From: Arthrobacter sp. NtRootA1
GTDB taxonomy: Bacteria; Actinomycetota; Actinomycetes; Actinomycetales; Micrococcaceae
Direction: 5' to 3'
Assembly: GCF_019976975.1 (NCBI RefSeq)
Contig: NZ_AP024630.1
Location: forward strand, 4,774,001 to 4,838,000
DNA length: 64,000 nucleotides
Both the position numbers and the translations under genes were made by a program. Of this stretch, positions 1-64,000 are shown piece by piece; position 1 is the first letter of the stretch; each line of letters starts with the position of its first letter. The notes under the pieces are model-generated. The model ran no database searches, was not told the origin of the DNA, and worked only from the letters and a program-made list of their open reading frames with translations.

Positions 1-746
1 GCGGCGTTGTGGACGGCGGCATCGTGGACGGGTTGTGGGGCTACGAAGCCGGGCAGTCCGGAGTTGGCGATATCTTCGGCTGGTTCACCAAGAACGGCGT
101 CCCCCCTCACTACCACCAAGCCGCAGCCGCCAAAGGCTTGGGCATCCACGAATACCTCACCGAACTCGCAGAGAAACAGGCAATCGGCGAGCACGGCCTG
201 ATTGCCCTGGACTGGCACTCAGGCAACCGCTCGGTGCTGGTGGACCACGAACTCTCCGGCGTCGTAGTGGGCCAGACACTTGCCACGAAGCCAGAGGACA
301 CCTACCGCGCACTGCTGGAGGCCACGGCCTTCGGCACCCGGACCATCGTGGATGCATTCCGTGATTCGGGAGTACCGGTCAAGGAGTTCATCGTGGCCGG
401 CGGGCTCTTGAAGAACAAGTTCCTGATGCAGGTCTACGCAGACATCACCGGCCTCCAGTTGTCGACCATCGGCTCGGAGCAGGGACCCGCACTCGGCTCG
501 GCAATCCACGCCGCAGTCGCTGCCGGGAAGTACAAGGACATCCGCGAAGCCGCAGCATCCATGGCAGCTGCCCCGGGTGCGGTGTACACGCCGATCCCTG
601 AAAACGTCAGGGCCTACGAGGCACTTTTCCAGGAATACCGCACTCTGCACGACTACTTCGGCCGCGGGACCAACAGCGTCATGCACCGCCTGAAGGCAAT
701 CCAGCGCGCTGCCCACACCGCCATCACAGAAGGGGTGAACGCATGA
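1..746 (+). CDS. araB: L-ribulokinase, C-terminal part (5' end outside window)
   Basis: The frame is open to the left edge, so only about the last 247 residues are present. The product is a FGGY-family sugar kinase that phosphorylates L-ribulose to L-ribulose 5-phosphate in the cytoplasm. Visible support is the WGYEAGQSGVGDIFGWF stretch typical of AraB and the C-terminal FGGY segment GGLLKNKFLMQVYADITG, followed by GPALGSAIHAA. The stop overlaps the araD start (ATGA), so the genes are translationally coupled. The order araB-araD-araA-mutarotase gives a complete L-arabinose route to D-xylulose 5-phosphate. The promoter and any upstream operator are not in the window. Confidence 0.95.
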   Translation, partial: GVVDGGIVDGLWGYEAGQSGVGDIFGWFTKNGVPPHYHQAAAAKGLGIHEYLTELAEKQAIGEHGLIALDWHSGNRSVLVDHELSGVVVGQTLATKPEDTYRALLEATAFGTRTIVDAFRDSGVPVKEFIVAGGLLKNKFLMQVYADITGLQLSTIGSEQGPALGSAIHAAVAAGKYKDIREAAASMAAAPGAVYTPIPENVRAYEALFQEYRTLHDYFGRGTNSVMHRLKAIQRAAHTAITEGVNA

Positions 747-1450
747 GCACGCTCTTGGAAACCATCGCGAAGGTCCGGCGCGAAGTCTGCGAACTGCACG
801 CCGAACTGACCCGCTACAAGCTGGTTGTCTGGACTGCGGGCAACGTCTCCGGCCGGATCCCTGGATACGACCTCATGGTCATCAAGCCCTCCGGTGTCTC
901 CTATGACGAGCTGACGCCGGAGCAAATGGTGGTCACGGACCTCTATGGGACTCCTGTCAGGGGCATCAACATCGGAAGCGGCGGAACTGTTGACTGGGGC
1001 AACCCGGACCTCTCACCGTCCTCTGACACTGCAGCGCATGCCTACGTCTACCGGCACATGCCCGAGGTTGGCGGTGTGGTGCACACCCATTCCACCTATG
1101 CCACCGCCTGGGCTGCCCGTGGCGAGGAGATCCCCTGCGTGCTGACGATGATGGGCGACGAATTCGGCGGCCCGATCCCGGTAGGCCCGTTCGCGCTGAT
1201 CGGAGACGATTCGATCGGACAGGGAATCGTGGAGACCCTCAAGAACTCCCACTCCCCCGCCGTGCTCATGCAGAACCACGGGCCCTTCACCATCGGCAAG
1301 GACGCAAGGTCCGCGGTGAAGGCAGCCGTGATGTGCGAGGAAGTGGCAAAGACGGTGCACGTCTCGCGGCAACTCGGCGAACCCCTCCCCATTGACCAGG
1401 CCAAAATCGACTCGCTCTACAACCGCTACCAAAACGTCTACGGCCGCTAA
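743..1450 (+). CDS. araD: L-ribulose-5-phosphate 4-epimerase
   Basis: A 235-residue class II aldolase/epimerase that interconverts L-ribulose 5-phosphate and D-xylulose 5-phosphate, the exit to the pentose phosphate pathway. Zinc-ligand histidines are visible in [12 protein letters not shown] (about residue 113) and [10 protein letters not shown] (about residue 175). Length is normal for AraD (about 230). The ATG overlaps the araB stop by 4 bp and has AGGGG upstream. A 35-bp gap with an AGGAG site separates it from araA. Function is assigned from family and operon context; confusion with other sugar-phosphate epimerases is unlikely here. Confidence 0.95.
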
Positions 1451-1485
1451 AGCGGACGTCCACCACACTTTCAGGAGCCATCAAC

Positions 1486-3006
1486 ATGCCCAGCGCCAAC
1501 AACACGTCCCTTGATCAGTACGAGGTCTGGTTCCTCACCGGCAGCCAGCACCTCTACGGCGAAGATGTCCTCAAGCAGGTCGCCTCGCAATCGCAGGAGA
1601 TTGCCAACGCCCTCAACGATTCCTCGGACGTGCCGGTCAAACTCGTCTGGAAGCCGGTCCTCACGGATTCCGACGCCATCCGACGCACCGCGCTGGAAGC
1701 AAACTCCAACGACTCCGTGATCGGCGTGACCGCCTGGATGCACACGTTCAGCCCGGCCAAGATGTGGATCCAGGGCCTGGACGCCCTGCGCAAGCCGCTC
1801 CTGCACCTGCACACGCAGGCCAACCGTGATTTGCCCTGGGCCGATATCGATTTCGACTTCATGAACCTGAACCAGGCAGCCCACGGCGACCGCGAATTCG
1901 GGTATATCCAGTCGCGCCTCGGCGTGCCGCGGAAGACCGTCGTCGGGCATGTCAGCAATCCTGAGATCGCCCGCCAGGTGGGCGCTTGGCAGCGTGCATC
2001 GGCCGGTTGGGCCGCTGTGCGGACGCTGAAGCTGACCCGTTTCGGTGACAACATGCGCAACGTCGCCGTCACCGAAGGCGACAAGACCGAAGCCGAGCTC
2101 CGCTTCGGCGTCTCGGTCAACACCTGGTCCGTGAACGAGCTCGCCGATGCTGTTCACGGCGCGGCGGAGTCCGACGTCGACGCCCTGGTTGCCGAGTATG
2201 AGCGCCTTTACGAGGTGGTTCCGGAACTGCAAAAAGACGGCGCGCGCCACGAATCGCTGCGCTACAGCGCGAGGATCGAACTCGGTCTTCGCAGCTTCCT
2301 GGAAGCGAACGGATCAGCCGCGTTTACGACGTCGTTCGAGGACCTGGGCGAACTCCGCCAGCTCCCCGGCATGGCCGTTCAGCGGCTCATGGCCGACGGC
2401 TACGGCTTTGGCGCCGAGGGCGACTGGAAGACCGCCATCCTGGTTCGCGCCGCCAAGGTCATGGGCGCGGGCCTACCCGGCGGGGCTTCGCTCATGGAGG
2501 ACTACACCTACCACCTCGAGCCGGGCTCGGAGAAGATCCTTGGCGCGCACATGCTCGAGGTTTGCCCGTCCTTGACCGCCAAGAAGCCGCGTGTGGAGAT
2601 CCACCCGCTGGGCATTGGTGGCAAGGAAGACCCCGTACGCATGGTGTTCGATACGGACGCCGGTCCCGGGATTGTGGTCGCTCTCTCGGACATGCGCGAT
2701 CGGTTCCGCCTGGTCGCGAACGTGGTGGACGTCGTGGATCTCGACCAGCCACTGCCCAACCTCCCGGTGGCCCGCGCACTGTGGGAGCCCAAGCCCAACT
2801 TCGCCACGTCGGCCGCAGCCTGGCTCACTGCCGGCGCCGCCCACCACACGGTCCTGTCCACGCAGGTGGGCCTAGAGGTATTCGAGGACTTCGCCGAAAT
2901 CGCCAAGACTGAACTCCTGACCATCGACGAGGACACCACCATCAAGCAGTTCAAGAAAGAACTGAACTGGAACGCCGCTTACTACAAGCTGGCCGGCGGC
3001 CTGTGA
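1486..3006 (+). CDS. araA: L-arabinose isomerase
   Basis: A 506-residue cytoplasmic metal-dependent isomerase that converts L-arabinose to L-ribulose. The full family length is present. Recognisable segments are [14 protein letters not shown] at the N terminus, [26 protein letters not shown] and [11 protein letters not shown], which carry acidic metal and catalytic residues in AraA enzymes. The start has AGGAG 7 bp upstream. Its stop overlaps the GTG of the mutarotase gene. Together with araB and araD it completes arabinose catabolism; no arabinose transporter lies inside the window. Confidence 0.97.
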
Positions 3007-3899
3007 GCACCGAATTTAGCCTGAGCGCGGGCGGTTACACGGCTGTTGTGACCGCCCGCGCGGCTGCCTTGCGAGTCTTGCAGTATCAGGGCCGCGACCT
3101 CGTGGTTCCCTTTGCGGCTGGCGAAGCAATCCCGGATTACCGGGGAATCATCGCGGCGCCGTGGCCCAACCGGATTGCCGACGGTACCTACCGCTTCGAT
3201 GGCACGGTGCATCACCTGCCCGTCAACGAACAGGACCGGGGCACATCATTGCACGGCCTCGCCTTCCCGCTCGACTGGACCCTGAAGGAGTCCGACGCCG
3301 GTTCGCTGACCTTGACGTGCACCTTGGGGCCGAGCACGGGTTATCCGTTCGCACTGGAGCTTTCGGCCCGGTACGTGCTGGACGACGCCGGGCTGCACAC
3401 ACGGGTAACTGCCCGCAACGCTGGTGACGCACCGGCACCGTACGGAGTGTGCCCGCACCCTTATCTCGTGGCTGGTTCTTCGCCTCTGGATCAGTGGGTC
3501 CTCGACTTTGCTGCGGATAGCTTCCTTGAGGTAACCCCTGACAGGCTGCTGCCCGTTGGTGTTGTGACAGTTGAGGGCCACGCTTTCGATTTCCGGACCC
3601 CGCGCTCTCTTGGGGGCACCGAGATCGACCACGCCTTCACCGGAATTACCTTCGACGGCGGGCTGGCGCGGCTTTCCCTGCGCGACCCGGCGGGTACCGG
3701 CGTCGGGATGTCCTGGGACGAAAGCTGCCCGTGGCTGCAGATCCACACGGCAGACAAGCCGGCACCACTCCCTAACCGCCTGGGCCTGGCCGTGGAACCG
3801 ATGACCTGCCCGCCCGACTCGTTCAACAGTGGTACGGACCTGATCCAGCTGGAACCCGGCGCATCGCATAGCGCGTCCTGGACCATCTACGCGCTGTAA
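3003..3899 (+). CDS. aldose 1-epimerase (mutarotase) family protein
   Basis: A 298-residue GalM-like protein predicted to interconvert alpha and beta anomers of an aldose, probably arabinose given its position. Family signs are [23 protein letters not shown] (with a conserved His) and the second His region GVCPHPYL. The GTG start overlaps the araA stop (GTGA), so it is the last gene of the arabinose operon. Palindromic repeat A begins 11 bp after its stop and could end the transcript. The sugar specificity is inferred from context, not from sequence. Confidence 0.88.
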
Positions 3900-3910
3900 C
3901 GTCCCGCGGC

Positions 3911-3978
3911 ACCCAACTGAGTCGCATTAGTGCGCGTTATGAGCCTTCAAAACGCGCACTACTGCGACTCAGTTGGGT
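3911..3978. repeat. Dispersed double palindrome, family A, copy 1
   Basis: The outer arms ACCCAACTGAGTCGCA (3911-3926) and TGCGACTCAGTTGGGT (3963-3978) are perfectly complementary over 16 bp. An inner stem pairs AGTGCGCGTT with AACGCGCACT. It lies between the convergent mutarotase and LacI genes, so it could act as a bidirectional terminator. The right arm overlaps the 3' end of the LacI gene and provides its last two codons and stop (CCC AAC TGA). Related copies are at 18761 and 27968. Confidence 0.85.
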
Positions 3979-4985
3979 GAGCCGGCCGTGCTTTGGCGCA
4001 CCACGAGCTCCGGCGTGAACACCACGGCCCGGTGTTTGGTTCCGCCGCTTTCCTGCTCCTCCGCCAGCAACTCGATCGCCGTGCGACCCAAGGCCTCCGT
4101 GGGCTGGCGGATGGATGACAAAGGCACCACGGCGGAGACGGCGAAGTCGATGTCGTCGTAACCAATAAGGGCAATGTCCTCAGGGATTTTAACTGTCCGG
4201 AGCATGGTCAACGACTGCATAACGCCGAGCGCCAGGAGGTCGTTGGAACAGAACACGGCTTCCGGCCTTTCGCCTGGCGCCCGCTCCACCAGGTCGTTGC
4301 CCACTTGGCGCCCGGCAAGGACGGTCTGACCTGCGGAGTCCAGGACCTCAATCGTCGCTCCTGCTGCTTCTGCGACTGCCCGTTGCGCGCCGCTGAGTCG
4401 GTTGGCTACCTGGCGAATTGATGGGGTGCCAACAAAAGCCAGACGACGGCGGCCCGTGTCCAGCAGGTGCCGGGCGGCAAGATATCCGCCTTCTTGGTCA
4501 TCCACCGAAACTGAGCTGCACCGGTCGGTATCGGCGAGTTGGTCCACCAGGACAGTTGGCACGCCACGTTCGCGCAGCGTATCGATCCGATCCGCAACGT
4601 CCCCTACAGGCGAGATCAGCAGACCCTGGACACGCTGTTCCTGGAACAGGTCCATGTAGTGCGCTTCACGGGAAGCATCCTGGCCGCTGTCCCCCACCAA
4701 CACCACGCTACCCAGAGCTGTAGCCGCATCTTCTGCGGCACGAGCAACCGAGGAGAAGAACGGGTTGCCCACGTCCAGCACGATCAATCCGATGGTCCGG
4801 CTCTGCCCTGCCCGGAGTTGACGGGCGGCGTCGTTCCGGACGAAACCGAGTTCGGCGATGGATTTGAGGACGCGTTCCTTGGTCCGTTGCGATACGCGGT
4901 CCGGATAATTCAGCACGTTGGAAACAGTTCCCACGGCTACTTGTGCGTGGGTGGCAACGTCTTTGATGCTCGCTGTCTGGGACAT
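3969..4985 (-). CDS. LacI-family transcriptional regulator of the sugar cluster
   Basis: A 338-residue regulator with the N-terminal LacI helix-turn-helix (SIKDVATHAQVAVGTVSNVLN) and a periplasmic-binding-like ligand domain (GLIVLDVGNPFFSSVARA through IALIGYDDIDFAVSAVVPLSSI). The ATG at 4985 was chosen because it begins just before the HTH and has GGAG upstream; a 17-residue upstream extension to 5036 is open but adds nothing family-like. It is transcribed away from rhaM, with an inverted repeat between them, so it probably represses the rhamnose genes and perhaps itself. Control of the arabinose genes is possible but not shown. Its stop codon lies inside repeat A. Confidence 0.9.
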   Translation of the reverse strand: MSQTASIKDVATHAQVAVGTVSNVLNYPDRVSQRTKERVLKSIAELGFVRNDAARQLRAGQSRTIGLIVLDVGNPFFSSVARAAEDAATALGSVVLVGDSGQDASREAHYMDLFQEQRVQGLLISPVGDVADRIDTLRERGVPTVLVDQLADTDRCSSVSVDDQEGGYLAARHLLDTGRRRLAFVGTPSIRQVANRLSGAQRAVAEAAGATIEVLDSAGQTVLAGRQVGNDLVERAPGERPEAVFCSNDLLALGVMQSLTMLRTVKIPEDIALIGYDDIDFAVSAVVPLSSIRQPTEALGRTAIELLAEEQESGGTKHRAVVFTPELVVRQSTAGSPN

Positions 4986-5029
4986 GCTTTCCAATCTCCG
5001 CTGGTTGTCATCGATATGCAGGAAACGCC

Positions 5030-5059
5030 TTGACACCCTCCTTCTTGCGAGGGTAATTT
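5030..5059 (+). promoter_or_regulatory. Probable rhaM operon promoter
   Basis: TTGACA at 5030-5035 is followed after 18 bp by TAATTT (5054-5059), a good housekeeping -35/-10 pair. The downstream hexamer overlaps the left arm of the LacI-type inverted repeat, so repressor binding would block it. Inferred from sequence only. Confidence 0.6.
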
Positions 5060-5086
5060 GAATCGTAACAAATGAAACGATTCAAA
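5057..5086. promoter_or_regulatory. LacI-type operator between regulator and rhaM
   Basis: Arms TTTGAATCGT (5057-5066) and ACGATTCAAA (5077-5086) are perfect 10-bp inverted repeats with a 10-bp spacer. The right half contains TGAAACGATTCA (5073-5084), itself a typical LacI-family operator core. It sits 25-55 bp upstream of rhaM and overlaps the predicted -10. Confidence 0.7.
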
Positions 5087-5110
5087 GACGAGTGACCTGG
5101 AGAACCGCAC

Positions 5111-5512
5111 ATGAGGGTCTGTTTCCGCTCTTCCGTCCAGCCGGAGTTGATGGACGAATACAAGCGCCGGCATGCAGCCGTTTGGCCGGAGATGCTGCAC
5201 GCCCTCAAGGACGCGGGATGGAACAACTACTCCCTCTTCCTGGCTTCCGATGGCCAGCTGATCGGATACCTGGAATGCGATGACTACCAGGCGGTCCAAG
5301 CCCGCATGGCACTAACGGACGTCAACGCCCGCTGGCAGGCCGAGATGGCAACCCTGTTCTCGAACGGCGACCTTCCTCCGGACCAGGGATTCGAAATCGT
5401 CGAAGAAGTTTTCAATCTTGAGGACCAGTTGGCCGCCGCGAACGGCGTCACAAACTCCGCCGCCCCAGTACATACAAACACCACCACCGGACACCAGAAG
5501 GAACAAGCATGA
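5111..5512 (+). CDS. rhaM: L-rhamnose mutarotase
   Basis: A 133-residue protein of the RhaM/YiiL family that interconverts L-rhamnose anomers so that the isomerase receives its substrate. The core (about residues 1-105) shows the family features MRVCFRSSVQPELMDEY, HAAVWPEML, NNYSLFL and ARWQAEMATLF. It is longer than the usual 104 residues because of a low-complexity Asn/Thr-rich C-terminal tail of about 28 residues. The GGAG site lies 8 bp before the ATG. Its stop overlaps the start of rhaI. First gene of the rhamnose operon, directly behind the LacI-type operator. Confidence 0.92.
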   Translation: MRVCFRSSVQPELMDEYKRRHAAVWPEMLHALKDAGWNNYSLFLASDGQLIGYLECDDYQAVQARMALTDVNARWQAEMATLFSNGDLPPDQGFEIVEEVFNLEDQLAAANGVTNSAAPVHTNTTTGHQKEQA

Positions 5513-6690
5513 ACACCACAGAGTCGGCCGCCACAGAGTCGGCCCTGGGCCGCCTGGGAGAACTGGCCATTGAAGTGCCGTCCTGGGCCTACGGAAATTC
5601 GGGGACACGGTTCAAGGTCTTCGGCACACCCGGTACCCCGCGCACCGTCCAGGAAAAGATCGCCGACGCCGCCAAGGTCCACGAGCTGACAGGCCTTGCG
5701 CCCACAGTCGCCCTGCACATTCCTTGGGACAAGGTTGATGACTACTCTGCGCTGCGGTCGTTTGCAGAAGGTCTGGGCGTTGGACTGGGCACCATCAACT
5801 CCAACACGTTTCAGGACGACGAGTACAAATTCGGTTCCCTGACGTCCTCCAACGAGTCCGTGCGCCGCCGTGCGATCGACCACCACCTTGAGTGCATCCA
5901 GATCATGCATGCCACCGGATCAAGGGACCTGAAGATCTGGTTGGCCGATGGCACCAACTACCCCGGCCAGGACGATATGCGCGGCCGGCAGGACCGCCTC
6001 GCGGAATCCCTTCAGGAGATCTACGCGGCCCTCGGTGATGAACAGCGCCTGGTGTTGGAGTACAAGTTCTTCGAGCCGGCTTTCTACCACACCGATGTTC
6101 CGGACTGGGGCACCTCCTACGCGCAGACCCTTGCCCTGGGCGATAAGGCGTTCGTTTGCCTCGACACCGGCCACCACGCTCCAGGGACCAACATCGAGTT
6201 CATCGTGATGCAGCTGCTGCGCCTGGGCAAGCTGGGATCCTTCGACTTCAACTCCCGCTTCTACGCCGATGACGATCTCATTGTTGGCGCAGCCGATCCG
6301 TTCCAGCTGTTCCGCATCATGCACGAAGTGATCCGCGGCGGCGGCTTCGGCAAGGATTCAGGCGTTGCCCTGATGCTGGACCAGTGCCACAACCTGGAAG
6401 AGAAGATCCCGGGTCAGATCCGCTCGGTCCTGAACGTCCAGGAAATGACGGCCCGCGCACTGCTCGTGGATACTGCCGCACTGTCCGAGGCACAGCGAGC
6501 CGGGGATGTCCTGGCCGCAAACGGCATTTTCAACGATGCCTTCTACACCGATGTCCGCCCGGTCCTGGCCGAGTGGCGTGAATCCCGCGGCCTGCCCGCC
6601 GACCCGATCGCTGCCTACAAGGCCAGCGGCTACCAGAAGAAGATCAACGAGGACCGCGCTGGCGGCCAGCAAGCCGGATGGGGCGCATAA
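5509..6690 (+). CDS. rhaI: L-rhamnose isomerase, RhaI type
   Basis: A 393-residue TIM-barrel isomerase that converts L-rhamnose to L-rhamnulose. It resembles the RhaI family rather than E. coli RhaA. Visible metal and substrate regions include LEYKFFEPAFYHTDVPDWG, VCLDTGHHAPGTNIEFIV and FDFNSRFYADDDL, followed by MLDQCHNLEEKIPGQI. The ATG overlaps the rhaM stop (ATGA), pointing to translational coupling. The next gene starts 2 bp after its stop. Operon partners (mutarotase, aldolase fusion, kinase) support rhamnose as substrate. Confidence 0.94.
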   Translation: MNTTESAATESALGRLGELAIEVPSWAYGNSGTRFKVFGTPGTPRTVQEKIADAAKVHELTGLAPTVALHIPWDKVDDYSALRSFAEGLGVGLGTINSNTFQDDEYKFGSLTSSNESVRRRAIDHHLECIQIMHATGSRDLKIWLADGTNYPGQDDMRGRQDRLAESLQEIYAALGDEQRLVLEYKFFEPAFYHTDVPDWGTSYAQTLALGDKAFVCLDTGHHAPGTNIEFIVMQLLRLGKLGSFDFNSRFYADDDLIVGAADPFQLFRIMHEVIRGGGFGKDSGVALMLDQCHNLEEKIPGQIRSVLNVQEMTARALLVDTAALSEAQRAGDVLAANGIFNDAFYTDVRPVLAEWRESRGLPADPIAAYKASGYQKKINEDRAGGQQAGWGA

Positions 6691-6692
6691 GC

Positions 6693-8741
6693 ATGACCAC
6701 GCATGAAACCAACAAAACTGTTGAAGACCTGATCACCCGTTCCAACCGCCTCGGCGCGGACAAGCGGAACACCAACTTCGCCGGCGGCAACACCTCCGCC
6801 AAGGGGGTCGAGAAGGACCCTGTCACCGGCCAGGACGTCCAGCTGCTGTGGGTCAAGGGCTCCGGCGGCGACCTCGGCACGCTGAAGGCGGAGAACCTCG
6901 CTGTACTCCGGCTGGACCGGTTGCAGGCACTGAAGTCCGTTTACCCCGGCGTCGAGCGTGAAGACGAAATGGTGGCCGCGTTCGATTACTGCCTGCACGG
7001 CAAGGGCGGCGCGGCTCCCTCGATCGATACCGCCATGCACGGCCTGGTGGACGCTGCGCATGTTGACCACCTGCACCCCGACTCGGGCATCGCGATTGCG
7101 ACGGCGGTGGACGGCGAGGCGCTGACGTCAAAGGTATTCGGGGACAAAGTTGTGTGGGTTCCCTGGCGTCGCCCCGGTTTCCAGCTGGGCTTGGACATCG
7201 CCGCGATCAAGGAAGCAAACCCGCAGGCCATCGGCACCATTCTTGGCGGGCACGGCATCACGGCGTGGGGTGCCACCAGCGAAGAGGCTGAGGCCAACTC
7301 GCTGTGGATCATCGACCAGGCAGAGAAGTTCATCGCGGAGAACGGCAAGGCCGAGCCTTTCGGTCCCGCCCTGCCGGGTTACGGCGCCCTCCCCGAGAAC
7401 GAACGCCGCGCCAAAGCGGCAGCCCTGGCCCCTGTAATCCGCGGCCTGGCCTCCACGGACAAACCGCAACTGGGGCACTTCAGTGATGACGCCGTCGTGC
7501 TTGACTTCCTTGAATCCTCCGAGCACCCGCGGCTCGGCGCGCTCGGCACCTCCTGCCCGGACCATTTCCTGCGCACCAAGGTCAAGCCCCTGATCCTGGA
7601 CCTTCCCGCGGACGCGTCAATCGAAGATGCGGTGAACCGGTTGAAGGAACTCCACGCCGAATACCGTCAGGATTACCAGGCCTACTACGACCGCCACGCC
7701 GACTCAGATTCACCCGCATTGCGCGGAGCCGACCCGGCGATCGTGCTCATCCCCGGCGTCGGCATGTTCTCCTTCGGCAAGGACAAGCAGACCGCACGCG
7801 TTGCCGGCGAGTTCTACATCAACGCCATCAACGTGATGCGCGGCGCCGAGGCCATCTCCACCTACGCCCCGATCGAGGAATCCGAGAAATTCCGCATCGA
7901 GTACTGGGCACTGGAAGAAGCCAAGCTCGCCCGCATGCCCAAGCCCAAGTCCCACGCCACCCGCATCGCACTGGTGACCGGCGCGGCGTCGGGCATTGGC
8001 AAGGCGATCGCCACCCGTTTGGCGGCCGACGGCGCGTGCGTAGTGATTGCCGACCTGAACCTTGAGAACGCCCAGGCTGTAGCCGCGGAACTGGGCGGAT
8101 CCGACGTCGCCATCGGCGTCCAGGCTGACGTAACCAACGAAGCCCAGATCGCAGCCGCGATCCAGGAAGCCGTGCTCGCGTTCGGGGGCTTGGACCTGGT
8201 GGTCAACAACGCTGGCCTGTCCATCTCCAAGCCGTTGCTCGAAACCACCGAGAAGGACTGGGACCTCCAGCACAACGTCATGGCCAAGGGCTCGTTCCTG
8301 GTGTCCAAGGCCGCGGCCAAGGTCATGATCGACCAGGGCATGGGCGGAGACATCATCTACATCTCCTCCAAGAACTCCGTGTTCGCCGGTCCGAACAACA
8401 TCGCCTACTCCGCCACCAAAGCCGACCAAGCCCACCAGGTCCGCCTGCTCGCTGCTGAACTGGGCGAGTTCGGCGTGCGCGTCAACGGCATCAACCCCGA
8501 CGGCGTGGTCCGTGGCTCCGGCATCTTCGCCGGCGGCTGGGGCGCCAAACGCGCAGCGGTTTACGGTGTGGACGAGCAGGAACTGGGCAAGTACTATGCC
8601 CAGCGCACACTGCTGAAGCGGGAGGTGCTGCCGGAACACGTTGCCAACGCCGTCTCCGTGCTCACCAGCAATGAGCTGTCCCACACCACCGGCCTGCACA
8701 TCCCCGTGGACGCGGGCGTTGCTGCCGCCTTCCTGCGCTAG
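6693..8741 (+). CDS. rhaEW: Bifunctional rhamnulose-1-phosphate aldolase / lactaldehyde dehydrogenase (SDR)
   Basis: A 682-residue fusion. The N-terminal half is a class II aldolase (metal-site VDHLHPDSG near residue 115 and GHGITAWG near 185) that splits L-rhamnulose 1-phosphate to DHAP and L-lactaldehyde. The C-terminal part from about residue 420 is a short-chain dehydrogenase with ALVTGAASGIGKAIA, VNNAG and the catalytic YSATKA. In the RhaEW family it oxidises lactaldehyde to lactate, so the toxic aldehyde would be handled in one polypeptide. The ATG at 6693 follows the rhaI stop; an in-frame ATG at 6678 would overlap rhaI and is less likely. Confidence 0.93.
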   Translation: MTTHETNKTVEDLITRSNRLGADKRNTNFAGGNTSAKGVEKDPVTGQDVQLLWVKGSGGDLGTLKAENLAVLRLDRLQALKSVYPGVEREDEMVAAFDYCLHGKGGAAPSIDTAMHGLVDAAHVDHLHPDSGIAIATAVDGEALTSKVFGDKVVWVPWRRPGFQLGLDIAAIKEANPQAIGTILGGHGITAWGATSEEAEANSLWIIDQAEKFIAENGKAEPFGPALPGYGALPENERRAKAAALAPVIRGLASTDKPQLGHFSDDAVVLDFLESSEHPRLGALGTSCPDHFLRTKVKPLILDLPADASIEDAVNRLKELHAEYRQDYQAYYDRHADSDSPALRGADPAIVLIPGVGMFSFGKDKQTARVAGEFYINAINVMRGAEAISTYAPIEESEKFRIEYWALEEAKLARMPKPKSHATRIALVTGAASGIGKAIATRLAADGACVVIADLNLENAQAVAAELGGSDVAIGVQADVTNEAQIAAAIQEAVLAFGGLDLVVNNAGLSISKPLLETTEKDWDLQHNVMAKGSFLVSKAAAKVMIDQGMGGDIIYISSKNSVFAGPNNIAYSATKADQAHQVRLLAAELGEFGVRVNGINPDGVVRGSGIFAGGWGAKRAAVYGVDEQELGKYYAQRTLLKREVLPEHVANAVSVLTSNELSHTTGLHIPVDAGVAAAFLR

Positions 8742-8750
8742 GGCTGCCAG

Positions 8751-10208
8751 ATGGTCAAAGGAACCACCGCGAACAGCAAAGCAGTCTTCGCGGCAGTGGA
8801 TATTGGCGCCTCTTCCGGTCGCGTCATGCTGGGCCGCGTCTCGCCCACTTCGGGTGTGGCCCTCGAGACCATCCACCGCTTCCCCAACGGAGTTGTAGAG
8901 CTCGACGGCGGCCTCCGCTGGGACTTCGACGCCCTCTTCGCGGAGGTACTCAATGGCTTGTCCGCCGCCGCTGCCGTCGCGAGTGGGAATGGTGAGCGCA
9001 TCCTCAGCATTGGCATCGACACTTGGGCAGTGGACTATGGCCTGGTGAACGACGCCGGTGAACTCACCACGCAACCGTACAGCTATAGGGACGAGCGCAG
9101 CCGGGCGACGGTGGAACGCGTGCACTCTGCGATCTCCCCGGAGAAGTTATATGCCACAACGGGTTTGCAATACCTGCAGTTCAACACGCTGTACCAGCTG
9201 GCAGCGGAACCAAAGCTGGATGGTTTGCAGGCTCTCCTCATCCCGGACCTGATCGCCTTCCTGCTCACGGGAGAACGCCGGACGGAGGCTACAAACGCCT
9301 CCACCACAGGGCTCTTCAATGCTGAGACGGGAGAGTGGGCCACCGAGTTCCTCGACGCACTGGGCCTGCCGGGAGACATCTTCCCTCCGCTCATCCAACC
9401 CGGCGAAACCGTGGGCACGCTGCTGCCCTCGGTGCTTGAGCAAACAGGGCTGCCCTCGGACACGGTAGTGGTGGCAGTGGGTTCGCATGACACCGCTTCG
9501 GCTGTCGCGGCTGTCCCCGCTGAAGTGCCGGATTTCGCCTACATTTCCTCGGGAACGTGGTCCCTGGTGGGGGTGGAGCTGGACGCTCCCGTGCTCAGCG
9601 AAGCAAGCCGTAAGGCCAACTTCACCAACGAACGCGGCGTGGACAGCACCATCCGGTACCTGCGGAATGTCGGCGGGCTCTGGCTGCTCAGCGAGTGCCA
9701 ACGTGCTTGGGCGGCGCAAGGGTTCAGCCAATCGCTGACCTCGCTGCTGAACGCGGCCGCCGCTCTTTCCGCCGACGGTCCACGAATCAACGCCGACGAC
9801 CCGGCCTTCACAGCTCCGGACAACATGCCGGACCGCATTCGCGCAGCCGTGCGGAACACAGGTTCCGTGCTTGCGGACCGGCCTGCCGCCGTCGTGCGTT
9901 GCATCATGGACAGCCTCGCCGCCGGTTACGCCCGCACATTGGCCGACGCCGAGCGGCTCACCGGCCGCAGCACCAGCGTGGTGCACATTGTGGGCGGCGG
10001 TTCGCAGAACCGGCTCCTATGCCAACTGACAGCGGACGCCACTGGGAAGCCCGTGATCGCCGGGCCCATTGAGGCGACGGCGCAGGGCAACGTCCTGGTT
10101 CAGGCCCGCGCGGCAGGAGTGGTGACCGGTGGGCTCAAGGAACTGCGTGCCCAGGTGGCGGCGGGAACAGAGCTGGAGCGTTACGAACCGGCAGGGGCGC
10201 TGGTGTAA
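8751..10208 (+). CDS. rhaB: Rhamnulokinase
   Basis: A 485-residue FGGY-family kinase that phosphorylates L-rhamnulose at O1. The N-terminal ATPase motif FAAVDIGASSGRVMLG and the C-terminal IVGGGSQNRLLCQLTADATG are clear, along with ISIGIDTWAVDYGL. The start is 9 bp after the aldolase fusion stop with AGGG upstream. It ends the rhamnose operon and is convergent, with a 7-bp gap, to the secreted FG-GAP protein gene. No rhamnose transporter is present in the window. Confidence 0.94.
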   Translation: MVKGTTANSKAVFAAVDIGASSGRVMLGRVSPTSGVALETIHRFPNGVVELDGGLRWDFDALFAEVLNGLSAAAAVASGNGERILSIGIDTWAVDYGLVNDAGELTTQPYSYRDERSRATVERVHSAISPEKLYATTGLQYLQFNTLYQLAAEPKLDGLQALLIPDLIAFLLTGERRTEATNASTTGLFNAETGEWATEFLDALGLPGDIFPPLIQPGETVGTLLPSVLEQTGLPSDTVVVAVGSHDTASAVAAVPAEVPDFAYISSGTWSLVGVELDAPVLSEASRKANFTNERGVDSTIRYLRNVGGLWLLSECQRAWAAQGFSQSLTSLLNAAAALSADGPRINADDPAFTAPDNMPDRIRAAVRNTGSVLADRPAAVVRCIMDSLAAGYARTLADAERLTGRSTSVVHIVGGGSQNRLLCQLTADATGKPVIAGPIEATAQGNVLVQARAAGVVTGGLKELRAQVAAGTELERYEPAGALV

Positions 10209-10215
10209 CGAATGG

Positions 10216-12177
10216 TCAGGCGATGACCGTCATGACGTTCCAGCCAACCCCCACCAGCACTCGGGGCAGGTATCCGCCCGATGGCCTCCCGGGATACAGC
10301 CAGAGATTTCCGGTGCCGTCGCGGGCCAGGAGGTCTGGCTGGTCGTCGCTGTCGAAGTCCCCTGGGGTCACCATTGCGGTCATCCCGTTCCACTCGATCC
10401 CCACCAGCATCCTGCTGCGCCATTCCCCGGCTGTGGTCCGTTGGTAAAGCCAAAGGGTGCCTGCGCGATCCCGGGCGAGGATGTCATTGCCGGCTTCATT
10501 AGTATTGCCCGGACCGAGGATCGCCGTCATCTCGTTCCACCCCGTGCCGATCCTGGTACGGGGCAGCCAGCCGCCGGTGCCGTCGCCGGGATAAAGCCAC
10601 AAATCACCGGCACCGTCACGGGCGACTATGTCCGTCTTGCCATCGAAGTTGAAATCTCCGGGGGTGACGACGGCGGTCATCGAGTTCCAGCCCGTACCCA
10701 CCTTGGACCGGGGCAGCCAGTCCGAGGCCCCGTTTCCGGGGTACAGCCAGAGGTCGCCGACACCGTCGCGCGCCAGGATGTCCGGAAAGTGGTCGCCGTT
10801 GAAGTCCCCCGGGGTGGCGATGAGGTTCATGACGTTCCAGCCGGAGCCCACCTGCTTGCGTGGGAGCCAGCCTGTGTTGGCGTTGCCAGGGTAGAGCCAC
10901 AACGCACCGTTCCCGTCCCTGGCCAGGACGTCGGTGGCGCCGTCCGAGTTGTAGTCCTTGCGGATATGTTCAATGACCGGGGCGCGGAGAACCAAGATCC
11001 TGTTTCCGTCGATGAACGTCCCGTAGCCTTTGCTTCCGCCCGGCTCGAGGATGAAATTCTCGGGATTCTCACCCATGAACTCCGTTCCCAGGAATTTCTG
11101 CGAAGGCAAGGCCCTGACCACGGCAAAGGTTCCCACTATGTAGAGCCGGGTGCCATCCACACTGACCCGCACTACGGGCTTGTCCCGCCCTACGTACCCG
11201 TTCTCGAGTGCCGTGGAGGTGTTGTTAACGAGGTCCAACGTGACCACGAAATAGGCGCCAGCTTCGAAGCGACCGTTGACGTATCTGCCGGGTTCCTGAT
11301 CCACCGCGTAGCCGGTTTTGCCGTCGGGAGTCAGTGCGGGCAGGGACGGCTCACTCGTCGTTCTAATGGTCCCGACCAACGCGTCGGTAGCAACGGACAT
11401 CACGGAAAGACCGCTTTCCTGGGTACTGCTGAAGGTGAAGTAGACCCGGGATCCGTCCGCCGACAAGGCTCCGCCGTAAACCCCCACGGGGACCGGGACA
11501 GTTTTGCTGACCGTGTTCGTTGCAGCGTTGATGACGGTGACGGTGTCATCAAACAAGTTCGGGACATAGACTTTCGCGCCATCGGCTACGATGACTGGCC
11601 TGCCGGGGCCCGACCCCACCGGCAACACCGTTTTGATTTTCCTGGCAGCGACGTCAATGACAACCACGGAGCCGGCCGATAGGGATTCGTCCGACACGTA
11701 CACGGTGGCGCCGTCCGGCGAAACAGCCAATTTCCCGGCTTTTTCCATGGGTACCGCACCAGTGACCCGCATCGAAGCCACGTCAATGATCGTCACGTTC
11801 GGAATACCAATGCCGGCAGCTACGAAAGCGGTCGTTTCGTCCCGTGAGAGGACCATGTCACCTGCGCCGGGAACGTCCACACTCGCAACGACGGTGTCGC
11901 TGGCAACGTCGATCGCGTGGAACTTATCGCGGCCCGCCACGAAGGCACGCGACCCGTCGCCGTTGAACGCAATGGATCGGGCAGGTACGGCAATGCTGGA
12001 CGGCGGCTCGAGGGTCGCCGTCGGAACGGCGCTGCCTGGGGCCAGGGCTTGTGGGAAGGCCACGGGCTCCGCGTTGGCTGCGGGTATGAATCCTGTCACC
12101 ATCACAAATGCCATGACCACGGCGGCTACGCCCACACGGATGTTCGGCGCGCGGAAAAGCCCTTTACTTGAACCCAT
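10216..12177 (-). CDS. Secreted YVTN beta-propeller / FG-GAP repeat protein
   Basis: 653 residues from the ATG at 12177, which has a GGGGGG ribosome site. An N-terminal signal peptide (hydrophobic VGVAAVVMAFVMVTGF, predicted cleavage after AANA) is followed by YVTN-type beta-propeller blades (about residues 60-420, e.g. AFVAGRDKFHAIDVASDTVV and VYVPNLFDDTVTVINAATN). Five C-terminal repeats of about 46 residues of the form PGDFxxDxxxDxLARDGxGxLWLYPG follow, the FG-GAP/VCBS type with calcium-binding-like Asp loops. No LPXTG or membrane anchor is visible. It probably acts outside the cell in binding, but no substrate can be named. The frameshifted gene at 26311 has the same repeat module. Confidence 0.8.
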   Translation of the reverse strand: MGSSKGLFRAPNIRVGVAAVVMAFVMVTGFIPAANAEPVAFPQALAPGSAVPTATLEPPSSIAVPARSIAFNGDGSRAFVAGRDKFHAIDVASDTVVASVDVPGAGDMVLSRDETTAFVAAGIGIPNVTIIDVASMRVTGAVPMEKAGKLAVSPDGATVYVSDESLSAGSVVVIDVAARKIKTVLPVGSGPGRPVIVADGAKVYVPNLFDDTVTVINAATNTVSKTVPVPVGVYGGALSADGSRVYFTFSSTQESGLSVMSVATDALVGTIRTTSEPSLPALTPDGKTGYAVDQEPGRYVNGRFEAGAYFVVTLDLVNNTSTALENGYVGRDKPVVRVSVDGTRLYIVGTFAVVRALPSQKFLGTEFMGENPENFILEPGGSKGYGTFIDGNRILVLRAPVIEHIRKDYNSDGATDVLARDGNGALWLYPGNANTGWLPRKQVGSGWNVMNLIATPGDFNGDHFPDILARDGVGDLWLYPGNGASDWLPRSKVGTGWNSMTAVVTPGDFNFDGKTDIVARDGAGDLWLYPGDGTGGWLPRTRIGTGWNEMTAILGPGNTNEAGNDILARDRAGTLWLYQRTTAGEWRSRMLVGIEWNGMTAMVTPGDFDSDDQPDLLARDGTGNLWLYPGRPSGGYLPRVLVGVGWNVMTVIA

Positions 12178-12317
12178 GAATCCCCCCGGCTTCCTGCGTC
12201 GCGGATCTGAGCATCCGACCCCGATCGTCAAACAGTATCGATGGGCGGCGGCAAAAACCAGAGGCGTCTGGTACGTCACAGCGCCGGATGAGGGTGCCGC
12301 GCTAAACTGATCGCATT

Positions 12318-12749
12318 ATGATCCGCACAATGTTCAAGTCCAAGATCCACCGCGCAACGGTGACCCATGCCGATCTTCACTACGTCGGCTCGGTCACTGT
12401 CGACCTTGACCTGCTGGACGCGGCTGACATCCTTCCGGGCGAACTCGTCTCCATCGTGGACGTCACCAATGGTGCCCGGCTGGAAACCTACACCATCGCC
12501 GGCGAGCGCGGTTCCGGCGTCATCGGGATCAACGGCGCGGCTGCCCACCAGGTTCATGTAGGGGATGTCGTCATCCTCATCACCTATGCGGAGATGACCA
12601 CTGAAGAGGCCCGGGCCTACGAACCCAAGGTTGTGCACGTTGGTAAGGACAACCAGATCCTTCAGCTCGGCAACGACCCCGCCGAAGGCCACACCCCCGG
12701 GCTTATGCGCCCGCCGCACGCGCTGAGCAACGCAGCGCACCTCAGTTAA
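12318..12749 (+). CDS. panD: Aspartate 1-decarboxylase proenzyme
   Basis: A 143-residue pyruvoyl-dependent enzyme that makes beta-alanine from aspartate for pantothenate and CoA synthesis. The self-cleavage site is Gly24-Ser25 within [10 protein letters not shown]; Ser25 becomes the pyruvoyl group. Other conserved parts are [28 protein letters not shown] and [13 protein letters not shown]. It stands alone, without panB or panC nearby, and family B hairpin 1 follows its stop by 18 bp. Confidence 0.95.
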
Positions 12750-12767
12750 CCCGGCCAAAAGCCAAAC

Positions 12768-12810
12768 CTCGACGTCGGCACTCACCAGAGTGCCGACGTC
12801 GAGCGCGTTT
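12768..12810. repeat. Perfect hairpin repeat, family B, copy 1
   Basis: CTCGACGTCGGCACTC (12768-12783) and GAGTGCCGACGTCGAG (12788-12803) form a perfect 16-bp stem with loop ACCA, followed by CGCGTTT. It lies between convergent panD and the amine oxidase gene and could terminate both. A second copy, identical except in the loop, is at 17658. Confidence 0.88.
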
Positions 12811-12819
12811 CGGGTTGTT

Positions 12820-14148
12820 TTAGACAACGACAGGAGCTTGGAAGGGTGACCTCGCGTCGTTGCCAAGGGCGGATGCTGCTTCGCGGGCTGCGTCAAAGCC
12901 GCTCTCGATGGCACCGTCGATGAACCCTCCCCAGCCGTTGGCGAAGTCAGATCCCGCGAGGCGGATTCTTCCCTCCGGCCGCTGGAGTTCCGCCAGGGAC
13001 CGGGTCAGGTACCCCGTGTAGTGCATGGGCCAGGTGGAGCGGGCATATTCGTCGGCCACCCAGTCGTGTCCGGCCACATCGAGCACTTTCAACCCCGGGA
13101 CAATGGCGTCAAGGTGACGTTGTGCTGCGGCGGCGTCGGTGAGGTCCACGGCCCCGGCGTCGGGCCCGAAGCAGACCAGGGTGGTGGTGTCATGGTCGAT
13201 GTACTCGGCTTGGACGAAGTTCAGGGCGGCTGTCTCAGGACCGAACGCGACGAACCTCTCCTGCCGGCCTTGCACCCTGATCCACAGTTTTGCGCCCAAG
13301 CCCGCCTGTCCCCTTGCTGCCGCCTCCTTCTTCCCGCGCGACAGCGGGGGTTGGATATCAATGTGGTTGAGCACGCTGAGCGGTAGCGCGAGAATGAGCT
13401 GACGGGCCGTGTATTGCTTGCCCGCGACAGTAGTCACAAGGACTCCCTTGTCATCCTGTTTGATGGAACACACCACCTGATTCAGCCGCAGCTCGGCTGT
13501 TGAGTCCGCAAGGATCGCTTCGGCGAGGCGGCGGGTGCCGCCGTCGATCTTGAAGCTAGCGCACGCCTCGAACATCAGCTTCCAGTCCCCACTTGCCACG
13601 GCGCACCAGCGCAATGCCTGGGAGTACGCCGCTTGGTCCAGCTTGCCGTTGAAATTCAACGTCCAGAAAGACCTCAGCAGCTGGCGCTGGTCCTCGGGGA
13701 GATCCAATCGGTCGATTGCTTCCGAGAGTGTGAGCTCGTCGATATCCGCCACATCAGGGTTATCCAGAGGTGACCACGGAAGGGGAAAATAGCGCCGGGC
13801 CGCAGCAAGGAGCATTCGATTCGGACCATCCAGCAATTCCAGCAAGCTTTCTGCGGTGCCTTGATGCCTCTGTCCGTTTACGGTCCAGGAAGCCTGGGTG
13901 AATTCCGGCCCGGGCAGGGCCTTGATGCCATACCGGCCCATTGCCGCCCAGACAAAAGGCTGGGTCCAGTGCACCCAGGTGCCACCGAGTTCCAGGTCCC
14001 GGCCAAGGTGCTCCGCCAGGTGGGTCCGTCCGGCGATGCGGTCTTTCGCCTCCAGCAGTATGGTGCGGTGTCCGCTGCGGGACAGCTCCCTTGCTGCTGT
14101 GAGACCGGCGAAACCAGCCCCAATAACAATGACGTCGGAGGTTTCCAC
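12820..14148 (-). CDS. Flavin-containing monoamine oxidase family protein
   Basis: About 442 residues from a GTG at 14148, chosen because it directly precedes the Rossmann fold and follows the cupin stop by 13 bp; an upstream GTG at 14202 would overlap the cupin gene. The FAD-binding GAGFAGLTAARELSRSGH with the downstream LLEAKDRIAGRTH is at the N terminus. The C-terminal RLAGSDFANGWGGFIDGAIESG is the second FAD contact typical of amine oxidases. It should oxidatively deaminate an amine to an aldehyde, ammonia and hydrogen peroxide. It is the last gene of a permease-MoaF-cupin-oxidase operon. The substrate is unknown; biogenic amines or polyamines are candidates. Confidence 0.88.
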   Translation of the reverse strand: METSDVIVIGAGFAGLTAARELSRSGHRTILLEAKDRIAGRTHLAEHLGRDLELGGTWVHWTQPFVWAAMGRYGIKALPGPEFTQASWTVNGQRHQGTAESLLELLDGPNRMLLAAARRYFPLPWSPLDNPDVADIDELTLSEAIDRLDLPEDQRQLLRSFWTLNFNGKLDQAAYSQALRWCAVASGDWKLMFEACASFKIDGGTRRLAEAILADSTAELRLNQVVCSIKQDDKGVLVTTVAGKQYTARQLILALPLSVLNHIDIQPPLSRGKKEAAARGQAGLGAKLWIRVQGRQERFVAFGPETAALNFVQAEYIDHDTTTLVCFGPDAGAVDLTDAAAAQRHLDAIVPGLKVLDVAGHDWVADEYARSTWPMHYTGYLTRSLAELQRPEGRIRLAGSDFANGWGGFIDGAIESGFDAAREAASALGNDARSPFQAPVVV

Positions 14149-14161
14149 TGTGCCCCGTTCT

Positions 14162-14494
14162 TCAGCTGTAGACGAAGAATTCAACGGTCGGTTCCAAGAC
14201 ACTCCAGCGGGTCATTGCCCCCTTGGACAGCGAGGCCATGGACCCTTCCTTCAGCTCAAGGGTGGTCGCGCCCTTGACCTCGATGCGGAGATGACCGGAC
14301 ACGATGTAAATGGTTTCATCCTGGTCAATCGGAAGGTCGAACGGTTCCGGTGCTTCCTCAGGGGTGACTTTCCAGATGCCGCCGCTAAGCGCCTCATTGC
14401 CGTTGTCACCTGGACGCCGAAGCCATTGAACAGTACCGAGTGCAAACGGTTCAAAGGCGGCGTGGTCAAGGCGGGCATGGAAGACCTGGGACAT
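14162..14494 (-). CDS. Small cupin-domain protein
   Basis: A 110-residue single-domain cupin starting at ATG 14494, which has AGGAG 8 bp upstream. The fold is suggested by FDLPIDQDETIYIVSGHLRIEV followed by LKEGSMASLSKGAMTRWSV, as in DUF861-like cupins. The canonical metal-binding histidine cluster is not obvious, so it may bind a ligand rather than catalyse. It lies between the MoaF-like gene and the amine oxidase gene in one transcriptional direction, so a role in amine use or sensing is inferred. Confidence 0.75.
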   Translation of the reverse strand: MSQVFHARLDHAAFEPFALGTVQWLRRPGDNGNEALSGGIWKVTPEEAPEPFDLPIDQDETIYIVSGHLRIEVKGATTLELKEGSMASLSKGAMTRWSVLEPTVEFFVYS

Positions 14495-14560
14495 GGTGCT
14501 GCTCCTCTGTGGTGGTGGTTGTTGCGCGGAGGTGGACCTCCACAAGCTATGTGTGGGGTA

Positions 14561-15352
14561 TCAGTGTTTGTGGGTGTCCTGCGGGTAGCTCGTGGTGTTC
14601 AGGACCGTGAGCCTGGAGTTGAACGGCAAAGTAACTGGTTCAGCGGAGGGATTGTCCCAGCCGAACATCCGCCCGATGGAGCGCTGCTCGCGCAGATCGA
14701 TCAAGAGCACCGCTTCAACAGTCATCACCTGTTCGGTCCAGAAAAAGATGTAGAGATCCTCCGCCACTGCCCAAGTCATGCAGCGGTCCGTATCAGCGAG
14801 CCCTGCTTCCCCTCCCCGGACACAGTGCCACGTGAACGTTCCCTGATTCAGGTAGATGTGCTCGTACGATTCGATGTCGCTGTAGCGATAGAAGATGCGT
14901 TTTCCTACGAGGTCCGCCGATCGTTGGTGCACTGTGGGCTGGCCGCTGGTGTTGGAATGTGTGAAGTCGGTATGACCCCGGACTTTCCCGTCCGAGCGGA
15001 CAAATCCGGAGACGGCAGCGGTGATGGCTCCTGTGGATTGGTCAAAGATAACGGTGACATTTTCGGCGTCGGCGTCTTTGCCGCGAACGAAATCGATGAT
15101 GAAAATTCCCGGGCGGGCTTCAATCGCCTTATAGGCAGCGGTCCCGCTGGCCGTGCCCTCGGTCCAGGTGAGGGTTGACGGGGTGAGGAAGTTGTACTCG
15201 CTGGGGGTGCCGTCAGCTGCCTGGAAGGAAACAATTGTGGCGGCCAGTGCAGGTGAAGCAGGCAGGGTCTGAGCCCCGAAGCCGTCCAGCATGGTGGAGA
15301 CCGGGGGCCATTCTTCCTCGGGGACGTAGTCCTGCAGTTCAGTGGTGGTCAT
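14561..15352 (-). CDS. MoaF-like protein of an amine-catabolic operon
   Basis: A 263-residue protein resembling MoaF of the enterobacterial monoamine regulon, with an N-terminal and a C-terminal beta-rich lipocalin-like half (RIFYRYSDIESYEHIYLN, FTWHCVRGGE and AVAEDLYIFFWTE are family-like). Its biochemical role is not established. The ATG has AGGA 8 bp upstream. It sits between an APC permease and a cupin/amine oxidase pair, which fits the known association of MoaF with amine oxidation. Despite the name it is unrelated to molybdopterin synthesis; assignment is by recognition and context. Confidence 0.75.
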   Translation of the reverse strand: MTTTELQDYVPEEEWPPVSTMLDGFGAQTLPASPALAATIVSFQAADGTPSEYNFLTPSTLTWTEGTASGTAAYKAIEARPGIFIIDFVRGKDADAENVTVIFDQSTGAITAAVSGFVRSDGKVRGHTDFTHSNTSGQPTVHQRSADLVGKRIFYRYSDIESYEHIYLNQGTFTWHCVRGGEAGLADTDRCMTWAVAEDLYIFFWTEQVMTVEAVLLIDLREQRSIGRMFGWDNPSAEPVTLPFNSRLTVLNTTSYPQDTHKH

Positions 15353-15397
15353 GGGTTTGGTCCTTTTGTTGATGTAGAGAAGCTCAAGGCATTCAGC

Positions 15398-16849
15398 TCA
15401 GACGATTTCTGCGGCGTAGTTGATGGTGGGTTTTTGGGTTCCCCGGATCAGCCCCGCCATGAATATGAGCGGGATGCCCAGGAGGAGCCAGCGGGCCACC
15501 CCTCCTGCGCCTCCGAGTAGGACGTCATAGTTGTCCAAGGTGAGGTACCCCACCACAACAAACGCCACGAGGGACAGTGCGGGTGCGATCACTGTGACCC
15601 AGATGTTGTCCCGGATCCCTGATCTGGCGAAGTACAGCAGGACCGCAGCGGAGGTCAGCAGCAGGATTGAGATGAAACCTGCTGTTCCCAGCGCCACAAA
15701 CCAGGCGAAGACGGTGGCGATCGGGTCCGCACCGGCCAGCAGGAAGGCACTAATCACTGCCAGGACAACCAAGGAATTGACCAGGCCGGCAAAGGCGGGC
15801 GCCCCGGTCGCGGAAACGGAGGACAGCCTGGCCGGGAGTGCGCCGGACCTGCCGAGCGCAAAGAGGTACCGGGAGAACATGTTGGACAAGCCCAGGAGCA
15901 TCGCGATGAAGCTCGTGACCACTAAGACCTGCATGGCGAGGCTCAGCCAGGCACCTGCGCTGGATTCGGCGAGGTCGAAGATCATCCCGGACGGATTTGC
16001 CGTGGCGATGGCCTGGATCCCGTCAATACCCACCGCTCCGCTGATGGCCCATGTGGACAACATATAGAAGACGCCGATGAAGGCAATGACGAGGTAGGCG
16101 GCCCGCGGGATGGTTCGCCGCGGATTCCTGGCTTCTTCGGCGAAGACCACCGTGGCTTCGAAGCTGGTAAAGCAGGCAAAGGCGAACAGCAATGAGATCC
16201 CCAGGCCGGGCCCGAAGATGTTCTCACCCGTAAACCCGGCGAACGTAAAGATCCCCAACCCCTTTTGCGCAATCAAAGAGGCAACAAGCGCGGCCACCAC
16301 CAGCGTTTCGCCAAGGATGAGCACTCCCAGCACCTTCAAGCTGGCGTCCACGCCTTTCATGGTGAGCACAGTGGTGAGCGCCAGGACAGCGACGATCCAA
16401 AAGTAGACCGGCAGTCCCACACCCGTGAGGCTTTCCACGAGTTGCTGGGCAAACACACCGAACTGGGACCACAACCCGATCTGGAGGCTGAGATAGGTAA
16501 GGATTGCGATTCCCGCGCCACCCGTGGCCCACTTGTTGCCCAAGCCTTTCGCGATGTAGGCAACAAATCCGCCTGCGTTGGTGATGTGCTGGCTCATTCT
16601 CAGGTATCCCACCGAAAACAGCGCAACCAAAAGAGCTGCTATGACATACACAACCGGAGTTCCGGGCCCGCTCGCGGAGAAGATGACGGGACTGGCTCCC
16701 ACAACAGCGGCCATGGGGGCTGCGGCCGCAATGGCGAAGAAGGCTACGGCAACGACGCCTAGCTTGTTCGCCCTGAGCCGGACGGCGCCGGCCGAGGGAC
16801 CGGCATCTTTGAGACCAGCTGGGGCCGAGGTCTTACTGGATTCGTTCAT
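15398..16849 (-). CDS. APC-family amino acid / amine permease
   Basis: A 483-residue integral membrane protein with about 12 hydrophobic segments, from GVVAVAFFAIAAAAPMAAVVG to WLLLGIPLIFMAGLI. The N-terminal segment with its APMAAVVGASP and the FTSFEATVVFAEEARNPRRTIPRA stretch are typical of the APC superfamily. The start at 16849 follows GGAAAG. It is the first gene of the operon read toward the amine oxidase, so it probably imports the amine that the oxidase degrades. Its start lies about 125 bp from the palindromic TetR operator. Confidence 0.85.
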   Translation of the reverse strand: MNESSKTSAPAGLKDAGPSAGAVRLRANKLGVVAVAFFAIAAAAPMAAVVGASPVIFSASGPGTPVVYVIAALLVALFSVGYLRMSQHITNAGGFVAYIAKGLGNKWATGGAGIAILTYLSLQIGLWSQFGVFAQQLVESLTGVGLPVYFWIVAVLALTTVLTMKGVDASLKVLGVLILGETLVVAALVASLIAQKGLGIFTFAGFTGENIFGPGLGISLLFAFACFTSFEATVVFAEEARNPRRTIPRAAYLVIAFIGVFYMLSTWAISGAVGIDGIQAIATANPSGMIFDLAESSAGAWLSLAMQVLVVTSFIAMLLGLSNMFSRYLFALGRSGALPARLSSVSATGAPAFAGLVNSLVVLAVISAFLLAGADPIATVFAWFVALGTAGFISILLLTSAAVLLYFARSGIRDNIWVTVIAPALSLVAFVVVGYLTLDNYDVLLGGAGGVARWLLLGIPLIFMAGLIRGTQKPTINYAAEIV

Positions 16850-16975
16850 GAGGCTGTTCTTTCCAAAATGCACTGGCATCATCGCCACTGCGGAGGGATG
16901 GGGAGCCCTGCGGCCCGTGGACGAATGCCGGGGCGGTGGGGCTGAAGCTGCTCTTGGCGACGGGTGATCCGGGCC

Positions 16976-17011
16976 ACACTTCAAACTATACGTTTGTATA
17001 GTTTGAAGTGT
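16976..17011. promoter_or_regulatory. 36-bp palindromic operator between permease and TetR genes
   Basis: The arms ACACTTCAAACTATAC and GTATAGTTTGAAGTGT are perfectly complementary over 16 bp with a 4-bp centre (GTTT). It is AT-rich in a GC-rich region and lies between divergent promoters, 45 bp before the TetR start. This is the expected layout for a TetR-family operator controlling both directions. Confidence 0.85.
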
Positions 17012-17055
17012 CAACGGGTTCCGTTCCAGAATTTCTCCACGGCTAGACTCGCTAT

Positions 17056-17655
17056 ATGAGCCAGGAAGCGCGGAAGTTGCCCTACGGAGACGGTCGGGAC
17101 GCCCTTTTGGCTGCCGTGCTTGACGTCGTAGCGGAGAAAGGCCTGCGTGGGGCGACCTACAGGTCCGTCGCGACCCGCGCCGGCGTCAACCACGCGCTGA
17201 TCACGCACCACTTCGGCTCCATGGAAGGCCTCCTGGCCGCCACGATGGAATGGTCAGTCCAGCGGTCCATTGAGGAAACCGGGTTGTCGGGAATCGCGGA
17301 CTTCGACGGCAACTTCGCCGATACACTCATCGCTACAGTCTCTGCCGAACCTGAACTCCAGTTGTTCCAGTTCGAAATGATCCTCGAATCTAGGCGTAAC
17401 CCCCAGATCCGTGCGATGGTGGAGCGCCTCTACGCCAACTATGTCAACACCGTTGAAGAGGCCTTGACACGCCGCGGGCTGGATACGGGCAACGAAGCAT
17501 CCCTGGCCATCTTCGCCGCCCTTGACGGCCTCATGATTCAATTCCTCACCATTGGCGACCCCGCCCGGATCAAGTCCGCCGTCAATCAGGTGGAGCGACT
17601 GATCGCCGCTCTGGAATCCGTGAACGGAACGCCGGGAAAGCCGGGAAAAAACTAA
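17056..17655 (+). CDS. TetR-family regulator of the amine operon
   Basis: A 199-residue one-component repressor. The N-terminal helix-turn-helix is seen in ALLAAVLDVVAEKGLRGATY and AGVNHALITHHFGSMEGLL. The rest is an all-alpha ligand domain without recognisable specificity. It is divergent from the APC permease-MoaF-cupin-oxidase operon, with a 36-bp palindrome between them, so it most likely represses that operon and itself until an amine or its aldehyde binds. Family B hairpin 2 starts 3 bp after its stop. Confidence 0.9.
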   Translation: MSQEARKLPYGDGRDALLAAVLDVVAEKGLRGATYRSVATRAGVNHALITHHFGSMEGLLAATMEWSVQRSIEETGLSGIADFDGNFADTLIATVSAEPELQLFQFEMILESRRNPQIRAMVERLYANYVNTVEEALTRRGLDTGNEASLAIFAALDGLMIQFLTIGDPARIKSAVNQVERLIAALESVNGTPGKPGKN

Positions 17656-17657
17656 TG

Positions 17658-17700
17658 CTCGACGTCGGCACTCACCTGAGTGCCGACGTCGAGCGCGTTT
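17658..17700. repeat. Perfect hairpin repeat, family B, copy 2
   Basis: Same 16-bp stem as at 12768, here with loop ACCT, arms 17658-17673 and 17678-17693, followed by the same CGCGTTT. It begins 3 bp after the TetR stop and could be its terminator. The near identity of two unlinked copies is what makes this more than an ordinary terminator. Confidence 0.88.
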
Positions 17701-17820
17701 GTACAGCACGATTACTCAGCCGTCCGCATGACGGAACTTTTCCGAGAAAACGCTTACTCAGATCGTATTTATGCCTAAGCTGTTGTTCGTGACCCAACAC
17801 CTCCCCGCCCGCACGCCCTC

Positions 17821-18747
17821 ATGATCGGCGTCCTGTCCGGGTTCTTCGTGGTGTGGGCCATCATCCTGGTGGGCATGTTCGTTGGGCGTCGCGAAATCCT
17901 GGGTGAGAACGCCCGCTCGGTCCTGAGCTCGTTGACGTTCTTCGTCGCAAGCCCGGCGCTACTCTTCGAAACCCTGAGCAAGGCCAAGCTGCACGAGGTA
18001 TTTGCCGCCCCACTGCTGGTCACTGCGGTGGGGGCCATCATCACTGGTCTGTTGTTCTTCCTGATAGTGAAGTTCTGGCTCAAGCGCACCATGCCCGAAG
18101 CCCTGATGTCATCGATGAGTGCTTCCCTGGCCAACTCGGCGAACCTGGGTATCCCGATCGCCGTCTTTGTCCTGGGCGACGCGAGCTATGTGGCGCCGCT
18201 GCTGATCTTCCAGCTGGCGTTCTTCACGCCGATGTACTTGATGGCGCTCGATGCCAGCACCAGCACCCACCGCACAACTCCCCTGCGGTTCCTGCTCATG
18301 ATCGTGAAAAACCCGATGATCGTAGGCTCGGGGCTTGGACTTCTGGTGGCAGGAACTGGTTTCCAGGTACCTACGCTCATTCTGGAACCCATCCACCTGA
18401 TTGGCGGCGCCGCGATTCCGGCCATGCTCATGGCGTTCGGCATGAGCCTGAACGGATCAAGGCCTTTGCAGAAGGACACCGGACGGCGCCTGGACACGCT
18501 GCTGGCCAGCGGGTTCAAGCTGTTCGTGCACCCTTCAATCGCTTATGTGTTTGCCCGCTTTGCCTTGGGGATGGACGGGCATGCCCTCTTCGCCGTGGTG
18601 GTGACCGCGGCGCTCCCGACGGCCCAGAACGTGTTCGTCGCCGCCACCCGCTACCGCGCCGGCGTCACCGTTGCCAAGGACACCGTGCTCATCACGACCA
18701 TCGTCGCCGTGCCAGCGATGATCGCCGTGGCGCTGCTGCTCACCTGA
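17821..18747 (+). CDS. AEC-family transporter (auxin efflux carrier type)
   Basis: A 308-residue membrane protein with about ten hydrophobic helices in two repeats, as in AEC transporters. Features are an N-terminal GFFVVWAIILVGMFVGR, the broken helix region ANSANLGIPIAVFVLGD and a C-terminal TAALPTAQNVFVAATRY, both characteristic of the family. Members move organic anions or malonate/malate-like acids; the substrate cannot be told. No strong ribosome binding site precedes the ATG. It is convergent to the trehalose-phosphatase/GH15 fusion, with repeat A copy 2 between. Confidence 0.85.
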   Translation: MIGVLSGFFVVWAIILVGMFVGRREILGENARSVLSSLTFFVASPALLFETLSKAKLHEVFAAPLLVTAVGAIITGLLFFLIVKFWLKRTMPEALMSSMSASLANSANLGIPIAVFVLGDASYVAPLLIFQLAFFTPMYLMALDASTSTHRTTPLRFLLMIVKNPMIVGSGLGLLVAGTGFQVPTLILEPIHLIGGAAIPAMLMAFGMSLNGSRPLQKDTGRRLDTLLASGFKLFVHPSIAYVFARFALGMDGHALFAVVVTAALPTAQNVFVAATRYRAGVTVAKDTVLITTIVAVPAMIAVALLLT

Positions 18748-18760
18748 TTGCACCGCCTCC

Positions 18761-18826
18761 CCCAACTAGGTCGCATTTGTGCGCGTTTTGGGCGCTCAAA
18801 ACGCGCTCAATTGCGACTCAGTTGGA
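18761..18826. repeat. Dispersed double palindrome, family A, copy 2
   Basis: The outer arms are CCCAACTAGGTCGCA (18761-18775) and TGCGACTCAGTTGGA (18812-18826), complementary apart from a 2-bp change in the left arm and the terminal base. The inner stem GCGCGTTTTG pairs with CAAAACGCGC. It lies between convergent genes and begins 13 bp after the AEC stop. The right arm abuts the stop codon of the GH15 fusion gene. Confidence 0.85.
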
Positions 18827-21463
18827 CTACTCGACGTCAGCGCTGGCCAGATAATGGTCAAGGAGCTGTGCACACCGGATGAAGCCCAGGTGGGAGTATG
18901 CCTGCGGGTGATTACCCAGGTGCGTTTCCGAGGCAGGATCGTATTCCTCCGGTAGCAGGCCAGTAGGACCAAACAAAGCCACCAGTTGGTTGAACAGCTC
19001 CAGAGCATCGTCCAGGCGTCCAACAGCAAGGTACGCCTCGATCAGCCAGGTGGTGCAGATGTGGAAGCCGCCCTCCAAACCCGGCAGGCCGTCGTCGTAC
19101 CTGTACCTAAAGACGGTGGGACCCACACGCAGTTCGCGCTCAACGGCCGTTACGGTATCCAGGAACCGCTGGTCCTGGACATCCAGCAGGCCGGACAAGC
19201 CGATATGCAGCACTGCGGCATCCAGATCAGGGCTGTCATAGGCCACGGTGTAGGACTGCGCGGACTCGTCCCAGCCCCGCCGTAGGACTTCCTTCCGGAT
19301 CCTGGCAGCTGTCGGCGCCCAGTCCTCGTGCGCCACACGACCATGCAAAGCAGCGGTTCGCAAGGCCCGGTCCAGCGTTACCCAACACATGACCTTGGTG
19401 TATACGTGGTGCCGTGGTGGTCTACGCGCTTCCCAGATTCCGTGGTCTGGCTCGTGCCAGCGGGCAATGACGGCGTGGGCCATCTGCTCCATCAGGAACC
19501 AGTGGTCATCCGGCAGGTACCCGCGCCGCTCGCCAAGATCGTGAATCAGCTCGGCTATCGGGCCAAAGACGTCCAACTGCACCTGGTGGTCGGCCGCGTT
19601 CCCGATCCTCACCGGACGCGAACCGGCATAGCCTGGAAGGCTCTCGACGATCGCTTCCGTGGACAGTGGAGCACCGGTCACCGAGTACAGCGGGTGGAGC
19701 CACTCCGGCCCGGGCGCAGTTTCCAGGATGCGGCCAAGCCAGCGGAGGAACCCGTCGGCCTCGTCCGTAGAGCCCAAGCTCACCAAGGAATTAACGGTCA
19801 TGGAACCGTCCCGCAGCCAGCAATACCGGTAATCCCAGTTGCGCGTCCCGCCGATTCCCTCCGGCAGGGACGTAGTTGGTGCCGCAAGGACAGCACCCGT
19901 GGGCTCATGCACCAGCGACCTCAGAACCAGCGCAGAGCGCCGCACCAGTGAGGTCTTGATGGTGGGCAGCTGCAGCGTCTTGACCCACTCCCGCGCAGAC
20001 TGCCCGACGGCGGCACGCCGCGCCGGCTCTCCAACCGGGTCCGCGGGTGGCGGCTCTGTGTCACCGCAGCGCAGGTTCAGCACCACAGGACCATATTGCA
20101 GCGGCACTTCAGCGGTGGCCGTGGCGTACCTGCCGTCGCTGGTGATCTGGAAGGCAACCCCTGGCGCCGAGAGGATGATGGGATCGGAGGTGCCCATGAT
20201 GTGGACTTCCTCGCCACGGATCTCCATACTGAAGGGCGCAGTGGCATAGTCCGGCCGGGGCGCGAACACTATCCGGGCCGTACCCGTGCCGGACAGAACA
20301 CGGACCAGGCTGGTGATGCCTTCAGGTGCGGGCTCAAGATAGTCCGTCACGGTGACGTCGGCCCAACGGGTCTCCACGATCATGGTGTTGTCCACATAGC
20401 GCTGGGCGAGTACTTGCGAACGCTTGACAGGTTCGATGCTGAAGTGGCCCGCCGGTTCACCGCCCAGGATATGCGCAAACAGGGACCCCGAGTCCGGCAA
20501 GGGGTGGGTCATCCAGCAAACCTTGGCGTCAGGGGTGAGCAACGCCGTTGACGTGCCGTTGCCGATCATCGAATGCCGCTCCAGCCCCACGGCGTCCTCG
20601 CCGAACAGCCACGCCCGCCGCAGTTCGAACAACAAAGCCAGCACACGTGCAAAGGCTTCCGGATCCGGAATGGTGTGTGCCGCCGTCGTACTCTCGGGCC
20701 CGACGTGAAGACCAAGGTCAGGGCCGCGCAAAGTGGCGAGCGCCTTTTCGTCGCTTTCGGCGTCGCCCGCGTAAAGGGCAGCGCTCACACCCAGGCGCGA
20801 GCGAAGCTGCTCCAGGGCCTGGCCCTTGGCCGGTTCCTCAACGGTAAGGTCCAGCACGGAGCCGTCGATGATGAAATAGAGCCCGTACTCAATGGCAATC
20901 TGCTGGGACCGGAAGATGACGCGTTCCACCACTTCCGGCGTCGCGGGCCGGGTGTGGACAGCAACGCCCACCGGCTTGCGGACGATGCTGATGCCCTTCT
21001 CAAAAGCGACCGCTTCAGTCAATGCCGTGGCTACCTGCTGAAGCAGGGTTTCCTTGGCCAGGGACAGTGTGTACGCATAGCCCATATCGAACTCAACGCC
21101 GTGGGATCCCACCAAATGAACTTCCGCCGGCAACCTGGACACTGCAGCAAGGTCGCGCAAGGACCGGCCCGAGATGATGGCCGTATGCGTGTTGGGAAGG
21201 GCTGCGAGCGCCCGGAGTGCAACGGCTGCGCTATCCAACGGCAAGGTCTCGGTGGAGGTTCCTTCAGCTGAACAGAGAGTGCCGCCATAGTTGCACGCCA
21301 CCAGCAAACCCGGGACGCGGGCAATGGCCCTAAGCTCCGCCATCAGCTGCGGCGTGATGCCCTGCTGCGCGTCCGTCCGGAGCAAGGTCCGGAGCAGGCC
21401 AAGCGGCAGCGAGTTCATCAGCAGCGCCGAGTCTGCGGCTGATTGATTTAAGGGCGTGGGCAT
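18827..21463 (-). CDS. Fusion of a degenerate trehalose-phosphatase domain and a GH15 glycosidase
   Basis: 878 residues from the ATG at 21463 (AAGGA site 6-7 bp upstream). Residues about 50-275 are a HAD/trehalose-6-phosphate phosphatase fold: TAIISGRSLRDLA, VGSHGVEFD, KPVGVAVHTR and AGDAESDE match its motifs. The catalytic motif normally reading DxDGT is NYGGT here (residues 58-62), so both catalytic aspartates are missing and phosphatase activity is unlikely. Residues about 290-870 are a GH15 domain (GGTRNWDYRYCWLRDG, the acidic GIWE near 675-678, LLPEEYDP near 840), as in bacterial glucoamylases and actinobacterial trehalases. Likely role: hydrolysis of an alpha-glucoside, perhaps trehalose, with the dead domain structural or ligand-sensing. 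Cytoplasmic; no signal peptide. Confidence 0.85.
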   Translation of the reverse strand: MPTPLNQSAADSALLMNSLPLGLLRTLLRTDAQQGITPQLMAELRAIARVPGLLVACNYGGTLCSAEGTSTETLPLDSAAVALRALAALPNTHTAIISGRSLRDLAAVSRLPAEVHLVGSHGVEFDMGYAYTLSLAKETLLQQVATALTEAVAFEKGISIVRKPVGVAVHTRPATPEVVERVIFRSQQIAIEYGLYFIIDGSVLDLTVEEPAKGQALEQLRSRLGVSAALYAGDAESDEKALATLRGPDLGLHVGPESTTAAHTIPDPEAFARVLALLFELRRAWLFGEDAVGLERHSMIGNGTSTALLTPDAKVCWMTHPLPDSGSLFAHILGGEPAGHFSIEPVKRSQVLAQRYVDNTMIVETRWADVTVTDYLEPAPEGITSLVRVLSGTGTARIVFAPRPDYATAPFSMEIRGEEVHIMGTSDPIILSAPGVAFQITSDGRYATATAEVPLQYGPVVLNLRCGDTEPPPADPVGEPARRAAVGQSAREWVKTLQLPTIKTSLVRRSALVLRSLVHEPTGAVLAAPTTSLPEGIGGTRNWDYRYCWLRDGSMTVNSLVSLGSTDEADGFLRWLGRILETAPGPEWLHPLYSVTGAPLSTEAIVESLPGYAGSRPVRIGNAADHQVQLDVFGPIAELIHDLGERRGYLPDDHWFLMEQMAHAVIARWHEPDHGIWEARRPPRHHVYTKVMCWVTLDRALRTAALHGRVAHEDWAPTAARIRKEVLRRGWDESAQSYTVAYDSPDLDAAVLHIGLSGLLDVQDQRFLDTVTAVERELRVGPTVFRYRYDDGLPGLEGGFHICTTWLIEAYLAVGRLDDALELFNQLVALFGPTGLLPEEYDPASETHLGNHPQAYSHLGFIRCAQLLDHYLASADVE

Positions 21464-21574
21464 AGCGGATCCTTCCACTGCGGATAGCTATAGTCTCCGC
21501 CTGTGGAGTTTCGGCGTCATGCCTAAATCATTGCAAATGCGTAAAGCTTTCGAATTTATTTTCGAGGCCGGCGC

Positions 21575-22564
21575 CTACGCCCTCACAAGCCCCGCAACTT
21601 CGGCAACCAGTTCCACCGAGCGCAGGCGTTCCTGGGTGCCAATGCTCTGGTGGGCGACGATGAGTTCGTCCGCATCGGAGTGCTTGGCGAACTCGTCAAG
21701 GTAGTCGCGCACAACGTCCGGCGTACCGACGGCGGAGTACTTCATCATTTGGGAAATGTGCTGGCCTTGCGGGGAATCCAGCACCATATCCGCTTCGTCA
21801 TCCGTGAACTGCCGGCCGCCGCCAAAGAACAGCGAGACACGGGCACGCTTCACGGCGAGATGGATCGCCTGGGCCTCGGCATTGCTGTCCGCTGCAGTGA
21901 CGTTAACCCCTGCGATCACGTGCGGTTCGGACAGCTGTTCCGAGGGCTTGAAGTCCCTGCGGTAAATAGCCACGGCATCCTGCAAGGCGGCAGGCGCGAA
22001 GTGCGAAGCGAACGCGTAGGGCAGACCAAGCTGCGCAGCCAGCTGTGCCCCAAACAGCGAGGAACCCAGGATGTACAGCGGCACGTTGGTGCCCTTTCCC
22101 GGGGTCGCTTCGACACCCTGGATACGAGTAGGTCCGGTGAGGTAGCCCTGCAGTTCCAGGACATCCTGCGGGAAAGCATCCGAGGACGTATGGTCGCGGC
22201 GAAGCGCACGCATGGTGTTCTGGTCACTGCCCGGGGCGCGGCCAAGGCCTAGATCGATGCGTCCCGGGTGCAGGGTCTCCAGGGTGCCGAACTGCTCGGC
22301 GATAGTCAACGGCGAGTGGTTGGGAAGCATGACGCCGCCGGCCCCAAGCCGGATGGTGTTCGTGTGGGCGGCGACGTGCGCGATCAGCACACTCGTGGCC
22401 GAGGAAGCGATGGCTGACATGTTGTGGTGCTCGGCGTACCAGACCCGGCGATAGCCCAGCTCTTCGGCCTTCTGCGCCATGGCAACGCTGCCGGCGAGGC
22501 TTTCCGCCACGGTCTGGCCCTTTCCGATGGTTGCCAGGTCCAGGATGGAAAGAGGAACAGTCAC
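21575..22564 (-). CDS. LLM-class flavin-dependent oxidoreductase
   Basis: About 329 residues from a GTG at 22564 (AAAGG 7 bp upstream); longer in-frame starts exist but lack a good site. A bacterial-luciferase-like TIM barrel: [14 protein letters not shown] at the N terminus, [47 protein letters not shown] and a conserved [15 protein letters not shown]. Such enzymes use reduced FMN or F420 on diverse substrates; the subgroup resembles MsnO8-like proteins. No flavin reductase or pathway genes are adjacent, so no substrate is proposed. Confidence 0.85.
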
Positions 22565-22709
22565 GGGGATGCCTTTCGGTACGTTTCGCGGCACCCGCAC
22601 TGTTGGTTGGCGGGCACTCTAGCGACAACGACGGCGGTCCCCGGCTTATTTCTGTGAGTTGCGTCGCGCAGGGGCTACTTTCGCCGCGTCCCTGAATCCA
22701 CGCGCCCTT

Positions 22710-23639
22710 TTAGAAGTGCGCTGGATCCGTGTTGGCGCCGCAGAGAACGACGGCGACCGTCTCACCATCCTTGGGCACGTACGCACCGGAGAGCAGCGCG
22801 GCGTAGGCTGCAGCCGCGCCATGCTCCACCACCATTCGGTACTCCTCCCACAGCGTGCGGCGGGCCTGGACGATGTCCTCGTCGCTGACCAGCACGCTCT
22901 GCACACCCGTGCGACGCGCAACACCGAATCCGATCTCCCCGATGCGCCGGGCCCCCAGGGAATCCGCGGCGATTCCGGAAACTGCCACATCCACCGGCTC
23001 TCCCTTGGCCAAGGCGGTGTGCAGCGTGGGAACCGTCTCAGGCTCGACGCCCACCACATGTGCCCGGCCTTCAACGGCCGCGGCAATGCCACCCATCAAC
23101 CCGCCCCCGCCTACAGCAACCAGGATGGTATCGACGTCGGGCAATTCGTCCAGCAGTTCCAGGCCAACGCCGCCTGCGCCGGCCACAATCTCGGGCTGGT
23201 CATAGGCGTGGCAATAGACCGCGCCTGTTTCCTCGGCGAACTTCACGGCTGCAGCGTAGGCCTCGGCATACTCAGAGCCTCCTTGGACCACGCTGGCCCC
23301 GATGGCGTACAACTTGTGGACCTTGTTGGCAGGTGCGGACTCGGGGACGAATACCGTAGCGGGAACGCCCAGCTTCGAAGCCGCGTAGGCGTTGGCCAGG
23401 CCAGCGTTCCCACCGGACGCCACCACAATGCCAACCTCTGGGTTCAGTTCGCCATTCTCCCGCGCCGTGAGCAATCGATTGAACGCGCCCCGGGCCTTGA
23501 ACGTTCCGGTGTGCTGCATGTACTCGCACTTGAACCAGAGGTGATACGGCTCCTGGTTGCCGCTTTCAGCCACCGGTGTGTGCCGTACCCAGCCTGCCGT
23601 CCGTGAGTATGCTGCCTCTACTTCTTCGCGTGTGACCAT
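22710..23639 (-). CDS. PLP-dependent threonine/serine dehydratase family protein
   Basis: About 309 residues from an ATG at 23639 (AAAGG 11 bp upstream; a GTG at 23651 is the alternative). Fold type II PLP enzyme: the Schiff-base lysine in HTGTFKARGAFNRL, the phosphate-binding VASGGNAGLANAYA and the glycine loop VAVGGGGLMGGIAAA. It lacks the C-terminal ACT regulatory domain of biosynthetic IlvA, so it is more like a catabolic threonine or serine deaminase or a racemase-like relative. Stands alone between the LLM oxidoreductase and an HTH regulator, all on the minus strand. Confidence 0.85.
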   Translation of the reverse strand: MVTREEVEAAYSRTAGWVRHTPVAESGNQEPYHLWFKCEYMQHTGTFKARGAFNRLLTARENGELNPEVGIVVASGGNAGLANAYAASKLGVPATVFVPESAPANKVHKLYAIGASVVQGGSEYAEAYAAAVKFAEETGAVYCHAYDQPEIVAGAGGVGLELLDELPDVDTILVAVGGGGLMGGIAAAVEGRAHVVGVEPETVPTLHTALAKGEPVDVAVSGIAADSLGARRIGEIGFGVARRTGVQSVLVSDEDIVQARRTLWEEYRMVVEHGAAAAYAALLSGAYVPKDGETVAVVLCGANTDPAHF

Positions 23640-23734
23640 CGTGTGCTGCACCTTTCGTCCGTTTCATCCTATGGTTCGGGCGGTGGTGCTGGGGCGTCGA
23701 ACAATGGTCAGCACCGTGGACGGTCAGTGAAGGT

Positions 23735-24616
23735 TCATTTCTTCTCGTTAACTGCAGCTTCCGTAGTTTCGCGTTGCGTCGCTACCCAGCTGGCGAGGAC
23801 TTTCAAGGCGTCCTCTGAGGTGGTGTTAGGGTCGGCGGTATAGACGTTGATCCTCAGCCCCGGGTCTGCGGGCAGCTCAAGGGCTTCAAAGGTGAGATCC
23901 AGGTCCCCCACCACCGGGTGGTGAAGCCGTTTGCGCCCAGTGCGGTGATACTTCACATCGTGCCGGGCCCAGCGTGTGCGGAACTCTTCGCTGCGGGTGG
24001 AGAGTTCACCGATCAGGTCCGTGAGGTCCTTGTCGTAGGGATTTTTCCCCGCGGTGGAGCGCAGAACCGCGACTATGTCATCAGCTGCCCGTTCCCAGTC
24101 GGCGAAGAACTCCCGGGCTTTGGGATTCAGGAACGTGAAGCGTGCACTGTTGGGCGGCTTGGTTTCTTCGGCCATCAAATCCATGTACAGGGCGTTGCCC
24201 AGCTCGTTGGAGGCCAGGACATCCCCGCGGTCGTTGCGTACCCAGGCCGGCGCAGCGGTGATGGCGTCAATGACGCGCTGGACACTGGGCCTCACTGTCT
24301 GCGGGCTGCGCTTGCGCCGCACCCGAGGAGCTGCGGTGGCAGCACGGGCCAAATCATAAAGGTGGGCGGTCTCGGCCTCGTCGAGCTTCAATGCTCGGCC
24401 AAGTGCTTCAAGGACACTGTCCGAGGCGCCGGAAAGGTTTCCCCGCTCAAGGCGGATGTAGTAATCGATACTCATCCCGGCGAGCATCGCGACTTCCTCG
24501 CGGCGCAGCCCCGCAACCCGCCGGTTGCCGCCGTACGCGGGAAGCCCGGCCTCCTCATGGGTGATCCTTGCTCGGCGGGAGGTCAGGAATTTCCGCACAT
24601 CATCGCTGTGTGTCAT
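23735..24616 (-). CDS. XRE-type regulator with MmyB-like ligand domain
   Basis: About 293 residues from the ATG at 24616. An N-terminal HTH (RKFLTSRRARIT through GLRREEVAMLAGMSIDYYIRLERG) is followed by the MmyB-like/PAS-like domain (VQRVIDAITAAPAWVRNDRGDVLASNELGNAL and the FLNPKAREFFADWERAADDIVA segment). In actinobacteria these proteins commonly sit beside an NAD(P)-dependent reductase and control it. That fits the divergent aldo/keto reductase starting 196 bp away. Ligand unknown. Confidence 0.88.
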   Translation of the reverse strand: MTHSDDVRKFLTSRRARITHEEAGLPAYGGNRRVAGLRREEVAMLAGMSIDYYIRLERGNLSGASDSVLEALGRALKLDEAETAHLYDLARAATAAPRVRRKRSPQTVRPSVQRVIDAITAAPAWVRNDRGDVLASNELGNALYMDLMAEETKPPNSARFTFLNPKAREFFADWERAADDIVAVLRSTAGKNPYDKDLTDLIGELSTRSEEFRTRWARHDVKYHRTGRKRLHHPVVGDLDLTFEALELPADPGLRINVYTADPNTTSEDALKVLASWVATQRETTEAAVNEKK

Positions 24617-24811
24617 GGCCTCCACGCTACGCTGCGGCTCCCCGGCGAGGGAGGGTCTGCCGTTACCCGGAACTTTCAGAGCCCCACTGCATGGGGGTAA
24701 TGGCATGCACTCCCACGGAATCAGTGCCCGGTGTTGACTGGAAATACGCCCACCGGTGAAGCGCAGAAAGTGCCCGTCCACCGTCCACACGCAACGACAG
24801 GAACAGGAAAC

Positions 24812-25693
24812 ATGAACATCACACTCAATAACGGCGTCGTCATGCCGGCACTTGGCCTGGGCGTCTTTCAAAGCGCCCCGAAGGAAACGACGGCGGCAGT
24901 GGAGGCCGCGCTTGCCACTGGCTACCGGCACATCGACACTGCCGCAGCCTACGGTAATGAGCGCGAGGTAGGTGAAGGCATCCGCAAGTCCGGCCTGGAC
25001 AGGTCGGAGGTCTTCATCGAAACAAAGGTCTGGGTCAGCGACTATGGCTACGAGCAGACCTTGCACGCATGGGACAAGGCTGTGGGAAAGCTCGGCGTAG
25101 AGTCCTTGGACCTACTCATTCTGCACCAGCCGGCTCCAGACAGGTTCGAGAAAACCATCGCTGCGTACAAAGCCCTGGAGGCATTGCTTGCTGATGGCCG
25201 CGTCCGCGCGATCGGTGTCAGCAACTTCATGCCGCACCACCTGAAGGAGCTTCTCGCGGCCACCGACGTTGTTCCTGCGGTGAACCAGATTGAACTGCAC
25301 CCGTACTTCACCCAGCCGAACGTTCAGGCTGCTGATGCCGAACACGGCATCCTGACACAGGCGTGGTCACCGATCGGCGGGATCACGTTCTACCCGGGGT
25401 GGGGCGAGGAACGAAAGAACGTCATGGACGATCCCACGCTTGCCGGCATTGCGCAGGCACACAGCAAGAGCCCGGCTCAGGTCATGCTGCGCTGGCACCT
25501 GCAACAGGGCCGCTCCGCCATTCCGAAGTCAACCAACCCGTCACGCATCGCCGAGAACTTCGACGTGTTCAACTTTGAACTCAGCGCTGAAGAACTCGCA
25601 GCCATCGACGCCCTCGACACGGGCAACCGCAACGGCCCGGACCCGGACATAGCCAGGGAAGAGCGTTTTGCCATGGTCATCCCCGAGGCCTAA
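24812..25693 (+). CDS. Aldo/keto reductase (AKR5-like)
   Basis: 293 residues from the ATG at 24812, which has AGGAAC-AGGAA upstream. The NAD(P)H-dependent barrel shows the catalytic tetrad context: Asp and Tyr in YRHIDTAAAYGNE, Lys in FIETKVW and His in LLILHQP. The C-terminal IPKSTNPSRIAENFDVFNF binds the adenosine phosphate. It resembles 2,5-diketo-D-gluconate reductase-like enzymes that reduce small carbonyls. Divergent from the MmyB-like regulator, which probably controls it. Confidence 0.9.
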   Translation: MNITLNNGVVMPALGLGVFQSAPKETTAAVEAALATGYRHIDTAAAYGNEREVGEGIRKSGLDRSEVFIETKVWVSDYGYEQTLHAWDKAVGKLGVESLDLLILHQPAPDRFEKTIAAYKALEALLADGRVRAIGVSNFMPHHLKELLAATDVVPAVNQIELHPYFTQPNVQAADAEHGILTQAWSPIGGITFYPGWGEERKNVMDDPTLAGIAQAHSKSPAQVMLRWHLQQGRSAIPKSTNPSRIAENFDVFNFELSAEELAAIDALDTGNRNGPDPDIAREERFAMVIPEA

Positions 25694-25801
25694 TCACACC
25701 AAGAACCCGCCCGAACATTTCGCCGGCGCCGTCCCGGCTTGATCCGGAAACATTACCGTCGACGAATACACCGGCAGCCAACGCACCATAGGCTTGTTCG
25801 C

Positions 25802-26242
25802 ATGGCTGACTTCGTCCTCCGTCCCTGTGTAGCTTCCGACGCCGCGTGGATCGCCGAGCTCCGCGCGGTGGTGATGCGTCCGGATTTGGAACGGCTGGGG
25901 CGATTCGATCCCGTCCGTGTCCGCGAGCGCTTCCTCAACAGCTTCCAGCCGGAGCACACCTACGTGATCCATACGGGCGGTGTGGATGCCGGGGTCATTG
26001 CCGTCCGCCCGGAGCCGGATGCGCGGTGGATTGAACACTTCTACGTGGCCCCGGCACATCAGGGTATAGGACTCGGGGGTGCCGTACTCCGACATGTCAT
26101 GGCAGCGTCCGTGGACGAGAGGCCCTTCCGCCTGGACGTACTGCAAGGAAGCCCCGCCCGGCGACTTTATGAACGCCATGGCTTCGTGCTGGAGTCCGAG
26201 GATCCTGTCGACGTCTTCATGATGGCCGCAGCCACCCCCTGA
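25802..26242 (+). CDS. GNAT-family N-acetyltransferase
   Basis: About 146 residues from the ATG at 25802, picked because the fold begins at MADFVLRPC. The acetyl-CoA-binding motif A is visible as VAPAHQGIGLGGAVLRHVM (Q-G-I-G-L-G), followed by LYERHGFVLE. The acceptor could be an amine, amino acid or protein terminus; nothing nearby decides. No strong ribosome site is seen, so the start is uncertain. Confidence 0.8.
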   Translation: MADFVLRPCVASDAAWIAELRAVVMRPDLERLGRFDPVRVRERFLNSFQPEHTYVIHTGGVDAGVIAVRPEPDARWIEHFYVAPAHQGIGLGGAVLRHVMAASVDERPFRLDVLQGSPARRLYERHGFVLESEDPVDVFMMAAATP

Positions 26243-26310
26243 CTGAACCAACGCAATACGGTAGCCTCAGCACAAACCTATGCACCATCGCTTTGCTTCC
26301 TGGGGGAACA

Positions 26311-27506
26311 ATGGGGATAAATCGAGCGCGGGCTTGGACGTTTGTCAGTGCTGCTGCAGTGGCTCTGGCAGCCACGGTGGCCGGGACCGGGCCCGCTACG
26401 GCGGACTCCCAGCCAACACCCGTCATCGACGGCGTCCCGTACGTAGGTGCGGAGCTCCGCCGACAGTACGACTACAACTATTGGGGTTGCCGGAACCCGG
26501 ACGGCACCTCTGAAGCCATCACTTTGGAATGGCTCCGCGACGGCGAGCCGCTCCCGGAGGAACGGCAAGGAGACACTCTGCGGATCTTGCCGGAAGACAT
26601 GGGCAGCCGTATCTCCATGCGCGTTCATCCCCTCACGCCAGGGAACCAGGGTTGCCCAACTGGCACGCAGCTGAGCAGCGAAACGCAGCCCGTCAAGGCG
26701 TCCAGCAGGGCCATGGGCTGGACCGGGCGCGGCAACTTTGAACCCCTTGCCCGCACCTACGATGGCAGACTCATCCTTTACCCGCGGACGTACACCTACG
26801 ACAAGGGCGCCTGCGAGGGTCCCTGCCCGGCGTACCGGCGTTCCTGGGACGAACCCCGCCAGGTAGGCCAAGGGTGGAATGTTTTTGACATTGTCTTTTC
26901 CCCCGGCGACTTTGACGGCGATGGGTGCAACGACCTCCTGGGCAGGGACGCTGCCGGAAAGCTCTTCCTGTACCCCGGCGACGGTGAAGGTGGCTGGCTT
27001 CCCCGGGAACAGGTGGGCCAAGGTGGGCCATCTTCGACGCCATCGTGGGCCCGGGCGACTTCAATGGCGACGGCACCAACGATGTGCTGGCACGCGATGC
27101 CGCAGGCGGTCTGTTCCTCTACCCCGGCGACGGCGAAGGCGGCTGGCTTCCCCGGGAACAGGTTGGGTGGGGCTGGCAGGTCATGAACAAGATCATCACC
27201 GGCGGAGATATGAACGCCGACGGTGGCGTAGATATTTTCGGGCGCGACCAATATGGCTATCTGCGCCAATACCCCACTGACGGCGAAGGCGGCTGGGAGG
27301 AACCTGTCTGGCTCGGCACTGGTTGGGAAACGTTCTCCGAAGTGGCCGGACTTGGCAGCTCCAGCCACACGAAGTACAACGACCTCGTCGCCGTTGACCC
27401 AAATGGCGACCTCGTCACCTATGCCACCGGCGCTTCAACCACAGGCATGTACGGCCCCTATGGTCCCATCGGCACGGGGTGGGACGTGTTCAAGGAACTG
27501 CTGTAG
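26311..27506 (+). pseudogene. Secreted FG-GAP/VCBS repeat protein interrupted by a frameshift
   Basis: Begins at ATG 26311 (GGGGGAA site) with a signal peptide (FVSAAAVALAATVAG, cleavage near ATA-DS). An immunoglobulin-like N-terminal region and FG-GAP repeats follow. The frame breaks near 27021-27024: GTGGGCCAAGGTGGGCC lacks one base against the equivalent CAAGGGTGG of the preceding repeat at about 26870. The reading continues in the +3 frame (27045-27506) with perfect repeat consensus (PGDFNGDGTNDVLARDAAG, LFLYPGDGEGGWLPREQVG). Either a recent one-base deletion in a G run or a sequencing error. With the base restored it would be about 398 residues, related to the C-terminal part of the protein at 10216. 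Confidence 0.75.
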
Positions 27507-27510
27507 CCTT

Positions 27511-27978
27511 CGGGCGGCTAGAGCGATCCACGGCTGGTGGCACGGCTTCTTCAGCTTCGTGGATTCCGGGCCGCCGTCACACCGTCTTCGTGAGATGCTC
27601 GCGCTGCACCGCGCCGGATTCCTGAAGTTCCTGGGGCCGGGAATGTGGGTTCGCACCGACGAATCAACGGGCCGGTTTGTATCCGGCTCCTTCCAGTCAC
27701 CCGTGGTGGTGGATGCGTCCGCGTACATCGAGGCACGGCGGCCCTCGAGCCTCCGTGGAACGTTCGGCGAATCCCGCTTTGGCGGACCTGCACGACGCCG
27801 GATGGGGCACCGAGCAGAGGTTGCTCACCTCTGCGGATCCACACTCCACGGGCAAACTCCTGGTCTCCGGGAATCAAAGGGTCCTGTCCCCTGTTGGTAC
27901 TGCACAGAGCACTTTGTTTGCGGTGGGACCGTGGACGTCCGGTTGGGGCGCGGGAGCTTTTGCCCGCCCCAACTGAGT
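27511..27978 (+). pseudogene. Remnant of a FAD/NAD(P)-binding protein gene (3' part only)
   Basis: No intact gene, but two frames give a family-like C-terminal segment. About 27511-27750 reads SHRLREMLALHRAGFLKFLGPG and PVVVDASAYIEAR. After a frame change near 27760, about 27765-27978 reads ANPALADLHDAGWGTEQRLL and TLFAVGPWTSGWGAGAFARPN. This matches the end of the FAD-NAD(P)-binding family where WTSG-x-AFARP precedes a further tail. The 5' half is absent, there is an internal frameshift, and the reading stops exactly where family A repeat copy 3 begins (CCC AAC TGA). A decayed fragment cut by recombination at the repeat is the simplest reading. Family assignment is from memory. Confidence 0.55.
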
Positions 27979-28033
27979 CGCAGTTAAGCGCGTTTTGACC
28001 GCCCAAAACGCGCTCAGCTGCTACTTACTTGGG
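27968..28033. repeat. Dispersed double palindrome, family A, copy 3
   Basis: Left arm CCCAACTGAGTCGCA (27968-27982) and diverged right arm TGCTACTTACTTGGG (28019-28033), with the inner stem GCGCGTTTTG / CAAAACGCGC intact. It follows the gene remnant and supplies its in-frame stop. From here to 28149 no gene or clear promoter was recognised. Confidence 0.8.
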
Positions 28034-28149
28034 CTATATCTACGAAAGCGCGATCCCCGCGTCGGTCCCCTGCTGGAGGAACTCGCCGTTGACCCACTCC
28101 GCGCAAGCATTTGGCTTTCAGCAAGGATCTGGTCCGGCCCAGCTAAGCT

Positions 28150-29901
28150 ATGCGCATGGCCAACGAACCCATTGCAACAACTGCTGAAAAACTTGCCACC
28201 ATCCAGCAGGGGTACGCCCTGGAAGGTGCCACCATCGAGCTGGGTGCGGCGATCGTGGACGGTGAAATCCACAAGGAGGCCCAGGTCCGGCTCCCCTTGG
28301 CGATGATGAACCGCCACGGCCTCGTGGCCGGCGCCACCGGTACTGGCAAAACGGTCACGCTGCACATGATTGCCGAGCAACTCTCGACGGCGGGTGTTCC
28401 AGTTTTCCTCGCGGACATCAAGGGAGATCTTTCGGGACTGGCGACGGCGGCAACGGGCAGTGAAAAGTTGAGCGCACGCACTGAAGCCCTCGGCCAGCAG
28501 TGGCAGGGAAAGAACTTCCCCGTGGAATTCCTGAGCCTCGGTGGAGACGGCAACGGCATCCCCGTCCGGGCCACCATCACCTCGTTCGGGCCCATCCTGC
28601 TCTCGCGCATCATGGACCTCAATGAGACCCAGGAATCCAGCCTCCAGCTGATCTTCCACTTCGCGGACAAGAACAATCTGGAACTGATAGACCTCAAAGA
28701 CCTCCGGGCTGTGATCCAGTTCCTTACCTCGGACGAAGGCAAGGAACAGTTGGAGGACCTTGGCGGCCTCTCCAAAGCCACAGCGGGCGTAATCCTCCGG
28801 GAACTTGTTGGGTTGGAAGCCCAGGGCATGGAGAAGTTCTTCGGCGAACCGGAGTTCGATACCGCCGAACTCCTCCGCACCGCCCCCGACGGCCGAGGCG
28901 TCATCAGCTGCCTTGAGCTGCCCACCCTCCAGACCAAGCCCCTGCTGTTTTCCACGTTCCTCATGTGGCTCCTCGCTGATCTCTTCGAAGACCTTCCCGA
29001 AGCCGGCGACCTCGACAAACCCAAGCTCGTCTTCTTCCTGGACGAGGCTCACCTGTTGTTCAGCGACGCCTCCAAGGCCTTCCTTGATGCCATCACCACC
29101 ACGGTCAGGCTCATCCGGTCCAAGGGCGTGGGCATCTTTTTCGTCACCCAGACACCCAAGGATGTCCCTGCCGACGTCCTGGGCCAGCTTGCCAACCGGG
29201 TACAGCATGCCTTGCGTGCGTTCACCCCGGAGGACGCCAAGGCGCTCAAGGCCACCGTGTCAACGTTTCCCGTCAGCGACTACGACCTCGAAGAGACGCT
29301 CACCTCCGCGGGCATCGGTGAGGCCGTCATTACCGTGATGAACGAAAAAGGCGCGCCTACACCTGTTGCCCTCACCCGGCTGCGTGCCCCCGAGTCCGTG
29401 ATGGGCCCAAGCACCGATGACCTTGTCCGCAGCACCGTGGCCTCGTCCTCCCTTCTGGTCAAGTACGGGACAGCCGTAGACAACGTGTCCGCCTACGAGA
29501 AACTCCATGGCAACGCTGCGCCCTCCACAGGTGACGCCGCGCCGGGCTTGCCGCCGGTTCCGGGCAGTGTTCCGGTGGGTGGTTCCGCTTCGGGCGGTTC
29601 TGCCGGGGCGCCGTACGACATCGACGCCGAAGCGCGGCGCATCGAGGAAGAGATCCTCGGCCGCCCGAGTTCCCGTCCGGTCCCTGCGCCCTCCTCGTTT
29701 CCAGGGCCGTCCTCGTTTCCGCCAGCACCAGAACCGCAGCATGCCTCCCAGCAGGACGGCGGCATGTTCGGCGACCTTGCCGGGGCACTCGGCGGAGCCC
29801 TGGGCGGTGGGCTGAAGAGCATGGTCCGTTCCATGGGGACACAGCTTGGCCGCGACCTCGTGCGCGGCGTTTTCGGTACCTCCTCGCGGCGCCGCCGCTA
29901 G
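28150..29901 (+). CDS. HerA/YjgR-like ATPase (DUF853 family)
   Basis: A 583-residue P-loop ATPase of the HerA-FtsK type. Walker A is GATGTGKTVT near residue 62, Walker B is KLVFFLDEAHLLF near 295, followed by VGIFFVTQTPKDVPADVLGQL. The core to about residue 440 matches the YjgR/DUF853 family. The last 140 residues are Pro/Ser/Gly-rich linker (VPAPSSFPGPSSFPP) plus a glycine-rich amphipathic end with an RRRR tail. Family members are assumed to act on DNA, but the role is not established. ATG at 28150 or 28156; no clear ribosome site. A strong hairpin follows at 29921. Confidence 0.85.
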   Translation: MRMANEPIATTAEKLATIQQGYALEGATIELGAAIVDGEIHKEAQVRLPLAMMNRHGLVAGATGTGKTVTLHMIAEQLSTAGVPVFLADIKGDLSGLATAATGSEKLSARTEALGQQWQGKNFPVEFLSLGGDGNGIPVRATITSFGPILLSRIMDLNETQESSLQLIFHFADKNNLELIDLKDLRAVIQFLTSDEGKEQLEDLGGLSKATAGVILRELVGLEAQGMEKFFGEPEFDTAELLRTAPDGRGVISCLELPTLQTKPLLFSTFLMWLLADLFEDLPEAGDLDKPKLVFFLDEAHLLFSDASKAFLDAITTTVRLIRSKGVGIFFVTQTPKDVPADVLGQLANRVQHALRAFTPEDAKALKATVSTFPVSDYDLEETLTSAGIGEAVITVMNEKGAPTPVALTRLRAPESVMGPSTDDLVRSTVASSSLLVKYGTAVDNVSAYEKLHGNAAPSTGDAAPGLPPVPGSVPVGGSASGGSAGAPYDIDAEARRIEEEILGRPSSRPVPAPSSFPGPSSFPPAPEPQHASQQDGGMFGDLAGALGGALGGGLKSMVRSMGTQLGRDLVRGVFGTSSRRRR

Positions 29902-29920
29902 CCCTTTTTGGCTGTCAGAA

Positions 29921-29967
29921 GCCCGACGGCGGGTGGCGGCAAGAGTTGCTGACACCCGCCGTCGGGC
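29921..29967 (+). terminator. Hairpin terminator after the HerA-like gene
   Basis: GCCCGACGGCGGGTG (29921-29935) pairs perfectly with CACCCGCCGTCGGGC (29953-29967), a 15-bp GC-rich stem 19 bp after the stop. No T run follows, so intrinsic termination is plausible but not certain. Confidence 0.65.
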
Positions 29968-30046
29968 CCTACAGGAAGCGTCTTCGCAGGTCACGCCGAC
30001 GCCCTCATGCACGGCTATCGCTGCCGCGGCAGGTAACGTAAAGGGC

Positions 30047-31045
30047 GTGCAGTTGAGTCAAGCGATAGTCAGGACCGCAGCCGGATGGCTGCTCGGTCTG
30101 ATGCTTGCTGCCGCCGGAGCCATCGTCTGCATCAACCTGGTGAGCTCCTCCGTGGCCAGTCCGCAACAGCCTGTCCGGGAGTATTTGGATGCCTTACAAA
30201 AGGGCGAAGGCGAGCAAGCCCTGGGTCTGTTGCGAGCAAAAGTTCCCAGTGCGAATGCCGCCATGCTCGACGGCACGGCCCTTCAAACAGCCGCCTCAAA
30301 ACTGTCCGACATCAAACTCGGAAACGCCGAGTCCAGGGGCAGCAACCGTGTTGCCGTGCCCATGGACTACACGTTGGACGGTAACCGGCTCCATACCGAA
30401 TTCCTGATGGAGCGCACCGGGACCCAATGGTTGTTCTTCGGCAAATGGGCTTTCGTTCCCACCACGCTGCCCACCATTGAAGTCACCGTGGTCAACTCCA
30501 GCGAAGCAGCGCTCAACGGCGTCCCCGTGAACATGCCAAATGGCCACAACACCTTTGCCGTGTTCTATCCCGGCAAATACGAAGCCACCCTCAACGGCAC
30601 ATACTTCGAGGCTCCTCCTACCTCGGCCCTCGTTTCAACCCGGGACGGCGGCCAGGCCCCGCTGAACCTGCAGACGCGGTCAACCAAGGCCTTGAACGAA
30701 GCCGTCGCCGGCAAAGTCCGGGAATTCCTGGACACCTGTGCCGCCCAGGCCACCGAACAACAGCGCCTCCAACCTGATTGCCCGTTCTACCACGTCAGCA
30801 ATGCGCGCGTCGTGGACGGAACCATCAAGTGGGAAATTACCGAGTACCCCAAGATCACCATCGAGCCCTTCGGCGGCAAATGGGTCGTTGCCCCGCTCAA
30901 CGGCAAGGCAAGGGTTTCCGCCCGCGAGATCAATTTGTTCACCGGCTTGGTCAACGACCTCAACGTGGAGCACGATTTCAGCTTCACCACCCAACTGGAC
31001 ACGGACAACAACACGGTGACCGTCACACCCATGCTGACTTTCTAG
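30047..31045 (+). CDS. Hypothetical membrane-anchored extracytoplasmic protein
   Basis: About 332 residues from a GTG at 30047; the start is uncertain and the frame is open further upstream. One N-terminal membrane segment (TAAGWLLGLMLAAAGAIVCINLV) is followed by a long extracytoplasmic part with two NTF2/DUF4878-like stretches. VREYLDALQKGEGEQALGLL near residue 45 and FLDTCAAQATEQQRLQPDCPF near 235 both look like the start of such units. Two cysteines in the latter could form a disulfide. No enzyme motif is recognised. It follows a terminator-like hairpin and is convergent to the DUF559-type gene. Confidence 0.7.
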   Translation: MQLSQAIVRTAAGWLLGLMLAAAGAIVCINLVSSSVASPQQPVREYLDALQKGEGEQALGLLRAKVPSANAAMLDGTALQTAASKLSDIKLGNAESRGSNRVAVPMDYTLDGNRLHTEFLMERTGTQWLFFGKWAFVPTTLPTIEVTVVNSSEAALNGVPVNMPNGHNTFAVFYPGKYEATLNGTYFEAPPTSALVSTRDGGQAPLNLQTRSTKALNEAVAGKVREFLDTCAAQATEQQRLQPDCPFYHVSNARVVDGTIKWEITEYPKITIEPFGGKWVVAPLNGKARVSAREINLFTGLVNDLNVEHDFSFTTQLDTDNNTVTVTPMLTF

Positions 31046-31130
31046 GCCCCGCCGCACTGGCCCACCTTTCATCACCTGAGGCTCGCAGTCTGTGCTCGCG
31101 CCGGCCCCGAGCTGCCCAAAACTGGGCTGG

Positions 31131-31955
31131 TTACACCAAGCGGCCCCGACGAAGGACCTCACGTACGTGACGCAGCATCGCATCCGGCGTGTGGACCACA
31201 TCGTCGTAGAAGAACCTCAGCACGAGCAAGCCCTGGCGGATCGCCTCGTTGTCCCTCCGACGATCCTTCTTGAACTGACGCGGATTCAGATGGAACGCCA
31301 GCCCGTCGATTTCGATAATGAGGAAGCCCTCAAGGAGGAAGTCCACAGTTCCTACGCCGTCGATCCAGACCTGGGTCTCGGTCCGGATCCCCACATCCCT
31401 GAACAAGACACGCGCCAAGGTCTCGATCAAGGAACCCGCCCCACGATCAACTTTTGAAAGGACTTCACGGGCCCGCCCGCCCCGGTTGCCCACCAGGTGC
31501 CGCCGCAGGTATTCCACCGTGATGTCGCCGCGGATGAAGGCACTTTCGACCATCACCAGTGATTCCAACGCGGGCAGGCAAAGCAGCGCGTGCAACAGGA
31601 CATCCGGCAGTGCAACGAACGGTTCGCGCCGCGGCTGGGACAGGGGCAGGCGGTGGCTGACGCATCCGGTCGCCCGCCGGCCGTTGCTTTGCCAATAGTG
31701 GGGCTCGGTTGGTTGGTGAAGCAGCCATAGGCCATAACGGCCTGCGGCAGACGCGCACGTCAGTAGCGATCTCGCTTTGACTGCCGCGACAAACTCCGGA
31801 TCCGCACCAGGAAGGCCCAGCACTCCCCGCTCTACGCGCTCAATACAGCCTGCCCGCAGCGCCGCCCGAATCGCGGACTCACTGACGCCGCGGGAGTGCA
31901 CCTGCCTGTTCAAGGCGACGCCGCCCAGCTGTCGGAGTACCAGTTCTGCATCCAT
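31131..31955 (-). CDS. DUF559-type endonuclease-like protein with AbiEi-like N terminus
   Basis: 274 residues from the ATG at 31955, with GGGAGG 8 bp upstream. The N-terminal part (LGGVALNRQVHSRGVSESAI and AGCIERVERGVLGLPGAD) resembles the winged helix of AbiEi-type antitoxins and related proteins. The C-terminal third has a PD-(D/E)xK-like core: VDFLLEGFLIIEIDG, then the R-R-x-N region KKDRRRDNEAIRQGLLVLRFFYDDV, as in Vsr/DUF559 nucleases. Common in Micrococcaceae as a stand-alone gene of unknown role. No toxin partner is adjacent. Confidence 0.75.
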   Translation of the reverse strand: MDAELVLRQLGGVALNRQVHSRGVSESAIRAALRAGCIERVERGVLGLPGADPEFVAAVKARSLLTCASAAGRYGLWLLHQPTEPHYWQSNGRRATGCVSHRLPLSQPRREPFVALPDVLLHALLCLPALESLVMVESAFIRGDITVEYLRRHLVGNRGGRAREVLSKVDRGAGSLIETLARVLFRDVGIRTETQVWIDGVGTVDFLLEGFLIIEIDGLAFHLNPRQFKKDRRRDNEAIRQGLLVLRFFYDDVVHTPDAMLRHVREVLRRGRLV

Positions 31956-32067
31956 CCACACAGCCTCCCGCCAAGGCTAGGAAGGCCGGCAGTCCCAAAC
32001 CGGCGTATGTGGAGAAGTGGGCGCGGCAAACTGGCCCGGTTACGGAGAAGGGTGGGGGCATGAAGAA

Positions 32068-32102
32068 GCCCGGGTCCTCCCTCTCAAGAGTCAAACCCGG
32101 GC
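32068..32102 (-). terminator. Terminator of the thioredoxin/NHL gene
   Basis: On the minus strand GCCCGGGT and ACCCGGGC form an 8-bp stem 15 bp after the stop, followed by TTCTTCAT. A modest intrinsic terminator. Confidence 0.6.
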
Positions 32103-32116
32103 CAGTTCAGCAGGCT

Positions 32117-34090
32117 TTAGTCCATGCCACGGAGGTCGAGCACCAGCTCTGATTCACCGTCGGCCTGCAAAATAACCGGGATGCCCCAATCCTGCTGGTA
32201 CAGGTGGCAGGCTGCGTGGTCCGGAATCTCTCCGTCCTCGGTTTCAGGTCCGTCACAGGCGGCCGCACGGGCAGTGATGTGAAGGATGCCCTCGGGCACG
32301 TCGGGCGACAATTCGATGGTCCGCAACAGACCCACCGATGTCCCGCCTCCGGAGACCAGCAGTTCCGGAGGAGTGGAAGAGACCTTCATCTGCGTGGGGT
32401 CGCCCCAGCGGTCATCAAGCTTCTGCCCGGTGGGGGCCTTGAAGCGAACGGCCAGCTCCAGGGTTCCAGGTGTCACGGGGCTCTTGGGACGGTGCGTCTG
32501 GGACGCACCCTCATCCACCTGCTGGGCTTCCTTGGGGATCGGCACCAAAACCAGTTGATGCTTGTTTGACTCAACCACCACCAGTAGCGGATCACTATTG
32601 CTGTGGTTAACCACGACGACGTCACTCGGCTCAGCCAGGCCACGCGCCAACGTTGACACTGTCTTCGTCGCGGGATCGTACCGGCGAACGGCACCGTTGT
32701 AGGTATCGGCGATCGCTACGGAACCATCCGGCAGTACCGTGACCCCCAAGGGGTGCTGCAGGCGTGCCTCACTGGCGTCGCCATCACGGAATCCGAAGTC
32801 GAACAGACCTTGGCCGACGGCTGTCTCCACCGTCACGCCGGTTTCATCAAGCACCAAACGTCGCAGAGAGGAAGTCTCCGAGTCGGCCACCCAGATGTTG
32901 TCATCGGCATCAATGGCCAGGCCGGACGACTGGGCGAACCAAGCGTCCTCCGCTACGCCGTCCAACAGTCCTTCCAGGCCCGAGCCCGCCAGGATGGAAA
33001 CCTGGTTGGTTACGGGATCGAACGCAAAGATCTGGTGCGTTCCCGCCATTGCGATCACGACTCGCTGCAGCTTCGCGCTCCACACCACATCCCACGGCGA
33101 GGACAAGGAAACCCCGGTCCCGAGGCCAAGCACCCCGACGTCGATTGCGTCGGCAGCAAAGTCAGCCGGACCGCCGTCGTGGTGCTCGGACCAGGCGCCC
33201 GCGCCCGTCTCGGTGACACGGGCAGGACCGGCGTCGAGCAAGCGCTGCACACCGTTGCCGGCAACAGTCCGGACATGCCCTGAACTCAACGTCACCCCGC
33301 GAAGGCGGTGGTTCACGGTGTCCGCGACCACGGCGTCATAACCGAGCGTAGAAGCGAGCGCGGAGGGAAGAACAGCTATACCTTGCGGCTCGTTGAACTC
33401 GGCGGTGTCCGCTTGGCCGTCCGCGTACCCCTTGGTCCCGGAGCCAATAACCCGCTCAACGGTTTTCAGGTCCGGGTGGAGCTCCACCAGGCGGTGGTGC
33501 CCGGAGTCGACGACGAGGTAATTGCCGTTGGCCAACTGCGTCGTCTTGCCTGGGAAGCGCAAAGTGCCCGACGTCGGCACAGGAGCAACGTACGGACCGT
33601 TGCCCCGGTGGAGGGTCCCCTTTGCTTCGTGCTCAGCAACAAGTTCCTCAAGCAGCACGGCGAGGCCATCTGCGTGGCCTTCACCGGAAAGATGCGCCAC
33701 GATGTAACCCTCCGGATCAACAACCACCAGCGTGGGCCAGGCACGGGCTGTGTACGCCTTCCACGTGGCCAGCTCAGGGTCGTCCAGAACCGGATGATGG
33801 ATCTCGTAACGCTCCACGGCAGCAGCAAGGGCAACAGGATCGGCTTCGTGCTCGAACTTGGGCGAATGCACGCCGACTGTCACCAGGACATCAGAGTACT
33901 TTTCCTCAAGGGGCCGGAGTTCGTCGAGCACATGCAGGCAGTTGATGCAGCAGAAGGTCCAGAAGTCCAGCAGCACAATTTTGCCGCGCAGGGATTCCAG
34001 GTCTAGGGACTTACCGCCCGTATTGAGCCAGCCGCGGCCCTCCAGTTCGGAGGCCCGGACCCGGAGTTGGGTGCGTACGGTTTCGCTCAT
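32117..34090 (-). CDS. Thioredoxin-like domain / NHL-repeat protein
   Basis: 657 residues. The N terminus (about 1-155) is a TlpA/AhpC-like thioredoxin fold with the redox motif CINC in LLDFWTFCCINCLHVLDEL and the cis-Pro region ARAWPTLVVVDPEG. NHL/beta-propeller repeats follow (e.g. ANGNYLVVDSGHHRLVEL, SGLAIDADDNIWVADSETS, HPLGVTVLPDGSVAIADTYNG), then a beta-rich C-terminal domain of about 120 residues. No signal peptide is seen, so a cytoplasmic thiol-redox role is likely. Its ATG overlaps the stop of the CopD/CtaG gene, so the two are co-transcribed. Confidence 0.88.
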   Translation of the reverse strand: MSETVRTQLRVRASELEGRGWLNTGGKSLDLESLRGKIVLLDFWTFCCINCLHVLDELRPLEEKYSDVLVTVGVHSPKFEHEADPVALAAAVERYEIHHPVLDDPELATWKAYTARAWPTLVVVDPEGYIVAHLSGEGHADGLAVLLEELVAEHEAKGTLHRGNGPYVAPVPTSGTLRFPGKTTQLANGNYLVVDSGHHRLVELHPDLKTVERVIGSGTKGYADGQADTAEFNEPQGIAVLPSALASTLGYDAVVADTVNHRLRGVTLSSGHVRTVAGNGVQRLLDAGPARVTETGAGAWSEHHDGGPADFAADAIDVGVLGLGTGVSLSSPWDVVWSAKLQRVVIAMAGTHQIFAFDPVTNQVSILAGSGLEGLLDGVAEDAWFAQSSGLAIDADDNIWVADSETSSLRRLVLDETGVTVETAVGQGLFDFGFRDGDASEARLQHPLGVTVLPDGSVAIADTYNGAVRRYDPATKTVSTLARGLAEPSDVVVVNHSNSDPLLVVVESNKHQLVLVPIPKEAQQVDEGASQTHRPKSPVTPGTLELAVRFKAPTGQKLDDRWGDPTQMKVSSTPPELLVSGGGTSVGLLRTIELSPDVPEGILHITARAAACDGPETEDGEIPDHAACHLYQQDWGIPVILQADGESELVLDLRGMD

Positions 34091-36375
34091 CAGCGTCCTT
34101 CCAGCTTCGTGTTTCGTTCAGTCTTGCTGCTTGCTTCGCCAACGCTTCCCCTTGCGTGGCCTGTTGACGCGCTGTCCCCAGGAGCGGCGCCATCGGTCGC
34201 TTCAGTCGTTTGAGTAGTCATGGCCGTCGGGTTGGCTGAGGCCGGGCGGCCGGCCAACTTGGCATCGCGGTCAGCGAGCCGGGCAAACATATCGTTATAA
34301 GCACTGAGATCGGCGTCGTTATTCCTGTCGGCCGCACGGTCCACCCGTCGGGTCTCCCGCTCGTCCGAGCGTGACCACATGACGGCTACGCCAATTGCCA
34401 CCAACAAGGTGGGAACTTCACCAATGCCCCAAGCCACGGCACCACCCATTTGCTGGTCTGCAATGGCCGAGGCACCCCAGGTCCGGCCCAGGTTGCCGAA
34501 GTAGTCAGCAGCCAGCAGGCCAGTGCCGCCCATAATGGCCACGCCAAAGAACGCGTGGAACCCCATGGTTGCGAGGAGGAGCAGCAGGCGCATGGGATAC
34601 GGCGCACGTCGCGGCAGTGGATCACTGCCGATCATGCTGAGCACAAAAATGTAGCCCGTCAGCAGGAAGTGCACATTCATCAGCTCATGGCCTACGTGCT
34701 CCCGCATCGCCAGGCCGAAAAGGTCCGAGTAGTAGAACAGCACGATGGATCCCGCGAAGTTCGCAGCGGCGAACAGCGGATGAGTCACCACCTGCGAGAA
34801 CCGGGAGTGGACGAACAGGAGCAGCCACTCCCGAAGACCCCGCGAACCGTGCGCGCCTTCACCCCGGGAAGGGAGTGCACGCAGCGCGAGGGTCACCGGC
34901 GAACCCAACACCAGGAAGATCGGTGCCACCATGGTCAGGGCCATGTGATCCACCATGTGGGCAGAAAACAGTACGCGGCCATAGACAGCTGGCGGACCAG
35001 ACGTGATGTAGGTGAGAATCACCAGTCCAATCATCCAGGTCACTGTCTTGAACCAGGACCAGCTATCCCCGCGCTTGCGGATCTTGATGATCCCGAGGAT
35101 GTAGGACACGGCGCCGAATAAGGCCACTCCCACCCACAGCCAGTCAAAACGCCATTCCGTAAGCCAGCGCTCGGGGGTAAGTTCCGGCGGAAGTTCATAG
35201 CCGGACAGGATGAAGGCCGGCGAGGCGTCCGGTGCGTACGTGGTGGGCTGCGGCGGGGCCGAGCGCCCCAGCGCGACGGCGAGGCCCGACGTCGCGCCCA
35301 TCACCAGCAGCTCAACCAGAACCAGCTGCCACAGCACCCGGCGGGCAGACATCGAACCGCTCTTTCCCAGCTGAGGTATGACCCATTGACGATGCATGAA
35401 GCCGATGCCACCCAGCACCAGGGTGGCAAGTGCCTTGGCAAGGATGATTTGCCCATAGGCAGAGCCAAACAGATCGCCCAGGTTCGTCACGCGGATGGCT
35501 GCATTTATCACACCGGACGCAAACACCAGAACGAAAGCAAAGCCTGCCAGGGCCGAGAACCTTCGGAGAGTCGGTTCGGTGATGTCGCTCGTCCCAGACT
35601 TCCTGGAACCAGCGAGCAATCCGGAAAGGACTGCGAGCATGATGATGCCTCCCACCCACACGGAGACTCCAACCAGGTGAAGGCCCAGCGAGTTGATGGC
35701 GCCTTCGTGATCACTGGAGCTGGAGGAGTGACCGATCAGTGCGGTCGGAATCAGCCCGATCAGGGCAAGCAGGAGCGTAAAGGCGAGGCCAGTCAGCGAT
35801 CGGACGCCGAAGAGCGCGGTGGTGACAACCGCAGCAATGATGGTGATGGACAGCCAGGCCTTGCCCGTATCTATGTCCGTCATGAAGTACACCAGCGAGC
35901 GGGTGAATTCAGCGTCCCCGGAAAGTCCCTGACCCGCGACATCCGCGTAGGTCAATACCAGGACAGCTACGGCGGACAGCGTCCAAGCGGCACCTGCCGC
36001 CGCGGCAACGGCAAGGGCGCGTGCAAAAGCTGGATGCTCCGGAGCCTCCAGATCCTTTTCACGGGATCGCGACCCTCTGAGGTTCTTGGGCAGGATTCCG
36101 ACCGCGAAGATGAGGCCACCAATAACTGTCGCTATGGAAGCGTTGTGGACGGCTTTCGCCACCGGCAAGCCCCATCGAACCAGCGCACCGGGGTCCGAAA
36201 CCTGGCGGGCAGCAGAAGCACCGGAGAAGACGAGGGCAGCAGCCAAAGTCAGGAAGAGCACCGCCAGTCCAGCAAGCTGCCATGGGACGGAAATGCCCGT
36301 GACGGCATTGCCGCCCCGCGCTCCCGGCTTGGGAACAGGCGATGGGGCAGTTGCGGAGCTTCTTGCTGATGGCAC
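34090..36375 (-). CDS. Fused CopD copper-resistance / CtaG cytochrome oxidase assembly membrane protein
   Basis: About 761 residues with numerous membrane helices. The N-terminal half (to about residue 370) has the CopD-type core (GLHLVGVSVWVGGIIMLAVLSGL, then GVINAAIRVTNLGDLFGSAYG). The C-terminal half from about 400 is the CtaG/caa3 assembly domain with SAHMVDHMALTMVAPIFLVLG, whose histidines may bind copper, and HVGHELMNVHFLLTGYIF. The charged last 100 residues are cytoplasmic low-complexity sequence. The fusion is usual in actinobacteria and should move or hold copper for terminal oxidase assembly. GTG start without a strong site. Couples to the thioredoxin/NHL gene. Confidence 0.88.
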   Translation of the reverse strand: MPSARSSATAPSPVPKPGARGGNAVTGISVPWQLAGLAVLFLTLAAALVFSGASAARQVSDPGALVRWGLPVAKAVHNASIATVIGGLIFAVGILPKNLRGSRSREKDLEAPEHPAFARALAVAAAAGAAWTLSAVAVLVLTYADVAGQGLSGDAEFTRSLVYFMTDIDTGKAWLSITIIAAVVTTALFGVRSLTGLAFTLLLALIGLIPTALIGHSSSSSDHEGAINSLGLHLVGVSVWVGGIIMLAVLSGLLAGSRKSGTSDITEPTLRRFSALAGFAFVLVFASGVINAAIRVTNLGDLFGSAYGQIILAKALATLVLGGIGFMHRQWVIPQLGKSGSMSARRVLWQLVLVELLVMGATSGLAVALGRSAPPQPTTYAPDASPAFILSGYELPPELTPERWLTEWRFDWLWVGVALFGAVSYILGIIKIRKRGDSWSWFKTVTWMIGLVILTYITSGPPAVYGRVLFSAHMVDHMALTMVAPIFLVLGSPVTLALRALPSRGEGAHGSRGLREWLLLFVHSRFSQVVTHPLFAAANFAGSIVLFYYSDLFGLAMREHVGHELMNVHFLLTGYIFVLSMIGSDPLPRRAPYPMRLLLLLATMGFHAFFGVAIMGGTGLLAADYFGNLGRTWGASAIADQQMGGAVAWGIGEVPTLLVAIGVAVMWSRSDERETRRVDRAADRNNDADLSAYNDMFARLADRDAKLAGRPASANPTAMTTQTTEATDGAAPGDSASTGHARGSVGEASSKTERNTKLEGR

Positions 36376-36494
36376 CTATCCATTGTCCGTTACGTGCGGC
36401 TGCGCTGCGAATCGGGAACCATTTGGGGAGGAGAAGTGGGCACCGGCAAGCGGATGCCGCCTTGGTGTGCGGGACAAGTGATTGCTTAACGGCA

Positions 36495-36528
36495 AAAGGG
36501 ACGGCAACCAGTTGGTTGCCGTCCCTTT
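36495..36528 (-). terminator. Terminator of the HU gene
   Basis: AAAGGGACGGCAACCA (36495-36510) and TGGTTGCCGTCCCTTT (36513-36528) give a perfect 16-bp stem with a 2-bp loop. Read on the minus strand it ends in a TTTT run, as expected for a rho-independent terminator. Confidence 0.85.
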
Positions 36529-36550
36529 CAGGCGTTCGCCGAAGTTGGAA

Positions 36551-36838
36551 TTACTTCTTCTTGGCGACAGCAGCCTTCAGCTTGGAGCCTGCGGTCAGCT
36601 TAACGCTGTGGCCAGCGGCGATCTGGATGGTTTCGCCCGTCTGCGGGTTGCGGCCGGTGCGTGCTGCACGGTCGGTACGCTCAACTGCGAGCCAGCCCGG
36701 GATGGTGATCTTCTCGCCAGCGGCAACAGAAGTCTCGAAAACTTCGAACAGTGCATCGAGCACGGAGTTGACGGCTGCCTGGCTCGTGCCAGCCTTGCCT
36801 GCTACCTCTGCAACGAGTTCACTACGGTTCTTAGCCAT
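36551..36838 (-). CDS. hup: HU-family nucleoid DNA-binding protein
   Basis: A 95-residue histone-like protein that bends DNA and compacts the nucleoid. The N-terminal [17 protein letters not shown] helix pair, the beta-arm tip region (GRNPQTGETIQIAAG) and the C-terminal KLTAGSKLKAAV are clear. It lacks the long lysine-rich tail of mycobacterial HupB, ending simply in KKK. AGGAGG stands 6 bp before the ATG and a strong terminator follows, consistent with high expression. Confidence 0.95.
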   Translation of the reverse strand: MAKNRSELVAEVAGKAGTSQAAVNSVLDALFEVFETSVAAGEKITIPGWLAVERTDRAARTGRNPQTGETIQIAAGHSVKLTAGSKLKAAVAKKK

Positions 36839-37132
36839 TTACGTCCTCCTGGACTAATACGTTTTTTGAGCTTTCAAGCGGAATGCGAGCAAGCCACTGC
36901 TCGAAAACTTACCAGCTTGCACCGACTTGGCCAGCAAATTCCGCGTGTTTCCGCGCTTTTTTGACCAAAATCACCGGTTTTTCAGGGTTTTTGGGGGTGT
37001 GGACCGCACATGGCGTACCCTACGGCGTTGAACGGGCCACCAGCCAGCGTAAGAAATCACGACGCCGACAGCCACCGCCGGGAGTTGCACGCGGCTAGCC
37101 ATCGCGGCTTCAGAGCATCCAACCGACGTGGA

Positions 37133-37699
37133 TCAGAAGAGAATACGCTGATACAGGAAGTGGTCCTGCCATTCGCCTGCTATGTGGAGATACGACCGCG
37201 CCATTCCGAGCCGCTCGAAGCCGGATCGTTTGAGGACTGCCTGCGAGGCTAAGTTATGCAGCAGGGTTGCCGCTTGGATACGGTGGAGTCCCAGATCTTC
37301 GCTGGCCATGGAGAGAACCGCCTCTACCGAAGAAGTGGCAATGCCCTTGCCGGCGAACGCTTGGTCGACCCAGTAACCCAGGTTGGCGTTCATGAATGGT
37401 CCACGGACTATGCCCGTCAAAGTAATCATGCCAACGACATCCCCGTCATGGAGAACTACCCACGGAACTTCCGTGCCTGCGGCATACTGGCTCAGTTTGC
37501 TCCGAACAACGGCCTCTTGCCCTGCCCTGGTATAGAACGCCTCGCTGCGCAGTGGTTCCCATGGGGCGAGGTACTCAGCGTTCCGGGTATAGGCGGCCGC
37601 CAAGGGCTCGACGTCGGACAGGGACAAAGTCCGAAGGTGGACTCTTCCATTCGCGGCGTTCCCAGATGGGGCATCCAAAGTTCGGGTCAGGGTCATCAT
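37133..37699 (-). CDS. RimJ/RimL-type GNAT acetyltransferase
   Basis: A 188-residue acetyltransferase starting at one of two adjacent ATGs (37699 or 37696). The acetyl-CoA motif is YWVDQAFAGKGIATSSVEAVL, followed by HRIQAATLLHNLASQAVLKR and SGFERLGMARSYLHI, as in ribosomal-protein alanine acetyltransferases. Located just downstream of the first rrn operon, whose terminator lies 33 bp before its start. Target unproven. Confidence 0.85.
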   Translation of the reverse strand: MMTLTRTLDAPSGNAANGRVHLRTLSLSDVEPLAAAYTRNAEYLAPWEPLRSEAFYTRAGQEAVVRSKLSQYAAGTEVPWVVLHDGDVVGMITLTGIVRGPFMNANLGYWVDQAFAGKGIATSSVEAVLSMASEDLGLHRIQAATLLHNLASQAVLKRSGFERLGMARSYLHIAGEWQDHFLYQRILF

Positions 37700-37732
37700 G
37701 CGACTCTAGCTCTTTGATTGCCCGTTAAAGTG

Positions 37733-37765
37733 GGGAAGCCCCGACCGTGGTGGTCGGGGCTTCCC
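37733..37765 (-). terminator. Terminator of rrn operon 1
   Basis: GGGAAGCCCCGACC (37733-37746) and GGTCGGGGCTTCCC (37752-37765) form a perfect 14-bp stem with a 5-bp loop just after 5S rRNA on the minus strand. The copy for operon 2 is at 45191. Confidence 0.85.
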
Positions 37766-37775
37766 GTTAATTGTT

Positions 37776-37893
37776 GTCCGGCGGTGTCCTACTCTCCCAC
37801 ACCCTCCCGGGTGCAGTACCATCGGCGCTGTGGGTCTTAGCTTCCGGGTTCGGAATGGGACCGGGCGTTTCCCCCACGCTATGACCGCCGTAA
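37776..37893 (-). rRNA. rrf: 5S ribosomal RNA, operon 1
   Basis: Read on the minus strand, the segment begins with GTTACGGCGGTCATAGCGTG and ends near GGACACCGCCGGAC, whose ends pair as in 5S rRNA. The internal CCCATTCCGAACCCGGAAG is diagnostic. Ends are accurate to a few bases. Last gene of a 16S-23S-5S operon. Confidence 0.95.
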
Positions 37894-38045
37894 CCTTGTT
37901 ACCCGACCCCGCCTGTGCCGGTTTGTGGTTCCGGTTGGGGGTGGGAAGTCTGTGTGGTTACAACTGTGTGGTGTTGTTATTCAGTTGTTGGTTCCTGGAA
38001 CGGTTGTTGTTCGGGAACCACATAGTGGACGCGTGCAGTGTTGTG

Positions 38046-43266
<5,221 letters not shown>

Positions 43267-43600
43267 AACAAAAAATCAAACAGACACAACCACACCCACC
43301 GGAAATAACGGCAAGAACGCGGCTGCACAAAATTCGAAACCAGCTGAAAACCAGACCACCACACACGGGGGTGCGCAACGGCCCGGCCATAATTTCAACC
43401 AATCAAAAAACAATCGGCATCAACAAACTTGGCACACTATTGAGTTCTCAAACAACAGACCCCCCAAAACATCACCCCGCACAGCGCACCACAAAAGCAG
43501 CACACCCAACAAGGCCATTGGAAAAGAAGAGTTATTTTTGGCCGCCTACCGAACCGTACACACCTTCCGGCTTTCCGTTTCGCACCCGGCGACTCAGAAA
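43267..43600 (-). other. rrn operon 1 leader with boxA-like element
   Basis: Transcribed leader between promoter and 16S. At 43433-43458 (minus strand) lies TGTTGTTTGAGAACTCAATA, which resembles the actinobacterial rrn boxA/antitermination region. Sequence up to 43458 matches operon 2 except for a few bases around 43378-43384. Upstream of 43458 the two leaders diverge. No gene here. Confidence 0.7.
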
Positions 43601-43629
43601 ACAATACACGCCCCACACCCCCAACGCAA
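43601..43629 (-). promoter_or_regulatory. rrn operon 1 promoter
   Basis: On the minus strand TTGCGT (43629-43624) and TATTGT (43606-43601) are separated by 17 bp. Directly downstream is TTCTGAGTCGCCG, shared with the operon 2 promoter though the surrounding sequences differ. Inferred. Confidence 0.7.
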
Positions 43630-43729
43630 ATCCACCCCCACACCACCCAACACACCCCCAAAAACCCCCGCCAGCCCGCCGTCGAACATTCGTTCAGAGG
43701 CGCGGCAATAGGCCAGTTACGATTCGCCT

Positions 43730-44686
43730 TCAGTCAAGAAAGTCAAGCATTCCGAAGTGGCGATGCAGACCATCGTCGAGGAATCGCATGATCGATGCGA
43801 TCTTGTCGCCAGTCTGAGTTGGCTCAATCACCAAGAGTCCCCGGGCCCGGCTCTGCAGATAACAGACGAACGCCGGCCTGCCACCGGCAGTGACAGCAAC
43901 CAGGGCGTAATTGCCGCCAGGCCTGCCGGCCGCACTGGCTCGGAGGAAATTCCCGACGGCGTGCTGGCCCACGTAAAGTTCGTTGGCCGGGGGCATGGCA
44001 AGCCAGCATTGATCGGTGAGGAGCTCAAGGACGGAATCGACGTCGTCTCGCGAGAAAGCATCCGCAAACTTACGGGCTAAATCGTGGTGGTGTGCTCCGG
44101 TCGCAATTGGCCCTGGAGAAGGCCTGACGGAGCGGGCTCGCTGAAGAAGACCCTTAGCCGCCGTCGGGCCTACCGCGAGCATCTCAGCAGCTTCAGCAAC
44201 GGTGAAATCCAACACATCGCAGAGGATCAACACTGCAGCCTGGCGCGGCGGCATCCGTTGAAGCGCAACGACAAACGCGAGCTCGACGCTTTCGCGGGCA
44301 ACCGCCTGCACAGCAGGATCAAGCTCGTCGACCAATACATCGGGGTAAGGCTGCAAATGCGGTTGATCGAATCGGTCGTTCGGAGTTGGCGGCTCGAAGG
44401 GAGGTACGGGAGCAGAGCGAGGTCGGCGACTTTGTTCCCTTAGAGCATTGAGCGAGCGAGTAGTGGCAATCCGATAGAGCCAGGTCCGCAAGGACGATCG
44501 GCCGGCAAACCCAGGCAACCCTTTCCATGCCGCCAGCAAAACCTCCTGCAGAACGTCATCTGCATCATCCACAGATCCTGTAATTCTGTAGCAATGCAGA
44601 TGAAGCTCCCGGCGAAAGGGTGCTACGAGCGAGGCAAAAGCCTCCTCATCGCCGGACCGGGCGGCCTCCAACTCGGCTGATGTCAC
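43730..44686 (-). CDS. ECF sigma factor with C-terminal SnoaL-like domain
   Basis: 318 residues, RNA polymerase sigma subunit of the extracytoplasmic-function class resembling mycobacterial SigG/SigJ-type factors. Region 2 is SFRRELHLHCY-like with GSVDDADDVLQEVLLAAWKG; region 4 is LQRMPPRQAAVLILCDVLDF with AAEMLAVGPTAAKGLLQRAR. Residues about 200-318 form a SnoaL/NTF2-like fold (LARKFADAFSRDDVDSVLEL), which in such sigma factors replaces a classical anti-sigma as the control module. Located between two rrn operons and divergent from a SnoaL-like gene 92 bp away. No anti-sigma gene nearby. Confidence 0.88.
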   Translation of the reverse strand: MTSAELEAARSGDEEAFASLVAPFRRELHLHCYRITGSVDDADDVLQEVLLAAWKGLPGFAGRSSLRTWLYRIATTRSLNALREQSRRPRSAPVPPFEPPTPNDRFDQPHLQPYPDVLVDELDPAVQAVARESVELAFVVALQRMPPRQAAVLILCDVLDFTVAEAAEMLAVGPTAAKGLLQRARSVRPSPGPIATGAHHHDLARKFADAFSRDDVDSVLELLTDQCWLAMPPANELYVGQHAVGNFLRASAAGRPGGNYALVAVTAGGRPAFVCYLQSRARGLLVIEPTQTGDKIASIMRFLDDGLHRHFGMLDFLD

Positions 44687-44778
44687 GGTTCAATCTTGGC
44701 ACGGACCCTTGAAGGCGTTCCGATCTGCTGCGAAGTGGTGTCTAAACAGGAGTATCCGCCTACGAAAGGAACCAGACC

Positions 44779-45156
44779 ATGTCTGAAAAGCAAGCCAAAG
44801 CCGTCGAGATCGCAGTCGCCTACCACCGGGCCTGGACAACCGGCAACCTGGACTCAGCCATCAAGCACTTAGCCGAGGATGTCACCTGCCATGCACCGTC
44901 CGGCACCATGAACGGTAGTGCCGCTGTCAGGGCCTTCATGGAGCCCTTCGCTGCTACGCTCACAAAATCTGCACTTCTTGCGGCTTACGGGTCCGACGAC
45001 GAAGCGATACTCATGTACGACACAGCCAATCGGGCAGTTCCGAGCGCACCGGGCGCGGAACTGTATCGCATTCACAACGATCAGATCGCCGAGATCCACA
45101 TCATCTTCGATCGTCTGCCTTTCGCCTTGGCACGTGGCGACGTCGTGGGGACCTGA
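44779..45156 (+). CDS. SnoaL/NTF2-like small protein
   Basis: A 125-residue cone-shaped NTF2-like fold protein (VEIAVAYHRAWTTGNLDSAI, LAEDVTCHAPSGTMNGSAAV, and a C-terminal YRIHNDQIAEIHIIFD). AGGA lies 11 bp before the ATG. Members bind or isomerise small ligands; no catalytic residues can be assigned. It is divergent from a sigma factor carrying the same fold at its C terminus and is a plausible target of that sigma factor. Ends 35 bp before the rrn operon 2 terminator. Confidence 0.82.
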   Translation: MSEKQAKAVEIAVAYHRAWTTGNLDSAIKHLAEDVTCHAPSGTMNGSAAVRAFMEPFAATLTKSALLAAYGSDDEAILMYDTANRAVPSAPGAELYRIHNDQIAEIHIIFDRLPFALARGDVVGT

Positions 45157-45190
45157 GCACCTGATGTGGTTGTTAGCAGTGGTTAAAGTG

Positions 45191-45223
45191 GGGAAGCCCC
45201 GACCGTGGTGGTCGGGGCTTCCC
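45191..45223 (-). terminator. Terminator of rrn operon 2
   Basis: Same 14-bp stem and loop as at 37733, offset by 7458 bp. Confidence 0.85.
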
Positions 45224-45233
45224 GTTAATTGTT

Positions 45234-45351
45234 GTCCGGCGGTGTCCTACTCTCCCACACCCTCCCGGGTGCAGTACCATCGGCGCTGTGGGTCTTAGCT
45301 TCCGGGTTCGGAATGGGACCGGGCGTTTCCCCCACGCTATGACCGCCGTAA
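45234..45351 (-). rRNA. rrf: 5S ribosomal RNA, operon 2
   Basis: Copy of the 5S gene at 37776, with no difference noticed. Ends accurate to a few bases. Confidence 0.95.
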
Positions 45352-45503
45352 CCTTGTTACCCGACCCCGCCTGTGCCGGTTTGTGGTTCCGGTTGGGGGT
45401 GGGAAGTCTGTGTGGTTACAACTGTGTGGTGTTGTTATTCAGTTGTTGGTTCCTGGAACGGTTGTTGTTCGGGAACCACATAGTGGACGCGTGCAGTGTT
45501 GTG

Positions 45504-50724
<5,221 letters not shown>

Positions 50725-51160
50725 AACAAAAAATCAAACAGACACAACCACACCCACCGGAAATAACGGCAAGAACGCGGCTGCACAAAATTCGAAACCA
50801 GCTGAAAACCAGACCACCACACACGGGGGTGCGCAGCAACCTGGCCATAATTTCAACCAATCAAAAAACAATCGGCATCAACAAACTTGGCACACTATTG
50901 AGTTCTCAAACAACAGGTCACTATTCCAGAGCAGTACCAACCAAAACCCAAAGGGCCTCAGAATCGCTCCGGAGCAACTTTTCAAACTTACCCGATCAAC
51001 CAGATCTTTGCAAATCAGCGTTTCCGCAATTACCGATCCAGTCCCCGGCCCCACCATCACAGGCACGCTCAAAAGCGAACCATATTCCAGGCTGTCATCA
51101 AAGGGGGTCGGCCCCCGCGGCTCCCAGCACCAGGCTGTCTCACTCGCGGCGACTCAGAAG
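50725..51160 (-). other. rrn operon 2 leader with boxA-like element
   Basis: The boxA-like TGTTGTTTGAGAACTCAATA lies at 50891-50916 (minus strand). From 50917 to 51160 the leader is unlike that of operon 1 and about 100 bp longer. It contains no gene that I can support. Confidence 0.65.
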
Positions 51161-51189
51161 ACATTACACGCCCACAAGCCCCGACACAA
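51161..51189 (-). promoter_or_regulatory. rrn operon 2 promoter
   Basis: On the minus strand TTGTGT (51189-51184) and TAATGT (51166-51161) with a 17-bp spacer, followed by CTTCTGAGTCGCCG as in the operon 1 promoter. Confidence 0.7.
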
Positions 51190-51426
51190 ATCCACCCCCA
51201 CACCACCCAAAACCCCGCAAACACACGCCAAACACCCCCACCCAAGACCCAAAACCAGCCCAAAACCACCAAAACAACTTTCCGTGAAGCCCATCACACC
51301 AAGAAACGGCGACACTCCCCTGCCCTTTGAAGCGGCACCCAGGATCCGCCGTCGGGCCTAATCCAGCGGCCGACATCGGCCAGGCCAACAGCCTCTGAAT
51401 TCAAGGGCAGCCGCCCCAGACACGTC

Positions 51427-51545
51427 AGGATGTGCGAGAGCAACAGCCCAAACACGCCACGATGTGCGAGAGCAACCGCCCAAGCCCCGCGGGAAGTGAG
51501 AGAACGATGCTCGAAAACAACGATTATGTGAGCGAGCAACTGGAA
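51427..51545. repeat. 32-bp-period repeat, family C, locus 1
   Basis: Four degenerate units with the core GTGxGAGmGmrc start at 51432, 51464, 51496 and 51528, exactly 32 bp apart. The third unit, GGGAAGTGAGAGAA, is the closest to the units at 58198. The flanks 51190-51426 and 51546-51716 hold no recognised gene; an imperfect hairpin TCCCTGACC / GGTTAGGGA is seen near 51592-51618. Confidence 0.7.
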
Positions 51546-51720
51546 GGCGGCGGTTATCCGGCAGCCCCAAGAGGGCCCACGGCGACAGGGTTCCCTGACC
51601 GAGCTCGCGAGGTTAGGGAGTCGACGGGGACGGGACGAGCGAGCGCACAGAGGATGACCGCCGCCTTTACCCCGCCCACCGCCGCCACCTTTACCCGCCA
51701 AAGAGCCACTTAAACGCAGA

Positions 51721-51754
51721 AAAGGCCGGCAACCATAACGGTTGCCGGCCCTTT
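51721..51754 (-). terminator. Terminator of the rpmB-rpmG-rpsN operon
   Basis: On the minus strand AAAGGGCCGGCAACC and GGTTGCCGGCCTTT pair with a single bulge around the loop GTTAT and run into TTTTC. It lies 13 bp after rpsN. Confidence 0.85.
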
Positions 51755-51767
51755 CAGAGCTTCGTGA

Positions 51768-52073
51768 TTACCAGGAAGACTTGGTGATACCCGGGAGCTC
51801 ACCGCGGTGAGCCATGTCGCGGAAGCGAACACGGGAGATACCGAACTTCTGGAAGGTGCCGCGGGGACGGCCGTCGATCTGGTCGCGGTTACGCAGACGG
51901 ATCGGGGAGGCGTTGCGGGGCAGCTTCTGCAGGCCGAGGCGTGCAGCTTCGCGTGCTTCGTCAGTCGCGTTGGGGTCAACCAGGGTCTTCTTCAGTTCGA
52001 GACGCTTGGCAGCGTAACGCTCAACAATGACCTTGCGCTGCTCGTTGCGAGCAATCTTGGACTTCTTTGCCAT
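51768..52073 (-). CDS. rpsN: 30S ribosomal protein S14, zinc-independent type
   Basis: 101 residues, the long form of S14. It has no CxxC pairs, so it is the zinc-free (C-minus) type. Core: [20 protein letters not shown], the central RNAs-contacting [20 protein letters not shown] and [25 protein letters not shown] at the C terminus. GAGGAG lies 10 bp before the ATG inside the rpmG stop region. Third gene of rpmB-rpmG-rpsN. Confidence 0.96.
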
Positions 52074-52077
52074 GTGT

Positions 52078-52245
52078 TTAGCGCTCCTCTCGGAATTCGA
52101 CGTGCTGGCGGATCTTGGGGTCGTACTTCTTCAGGACCAGACGGTCAGGATCGTTACGACGGTTTTTGCGCGTTACGTAGGTGTAACCCGTGCCCGCAGT
52201 GGACTTCAGCTTGATGATCGGACGTACGTCCTTGTCCTTTGCCAT
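52078..52245 (-). CDS. rpmG: 50S ribosomal protein L33, cysteine-free type
   Basis: 55 residues: [20 protein letters not shown], then [20 protein letters not shown] and a short basic tail ending FREER. There is no cysteine, so it does not bind zinc. The ATG overlaps the rpmB stop (TAATG), and the rpsN start follows 4 bp after its own stop. Short enough to be missed by length-limited gene finding. Confidence 0.95.
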
Positions 52246-52481
52246 TAGAGCTTTACTCCTCGTGCCAGGATGTCGGCGACGACAGAGTCGATGCCGCGTA
52301 CGTCGATTGTCTTGATGCCACGGGCTGACAGGGTCAGCGTGACGTTACGGCGCAGGGACGGAACCCAGTAGCGCTTCTTCTGAATGTTCGGGTCGAACCG
52401 ACGCTTGTTGCGGCGGTGCGAGTGCGAAATGCTGTGTCCAAAGCCCGGCTCGGCCCCGGTCACTTGGCAGTGTGCTGCCAT
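52245..52481 (-). CDS. rpmB: 50S ribosomal protein L28
   Basis: 78 residues with the conserved start [40 protein letters not shown] and a C-terminal [14 protein letters not shown]. Only one cysteine is present, so the zinc-binding pairs of the C-plus form are missing. GGAG precedes the ATG. First gene of the operon. No obvious Zur-type palindrome was recognised upstream, so zinc control is not claimed. Confidence 0.95.
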
Positions 52482-52876
52482 GACTCTCCTCCAAAGATTG
52501 AATGTAACGGTGTGCAGATGTTCCTGCGTTACCGTGCGATAGGCAGCGTTCGCGTCCGATCCTTACCATTTCGGTAGTTTCCGCATCAAGTACGGCGAAG
52601 AAGGTTGGGCCTCAGAACCGGACAGTGATAAACACTGGAACAGATCCTGGGATACCGGGCGAATACAGGAATGTACGCAACTTGAGCCCCTAACTACCGG
52701 CCATCGGGATGTCAGTCAGACTGACCTCACCGCCAACCGGAGCAATTGCACACGATCCGCACTACCTAGCGCCTAACTATTCTACGGGCCAGGCCAAATT
52801 AAGACCAATCAGGAATCATAAGCCCTCACAAGCCCATTCACAGCAGAACGAAAGGATGCTTGGCGAGTCTTGGATC
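52482..52876. other. Intergenic region between ribosomal operon and flavoreductase operon
   Basis: About 395 bp between divergent genes, holding both promoters. An inverted repeat GTAACG (52504-52509) / CGTTAC lies about 25-30 bp upstream of rpmB. No RNA gene or protein gene is recognised; the open frame upstream of 52877 has no coding character. Confidence 0.4.
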
Positions 52877-54337
52877 ATGACATCGCTTCTTTCACGTGTT
52901 TCGGGTGCTGAACACTCCGCGGCGCCGGGCCCACGGACGCCACCAGCCGCCGTCGAACCCTTCCTGGCGCAAGCCCGACGGCGGCTGGCCCGGGCCGACC
53001 TTCTGGGCTTCCTCGCGTGGGTGTCCCCGGTGGTCGCGGTCGCCTTGTGGCTCGCAGACGGCGGCGCAGGCGGGTTCTCCTCCTTTGCCGGAAGCGCGAC
53101 AGGCCTGGGAATCGTGGCTGGTTTGGTCGGCATGGACCTGGTCCTCGTCATGCTGCTCTTGGCGGCCCGGATCCCGTTCGTTGACAACACGATCGGGCAT
53201 GACCGTGCTCTTGAGATCCACAAATCGCTGGGTAAGCCGGCGCTTTACCTGCTTCTGGCACATGGGATCCTCCTGGCGGTCGGCTACGGGGCGGCAGAAG
53301 GCCTTGACCCCATCAGCGAATCGGTGTCCCTGTGGGTCAACGTCCCGGATATGTGGCTCGCGTTCGTCGCGATGGCCCTGTTCATCGCCGTGGTGGTGAC
53401 CTCATTGGTGGCCGTGCGACGCAAGTTCCCGTACGAATTTTGGTACGTGATCCATCTCCTGACATACGCCGCGGTGGCAACGGCCATCCCGCATCAGTTC
53501 AGTGTGGGCGGACTCTTTGCCGAAGGAACCTGGCAGCGCTGGTATTGGCTGGCTTTCTGCATCGGGACGGGTGCGGCACTCCTTTTCTTCAGGATCTACC
53601 AGCCACTCGCCGCAACCTTCCGGCATCAGCTCACGGTCAGCCGGGTAGTCCGCGTGGCACCTGAAGTGTTCAGCATCGAAATGACTGGGCTGCAGCTGGA
53701 GAAGCTGAGAGGCAGCGGCGGGAGATTCTTCATCTGGAGGTTCCTGGCTCCCGGGTTCTGGTGGCAGCCGCATCCCTTCAGTTTGTCCGCGGAACCGCTT
53801 CCGGCCACGGGTACTGCAGCGGGCAAACTCCGCATCACCGTCCGAAATCTAGGCGACGGATCCGCCCGGCTGGCCCGCCTCAGGCCTGGCACCAGGGTCG
53901 CCCTTGAAGGACCCTATGGGATGTTCAGCACCGCCGCCCGGTCCCGCAACAGAGTGGTGATGATCGGCGCCGGCATTGGCATCACTCCTCTGCGGTCGCT
54001 GCTGGAATCCACGCCGTTTGAGCCTGGCAATGCAACGGTTCTGTTGCGCGGACACGACGAATCAGAGCTCTTCCTGGGTCAGGAAATCATGACCCTTTGC
54101 CAAGCCCGCGGCGCAACCCTCTTCCACCTGACCGGCCCGCGCTCCGCACGCCTCAATGAATGGCTGCCCGAATCAGCCGTCCAAGCAGGTTTCACGCTCC
54201 GCTCCTATGTCCCGGACGTGGCCAACGCCGACGTCTACGTCTGCGGCCCTGCCGACTGGGCCGGCAAGGTGGTCCAAGAGGCACAGGCCGCCGGGGTATC
54301 TGCAGAACAACTCCACTACGAAAGGTTCGACTGGTGA
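52877..54337 (+). CDS. Membrane ferric-reductase-like flavohaem oxidoreductase
   Basis: About 486 residues from ATG 52877; the start is uncertain (another ATG at 52856). Residues to about 240 hold six membrane helices with paired histidines likely to carry haem (EIHKSLGKPALYLLLAHG and WYVIHLLTYAAVATAIPHQF). From about 255 a ferredoxin-NADP reductase module follows: FAD site HPFSLSAEP, VALEGPYGMF, NAD(P)H loop IGAGIGITPLRSLL and VYVCGPADW. It should move electrons from NAD(P)H across the membrane. Its stop overlaps the start of a secreted FMN-binding protein, which is the probable acceptor. Confidence 0.85.
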   Translation: MTSLLSRVSGAEHSAAPGPRTPPAAVEPFLAQARRRLARADLLGFLAWVSPVVAVALWLADGGAGGFSSFAGSATGLGIVAGLVGMDLVLVMLLLAARIPFVDNTIGHDRALEIHKSLGKPALYLLLAHGILLAVGYGAAEGLDPISESVSLWVNVPDMWLAFVAMALFIAVVVTSLVAVRRKFPYEFWYVIHLLTYAAVATAIPHQFSVGGLFAEGTWQRWYWLAFCIGTGAALLFFRIYQPLAATFRHQLTVSRVVRVAPEVFSIEMTGLQLEKLRGSGGRFFIWRFLAPGFWWQPHPFSLSAEPLPATGTAAGKLRITVRNLGDGSARLARLRPGTRVALEGPYGMFSTAARSRNRVVMIGAGIGITPLRSLLESTPFEPGNATVLLRGHDESELFLGQEIMTLCQARGATLFHLTGPRSARLNEWLPESAVQAGFTLRSYVPDVANADVYVCGPADWAGKVVQEAQAAGVSAEQLHYERFDW

Positions 54338-54810
54338 GAATCCGGGCAGCAATGGCAACGGCCCTGGCGTCCGCGGGCATACTGCTCGCAGGCTGGCAAT
54401 CAGGCGCTCATGTTGCCGAAACAACCACATCCACCACAACAAGCCTGAGCAGCAGCATGACGGCTGGCGGTTCGGCTGCGAACGGCAGCACCGGCACCAC
54501 CGGCACCAGCGGCGCCAGCGCGGAAAGCACGACGGCGGCAACGTACGACGGCGCGTCGGTCAGGACCCGCTTCGGCACGGTCCAGGTGCAGGTGACCATC
54601 CAGGACGGCAAGATCACTGAGGTAGTACCCCTGCAGCTCACCGATGCCGAGCGGAAGTCGGCCCAGATCAGCAGCCGGGCAGCACCGGTCTTGCGATCCG
54701 AGGTCCTGCAGGCCCAATCAGCCAACGTCCAAACTGTCAGTGGTGCGACGGTCACCAGCGAGGCCTATCTCACCTCCCTTCAGGCGGCCCTCGATGCAGC
54801 CAACTTTTAA
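54334..54810 (+). CDS. Secreted FMN-binding protein with flavinylation motif
   Basis: 158 residues from a GTG that overlaps the reductase stop (GTGA) with AAGG upstream. A signal peptide (AAMATALASAGILLAGW) is followed by a 40-residue Ser/Thr/Gly linker and an FMN-binding domain (about residues 70-158). That domain ends in VSGATVTSEAYLTSL, where SGAT-T/S is the motif on whose Thr ApbE attaches FMN. The ApbE gene overlaps it directly, so covalent flavinylation is strongly implied. It would accept electrons on the outer face of the membrane from the upstream reductase. Confidence 0.88.
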   Translation: MRIRAAMATALASAGILLAGWQSGAHVAETTTSTTTSLSSSMTAGGSAANGSTGTTGTSGASAESTTAATYDGASVRTRFGTVQVQVTIQDGKITEVVPLQLTDAERKSAQISSRAAPVLRSEVLQAQSANVQTVSGATVTSEAYLTSLQAALDAANF

Positions 54811-55615
54811 CGGCGAACAACTCCGCGCGCGTGCGTTCCGCAGCATGGGCACTGTGGTGAGCCTGACCGTGGCGAGCGGAACGGCCGCCCAAACCGCCGT
54901 CGATGAACTGCAGTCCGCCGTCGACGTCGTAGGAGAGATATTTACGCAGCTCGACCTGACGTTCAGCCTTTATCGCGAAGGATCCGAGGCAAGCCGGCTG
55001 GTCCGGGGTGAACTGACGTTGGCTTATGCCTCGGAGTTAATGCAGGAGCTCTATGCAGCGGCCTCGGAATGGCGCGTGGACACCGAAGGTGCGTTCACGG
55101 CCGAACGACCGGACGGCGCGTTGGATCTTTCCGGAATCGTCAAAGCCCACGCCATGCGTGAAGCTGCACTGTCCTTAGGTGCCCTCGGCCTGCAAAATTG
55201 GTGCCTCAACGCTGGCGGGGATGTGCTGGTAAGCGGGTCACCGGGGCCCGCGGACACTGGGTTTGAAGATCCCGACCCGTGGCAGGCCGGCATCGTTGAT
55301 CCGTTCGATCGCCAGAAGCTGATCAGTACATACCGCCTCGGCGCCTCGGCGGAAGGCGGAATGACGGCCCTTGCAACGTCAGGCTCGGCTGAACGTGGAG
55401 AACACATTTGGACGGTAGGGAGCGGACGGTCCGACTTCCTTCAGGTCTCCGTGGCGGCGCAGGACATTGTTACGGCCGACGTCCTGGCAACGGCAATAGT
55501 CGCCGGCGGAACGCAGACTTTGGATCGCTCAGTGGAGAAATGGGGCGTCGAAGTGCTCGCGGTTGGCAGGACCGGCACGCTGCTCGCCACGCCGGGTTTC
55601 CGCAACGCTCACTGA
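54794..55615 (+). CDS. apbE: FAD:protein FMN transferase
   Basis: 273 residues from ATG 54794, overlapping the FMN-binding gene by 17 bp. ApbE family: FRSMGTVVSLTV at the N terminus, FTQLDLTFSLYREGSEASRL, the central LDLSGIVKAHAMREAA and WCLNAGGDVLVSG, and the C-terminal DIVTADVLATAIVAGG carrying the metal-binding Asp/Thr. It moves FMN from FAD onto Thr of the partner protein. No signal peptide is seen, so it may act before export or be exported otherwise. The central KGYAVD-type motif reads KAHAMR here, a deviation from the usual form. Confidence 0.88.
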   Translation: MQPTFNGEQLRARAFRSMGTVVSLTVASGTAAQTAVDELQSAVDVVGEIFTQLDLTFSLYREGSEASRLVRGELTLAYASELMQELYAAASEWRVDTEGAFTAERPDGALDLSGIVKAHAMREAALSLGALGLQNWCLNAGGDVLVSGSPGPADTGFEDPDPWQAGIVDPFDRQKLISTYRLGASAEGGMTALATSGSAERGEHIWTVGSGRSDFLQVSVAAQDIVTADVLATAIVAGGTQTLDRSVEKWGVEVLAVGRTGTLLATPGFRNAH

Positions 55616-55636
55616 GCCCAGTCCTTCTGGACCGGG

Positions 55637-56401
55637 CTAGACCGGGCGGATCAGAGCCGGATACTTCGGGCTAAGCCCATCGCCCGAGGACGTACCCCGC
55701 ACACGGCGCACCACCCAGGGGCCGGCGAATTCCCGGACCCATCGCGCGTTCGCCCGGATGGCTTCGGACCTGTTCAGCGTGGGAAGCGGTGCGAGTTCCG
55801 GGACTTCGAGCACATGCTCATGTTCGAGGACGTCCAGCACGCGCTTGGCCATATTAACGTGGCCCGCCGTCGACATGTGCATCCGGTCCTGCGCCCACAT
55901 CCGGACGTCGTAGTACTCATCAAACCGCCAGTAATCCACCAGCAGGGCGCCATGGTTCTCGGCGATTTCACGGAGCAACTCGTTGTAGATCGCGGTCCGT
56001 CCACGCATCGTGCTGAAGACCTTCGAACCACGGGCATCGAAGCCCGTGAAAAGGACCACCGTGGCGCCGGTTGCGCTTAACTTGGCGATGCCGGCGTCGT
56101 AATCCTCCATAAGCGAGTCAATATCGATCTTGGGCCGCAGGATGTCGTTGGCACCGGCATACATCGTGACCAAAGTGGGCTTTAACGCGACCGCTGCGTC
56201 CACTTGCTCTGCCATGATTTGGCGGAGCTTCCTGCCGCGGATTGCGAGGTTGGCATAGCCGAAGTCCTCGTTGCTGTGGGCCAACTGCCGGGCAACGACG
56301 TCTGCCCACCCCCGGACGCCGTTGGGGCGCGTTGGGTCGTGGTCGCCAACGCCCTCTGTGAAGGAATCCCCCAAGGCAACATAACGGGCAGAAAAATCCA
56401 T
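55637..56401 (-). CDS. SGNH/GDSL hydrolase 1
   Basis: A 254-residue esterase-like protein without signal peptide. Block I with the nucleophilic Ser is VALGDSFTEGVGD, block III is YAGANDIL, and the catalytic Asp/His lie in DRMHMSTAGHVNMA. It resembles the SGNH protein at 57303 through most of its length, so the two are paralogues. Substrate unknown; acyl or acetyl ester hydrolysis is the family function. Confidence 0.85.
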   Translation of the reverse strand: MDFSARYVALGDSFTEGVGDHDPTRPNGVRGWADVVARQLAHSNEDFGYANLAIRGRKLRQIMAEQVDAAVALKPTLVTMYAGANDILRPKIDIDSLMEDYDAGIAKLSATGATVVLFTGFDARGSKVFSTMRGRTAIYNELLREIAENHGALLVDYWRFDEYYDVRMWAQDRMHMSTAGHVNMAKRVLDVLEHEHVLEVPELAPLPTLNRSEAIRANARWVREFAGPWVVRRVRGTSSGDGLSPKYPALIRPV

Positions 56402-56450
56402 GCCGTCAGTCTGCCATTAGCCCACCACTACCTACAAAGCATGGGCAACG

Positions 56451-56930
56451 CTACGATTCGCGCAGGATCCAATGGTTATTGTCCAGCCTGGAGACGATTT
56501 TCTCGCCGATACGCGCGAGGTCCGCGACGTCGTCGGGCGAGAGCGAATCCAGCATCAGCGCCCGCACGGACTCAACGTGACCGGGAGCGAGGGCCACGAT
56601 GGTGGACATGCCAGCCTCGGTCAGGTGGGCGACGGTGACGCGCGCGTCGCCAGGATGTGCCTGGCGTTCCACCCAGCCGCGCTTCTGGAGTTTGGTGACC
56701 ACGTGCGACAGGCGCGATAGCGACGCACTGGTCCGGGCGGCGAGCTCGCTCATGGGCAGGTACCGGCCCTCGGTTTCGGAGAGCATCGCCAGCACGTTGT
56801 AGTCGAACAGTGACAATTTTCCAGCAGACTGAAGCTGCGTATCCAACGCCGAGGGGAGCAACGTATTAATGCTCAAGAGGGCCAACCAGGCACGGCGTTC
56901 GTCGGCATTAAGCCAGCGGGGTTCAGTCAT
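56451..56930 (-). CDS. MarR-family regulator
   Basis: 159 residues with the winged helix-turn-helix (LPMSELAARTSASLSRLSHV, then LQKRGWVERQAHPGDARVTV carrying the wing) and flanking dimer helices. Such proteins often sense phenolic ligands or oxidants. It is divergent from the YciI-like gene 68 bp away, which may be its target. Both lie between the two SGNH hydrolase genes. Confidence 0.9.
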   Translation of the reverse strand: MTEPRWLNADERRAWLALLSINTLLPSALDTQLQSAGKLSLFDYNVLAMLSETEGRYLPMSELAARTSASLSRLSHVVTKLQKRGWVERQAHPGDARVTVAHLTEAGMSTIVALAPGHVESVRALMLDSLSPDDVADLARIGEKIVSRLDNNHWILRES

Positions 56931-56998
56931 GGATCCATCTTAGGAGAATTAGCCGGTTGGCCCGGCCTTGCTGCCGCCGCAAACGGTAGGCTGGCGGA

Positions 56999-57286
56999 AT
57001 GTTTGTTGTCTCCTTGACCTACAAAGTTCCCGACGAAATCGTCGATTTCCACCGGCCAGGCCATATGGCCTGGCTTAAGAACGCGTTCGACGCCGGCGTG
57101 TTCCTTGCGTCGGGACGTCGCGTTCCAGCCACGGGCGGCGTGCTGCTGTCAAAGGTTGACCGGGCAACGCTGGATGACTCACTGGCCAAAGACCCGTTCT
57201 TCAGCAACGGCGTGGCCGAGTTCGAGATCATCGAATTCACCGCGACAACTGTGTCCGAGGGCTACGAGAACTTGCTCGAGAACTGA
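56999..57286 (+). CDS. YciI-like protein
   Basis: 95 residues of the YCII-related ferredoxin-like fold. The conserved HRPGHMAWLKNAFDAGVFL contains the His used in family enzymes, and SGRRVPATGGVLL follows. Biochemical role not established. Divergent from the MarR gene. Confidence 0.85.
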   Translation: MFVVSLTYKVPDEIVDFHRPGHMAWLKNAFDAGVFLASGRRVPATGGVLLSKVDRATLDDSLAKDPFFSNGVAEFEIIEFTATTVSEGYENLLEN

Positions 57287-57302
57287 GGCCTGCCGGGTAG
57301 CT

Positions 57303-58157
57303 TCACTGCATAGCCTGCTGGTTTTCGACCAGTTTCTTCAATCCGCCCTTGCGCGGGACTTTGACGGGCTGCGGCCAGCGGGCACTCAGGGAATCACCCA
57401 GGGTAACGCCCCGGAGTTTGCGTCCAAAGAGGGGCAGGACCCAGTCGTTCACCCACCGCCGCTGCCTGCGTTCCCATTCGCGCATAGTCATTCTTTGGGG
57501 TGGGTCCCATCGCTTCAGCGAAATCTTGTGCGGGACGTTCAAGTGATCCAGGACCTGAGCGGCGAGATATTTGTGGCCCGCCTTGGACATGTGAAGCCGG
57601 TCAGGGGCCCACATCCGTGAGTCTTTGTAGGCGTCGAAGCACCAGTAGTCCACCAGGATCGCCCCGTATTTTGCGGCCACCTCACGGACCTTTTGGTTGT
57701 ACAGGGTGTTGCGCTTCTTGAACGGTTCCAGGACGGCTGAGACCTTCACGTCAAAGCCGGTAAAAAGGACCACTGTTGCCCCAGTGCCAGCGAGCCGGGC
57801 GACCAGCAGTCCGTAGTCGGTGAGGAGCGCATCCATGTCCGTGCCAAAGTCCAGGATGTCATTGCCACCGGCATACAACGTGATCAGCGTTGGTTCCATG
57901 GCGAGGGCGGGCTCAAGCTGTTCATCGATGATGTGCCGGAGCCTCTTACTGCGCACTGCGAGATTCGCGTACTCCCATCCCGGCTGCGCTTTCGCCAATT
58001 TCTCGGCGACCCGGTCTGCCCACCCGCGAACCCCATTGGGCAGCACCGTACTCGGGTCCCCCACGCCCTCGGTGAAGGAATCCCCAAGGGCGACGTACCG
58101 CCGTCGTCCGCTTTGCCCATCCGCGTAACCATCCCGCATCCCGCCAACGCTACCCAC
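57303..58157 (-). CDS. SGNH/GDSL hydrolase 2
   Basis: Up to 284 residues (an ATG at 58139 is an alternative start). Ser in VALGDSFTEGVGD, YAGGNDILDFG as block III, and Asp/His in DRLHMSKAGHKYLA. The shared PNGVRGWADRVA and LFTGFDVK with the hydrolase at 55637 mark a paralogous pair flanking MarR and YciI-like genes. It has an extra basic C-terminal tail. Confidence 0.85.
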   Translation of the reverse strand: MGSVGGMRDGYADGQSGRRRYVALGDSFTEGVGDPSTVLPNGVRGWADRVAEKLAKAQPGWEYANLAVRSKRLRHIIDEQLEPALAMEPTLITLYAGGNDILDFGTDMDALLTDYGLLVARLAGTGATVVLFTGFDVKVSAVLEPFKKRNTLYNQKVREVAAKYGAILVDYWCFDAYKDSRMWAPDRLHMSKAGHKYLAAQVLDHLNVPHKISLKRWDPPQRMTMREWERRQRRWVNDWVLPLFGRKLRGVTLGDSLSARWPQPVKVPRKGGLKKLVENQQAMQ

Positions 58158-58197
58158 CCCCAGTTACACCCCAGCCAACCCAAAGTGAACAGGTGAA

Positions 58198-58284
58198 ACG
58201 GGAAGTGAGAGAGCATTCCCCAAAAAACGACGGGAAGTGAGAGAGCATTCCCCAAAAAACCGTCGGGAAATGAGAGAGCATCGG
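58198..58284. repeat. 32-bp-period repeat, family C, locus 2
   Basis: Two nearly identical units, GGGAAGTGAGAGAGCATT plus CCCCAAAAAAC, have GTG at 58205 and 58237. A third partial unit GGGAAATGAGAGAGCAT follows at about 58265-58282. The spacing is 32 and 33 bp. The minus strand can be read as a hydrophobic MLSHFP-repeat peptide, but this follows from the repeat and is not a gene. The rest of 58158-58407 shows nothing else. Confidence 0.8.
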
Positions 58285-58407
58285 AAGGGTAAGGGACGCA
58301 CGAGGCCGCTTGGCGGGGGTCCGGCAGCGTGCGTCAAAGCGACGAAGGAGCAGCACGCCGAGGATGCCCGCCAAGCGGCCGGACCGGGCGGCGACGCGCC
58401 CTAAGGC

Positions 58408-59463
58408 TTAGCCCTCTGCCTTGCCCCGTCGCCAGTACCCCATGAAAGCAACTTGCTTCCGATCAATTCCGACGTCCCGCACCAAGTACCGCCGCATTTC
58501 CTTGATCACGAACGCTTCCCCGGCGATCCAGGCGTAGAACGGCAGCGCACCGGCAGGCAAAGTGGGGTTCTTTGTGGCTTCGATGGCTGCGGTGTCCATG
58601 CGTTGCGGGGTTTCCCAGAGGATGTCCTGGTCCACGTTGACGTCTTCGGGCTCGGGTCCGGCCGCGCTCCCGGAGCCCTTGATGCCTACCCAGCCCGGGA
58701 CGGGAACAGCCTTGGCGACGGCTTCTTTGAGGAGTTCCCCGTGCGGGCGGGAGCGTCCGATCGCTGCGCCACGGGCAAGCCAGGTGATTTCGATGTCTGC
58801 AGCTGTGCTGATGTCTTGGAAGTCGCCGGCTTCGGGTACTTCAAGGAACGCGTGGCCGGTCATGTCCGCGGGGAGGCTCTCGAGGATGGCACTGATGGCC
58901 GGCACCGCTGTCTCGTCTCCGGCGAGGAGGATCCTCTGGGCAAGGCCCGGGCGCCATTCGATGCCGCCGTAGGCACCGGCGGTGGTGCACTGCGCCGCAC
59001 GGTTGTTGGGGCCAATGATGGTGAGGGCATCGCCGGGCTTGGCTTCTTTCGCCCAGTTGGCTGCAGGTCCGCCATGGCCTGCGTCGTCGAAGTGCATGAC
59101 GAAGTCGATGTCGATTTCGGGGTACACGGCGTCGAGTCGCTCAGCCCTGACGGTGTAGGTGCGCATTGCTCCCCGGACGGAAGCATCCATGGCCAGCCAC
59201 TCTTGGTACCAACCGGCTTCTTCCATCTTGAATTCGGGCAGTGGGATCTGCTGTCCGTTCGCGTCGAAAGAAGGAATCATCAGCTTCACGCGCAGGTCCA
59301 GGGTGTCGCCTGCAACGCCGAAGCCGCGCAGTAAGTAGCCACCGAACGTGATCCGGCGGAAATTCGGGCTCAGGTCCTGCACGGCCGAGACTGTGACGTC
59401 GAAGGCCAGGGTCATGGGTTCCACGGCGGCGCTCGCTTGGGCCCGTGTTGGTTGTGCACTCAT
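58408..59463 (-). CDS. Siderophore-interacting protein (NAD(P)H-dependent ferric-siderophore reductase)
   Basis: 351 residues from ATG 59463, overlapping the ATPase stop by 4 bp (ATGA). The SIP family FAD-binding domain (LSPNFRRITFGGYLLRGFG, then VRAERLDAVYPEIDIDFVMH) is followed by the C-terminal NAD(P)H-binding domain (LAGDETAVPAISAILESLP and WIAGEAFVIKEMRRYLV). It reduces Fe(III)-siderophores in the cytoplasm to free iron after import. Last gene of the uptake operon. Confidence 0.93.
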   Translation of the reverse strand: MSAQPTRAQASAAVEPMTLAFDVTVSAVQDLSPNFRRITFGGYLLRGFGVAGDTLDLRVKLMIPSFDANGQQIPLPEFKMEEAGWYQEWLAMDASVRGAMRTYTVRAERLDAVYPEIDIDFVMHFDDAGHGGPAANWAKEAKPGDALTIIGPNNRAAQCTTAGAYGGIEWRPGLAQRILLAGDETAVPAISAILESLPADMTGHAFLEVPEAGDFQDISTAADIEITWLARGAAIGRSRPHGELLKEAVAKAVPVPGWVGIKGSGSAAGPEPEDVNVDQDILWETPQRMDTAAIEATKNPTLPAGALPFYAWIAGEAFVIKEMRRYLVRDVGIDRKQVAFMGYWRRGKAEG

Positions 59464-60284
59464 GAGGCGATCTCCAGTTCGTTGGTTGAAACGGGCTGTG
59501 CGTGGTGGCGTCCTATAGGGACGATGAGCGGTGTTCCTGAGATGGGGTCGGGAACCACCCGGGATTCCAGGCCAAAGACGTTGTTGACCAGTTGCTCGGT
59601 CACTACAACGGGTGCGGGACCTTCGGCCACAATGCATCCGCCCTTCATGGCGATGACGTGGTCGGCGTAGCGCGCGGCGAGGTTGAGGTCGTGAAGCACG
59701 ATCGCCACGGTGGTGCCCCGGCTCCGGTTGAGGTCCGTCACGAGGTCCAACACTTCAACCTGGTGCGCAAGGTCCAGGTACGTGGTTGGTTCGTCAAGCA
59801 GCAGCAGGTCGGTTTCCTGGGCAAGGGCCATGGCAATCCAGACGCGCTGGCGCTGTCCGCCGGACAGTTCGTCGACGCTTCGCTCTGCGAGTTCCAGCGT
59901 TGCGGTTGCTTCGAGCGCCCGCTGCACCGCGGCGTCGTCCCCCTCGCTCCAACTCCGGAAGAAGCCTTGGTGTGGATACCGGCCCCGTCCCACGAGGTCG
60001 CGGACACTAATACCGTCCGGAGCGGTGGGGTGCTGGGGAAGAAGGCCCAAAGTCCGGGCGAGCTCACGCGCGGGTCGGGAGTGGATGTCCTTGCCGTCGA
60101 GGGTCACCGCACCACCAGCGGGCTTGAGCAGCCGCGACAATCCACGGAGCAACGTGGATTTACCGCAGGCGTTGGCTCCCACGATCATGGTGACTTTGCC
60201 TTCGGGGATTTCGGTGGTGAGGCCCTCGACCACCTTGCGCTGCTCGTATTGGAGTGTCAGGTCCTTGGCATTAAGGATGGCCAT
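59460..60284 (-). CDS. Ferric-siderophore ABC transporter, ATP-binding protein
   Basis: 274 residues from ATG 60284 (AGGA site). FecE/FepC-like ATPase: Walker A VGANACGKSTLLRG, signature LSGGQRQRVWIAMALAQ, Walker B LLLLDEPTTYLDL, then the H-loop IVLHDLNLAARYAD. It powers the two FecCD permeases encoded upstream. Coupled to the SIP gene by stop/start overlap. Confidence 0.94.
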   Translation of the reverse strand: MAILNAKDLTLQYEQRKVVEGLTTEIPEGKVTMIVGANACGKSTLLRGLSRLLKPAGGAVTLDGKDIHSRPARELARTLGLLPQHPTAPDGISVRDLVGRGRYPHQGFFRSWSEGDDAAVQRALEATATLELAERSVDELSGGQRQRVWIAMALAQETDLLLLDEPTTYLDLAHQVEVLDLVTDLNRSRGTTVAIVLHDLNLAARYADHVIAMKGGCIVAEGPAPVVVTEQLVNNVFGLESRVVPDPISGTPLIVPIGRHHAQPVSTNELEIAS

Positions 60285-60285
60285 G

Positions 60286-61389
60286 TCAGGCTTCCTTTCG
60301 ATTCGAGGTGACCAGGAGCCACAACAGGAAGGGTGCACCGAGGGCGCCGGTGATGACGCCGACCGGGAGGACGGTTCCGTCGAGGATGACGGGCGCGATG
60401 TTGGAGGCGAAGAAGTCAGCAGCCAGCACGATCAGCGCACCGGTCAAGGCCGACGCCGGGAGGCTGGGTTTGCGGACGATGCGGCGTGCAATCGGCCCGG
60501 CGAGGAAAGCAACGAACGCTACGGGACCGGCAGCAGCGGTTGCGACGGCGGCAAGCCCGACAGCGGTCAGCACCAGTCCCAGCCGGGTGGCGTTGACCCT
60601 GATGCCCAAGCCGGCTGCTGCGTCGTCACCGAGTTCGAGAATGCGCAGCGGGCCGGCCAGGATGATGACAGCCGGAACCAGGACCAGCAAGGAGGCCGTG
60701 AGGATGCCGGCGCGCTCCCAAGTGGCAGAATTCAGCGAACCGTTAAGCCATACGAGGACATCAGCCGCGGTACGGATGTCGGCACGGGTCATGAGGAAGT
60801 TGACCACTGCGTGCAGTGCCGCGGCGATGCCCACACCCGCAAGGATGAGGCGGTTGCCGGCAGCATGGCTGCGGCTGCCTCCGCCTGAGCCCGCGCCGCG
60901 CGAAATCGCGTAGATAATGGCAGCGACACCCAGCGCGCCGCCAAGGGCTGCCCAGGAAACGACTGCGCCGGAAGCACCAAAGATCACAATCGCCGTCACC
61001 GCCGCCGCACTGGCTCCGTAGCTGATGCCGATAATGTCCGGGCTGGCCAGGGGGTTCCGCAGCATGGTCTGGAAAAGGGCGCCAGCCAGGCCAAAGGCAA
61101 TGCCGATCATGGTTCCCACCACCGCGCGCGGCAGTTTGTGCTCCATGACGATGAAACTGGCGCCGGGGATCTTCTCACCGCCGGTGAGGTGGTTGATGAC
61201 GATTGTGAAGAAATCGGGAATGGTGACGGTGTAGCTGCCCAGCAGTACGTACACCGCGAACATGACCACGAGGGCCACGCCAAGGAAGAAGGTGGGGCTG
61301 AGCACGCGCCGAGATGACAATTGATGCGAATGTTTCCGGGGAACATTGCCATTAAGTGCTATCTCGGGAGCGGGCTTAAGTGCACTCAC
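60286..61389 (-). CDS. Ferric-siderophore ABC transporter, FecCD permease 2
   Basis: About 367 residues from a GTG at 61389 that overlaps the stop of the first permease (GTGA) and has AGGGGG upstream. FecCD family with about nine helices: FFLGVALVVMFAVYVLLGSY, KLPRAVVGTMIGIAFGLAGA, LFQTMLRNPLASPDIIGISYG and VAFLAGPIARRIV. It pairs with the permease at 61386 to form the channel. Confidence 0.92.
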   Translation of the reverse strand: MSALKPAPEIALNGNVPRKHSHQLSSRRVLSPTFFLGVALVVMFAVYVLLGSYTVTIPDFFTIVINHLTGGEKIPGASFIVMEHKLPRAVVGTMIGIAFGLAGALFQTMLRNPLASPDIIGISYGASAAAVTAIVIFGASGAVVSWAALGGALGVAAIIYAISRGAGSGGGSRSHAAGNRLILAGVGIAAALHAVVNFLMTRADIRTAADVLVWLNGSLNSATWERAGILTASLLVLVPAVIILAGPLRILELGDDAAAGLGIRVNATRLGLVLTAVGLAAVATAAAGPVAFVAFLAGPIARRIVRKPSLPASALTGALIVLAADFFASNIAPVILDGTVLPVGVITGALGAPFLLWLLVTSNRKEA

Positions 61390-62501
61390 AGCCCGGCCCC
61401 CTTTCCGCGGCGGATGAGCCAGACAAAGACCGGCGCGCCCACGAGCGCCGTCATAATGCCGGCGGGAACTTCGCCCGGCAGCAGAACCACGCGGCCGATC
61501 ACATCGGCGATGATCAGCAGGATCGGCGCGGAGATCATGGAGAACGGCAGGACCCAGCGGTAGTCCGGGCCGGTGAGCGAACGGACAGCGTGCGGAATCA
61601 CCAGGCCGAGGAAGCCAATGGGTCCAGCCAGCGCGGTTGCGGATCCGCACAGCAGGACAATGCCCAGGCCGATGATTCCGCGGGACAGGGCAACATTCTG
61701 ACCAAGTCCACGGGCGATGTCGTCACCCAGCGCGAGGCTGTTCAAGATGCGGCCACTGGCCAGGACAATCACGGCGCCGACGGCCAGGAACGGAAGTGCA
61801 GGCAGCAGAACGGACCAGTCCCGTCCACCAATGCTTCCCACCTGCCAGAAACGGAATCGGTCCAAGGTGTCCTGGCTTGAAACCAGAATGACGTTCATCA
61901 ACGAGAAAAGACCTGCGCTCAGGGCCGCGCCCGCGAGGGCGAGCTTGACCGGCGTCGCACCGTCACGGCCCCTGGACGCGATCGCGTAAACGACGACGGC
62001 GGCCGCTGCTGCGCCGATGAAGGCGAACCAGATGTAGCCGGTCAGCGAACCGACGCCGAAAACATAGATGCCCACCACAACCGCAAGGGCCGCACCCGCG
62101 TTGAGTCCCAGAATGCCGGGATCGGCCAGCGGGTTGCGGGCCACGCCTTGCATCGCTGCGCCAGCCAAGCCAAGGGCTGCGCCTGCGAGGAGGCCCAAGA
62201 CTGTGCGGGGAATCCGGGCGATGACCACTGCGTGGTCGCCGCTTTCAGGATTGAAGTTGGTGATGGCTTCCCAAATGGTGGACAAGGGAAGCCCACGCGC
62301 GCCGACCGCCAGGGATGCTGCGCAGGCAGCGACGAGTACGACGACGGCGGCCACCAGCCAGGCAGTGCGCCCGCTTGTGACTCTGGAACCGGTTCCCCCT
62401 CCGGCCGCATTGCTCCGAGGGGCGCTATCCCGCTGGTCACCCGGCACGGATGTGCCGCCAACCTGCCCCACGGAAGCCGCCGTCGTCGTACTCAATTTCA
62501 T
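61386..62501 (-). CDS. Ferric-siderophore ABC transporter, FecCD permease 1
   Basis: About 371 residues from ATG 62501, 5 bp after the binding-protein stop. FecCD family: ARIPRTVLGLLAGAALGLAG, MQGVARNPLADPGILGLNAG, and IGFLGLVIPHAVRSLTGPDY near the C terminus. An unusual hydrophilic N-terminal tail of about 45 residues precedes the first helix. Confidence 0.92.
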   Translation of the reverse strand: MKLSTTTAASVGQVGGTSVPGDQRDSAPRSNAAGGGTGSRVTSGRTAWLVAAVVVLVAACAASLAVGARGLPLSTIWEAITNFNPESGDHAVVIARIPRTVLGLLAGAALGLAGAAMQGVARNPLADPGILGLNAGAALAVVVGIYVFGVGSLTGYIWFAFIGAAAAAVVVYAIASRGRDGATPVKLALAGAALSAGLFSLMNVILVSSQDTLDRFRFWQVGSIGGRDWSVLLPALPFLAVGAVIVLASGRILNSLALGDDIARGLGQNVALSRGIIGLGIVLLCGSATALAGPIGFLGLVIPHAVRSLTGPDYRWVLPFSMISAPILLIIADVIGRVVLLPGEVPAGIMTALVGAPVFVWLIRRGKGAGL

Positions 62502-62506
62502 TGCAG

Positions 62507-63580
62507 TTACTTGCCTGCCGCTTTGTCCGCGGCGCTGCCCAGCTGCGGCAGGAACGTATCCAGTGCCCACGGCAGGCTCAGCGGCGAGGAAGCGGAGATG
62601 GACAGCGTAAGGGTCTGATCGGCGTCGGCAACGAGCGCGCCGGACTTGACGGCGGGTATCTGGCCCAGCAGGGGGTCAGCCTTGATGGCGTCGGCCGTGG
62701 CGGCTTCGGGCACCCATGTCACGAAGACATCGGACTTGAGCTCGTTAGCCTTCTCAGCGGACCACGGGATGAAGAAGTCCTTGTTGGTCTTCGTGTTCTG
62801 TTCCACTACCGGAGCGAGCTTCATGCCGATTTCCGAGAGGAAGCGCGGGCGGTTGTCGATGGCCGTGTAGACGTTCACGCCGTCACCCTTGGCCGGCTCC
62901 AGGTTGCCGTAGATAAAGGTCTTGTCCTTGATCTGCGGGTACTTGGAAACCTTGTCCTTGACGGTGGCTTCCGTGTCTTCGATCAGCTTCTTGGCTTCGG
63001 CTTCCTTGCCGAGGGCCTTACCGATGATGGTGGTGCTTTCCTGCCAGGGCGTACCGTAGGCGAGCTCCGGGTAAGCAACCACGGGAGCGATTTCGGAGAG
63101 CTTCTTGTAATCGGCTTCCTCCAGGCCGGAGTAAGCGCCGAGGATCACGTCAGGGTTGAGCTTGGCGATCTCGGTGAAGTTGATGCCGTCCGCCTCGGAG
63201 AACTGCACGGGAGCCTTGTCCGAACCGAAGCCTGCGCCAAGCTTCTCCAGCGCGGCGTCCTTCCAGGGCGTGGAGCCCTTGTCGTTATTGCCCCACTCGT
63301 TCTTGGGAACGCCAACCGGGACAACGCCCAGGGCTATTGCGACGTCGTCGTTGACCCAGGAGATGGTGACTACGCGCTTGGGTTGTTCCTTGATGGTGGT
63401 CTCACCGAAAGCGTGCTTGATGGTCACGGGGAAAGCCGCGGTTTCTGCCTGCTCCGCTGCCGGAGTGGAGGTGGCAGGCCCGGTGGAGCAGCCAGTGAGG
63501 GAAAGGGCGACGGCGGCCAAAGCGGCTGTCGCGGTGCCTGCGGTCTTCAGCAGGGCGCGGCGTGGAAGAAGGGAAGCCAC
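62507..63580 (-). CDS. Iron-siderophore ABC transporter substrate-binding lipoprotein
   Basis: 357 residues from a GTG at 63580 with AAGGAG 4 bp upstream. A lipoprotein signal peptide ends in a lipobox (ALSLTGCS), so it is anchored outside the membrane. The FepB-like fold follows: KRVVTISWVNDDVAIALGVV, INFTEIAKLNPDVILGAYSG and VVAYPELAYGTPW. First gene of the five-gene iron operon, 33 bp from the iron box. Confidence 0.94.
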   Translation of the reverse strand: MASLLPRRALLKTAGTATAALAAVALSLTGCSTGPATSTPAAEQAETAAFPVTIKHAFGETTIKEQPKRVVTISWVNDDVAIALGVVPVGVPKNEWGNNDKGSTPWKDAALEKLGAGFGSDKAPVQFSEADGINFTEIAKLNPDVILGAYSGLEEADYKKLSEIAPVVAYPELAYGTPWQESTTIIGKALGKEAEAKKLIEDTEATVKDKVSKYPQIKDKTFIYGNLEPAKGDGVNVYTAIDNRPRFLSEIGMKLAPVVEQNTKTNKDFFIPWSAEKANELKSDVFVTWVPEAATADAIKADPLLGQIPAVKSGALVADADQTLTLSISASSPLSLPWALDTFLPQLGSAADKAAGK

Positions 63581-63612
63581 GGGACTCCTTAGGTAAGGGA
63601 TGCGAACCTAAG

Positions 63613-63631
63613 TAAGGCTAGCCTAGCCTTT
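63613..63631. promoter_or_regulatory. DtxR/IdeR/DmdR-type iron box
   Basis: TAAGGCTAGCCTAGCCTTT is close to the 19-bp consensus TTAGGTTAGCCTAACCTAA and nearly palindromic. It lies 33 bp upstream of the siderophore-binding protein start. The operon should be repressed by an iron-loaded DtxR-type regulator. The regulator itself is not in the window. Confidence 0.82.
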
Positions 63632-63734
63632 GAATAATTACGAAACGTTTGCGTCACGTAATGTCCATGCTGCGGCATTGCTAAGATATCGGCAGCGGAC
63701 TACCGCTTCCAGAGAGAACGACGAGGAGATGAGC

Positions 63735-63824
63735 GTGCGCACGGTTTCAGTTGCTGCAGCCATGGTTGGCGAGGTGGCCATTTTGGCCTGCTTGGCACTC
63801 CCCCACCCGTCGGCATCACTCTAG
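63735..63824 (+). CDS. Possible 29-residue leader peptide (uORF)
   Basis: A GTG at 63735 has GAGGAG six bases upstream, an excellent ribosome site, and is followed by a 29-codon frame (VRTVSVAAAMVGEVAILACL onward to PHPSASL). An ATG at 63729 is in the same frame but has no spacing to GAGGAG. It precedes a probable gene at the right edge by 151 bp, and a small hairpin CGCGCT / AGCGCG lies between (63927-63945). This is the layout of a ribosome-mediated attenuator, but no pause-codon signature proves it. Confidence 0.4.
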   Translation: MRTVSVAAAMVGEVAILACLALPHPSASL

Positions 63825-63975
63825 GTACACGCCCTCCACAAGCACCCCTGTTTTCGGGTCTCTTTGCTGTTCGCGTTCTTTGCTGTGCCTTGCTTTCACC
63901 GATGACCGACGCTCCTTTCCAGCTCGCGCGCTCCTGTTCAGCGCGACGTCGTTCAATTCCGAAAGTAGCTTTGCC

Positions 63976-64000
63976 ATGCAGAAAATCACTGCCCAACAAA
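63976..64000 (+). CDS. Start of a truncated gene at the right edge
   Basis: An ATG at 63976 opens MQKITAQQ and runs off the window. A different frame from 63903 is also open, but its composition is less natural. Too short for a product call. Confidence 0.35.

Follow-up and report, generated by a model that had tools for sequence, protein, structure and literature searches.

A trehalose-phosphatase-like domain with broken catalytic motifs is conserved in a GH15 trehalase-type protein of Arthrobacter

Why would a bacterium keep a phosphatase domain that lacks its catalytic residues in the same chain as a glycosidase? This question is raised by P0001, a protein encoded in a window of 64,000 nucleotides (the whole stretch of DNA that we analysed) from Arthrobacter sp. 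NtRootA1. P0001 is encoded by a single intact frame with a GTG start (Table 1). A sequence-only reading of the same DNA had placed the gene at 18827-21463; its frame was correct but its start was not, because 21463 is an in-frame ATG five codons downstream of the GTG. The residues that it numbered 58-62 are therefore residues 63-67 here. The permease-like and LLM-type oxidoreductase-like genes beside P0001 are conserved neighbours and lie outside the system.

Table 1. Positions in the window of the P0001 gene, its domains and motifs, and the neighbouring genes
Feature	Position	Strand	Basis
P0001, whole gene: pseudo-T6PP HAD domain + TREH_N + GH15, 883 aa	18827..21478	minus	ORF and Pfam
HAD core, first part, residues 54-136	21071..21319	minus	Rossmann-like strands and helices in model; block pLDDT 64-91
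Motif I, NYGGT replacing DYDGT, residues 63-67	21278..21292	minus	alignment, genome pattern search
Motif II, SGR, residues 103-105, retained	21164..21172	minus	S and R 59/59
C2B-like cap, about residues 137-213, retained here, absent in g62 and Nocardiopsis	20840..21070	minus	
Motif III Lys, K218, retained	20825..20827	minus	59/59
HAD core, second part, residues 214-291	20606..20839	minus	dN/dS blocks, model
Motif IV, GDAESDE, residues 238-244, second Asp of GDD gone	20747..20767	minus	alignment
TREH_N domain, residues 285-492	20003..20626	minus	Pfam, 287.9 bits
GH15 catalytic domain, residues 509-870	18869..19954	minus	Pfam, 192.7 bits; fold match 5z3c
E683 of GIWE, putative general acid	19430..19432	minus	invariant alignment column
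E844 of LLPEE, putative general base	18947..18949	minus	column nearly invariant
Permease-like neighbour (named by eye)	17821..18747	plus	beside the fusion in 23/24 group loci
LLM-type oxidoreductase-like neighbour (named by eye)	21575..22600	minus	17/24 group loci, flanks short

The sequence-only reading had described a trehalose-phosphatase-like domain fused to a GH15 glycosidase. Pfam bears this out: Trehalose_PPase (53.1 bits, Pfam cut-off 27), TREH_N and Glyco_hydro_15 all match, the last two being the domain set of GH15 trehalases. The score with TIGR00685 was 61, against a curated cut-off of 68.05. Every motif that had been named is present (SGR, GSHGVEFD, KPVGVAVHTR, GDAESDE, GIWE and LLPEEYDP, together with NYGGT). 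The predicted structure has a mean pLDDT of 87.5 and a pTM of 0.82. In the VIA-align fold comparison 329 of its residues were matched to the glycosidase 5z3c with a Z of 38.3 and an rmsd of 2.4; the rows of that comparison span residues 297-881, and the HAD identity rests on sequence matches.

Set against the trehalose-6-phosphate (T6P) phosphatases (T6PP; OtsB, PF02358/TIGR00685), the domain has the SGR of motif II, the Lys of motif III and the cap between them, which comprises 79 aligned residues and forms helices and strands in the model. Motif I, DxDGT in T6PPs, reads NYGGT, and motif IV, GDDxxDE in T6PPs, reads GDAESDE. The GDA form occurs in 59/59 Arthrobacter-group sequences, whereas the second Asp of GDD is present in 91/91 intact fused relatives. 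The cap has also changed. Its Gly-Lys pair (G 90/91 and K 82/91 in the intact relatives) is Asp-Gly in 32/32 Arthrobacter-group rows, and the Lys position aligns with G206 of P0001. Thus, the earlier claim that only the catalytic motif had been lost holds for the loss of motif I but not for its selectivity. These changes suggest that the domain would be inactive as a phosphatase.

The replacement of motif I is not peculiar to one strain. A codon search for ACNYGGT found the NYGGT pattern in 172 of 206 genus genomes (reversed control pattern, 12/206, so the matches are not due to chance), and the same 172 carry the fusion, which was called from a best E value below 1e-150, with the span confirmed among the matches listed. 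N-x-G is therefore fixed across the genus, in that all 172 fusion-bearing genomes match the pattern, which excludes an isolated mutation or a sequencing error. Sister strains with DxDGT were not found, and the motif was NYGGT in all seven fusions sampled outside the genus, which come from five genera of the same family, in agreement with the earlier suggestion of a repurposed, conserved domain. The pattern extends to another family: in genus g62 it was present in 23/23 fusions, and the fusion and pattern searches picked out the identical 23 of 57 genomes. Intermediates that had lost a single Asp of motif I were not found among the family and g62 genomes sampled. Among the genus matches listed the frame is open except for one stop in G088; the fusion is broken in the assemblies of G039 and G079, and G102 has no visible full-length frame. 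The Arthrobacter group was assigned from the near-identical loci L049 and L115, and L043 and L116 are probably one strain counted twice.

Fused relatives with intact motifs show the direction of this change. OtsB-GH15 fusions of Nocardia, Rhodococcus, Amycolatopsis, Micromonospora and Brevibacterium have the three domains of P0001, arranged alike, and are homologous to it from end to end, that of N. farcinica being about 51% identical. They have a DYDGT-type motif I and GDDxxDE, in contrast to the NYGGT and GDA of P0001; both motif I Asp and both GDD Asp were present in all 91 other fused relatives aligned, a count that includes three incomplete sequences (88 without them) and some near-duplicates. 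Left out of the alignment were 27 genus loci that are nearly identical (L005-L031) and a further 19 that are unfused, partial or duplicates. As distant fused relatives keep DYDGT, the change was a loss from an intact form. The intact forms would presumably have phosphatase activity.

Two lineages have lost the cap. The g62 fusions are about 70 residues shorter, lacking nearly the entire cap and also the K218 position, and the Nocardiopsis fusion is capless, with DYDGA as motif I and with GGGxGEE. In a quick tree of the GH part, with long branches and 112 chosen rows, every degenerate group formed one clade (SH-aLRT 99, 99 and 100) and Nocardiopsis fell apart from Arthrobacter. Nocardiopsis degenerated separately, by a different route from the Arthrobacter group. 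The best reading is that a change from a two-activity OtsB-GH15 enzyme to GH15 with a pseudophosphatase happened at least twice. Some genus labels were taken from identical GH parts: G568 as Nocardiopsis (L120), G370 as Brevibacterium (L133) and G601 as Nocardia (L157).

Is the domain simply decaying? The loss of its catalytic motifs, and the absence of the cap or of the entire domain in relatives, would fit a functionless relic, but the pattern of selection makes this most improbable. In the Arthrobacter group the median dN/dS was 0.034 for the first part of the core, 0.195 for the cap, 0.096 for the second part of the core and 0.072 for GH15 (up to 150 pairs, with GH15 identities of 80-97%); these values are rough because dS averages 1.1 to 1.4 and is near saturation. 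The corresponding medians were 0.037, 0.202, 0.168 and 0.113 in intact Nocardia and 0.138, 0.410, 0.221 and 0.081 in intact Brevibacterium. Thus, constraint in the Arthrobacter-group protein is strongest in the first part of the dead core, and the cap is no less constrained than that of intact Nocardia. A pseudogene is ruled out by the low dN/dS; true decay looks different, as in the second copies of G131, which is split across frames, and G092, which has no long frame.

Constraint of this kind might also reflect altered chemistry, the domain acting as another phosphatase or as a transferase. Such a catalyst could use the pocket Lys, Ser and Arg and the one GDD Asp that are retained, and it would explain a cap as constrained as that of intact Nocardia. 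But HAD phosphoryl transfer proceeds via an Asp nucleophile, which P0001 lacks, and Brugia T6PP had no detectable activity once either Asp of motif I was replaced, according to the available part of PMC4081830. We consider this reading very improbable, if slightly less so than a relic.

A non-catalytic role could be purely structural: the HAD core would bind nothing, and TREH_N and GH15 would pack or assemble on it. In favour of this, two lineages have shed the cap and retained the core, and the core segment that follows SGR hardly varies among degenerate and intact fusions but, by eye, is not conserved in the standalone OtsB that the window genome encodes. On the other hand, the Arthrobacter-group cap is under the constraint just described, and pocket residues are retained that a scaffold would not need. 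Relatives without a HAD domain also exist (Lentzea L191 and copies in Nocardiopsis G1037, G1046 and G1036), so GH15 does not always require it. We hold a pure scaffold as a tentative possibility, at somewhat less than even chances.

Alternatively, as a special case of the non-catalytic role, the dead pocket may bind T6P and switch the GH15 trehalase fused to it, with trehalose being broken down according to the T6P level. In the Arthrobacter group S103, R105, K168, H175 and K218 are each retained in 59/59 sequences and R177 in 58/59, and the same anion and cap residues are retained in 7/7 fusions from the five other genera. The solved T6PP chain 5dx9, which we take to be a T6P complex, reads NYDGT, with Asn at the nucleophile position. 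In Arthrobacter A3, as described in an excerpt of PMC5685639, T6P is at about 2 mM and falls by about 40% after salt stress; its level tracks that stress. Several features argue against a T6P sensor. The cap Lys is replaced, E166 is V or M in 32/59 sequences, and the conservation of four cap ligand positions taken jointly (E166 included) did not clearly exceed that of random cap sites (fraction 0.073). The residue numbers K176, E180 and R142 are presumably those of fungal Tps2. Additionally, the cap, which is the element that covers the sugar, is missing from both g62 and Nocardiopsis, and g62 also lacks the K218 position. T6P sensing is possible where the cap is retained and unlikely where it is gone; as a whole we regard it as doubtful. 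The narrower proposal, in which the phosphatase half has become an in-chain sensor of its former substrate, giving a T6P-gated trehalase in the Arthrobacter group, while capless relatives retain the scaffold alone, seems to us a shade more doubtful. If true, it would link the breakdown of trehalose to the stress signalling by T6P that has been reported for Arthrobacter A3.

In the GH15 part both putative catalytic Glu are present, E683 being invariant and E844 nearly invariant among 49 sequences; we take these to be the general acid and general base positions of GH15. From its sequence we infer that this part is a trehalase, but its nearest solved structures are of glucoamylase, dextran dextrinase and glucodextranase types, so trehalose is a putative substrate. 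The score against the TreH1 equivalog of NCBIfam, an archaeal model, was 348.7 (cut-off 820), and a Foldseek search with the model of a capless fusion returned GH15-type and related barrels.

An additional PF02358 gene was present in 22/22 genomes with a degenerate fusion versus 11/19 with an intact one, a contrast that rests on related genomes in hand-chosen samples, with the motifs of the second gene read in the window genome. In 8 of the 19 the intact fusion is the sole PF02358 gene. A second PF02358 gene also accompanies the intact fusion in 8/8 Brevibacterium genomes, so redundancy does not force loss. Of 13 similarly hand-chosen genomes with an intact fusion, 5 have otsA next to it or in one frame with it and 8 do not; otsA was adjacent to the degenerate fusion in 0/5.

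Based on these results, we consider it likely that P0001 is a hydrolase of the GH15 trehalase type that carries its own pseudophosphatase, retained for a non-catalytic role, and that the protein derives from a two-activity OtsB-GH15 enzyme. The ancestor would have converted T6P to trehalose and trehalose to glucose; many actinobacteria still encode such fusions. Before the Arthrobacter-group and g62 gene lines split, the nucleophile would have changed from D to N, the acid/base from D to G and the motif IV metal ligand from D to A; transfer between the two families is possible. A separate OtsB could have supplied phosphatase activity while the motifs were lost. Since then the HAD core may have been retained without catalysis, as a structural or regulatory element that would act on the GH15 enzyme, and in capped forms an anionic sugar is probably still the ligand of the pocket. 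Several observations weigh against this model: the constraint on the core could stem from folding alone, that on the cap also fits a residual other activity, and dS is near saturation. The HAD-less GH15 relatives, the intact fusions of Brevibacterium and the intact fusions away from otsA count against it as well.

The surviving series comprises intact fusions, a dead form with its cap that is fixed in several genera, and two degenerate capless lineages. Because these forms coexist in nature, the purpose of the dead phosphatase domain can be tested directly on variants that soil bacteria already supply, and the P0001 family offers a natural test of how a dead domain of an enzyme can stay useful. 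There is also an implication for annotation: a published Arthrobacter CAZyme table lists the gene of P0001 as an active T6PP, EC 3.1.3.12 (PMC8171050, in the part available), and its phosphatase motifs are broken. Among the matches listed from the CC-licensed PMC literature, we found no paper on an OtsB-GH15 pseudophosphatase.

Inactive domains of this family are already known, both as eukaryotic TPP domains and as the T6PP-like protein OtsB1. The GH15 trehalases of mycobacteria and archaea (TreH1) share TREH_N and GH15 with P0001 but, to our knowledge, have no HAD domain. The fusion partner of OtsB1 is presumably GH65, whereas that of P0001 is GH15, and P0001 gave no GH65 match. OtsB1 of M. 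tuberculosis (Rv2006) is likewise a large T6PP-like protein without T6PP activity, and its role is given as unknown in the accessible part of PMC11046441. Among eukaryotic TPS/TPP proteins some TPP-like domains lack catalytic residues and are still under selection, and yeast Tps3 and Tsl1 are named as regulatory only (PMC1769515, from an excerpt). There the partner of the pseudo-TPP is TPS (GT20); P0001, in contrast, is bacterial, has GH15 as its partner and no PF00982 match, and belongs to a family in which two lineages have lost the cap.

The protein predicted from the window gene joins Trehalose_PPase, TREH_N and Glyco_hydro_15 domains (53.1, 287.9 and 192.7 bits in Pfam). The sequence-only reading began it at an ATG, which lies in the same frame and gives 878 residues; the GTG start in the table replaces it. 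That reading also held that motif I was the only loss, which was wrong: motif IV reads GDAESDE, whereas GDD occurs in 91/91 aligned intact fused relatives, and in the cap, the HAD domain lid between motifs II and III, the Gly-Lys of these relatives (Gly 90/91, Lys 82/91) is Asp-Gly in 32/32 Arthrobacter group rows of the same alignment. All 59 group sequences retain SGR, the Lys of motif III and, in the cap, K168 and H175; R177, also in the cap, is retained in 58 of them.

Features of the OtsB-like/GH15 fusion in the window
Feature	Position	Strand	Remark
Fusion gene	18827-21478	minus	883 residues from GTG
HAD motif I	residues 63-67		reads NYGGT

NYGGT is fixed in the genus and is no accident. 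The ACNYGGT codon pattern was found in 172 of 206 genomes (reversed control pattern, 12/206), and these are the same 172 that have a best protein match at E <1e-150; the other 34 had neither the pattern nor such a match. The check proposed in the sequence-only reading, whether N-x-G is constant across the genus, was positive for the fusion-bearing genomes. Among the matches listed, synonymous positions of these codons differ and the residues are constant; named members with NYGGT include Paenarthrobacter histidinolovorans (locus L175) and, from Arthrobacter, three strains (L115, L116, L144). A family-wide search of 295 genomes found the fusion at E <1e-150 in 24, seven of them from five other genera, and all seven had NYGGT and GDA. 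In g62, a genus from another family of the same order, the fusion and the codon pattern occurred in the same 23 of 57 genomes. The flanks are conserved within the genus: in short flanks, 23/24 group loci had a permease-like neighbour and 17/24 an LLM-like one.

Some copies were irregular. NYGGT codons also stand in second copies, one split over frames (L195, genome G131 contig C13) and one without a long frame (L196, G092), and G201 has a second codon-pattern match. At L198 (G039) and L199 (G079) the fusion is broken over several frames in the assemblies, where sequencing error is possible. Elsewhere in the window, GC falls to 0.56-0.58 at 36001-52000, against about 0.61-0.64 outside it, with negative GC skew that is strongest at 40001-44000 and 48001-52000.

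The altered domain remains under constraint. In the Arthrobacter group (59 sequences, 150 pairs), the median dN/dS of first HAD core, cap, second core, TREH_N and GH15 was 0.034, 0.195, 0.096, 0.108 and 0.072, in that order; the corresponding values were 0.037, 0.202, 0.168, 0.260 and 0.113 in ten intact Nocardia fusions and 0.138, 0.410, 0.221, 0.187 and 0.081 in 22 from Brevibacterium, all of them rough because dS is high (1.1 to 1.4 in the group). Thus, the dead core is as constrained as that of Nocardia and more so than that of Brevibacterium, and the cap is not relaxed. In the group, dN was lower in the first core (0.053) than in GH15 (0.074). AlphaFold2 predicted both HAD core and cap as folded (mean pLDDT 87.5, pTM 0.82). 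The modelled GH part matched dextran dextrinase 9ju0 (Z 39.0), the GH15-type glycosidase 5z3c (Z 38.3, rmsd 2.4, 329 residues), a bacterial glucoamylase and Arthrobacter glucodextranase; such matches of a predicted fold leave the substrate unsettled.

The fusion is widespread. Among the best 80 of 588 relatives in named genomes, it occurred at least in Nocardia, Rhodococcus, Mycobacterium, Mycobacteroides, Amycolatopsis, Saccharopolyspora, Actinokineospora, Micromonospora, Streptomyces, Brevibacterium and Nocardiopsis, and on contigs labelled Acidimicrobiia, Planctomycetota, Acidobacteria and Ardenticatenales. Both motif I Asp and both GDD Asp were present in 91/91 aligned fusions outside the Arthrobacter group, g62 and Nocardiopsis, and an ATDYDGT codon pattern was found in 55/57 genomes of the G210 genus, identified as Brevibacterium by matching named members. 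In a Sulfitobacter plasmid record (L082), otsB and a GH15 gene are neighbours, not fused. A quick-search tree of 112 rows, built on TREH_N and GH15, placed each of the three degenerate groups in one clade (SH-aLRT 99, 99, 100), with Arthrobacter and g62 as sisters (100), Brevibacterium as sister to both (100) and Nocardiopsis among intact fusions. This implies two or more losses of the catalytic motifs and two or more of the cap. One row under the name Glycomyces fuscus (L118) nests in Nocardiopsis, and we take its label as doubtful.

Nocardiopsis genomes had a relative at E <1e-130 in 33 of 40 cases, including partial matches in G1033 and G1054. Of 36 sequences inspected, in which named and unnamed entries may duplicate one strain, 35 read DYDGA and GGGxGEE, with 2 to 13 residues replacing the cap; the remaining one (L219) has GGG and a front part out of frame. 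Since DYDGA keeps both motif I Asp, motif IV is the destroyed one, and Nocardiopsis degenerated separately, by a different route from Arthrobacter. The model of a capless Nocardiopsis protein (mean pLDDT 85.3, pTM 0.77) has a loop of low confidence, residues 106-118, at the cap site. In g62, NYGGT and the second core are separated by 69 to 71 fewer residues than in the window protein (23/23 genomes); 12 aligned sequences have 9 to 10 residues at the cap place, against 76 to 86 in intact fusions, and S or A at the motif III Lys position (12/12), where the alignment is less sure next to the deletion. Closely related GH15 proteins that lack the HAD domain were seen in Lentzea aerocolonigenes (L191), G1037 (C1:4384686-4386422), G1046 (C1:2294331-2296064) and G1036, which among the matches listed has HAD-less copies only; they are a possible end point of domain reduction.

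All 22 hand-chosen degenerate-fusion genomes (10 from the genus, 6 g62, 6 Nocardiopsis) carried a further PF02358 gene, whereas 8 of 19 intact-fusion genomes had no other (Fisher p 0.0008, among related genomes and uncorrected for kinship). The motif check of this second gene covered the window genome only: there it is a standard OtsB of 267 aa with DFDGT and GDD, adjoining OtsA at 877 kb, against 4,795 kb for the fusion. PF00982 (OtsA) matched in 20/20 genomes tested. Four genomes (G590, G681, G728, G501) have OtsA directly adjoining an intact fusion. A single open frame of 1339 codons in G610 (C7:329-4240, L113) encodes OtsA, OtsB and GH15 together, possibly a three-enzyme trehalose fusion. 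OtsA did not adjoin the fusion in the remaining 8 of 13 intact genomes tested, and the fusion lay far from otsA in 5/5 degenerate ones tested (G000, G099, G470, G568, G705). An intact fusion was the sole PF02358 gene found, with OtsA present, in G601, G611, G743, G728, G501, G711, G680 and G610; a trehalose-making phosphatase there would therefore be joined to a trehalase-like domain. Beside its GH15 fusion, G529 carries three further PF02358 genes (C98, C62, C8), whose frames span 1387-1457 codons, sizes resembling OtsB1-type proteins.

We propose that the ancestral enzyme converted trehalose 6-phosphate (T6P) to trehalose and also split trehalose. The first activity was most likely lost in lineages with a spare OtsB, and the HAD core retained within the GH15 enzyme. 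The Arthrobacter group also kept the cap and several anion-binding residues, so that T6P, or a different sugar phosphate, may act as effector there; as g62 and Nocardiopsis have lost the cap, their core can hardly bind T6P in the fashion of a phosphatase. We infer the absence of phosphatase activity, the trehalase activity and the regulation of the fusion protein. According to PMC5685639, T6P is abundant in Arthrobacter A3 and drops on salt stress.

Among the matches listed from CC-licensed PMC literature, we found no description of a bacterial OtsB-GH15 pseudophosphatase. The PAMC25564 CAZyme table (Arthrobacter sp.; PMC8171050) names GH15 entry 943180_945807 'Trehalose-6-phosphate phosphatase'. 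Our G099 fusion lies at C1:943180-945792 and has NYGGT (L046); by this match, the table almost certainly presents this very gene as an active enzyme. A GH65 entry of that table (342376_339176), also named trehalose-6-phosphate phosphatase, is possibly an OtsB1-like fusion. In PMC11046441, M. tuberculosis OtsB1 is described as without T6P phosphatase activity and of unknown function. PMC1769515 offers a parallel to the dead domain described here: eukaryotic TPS/TPP fusions contain inactive TPP domains that are under selection.
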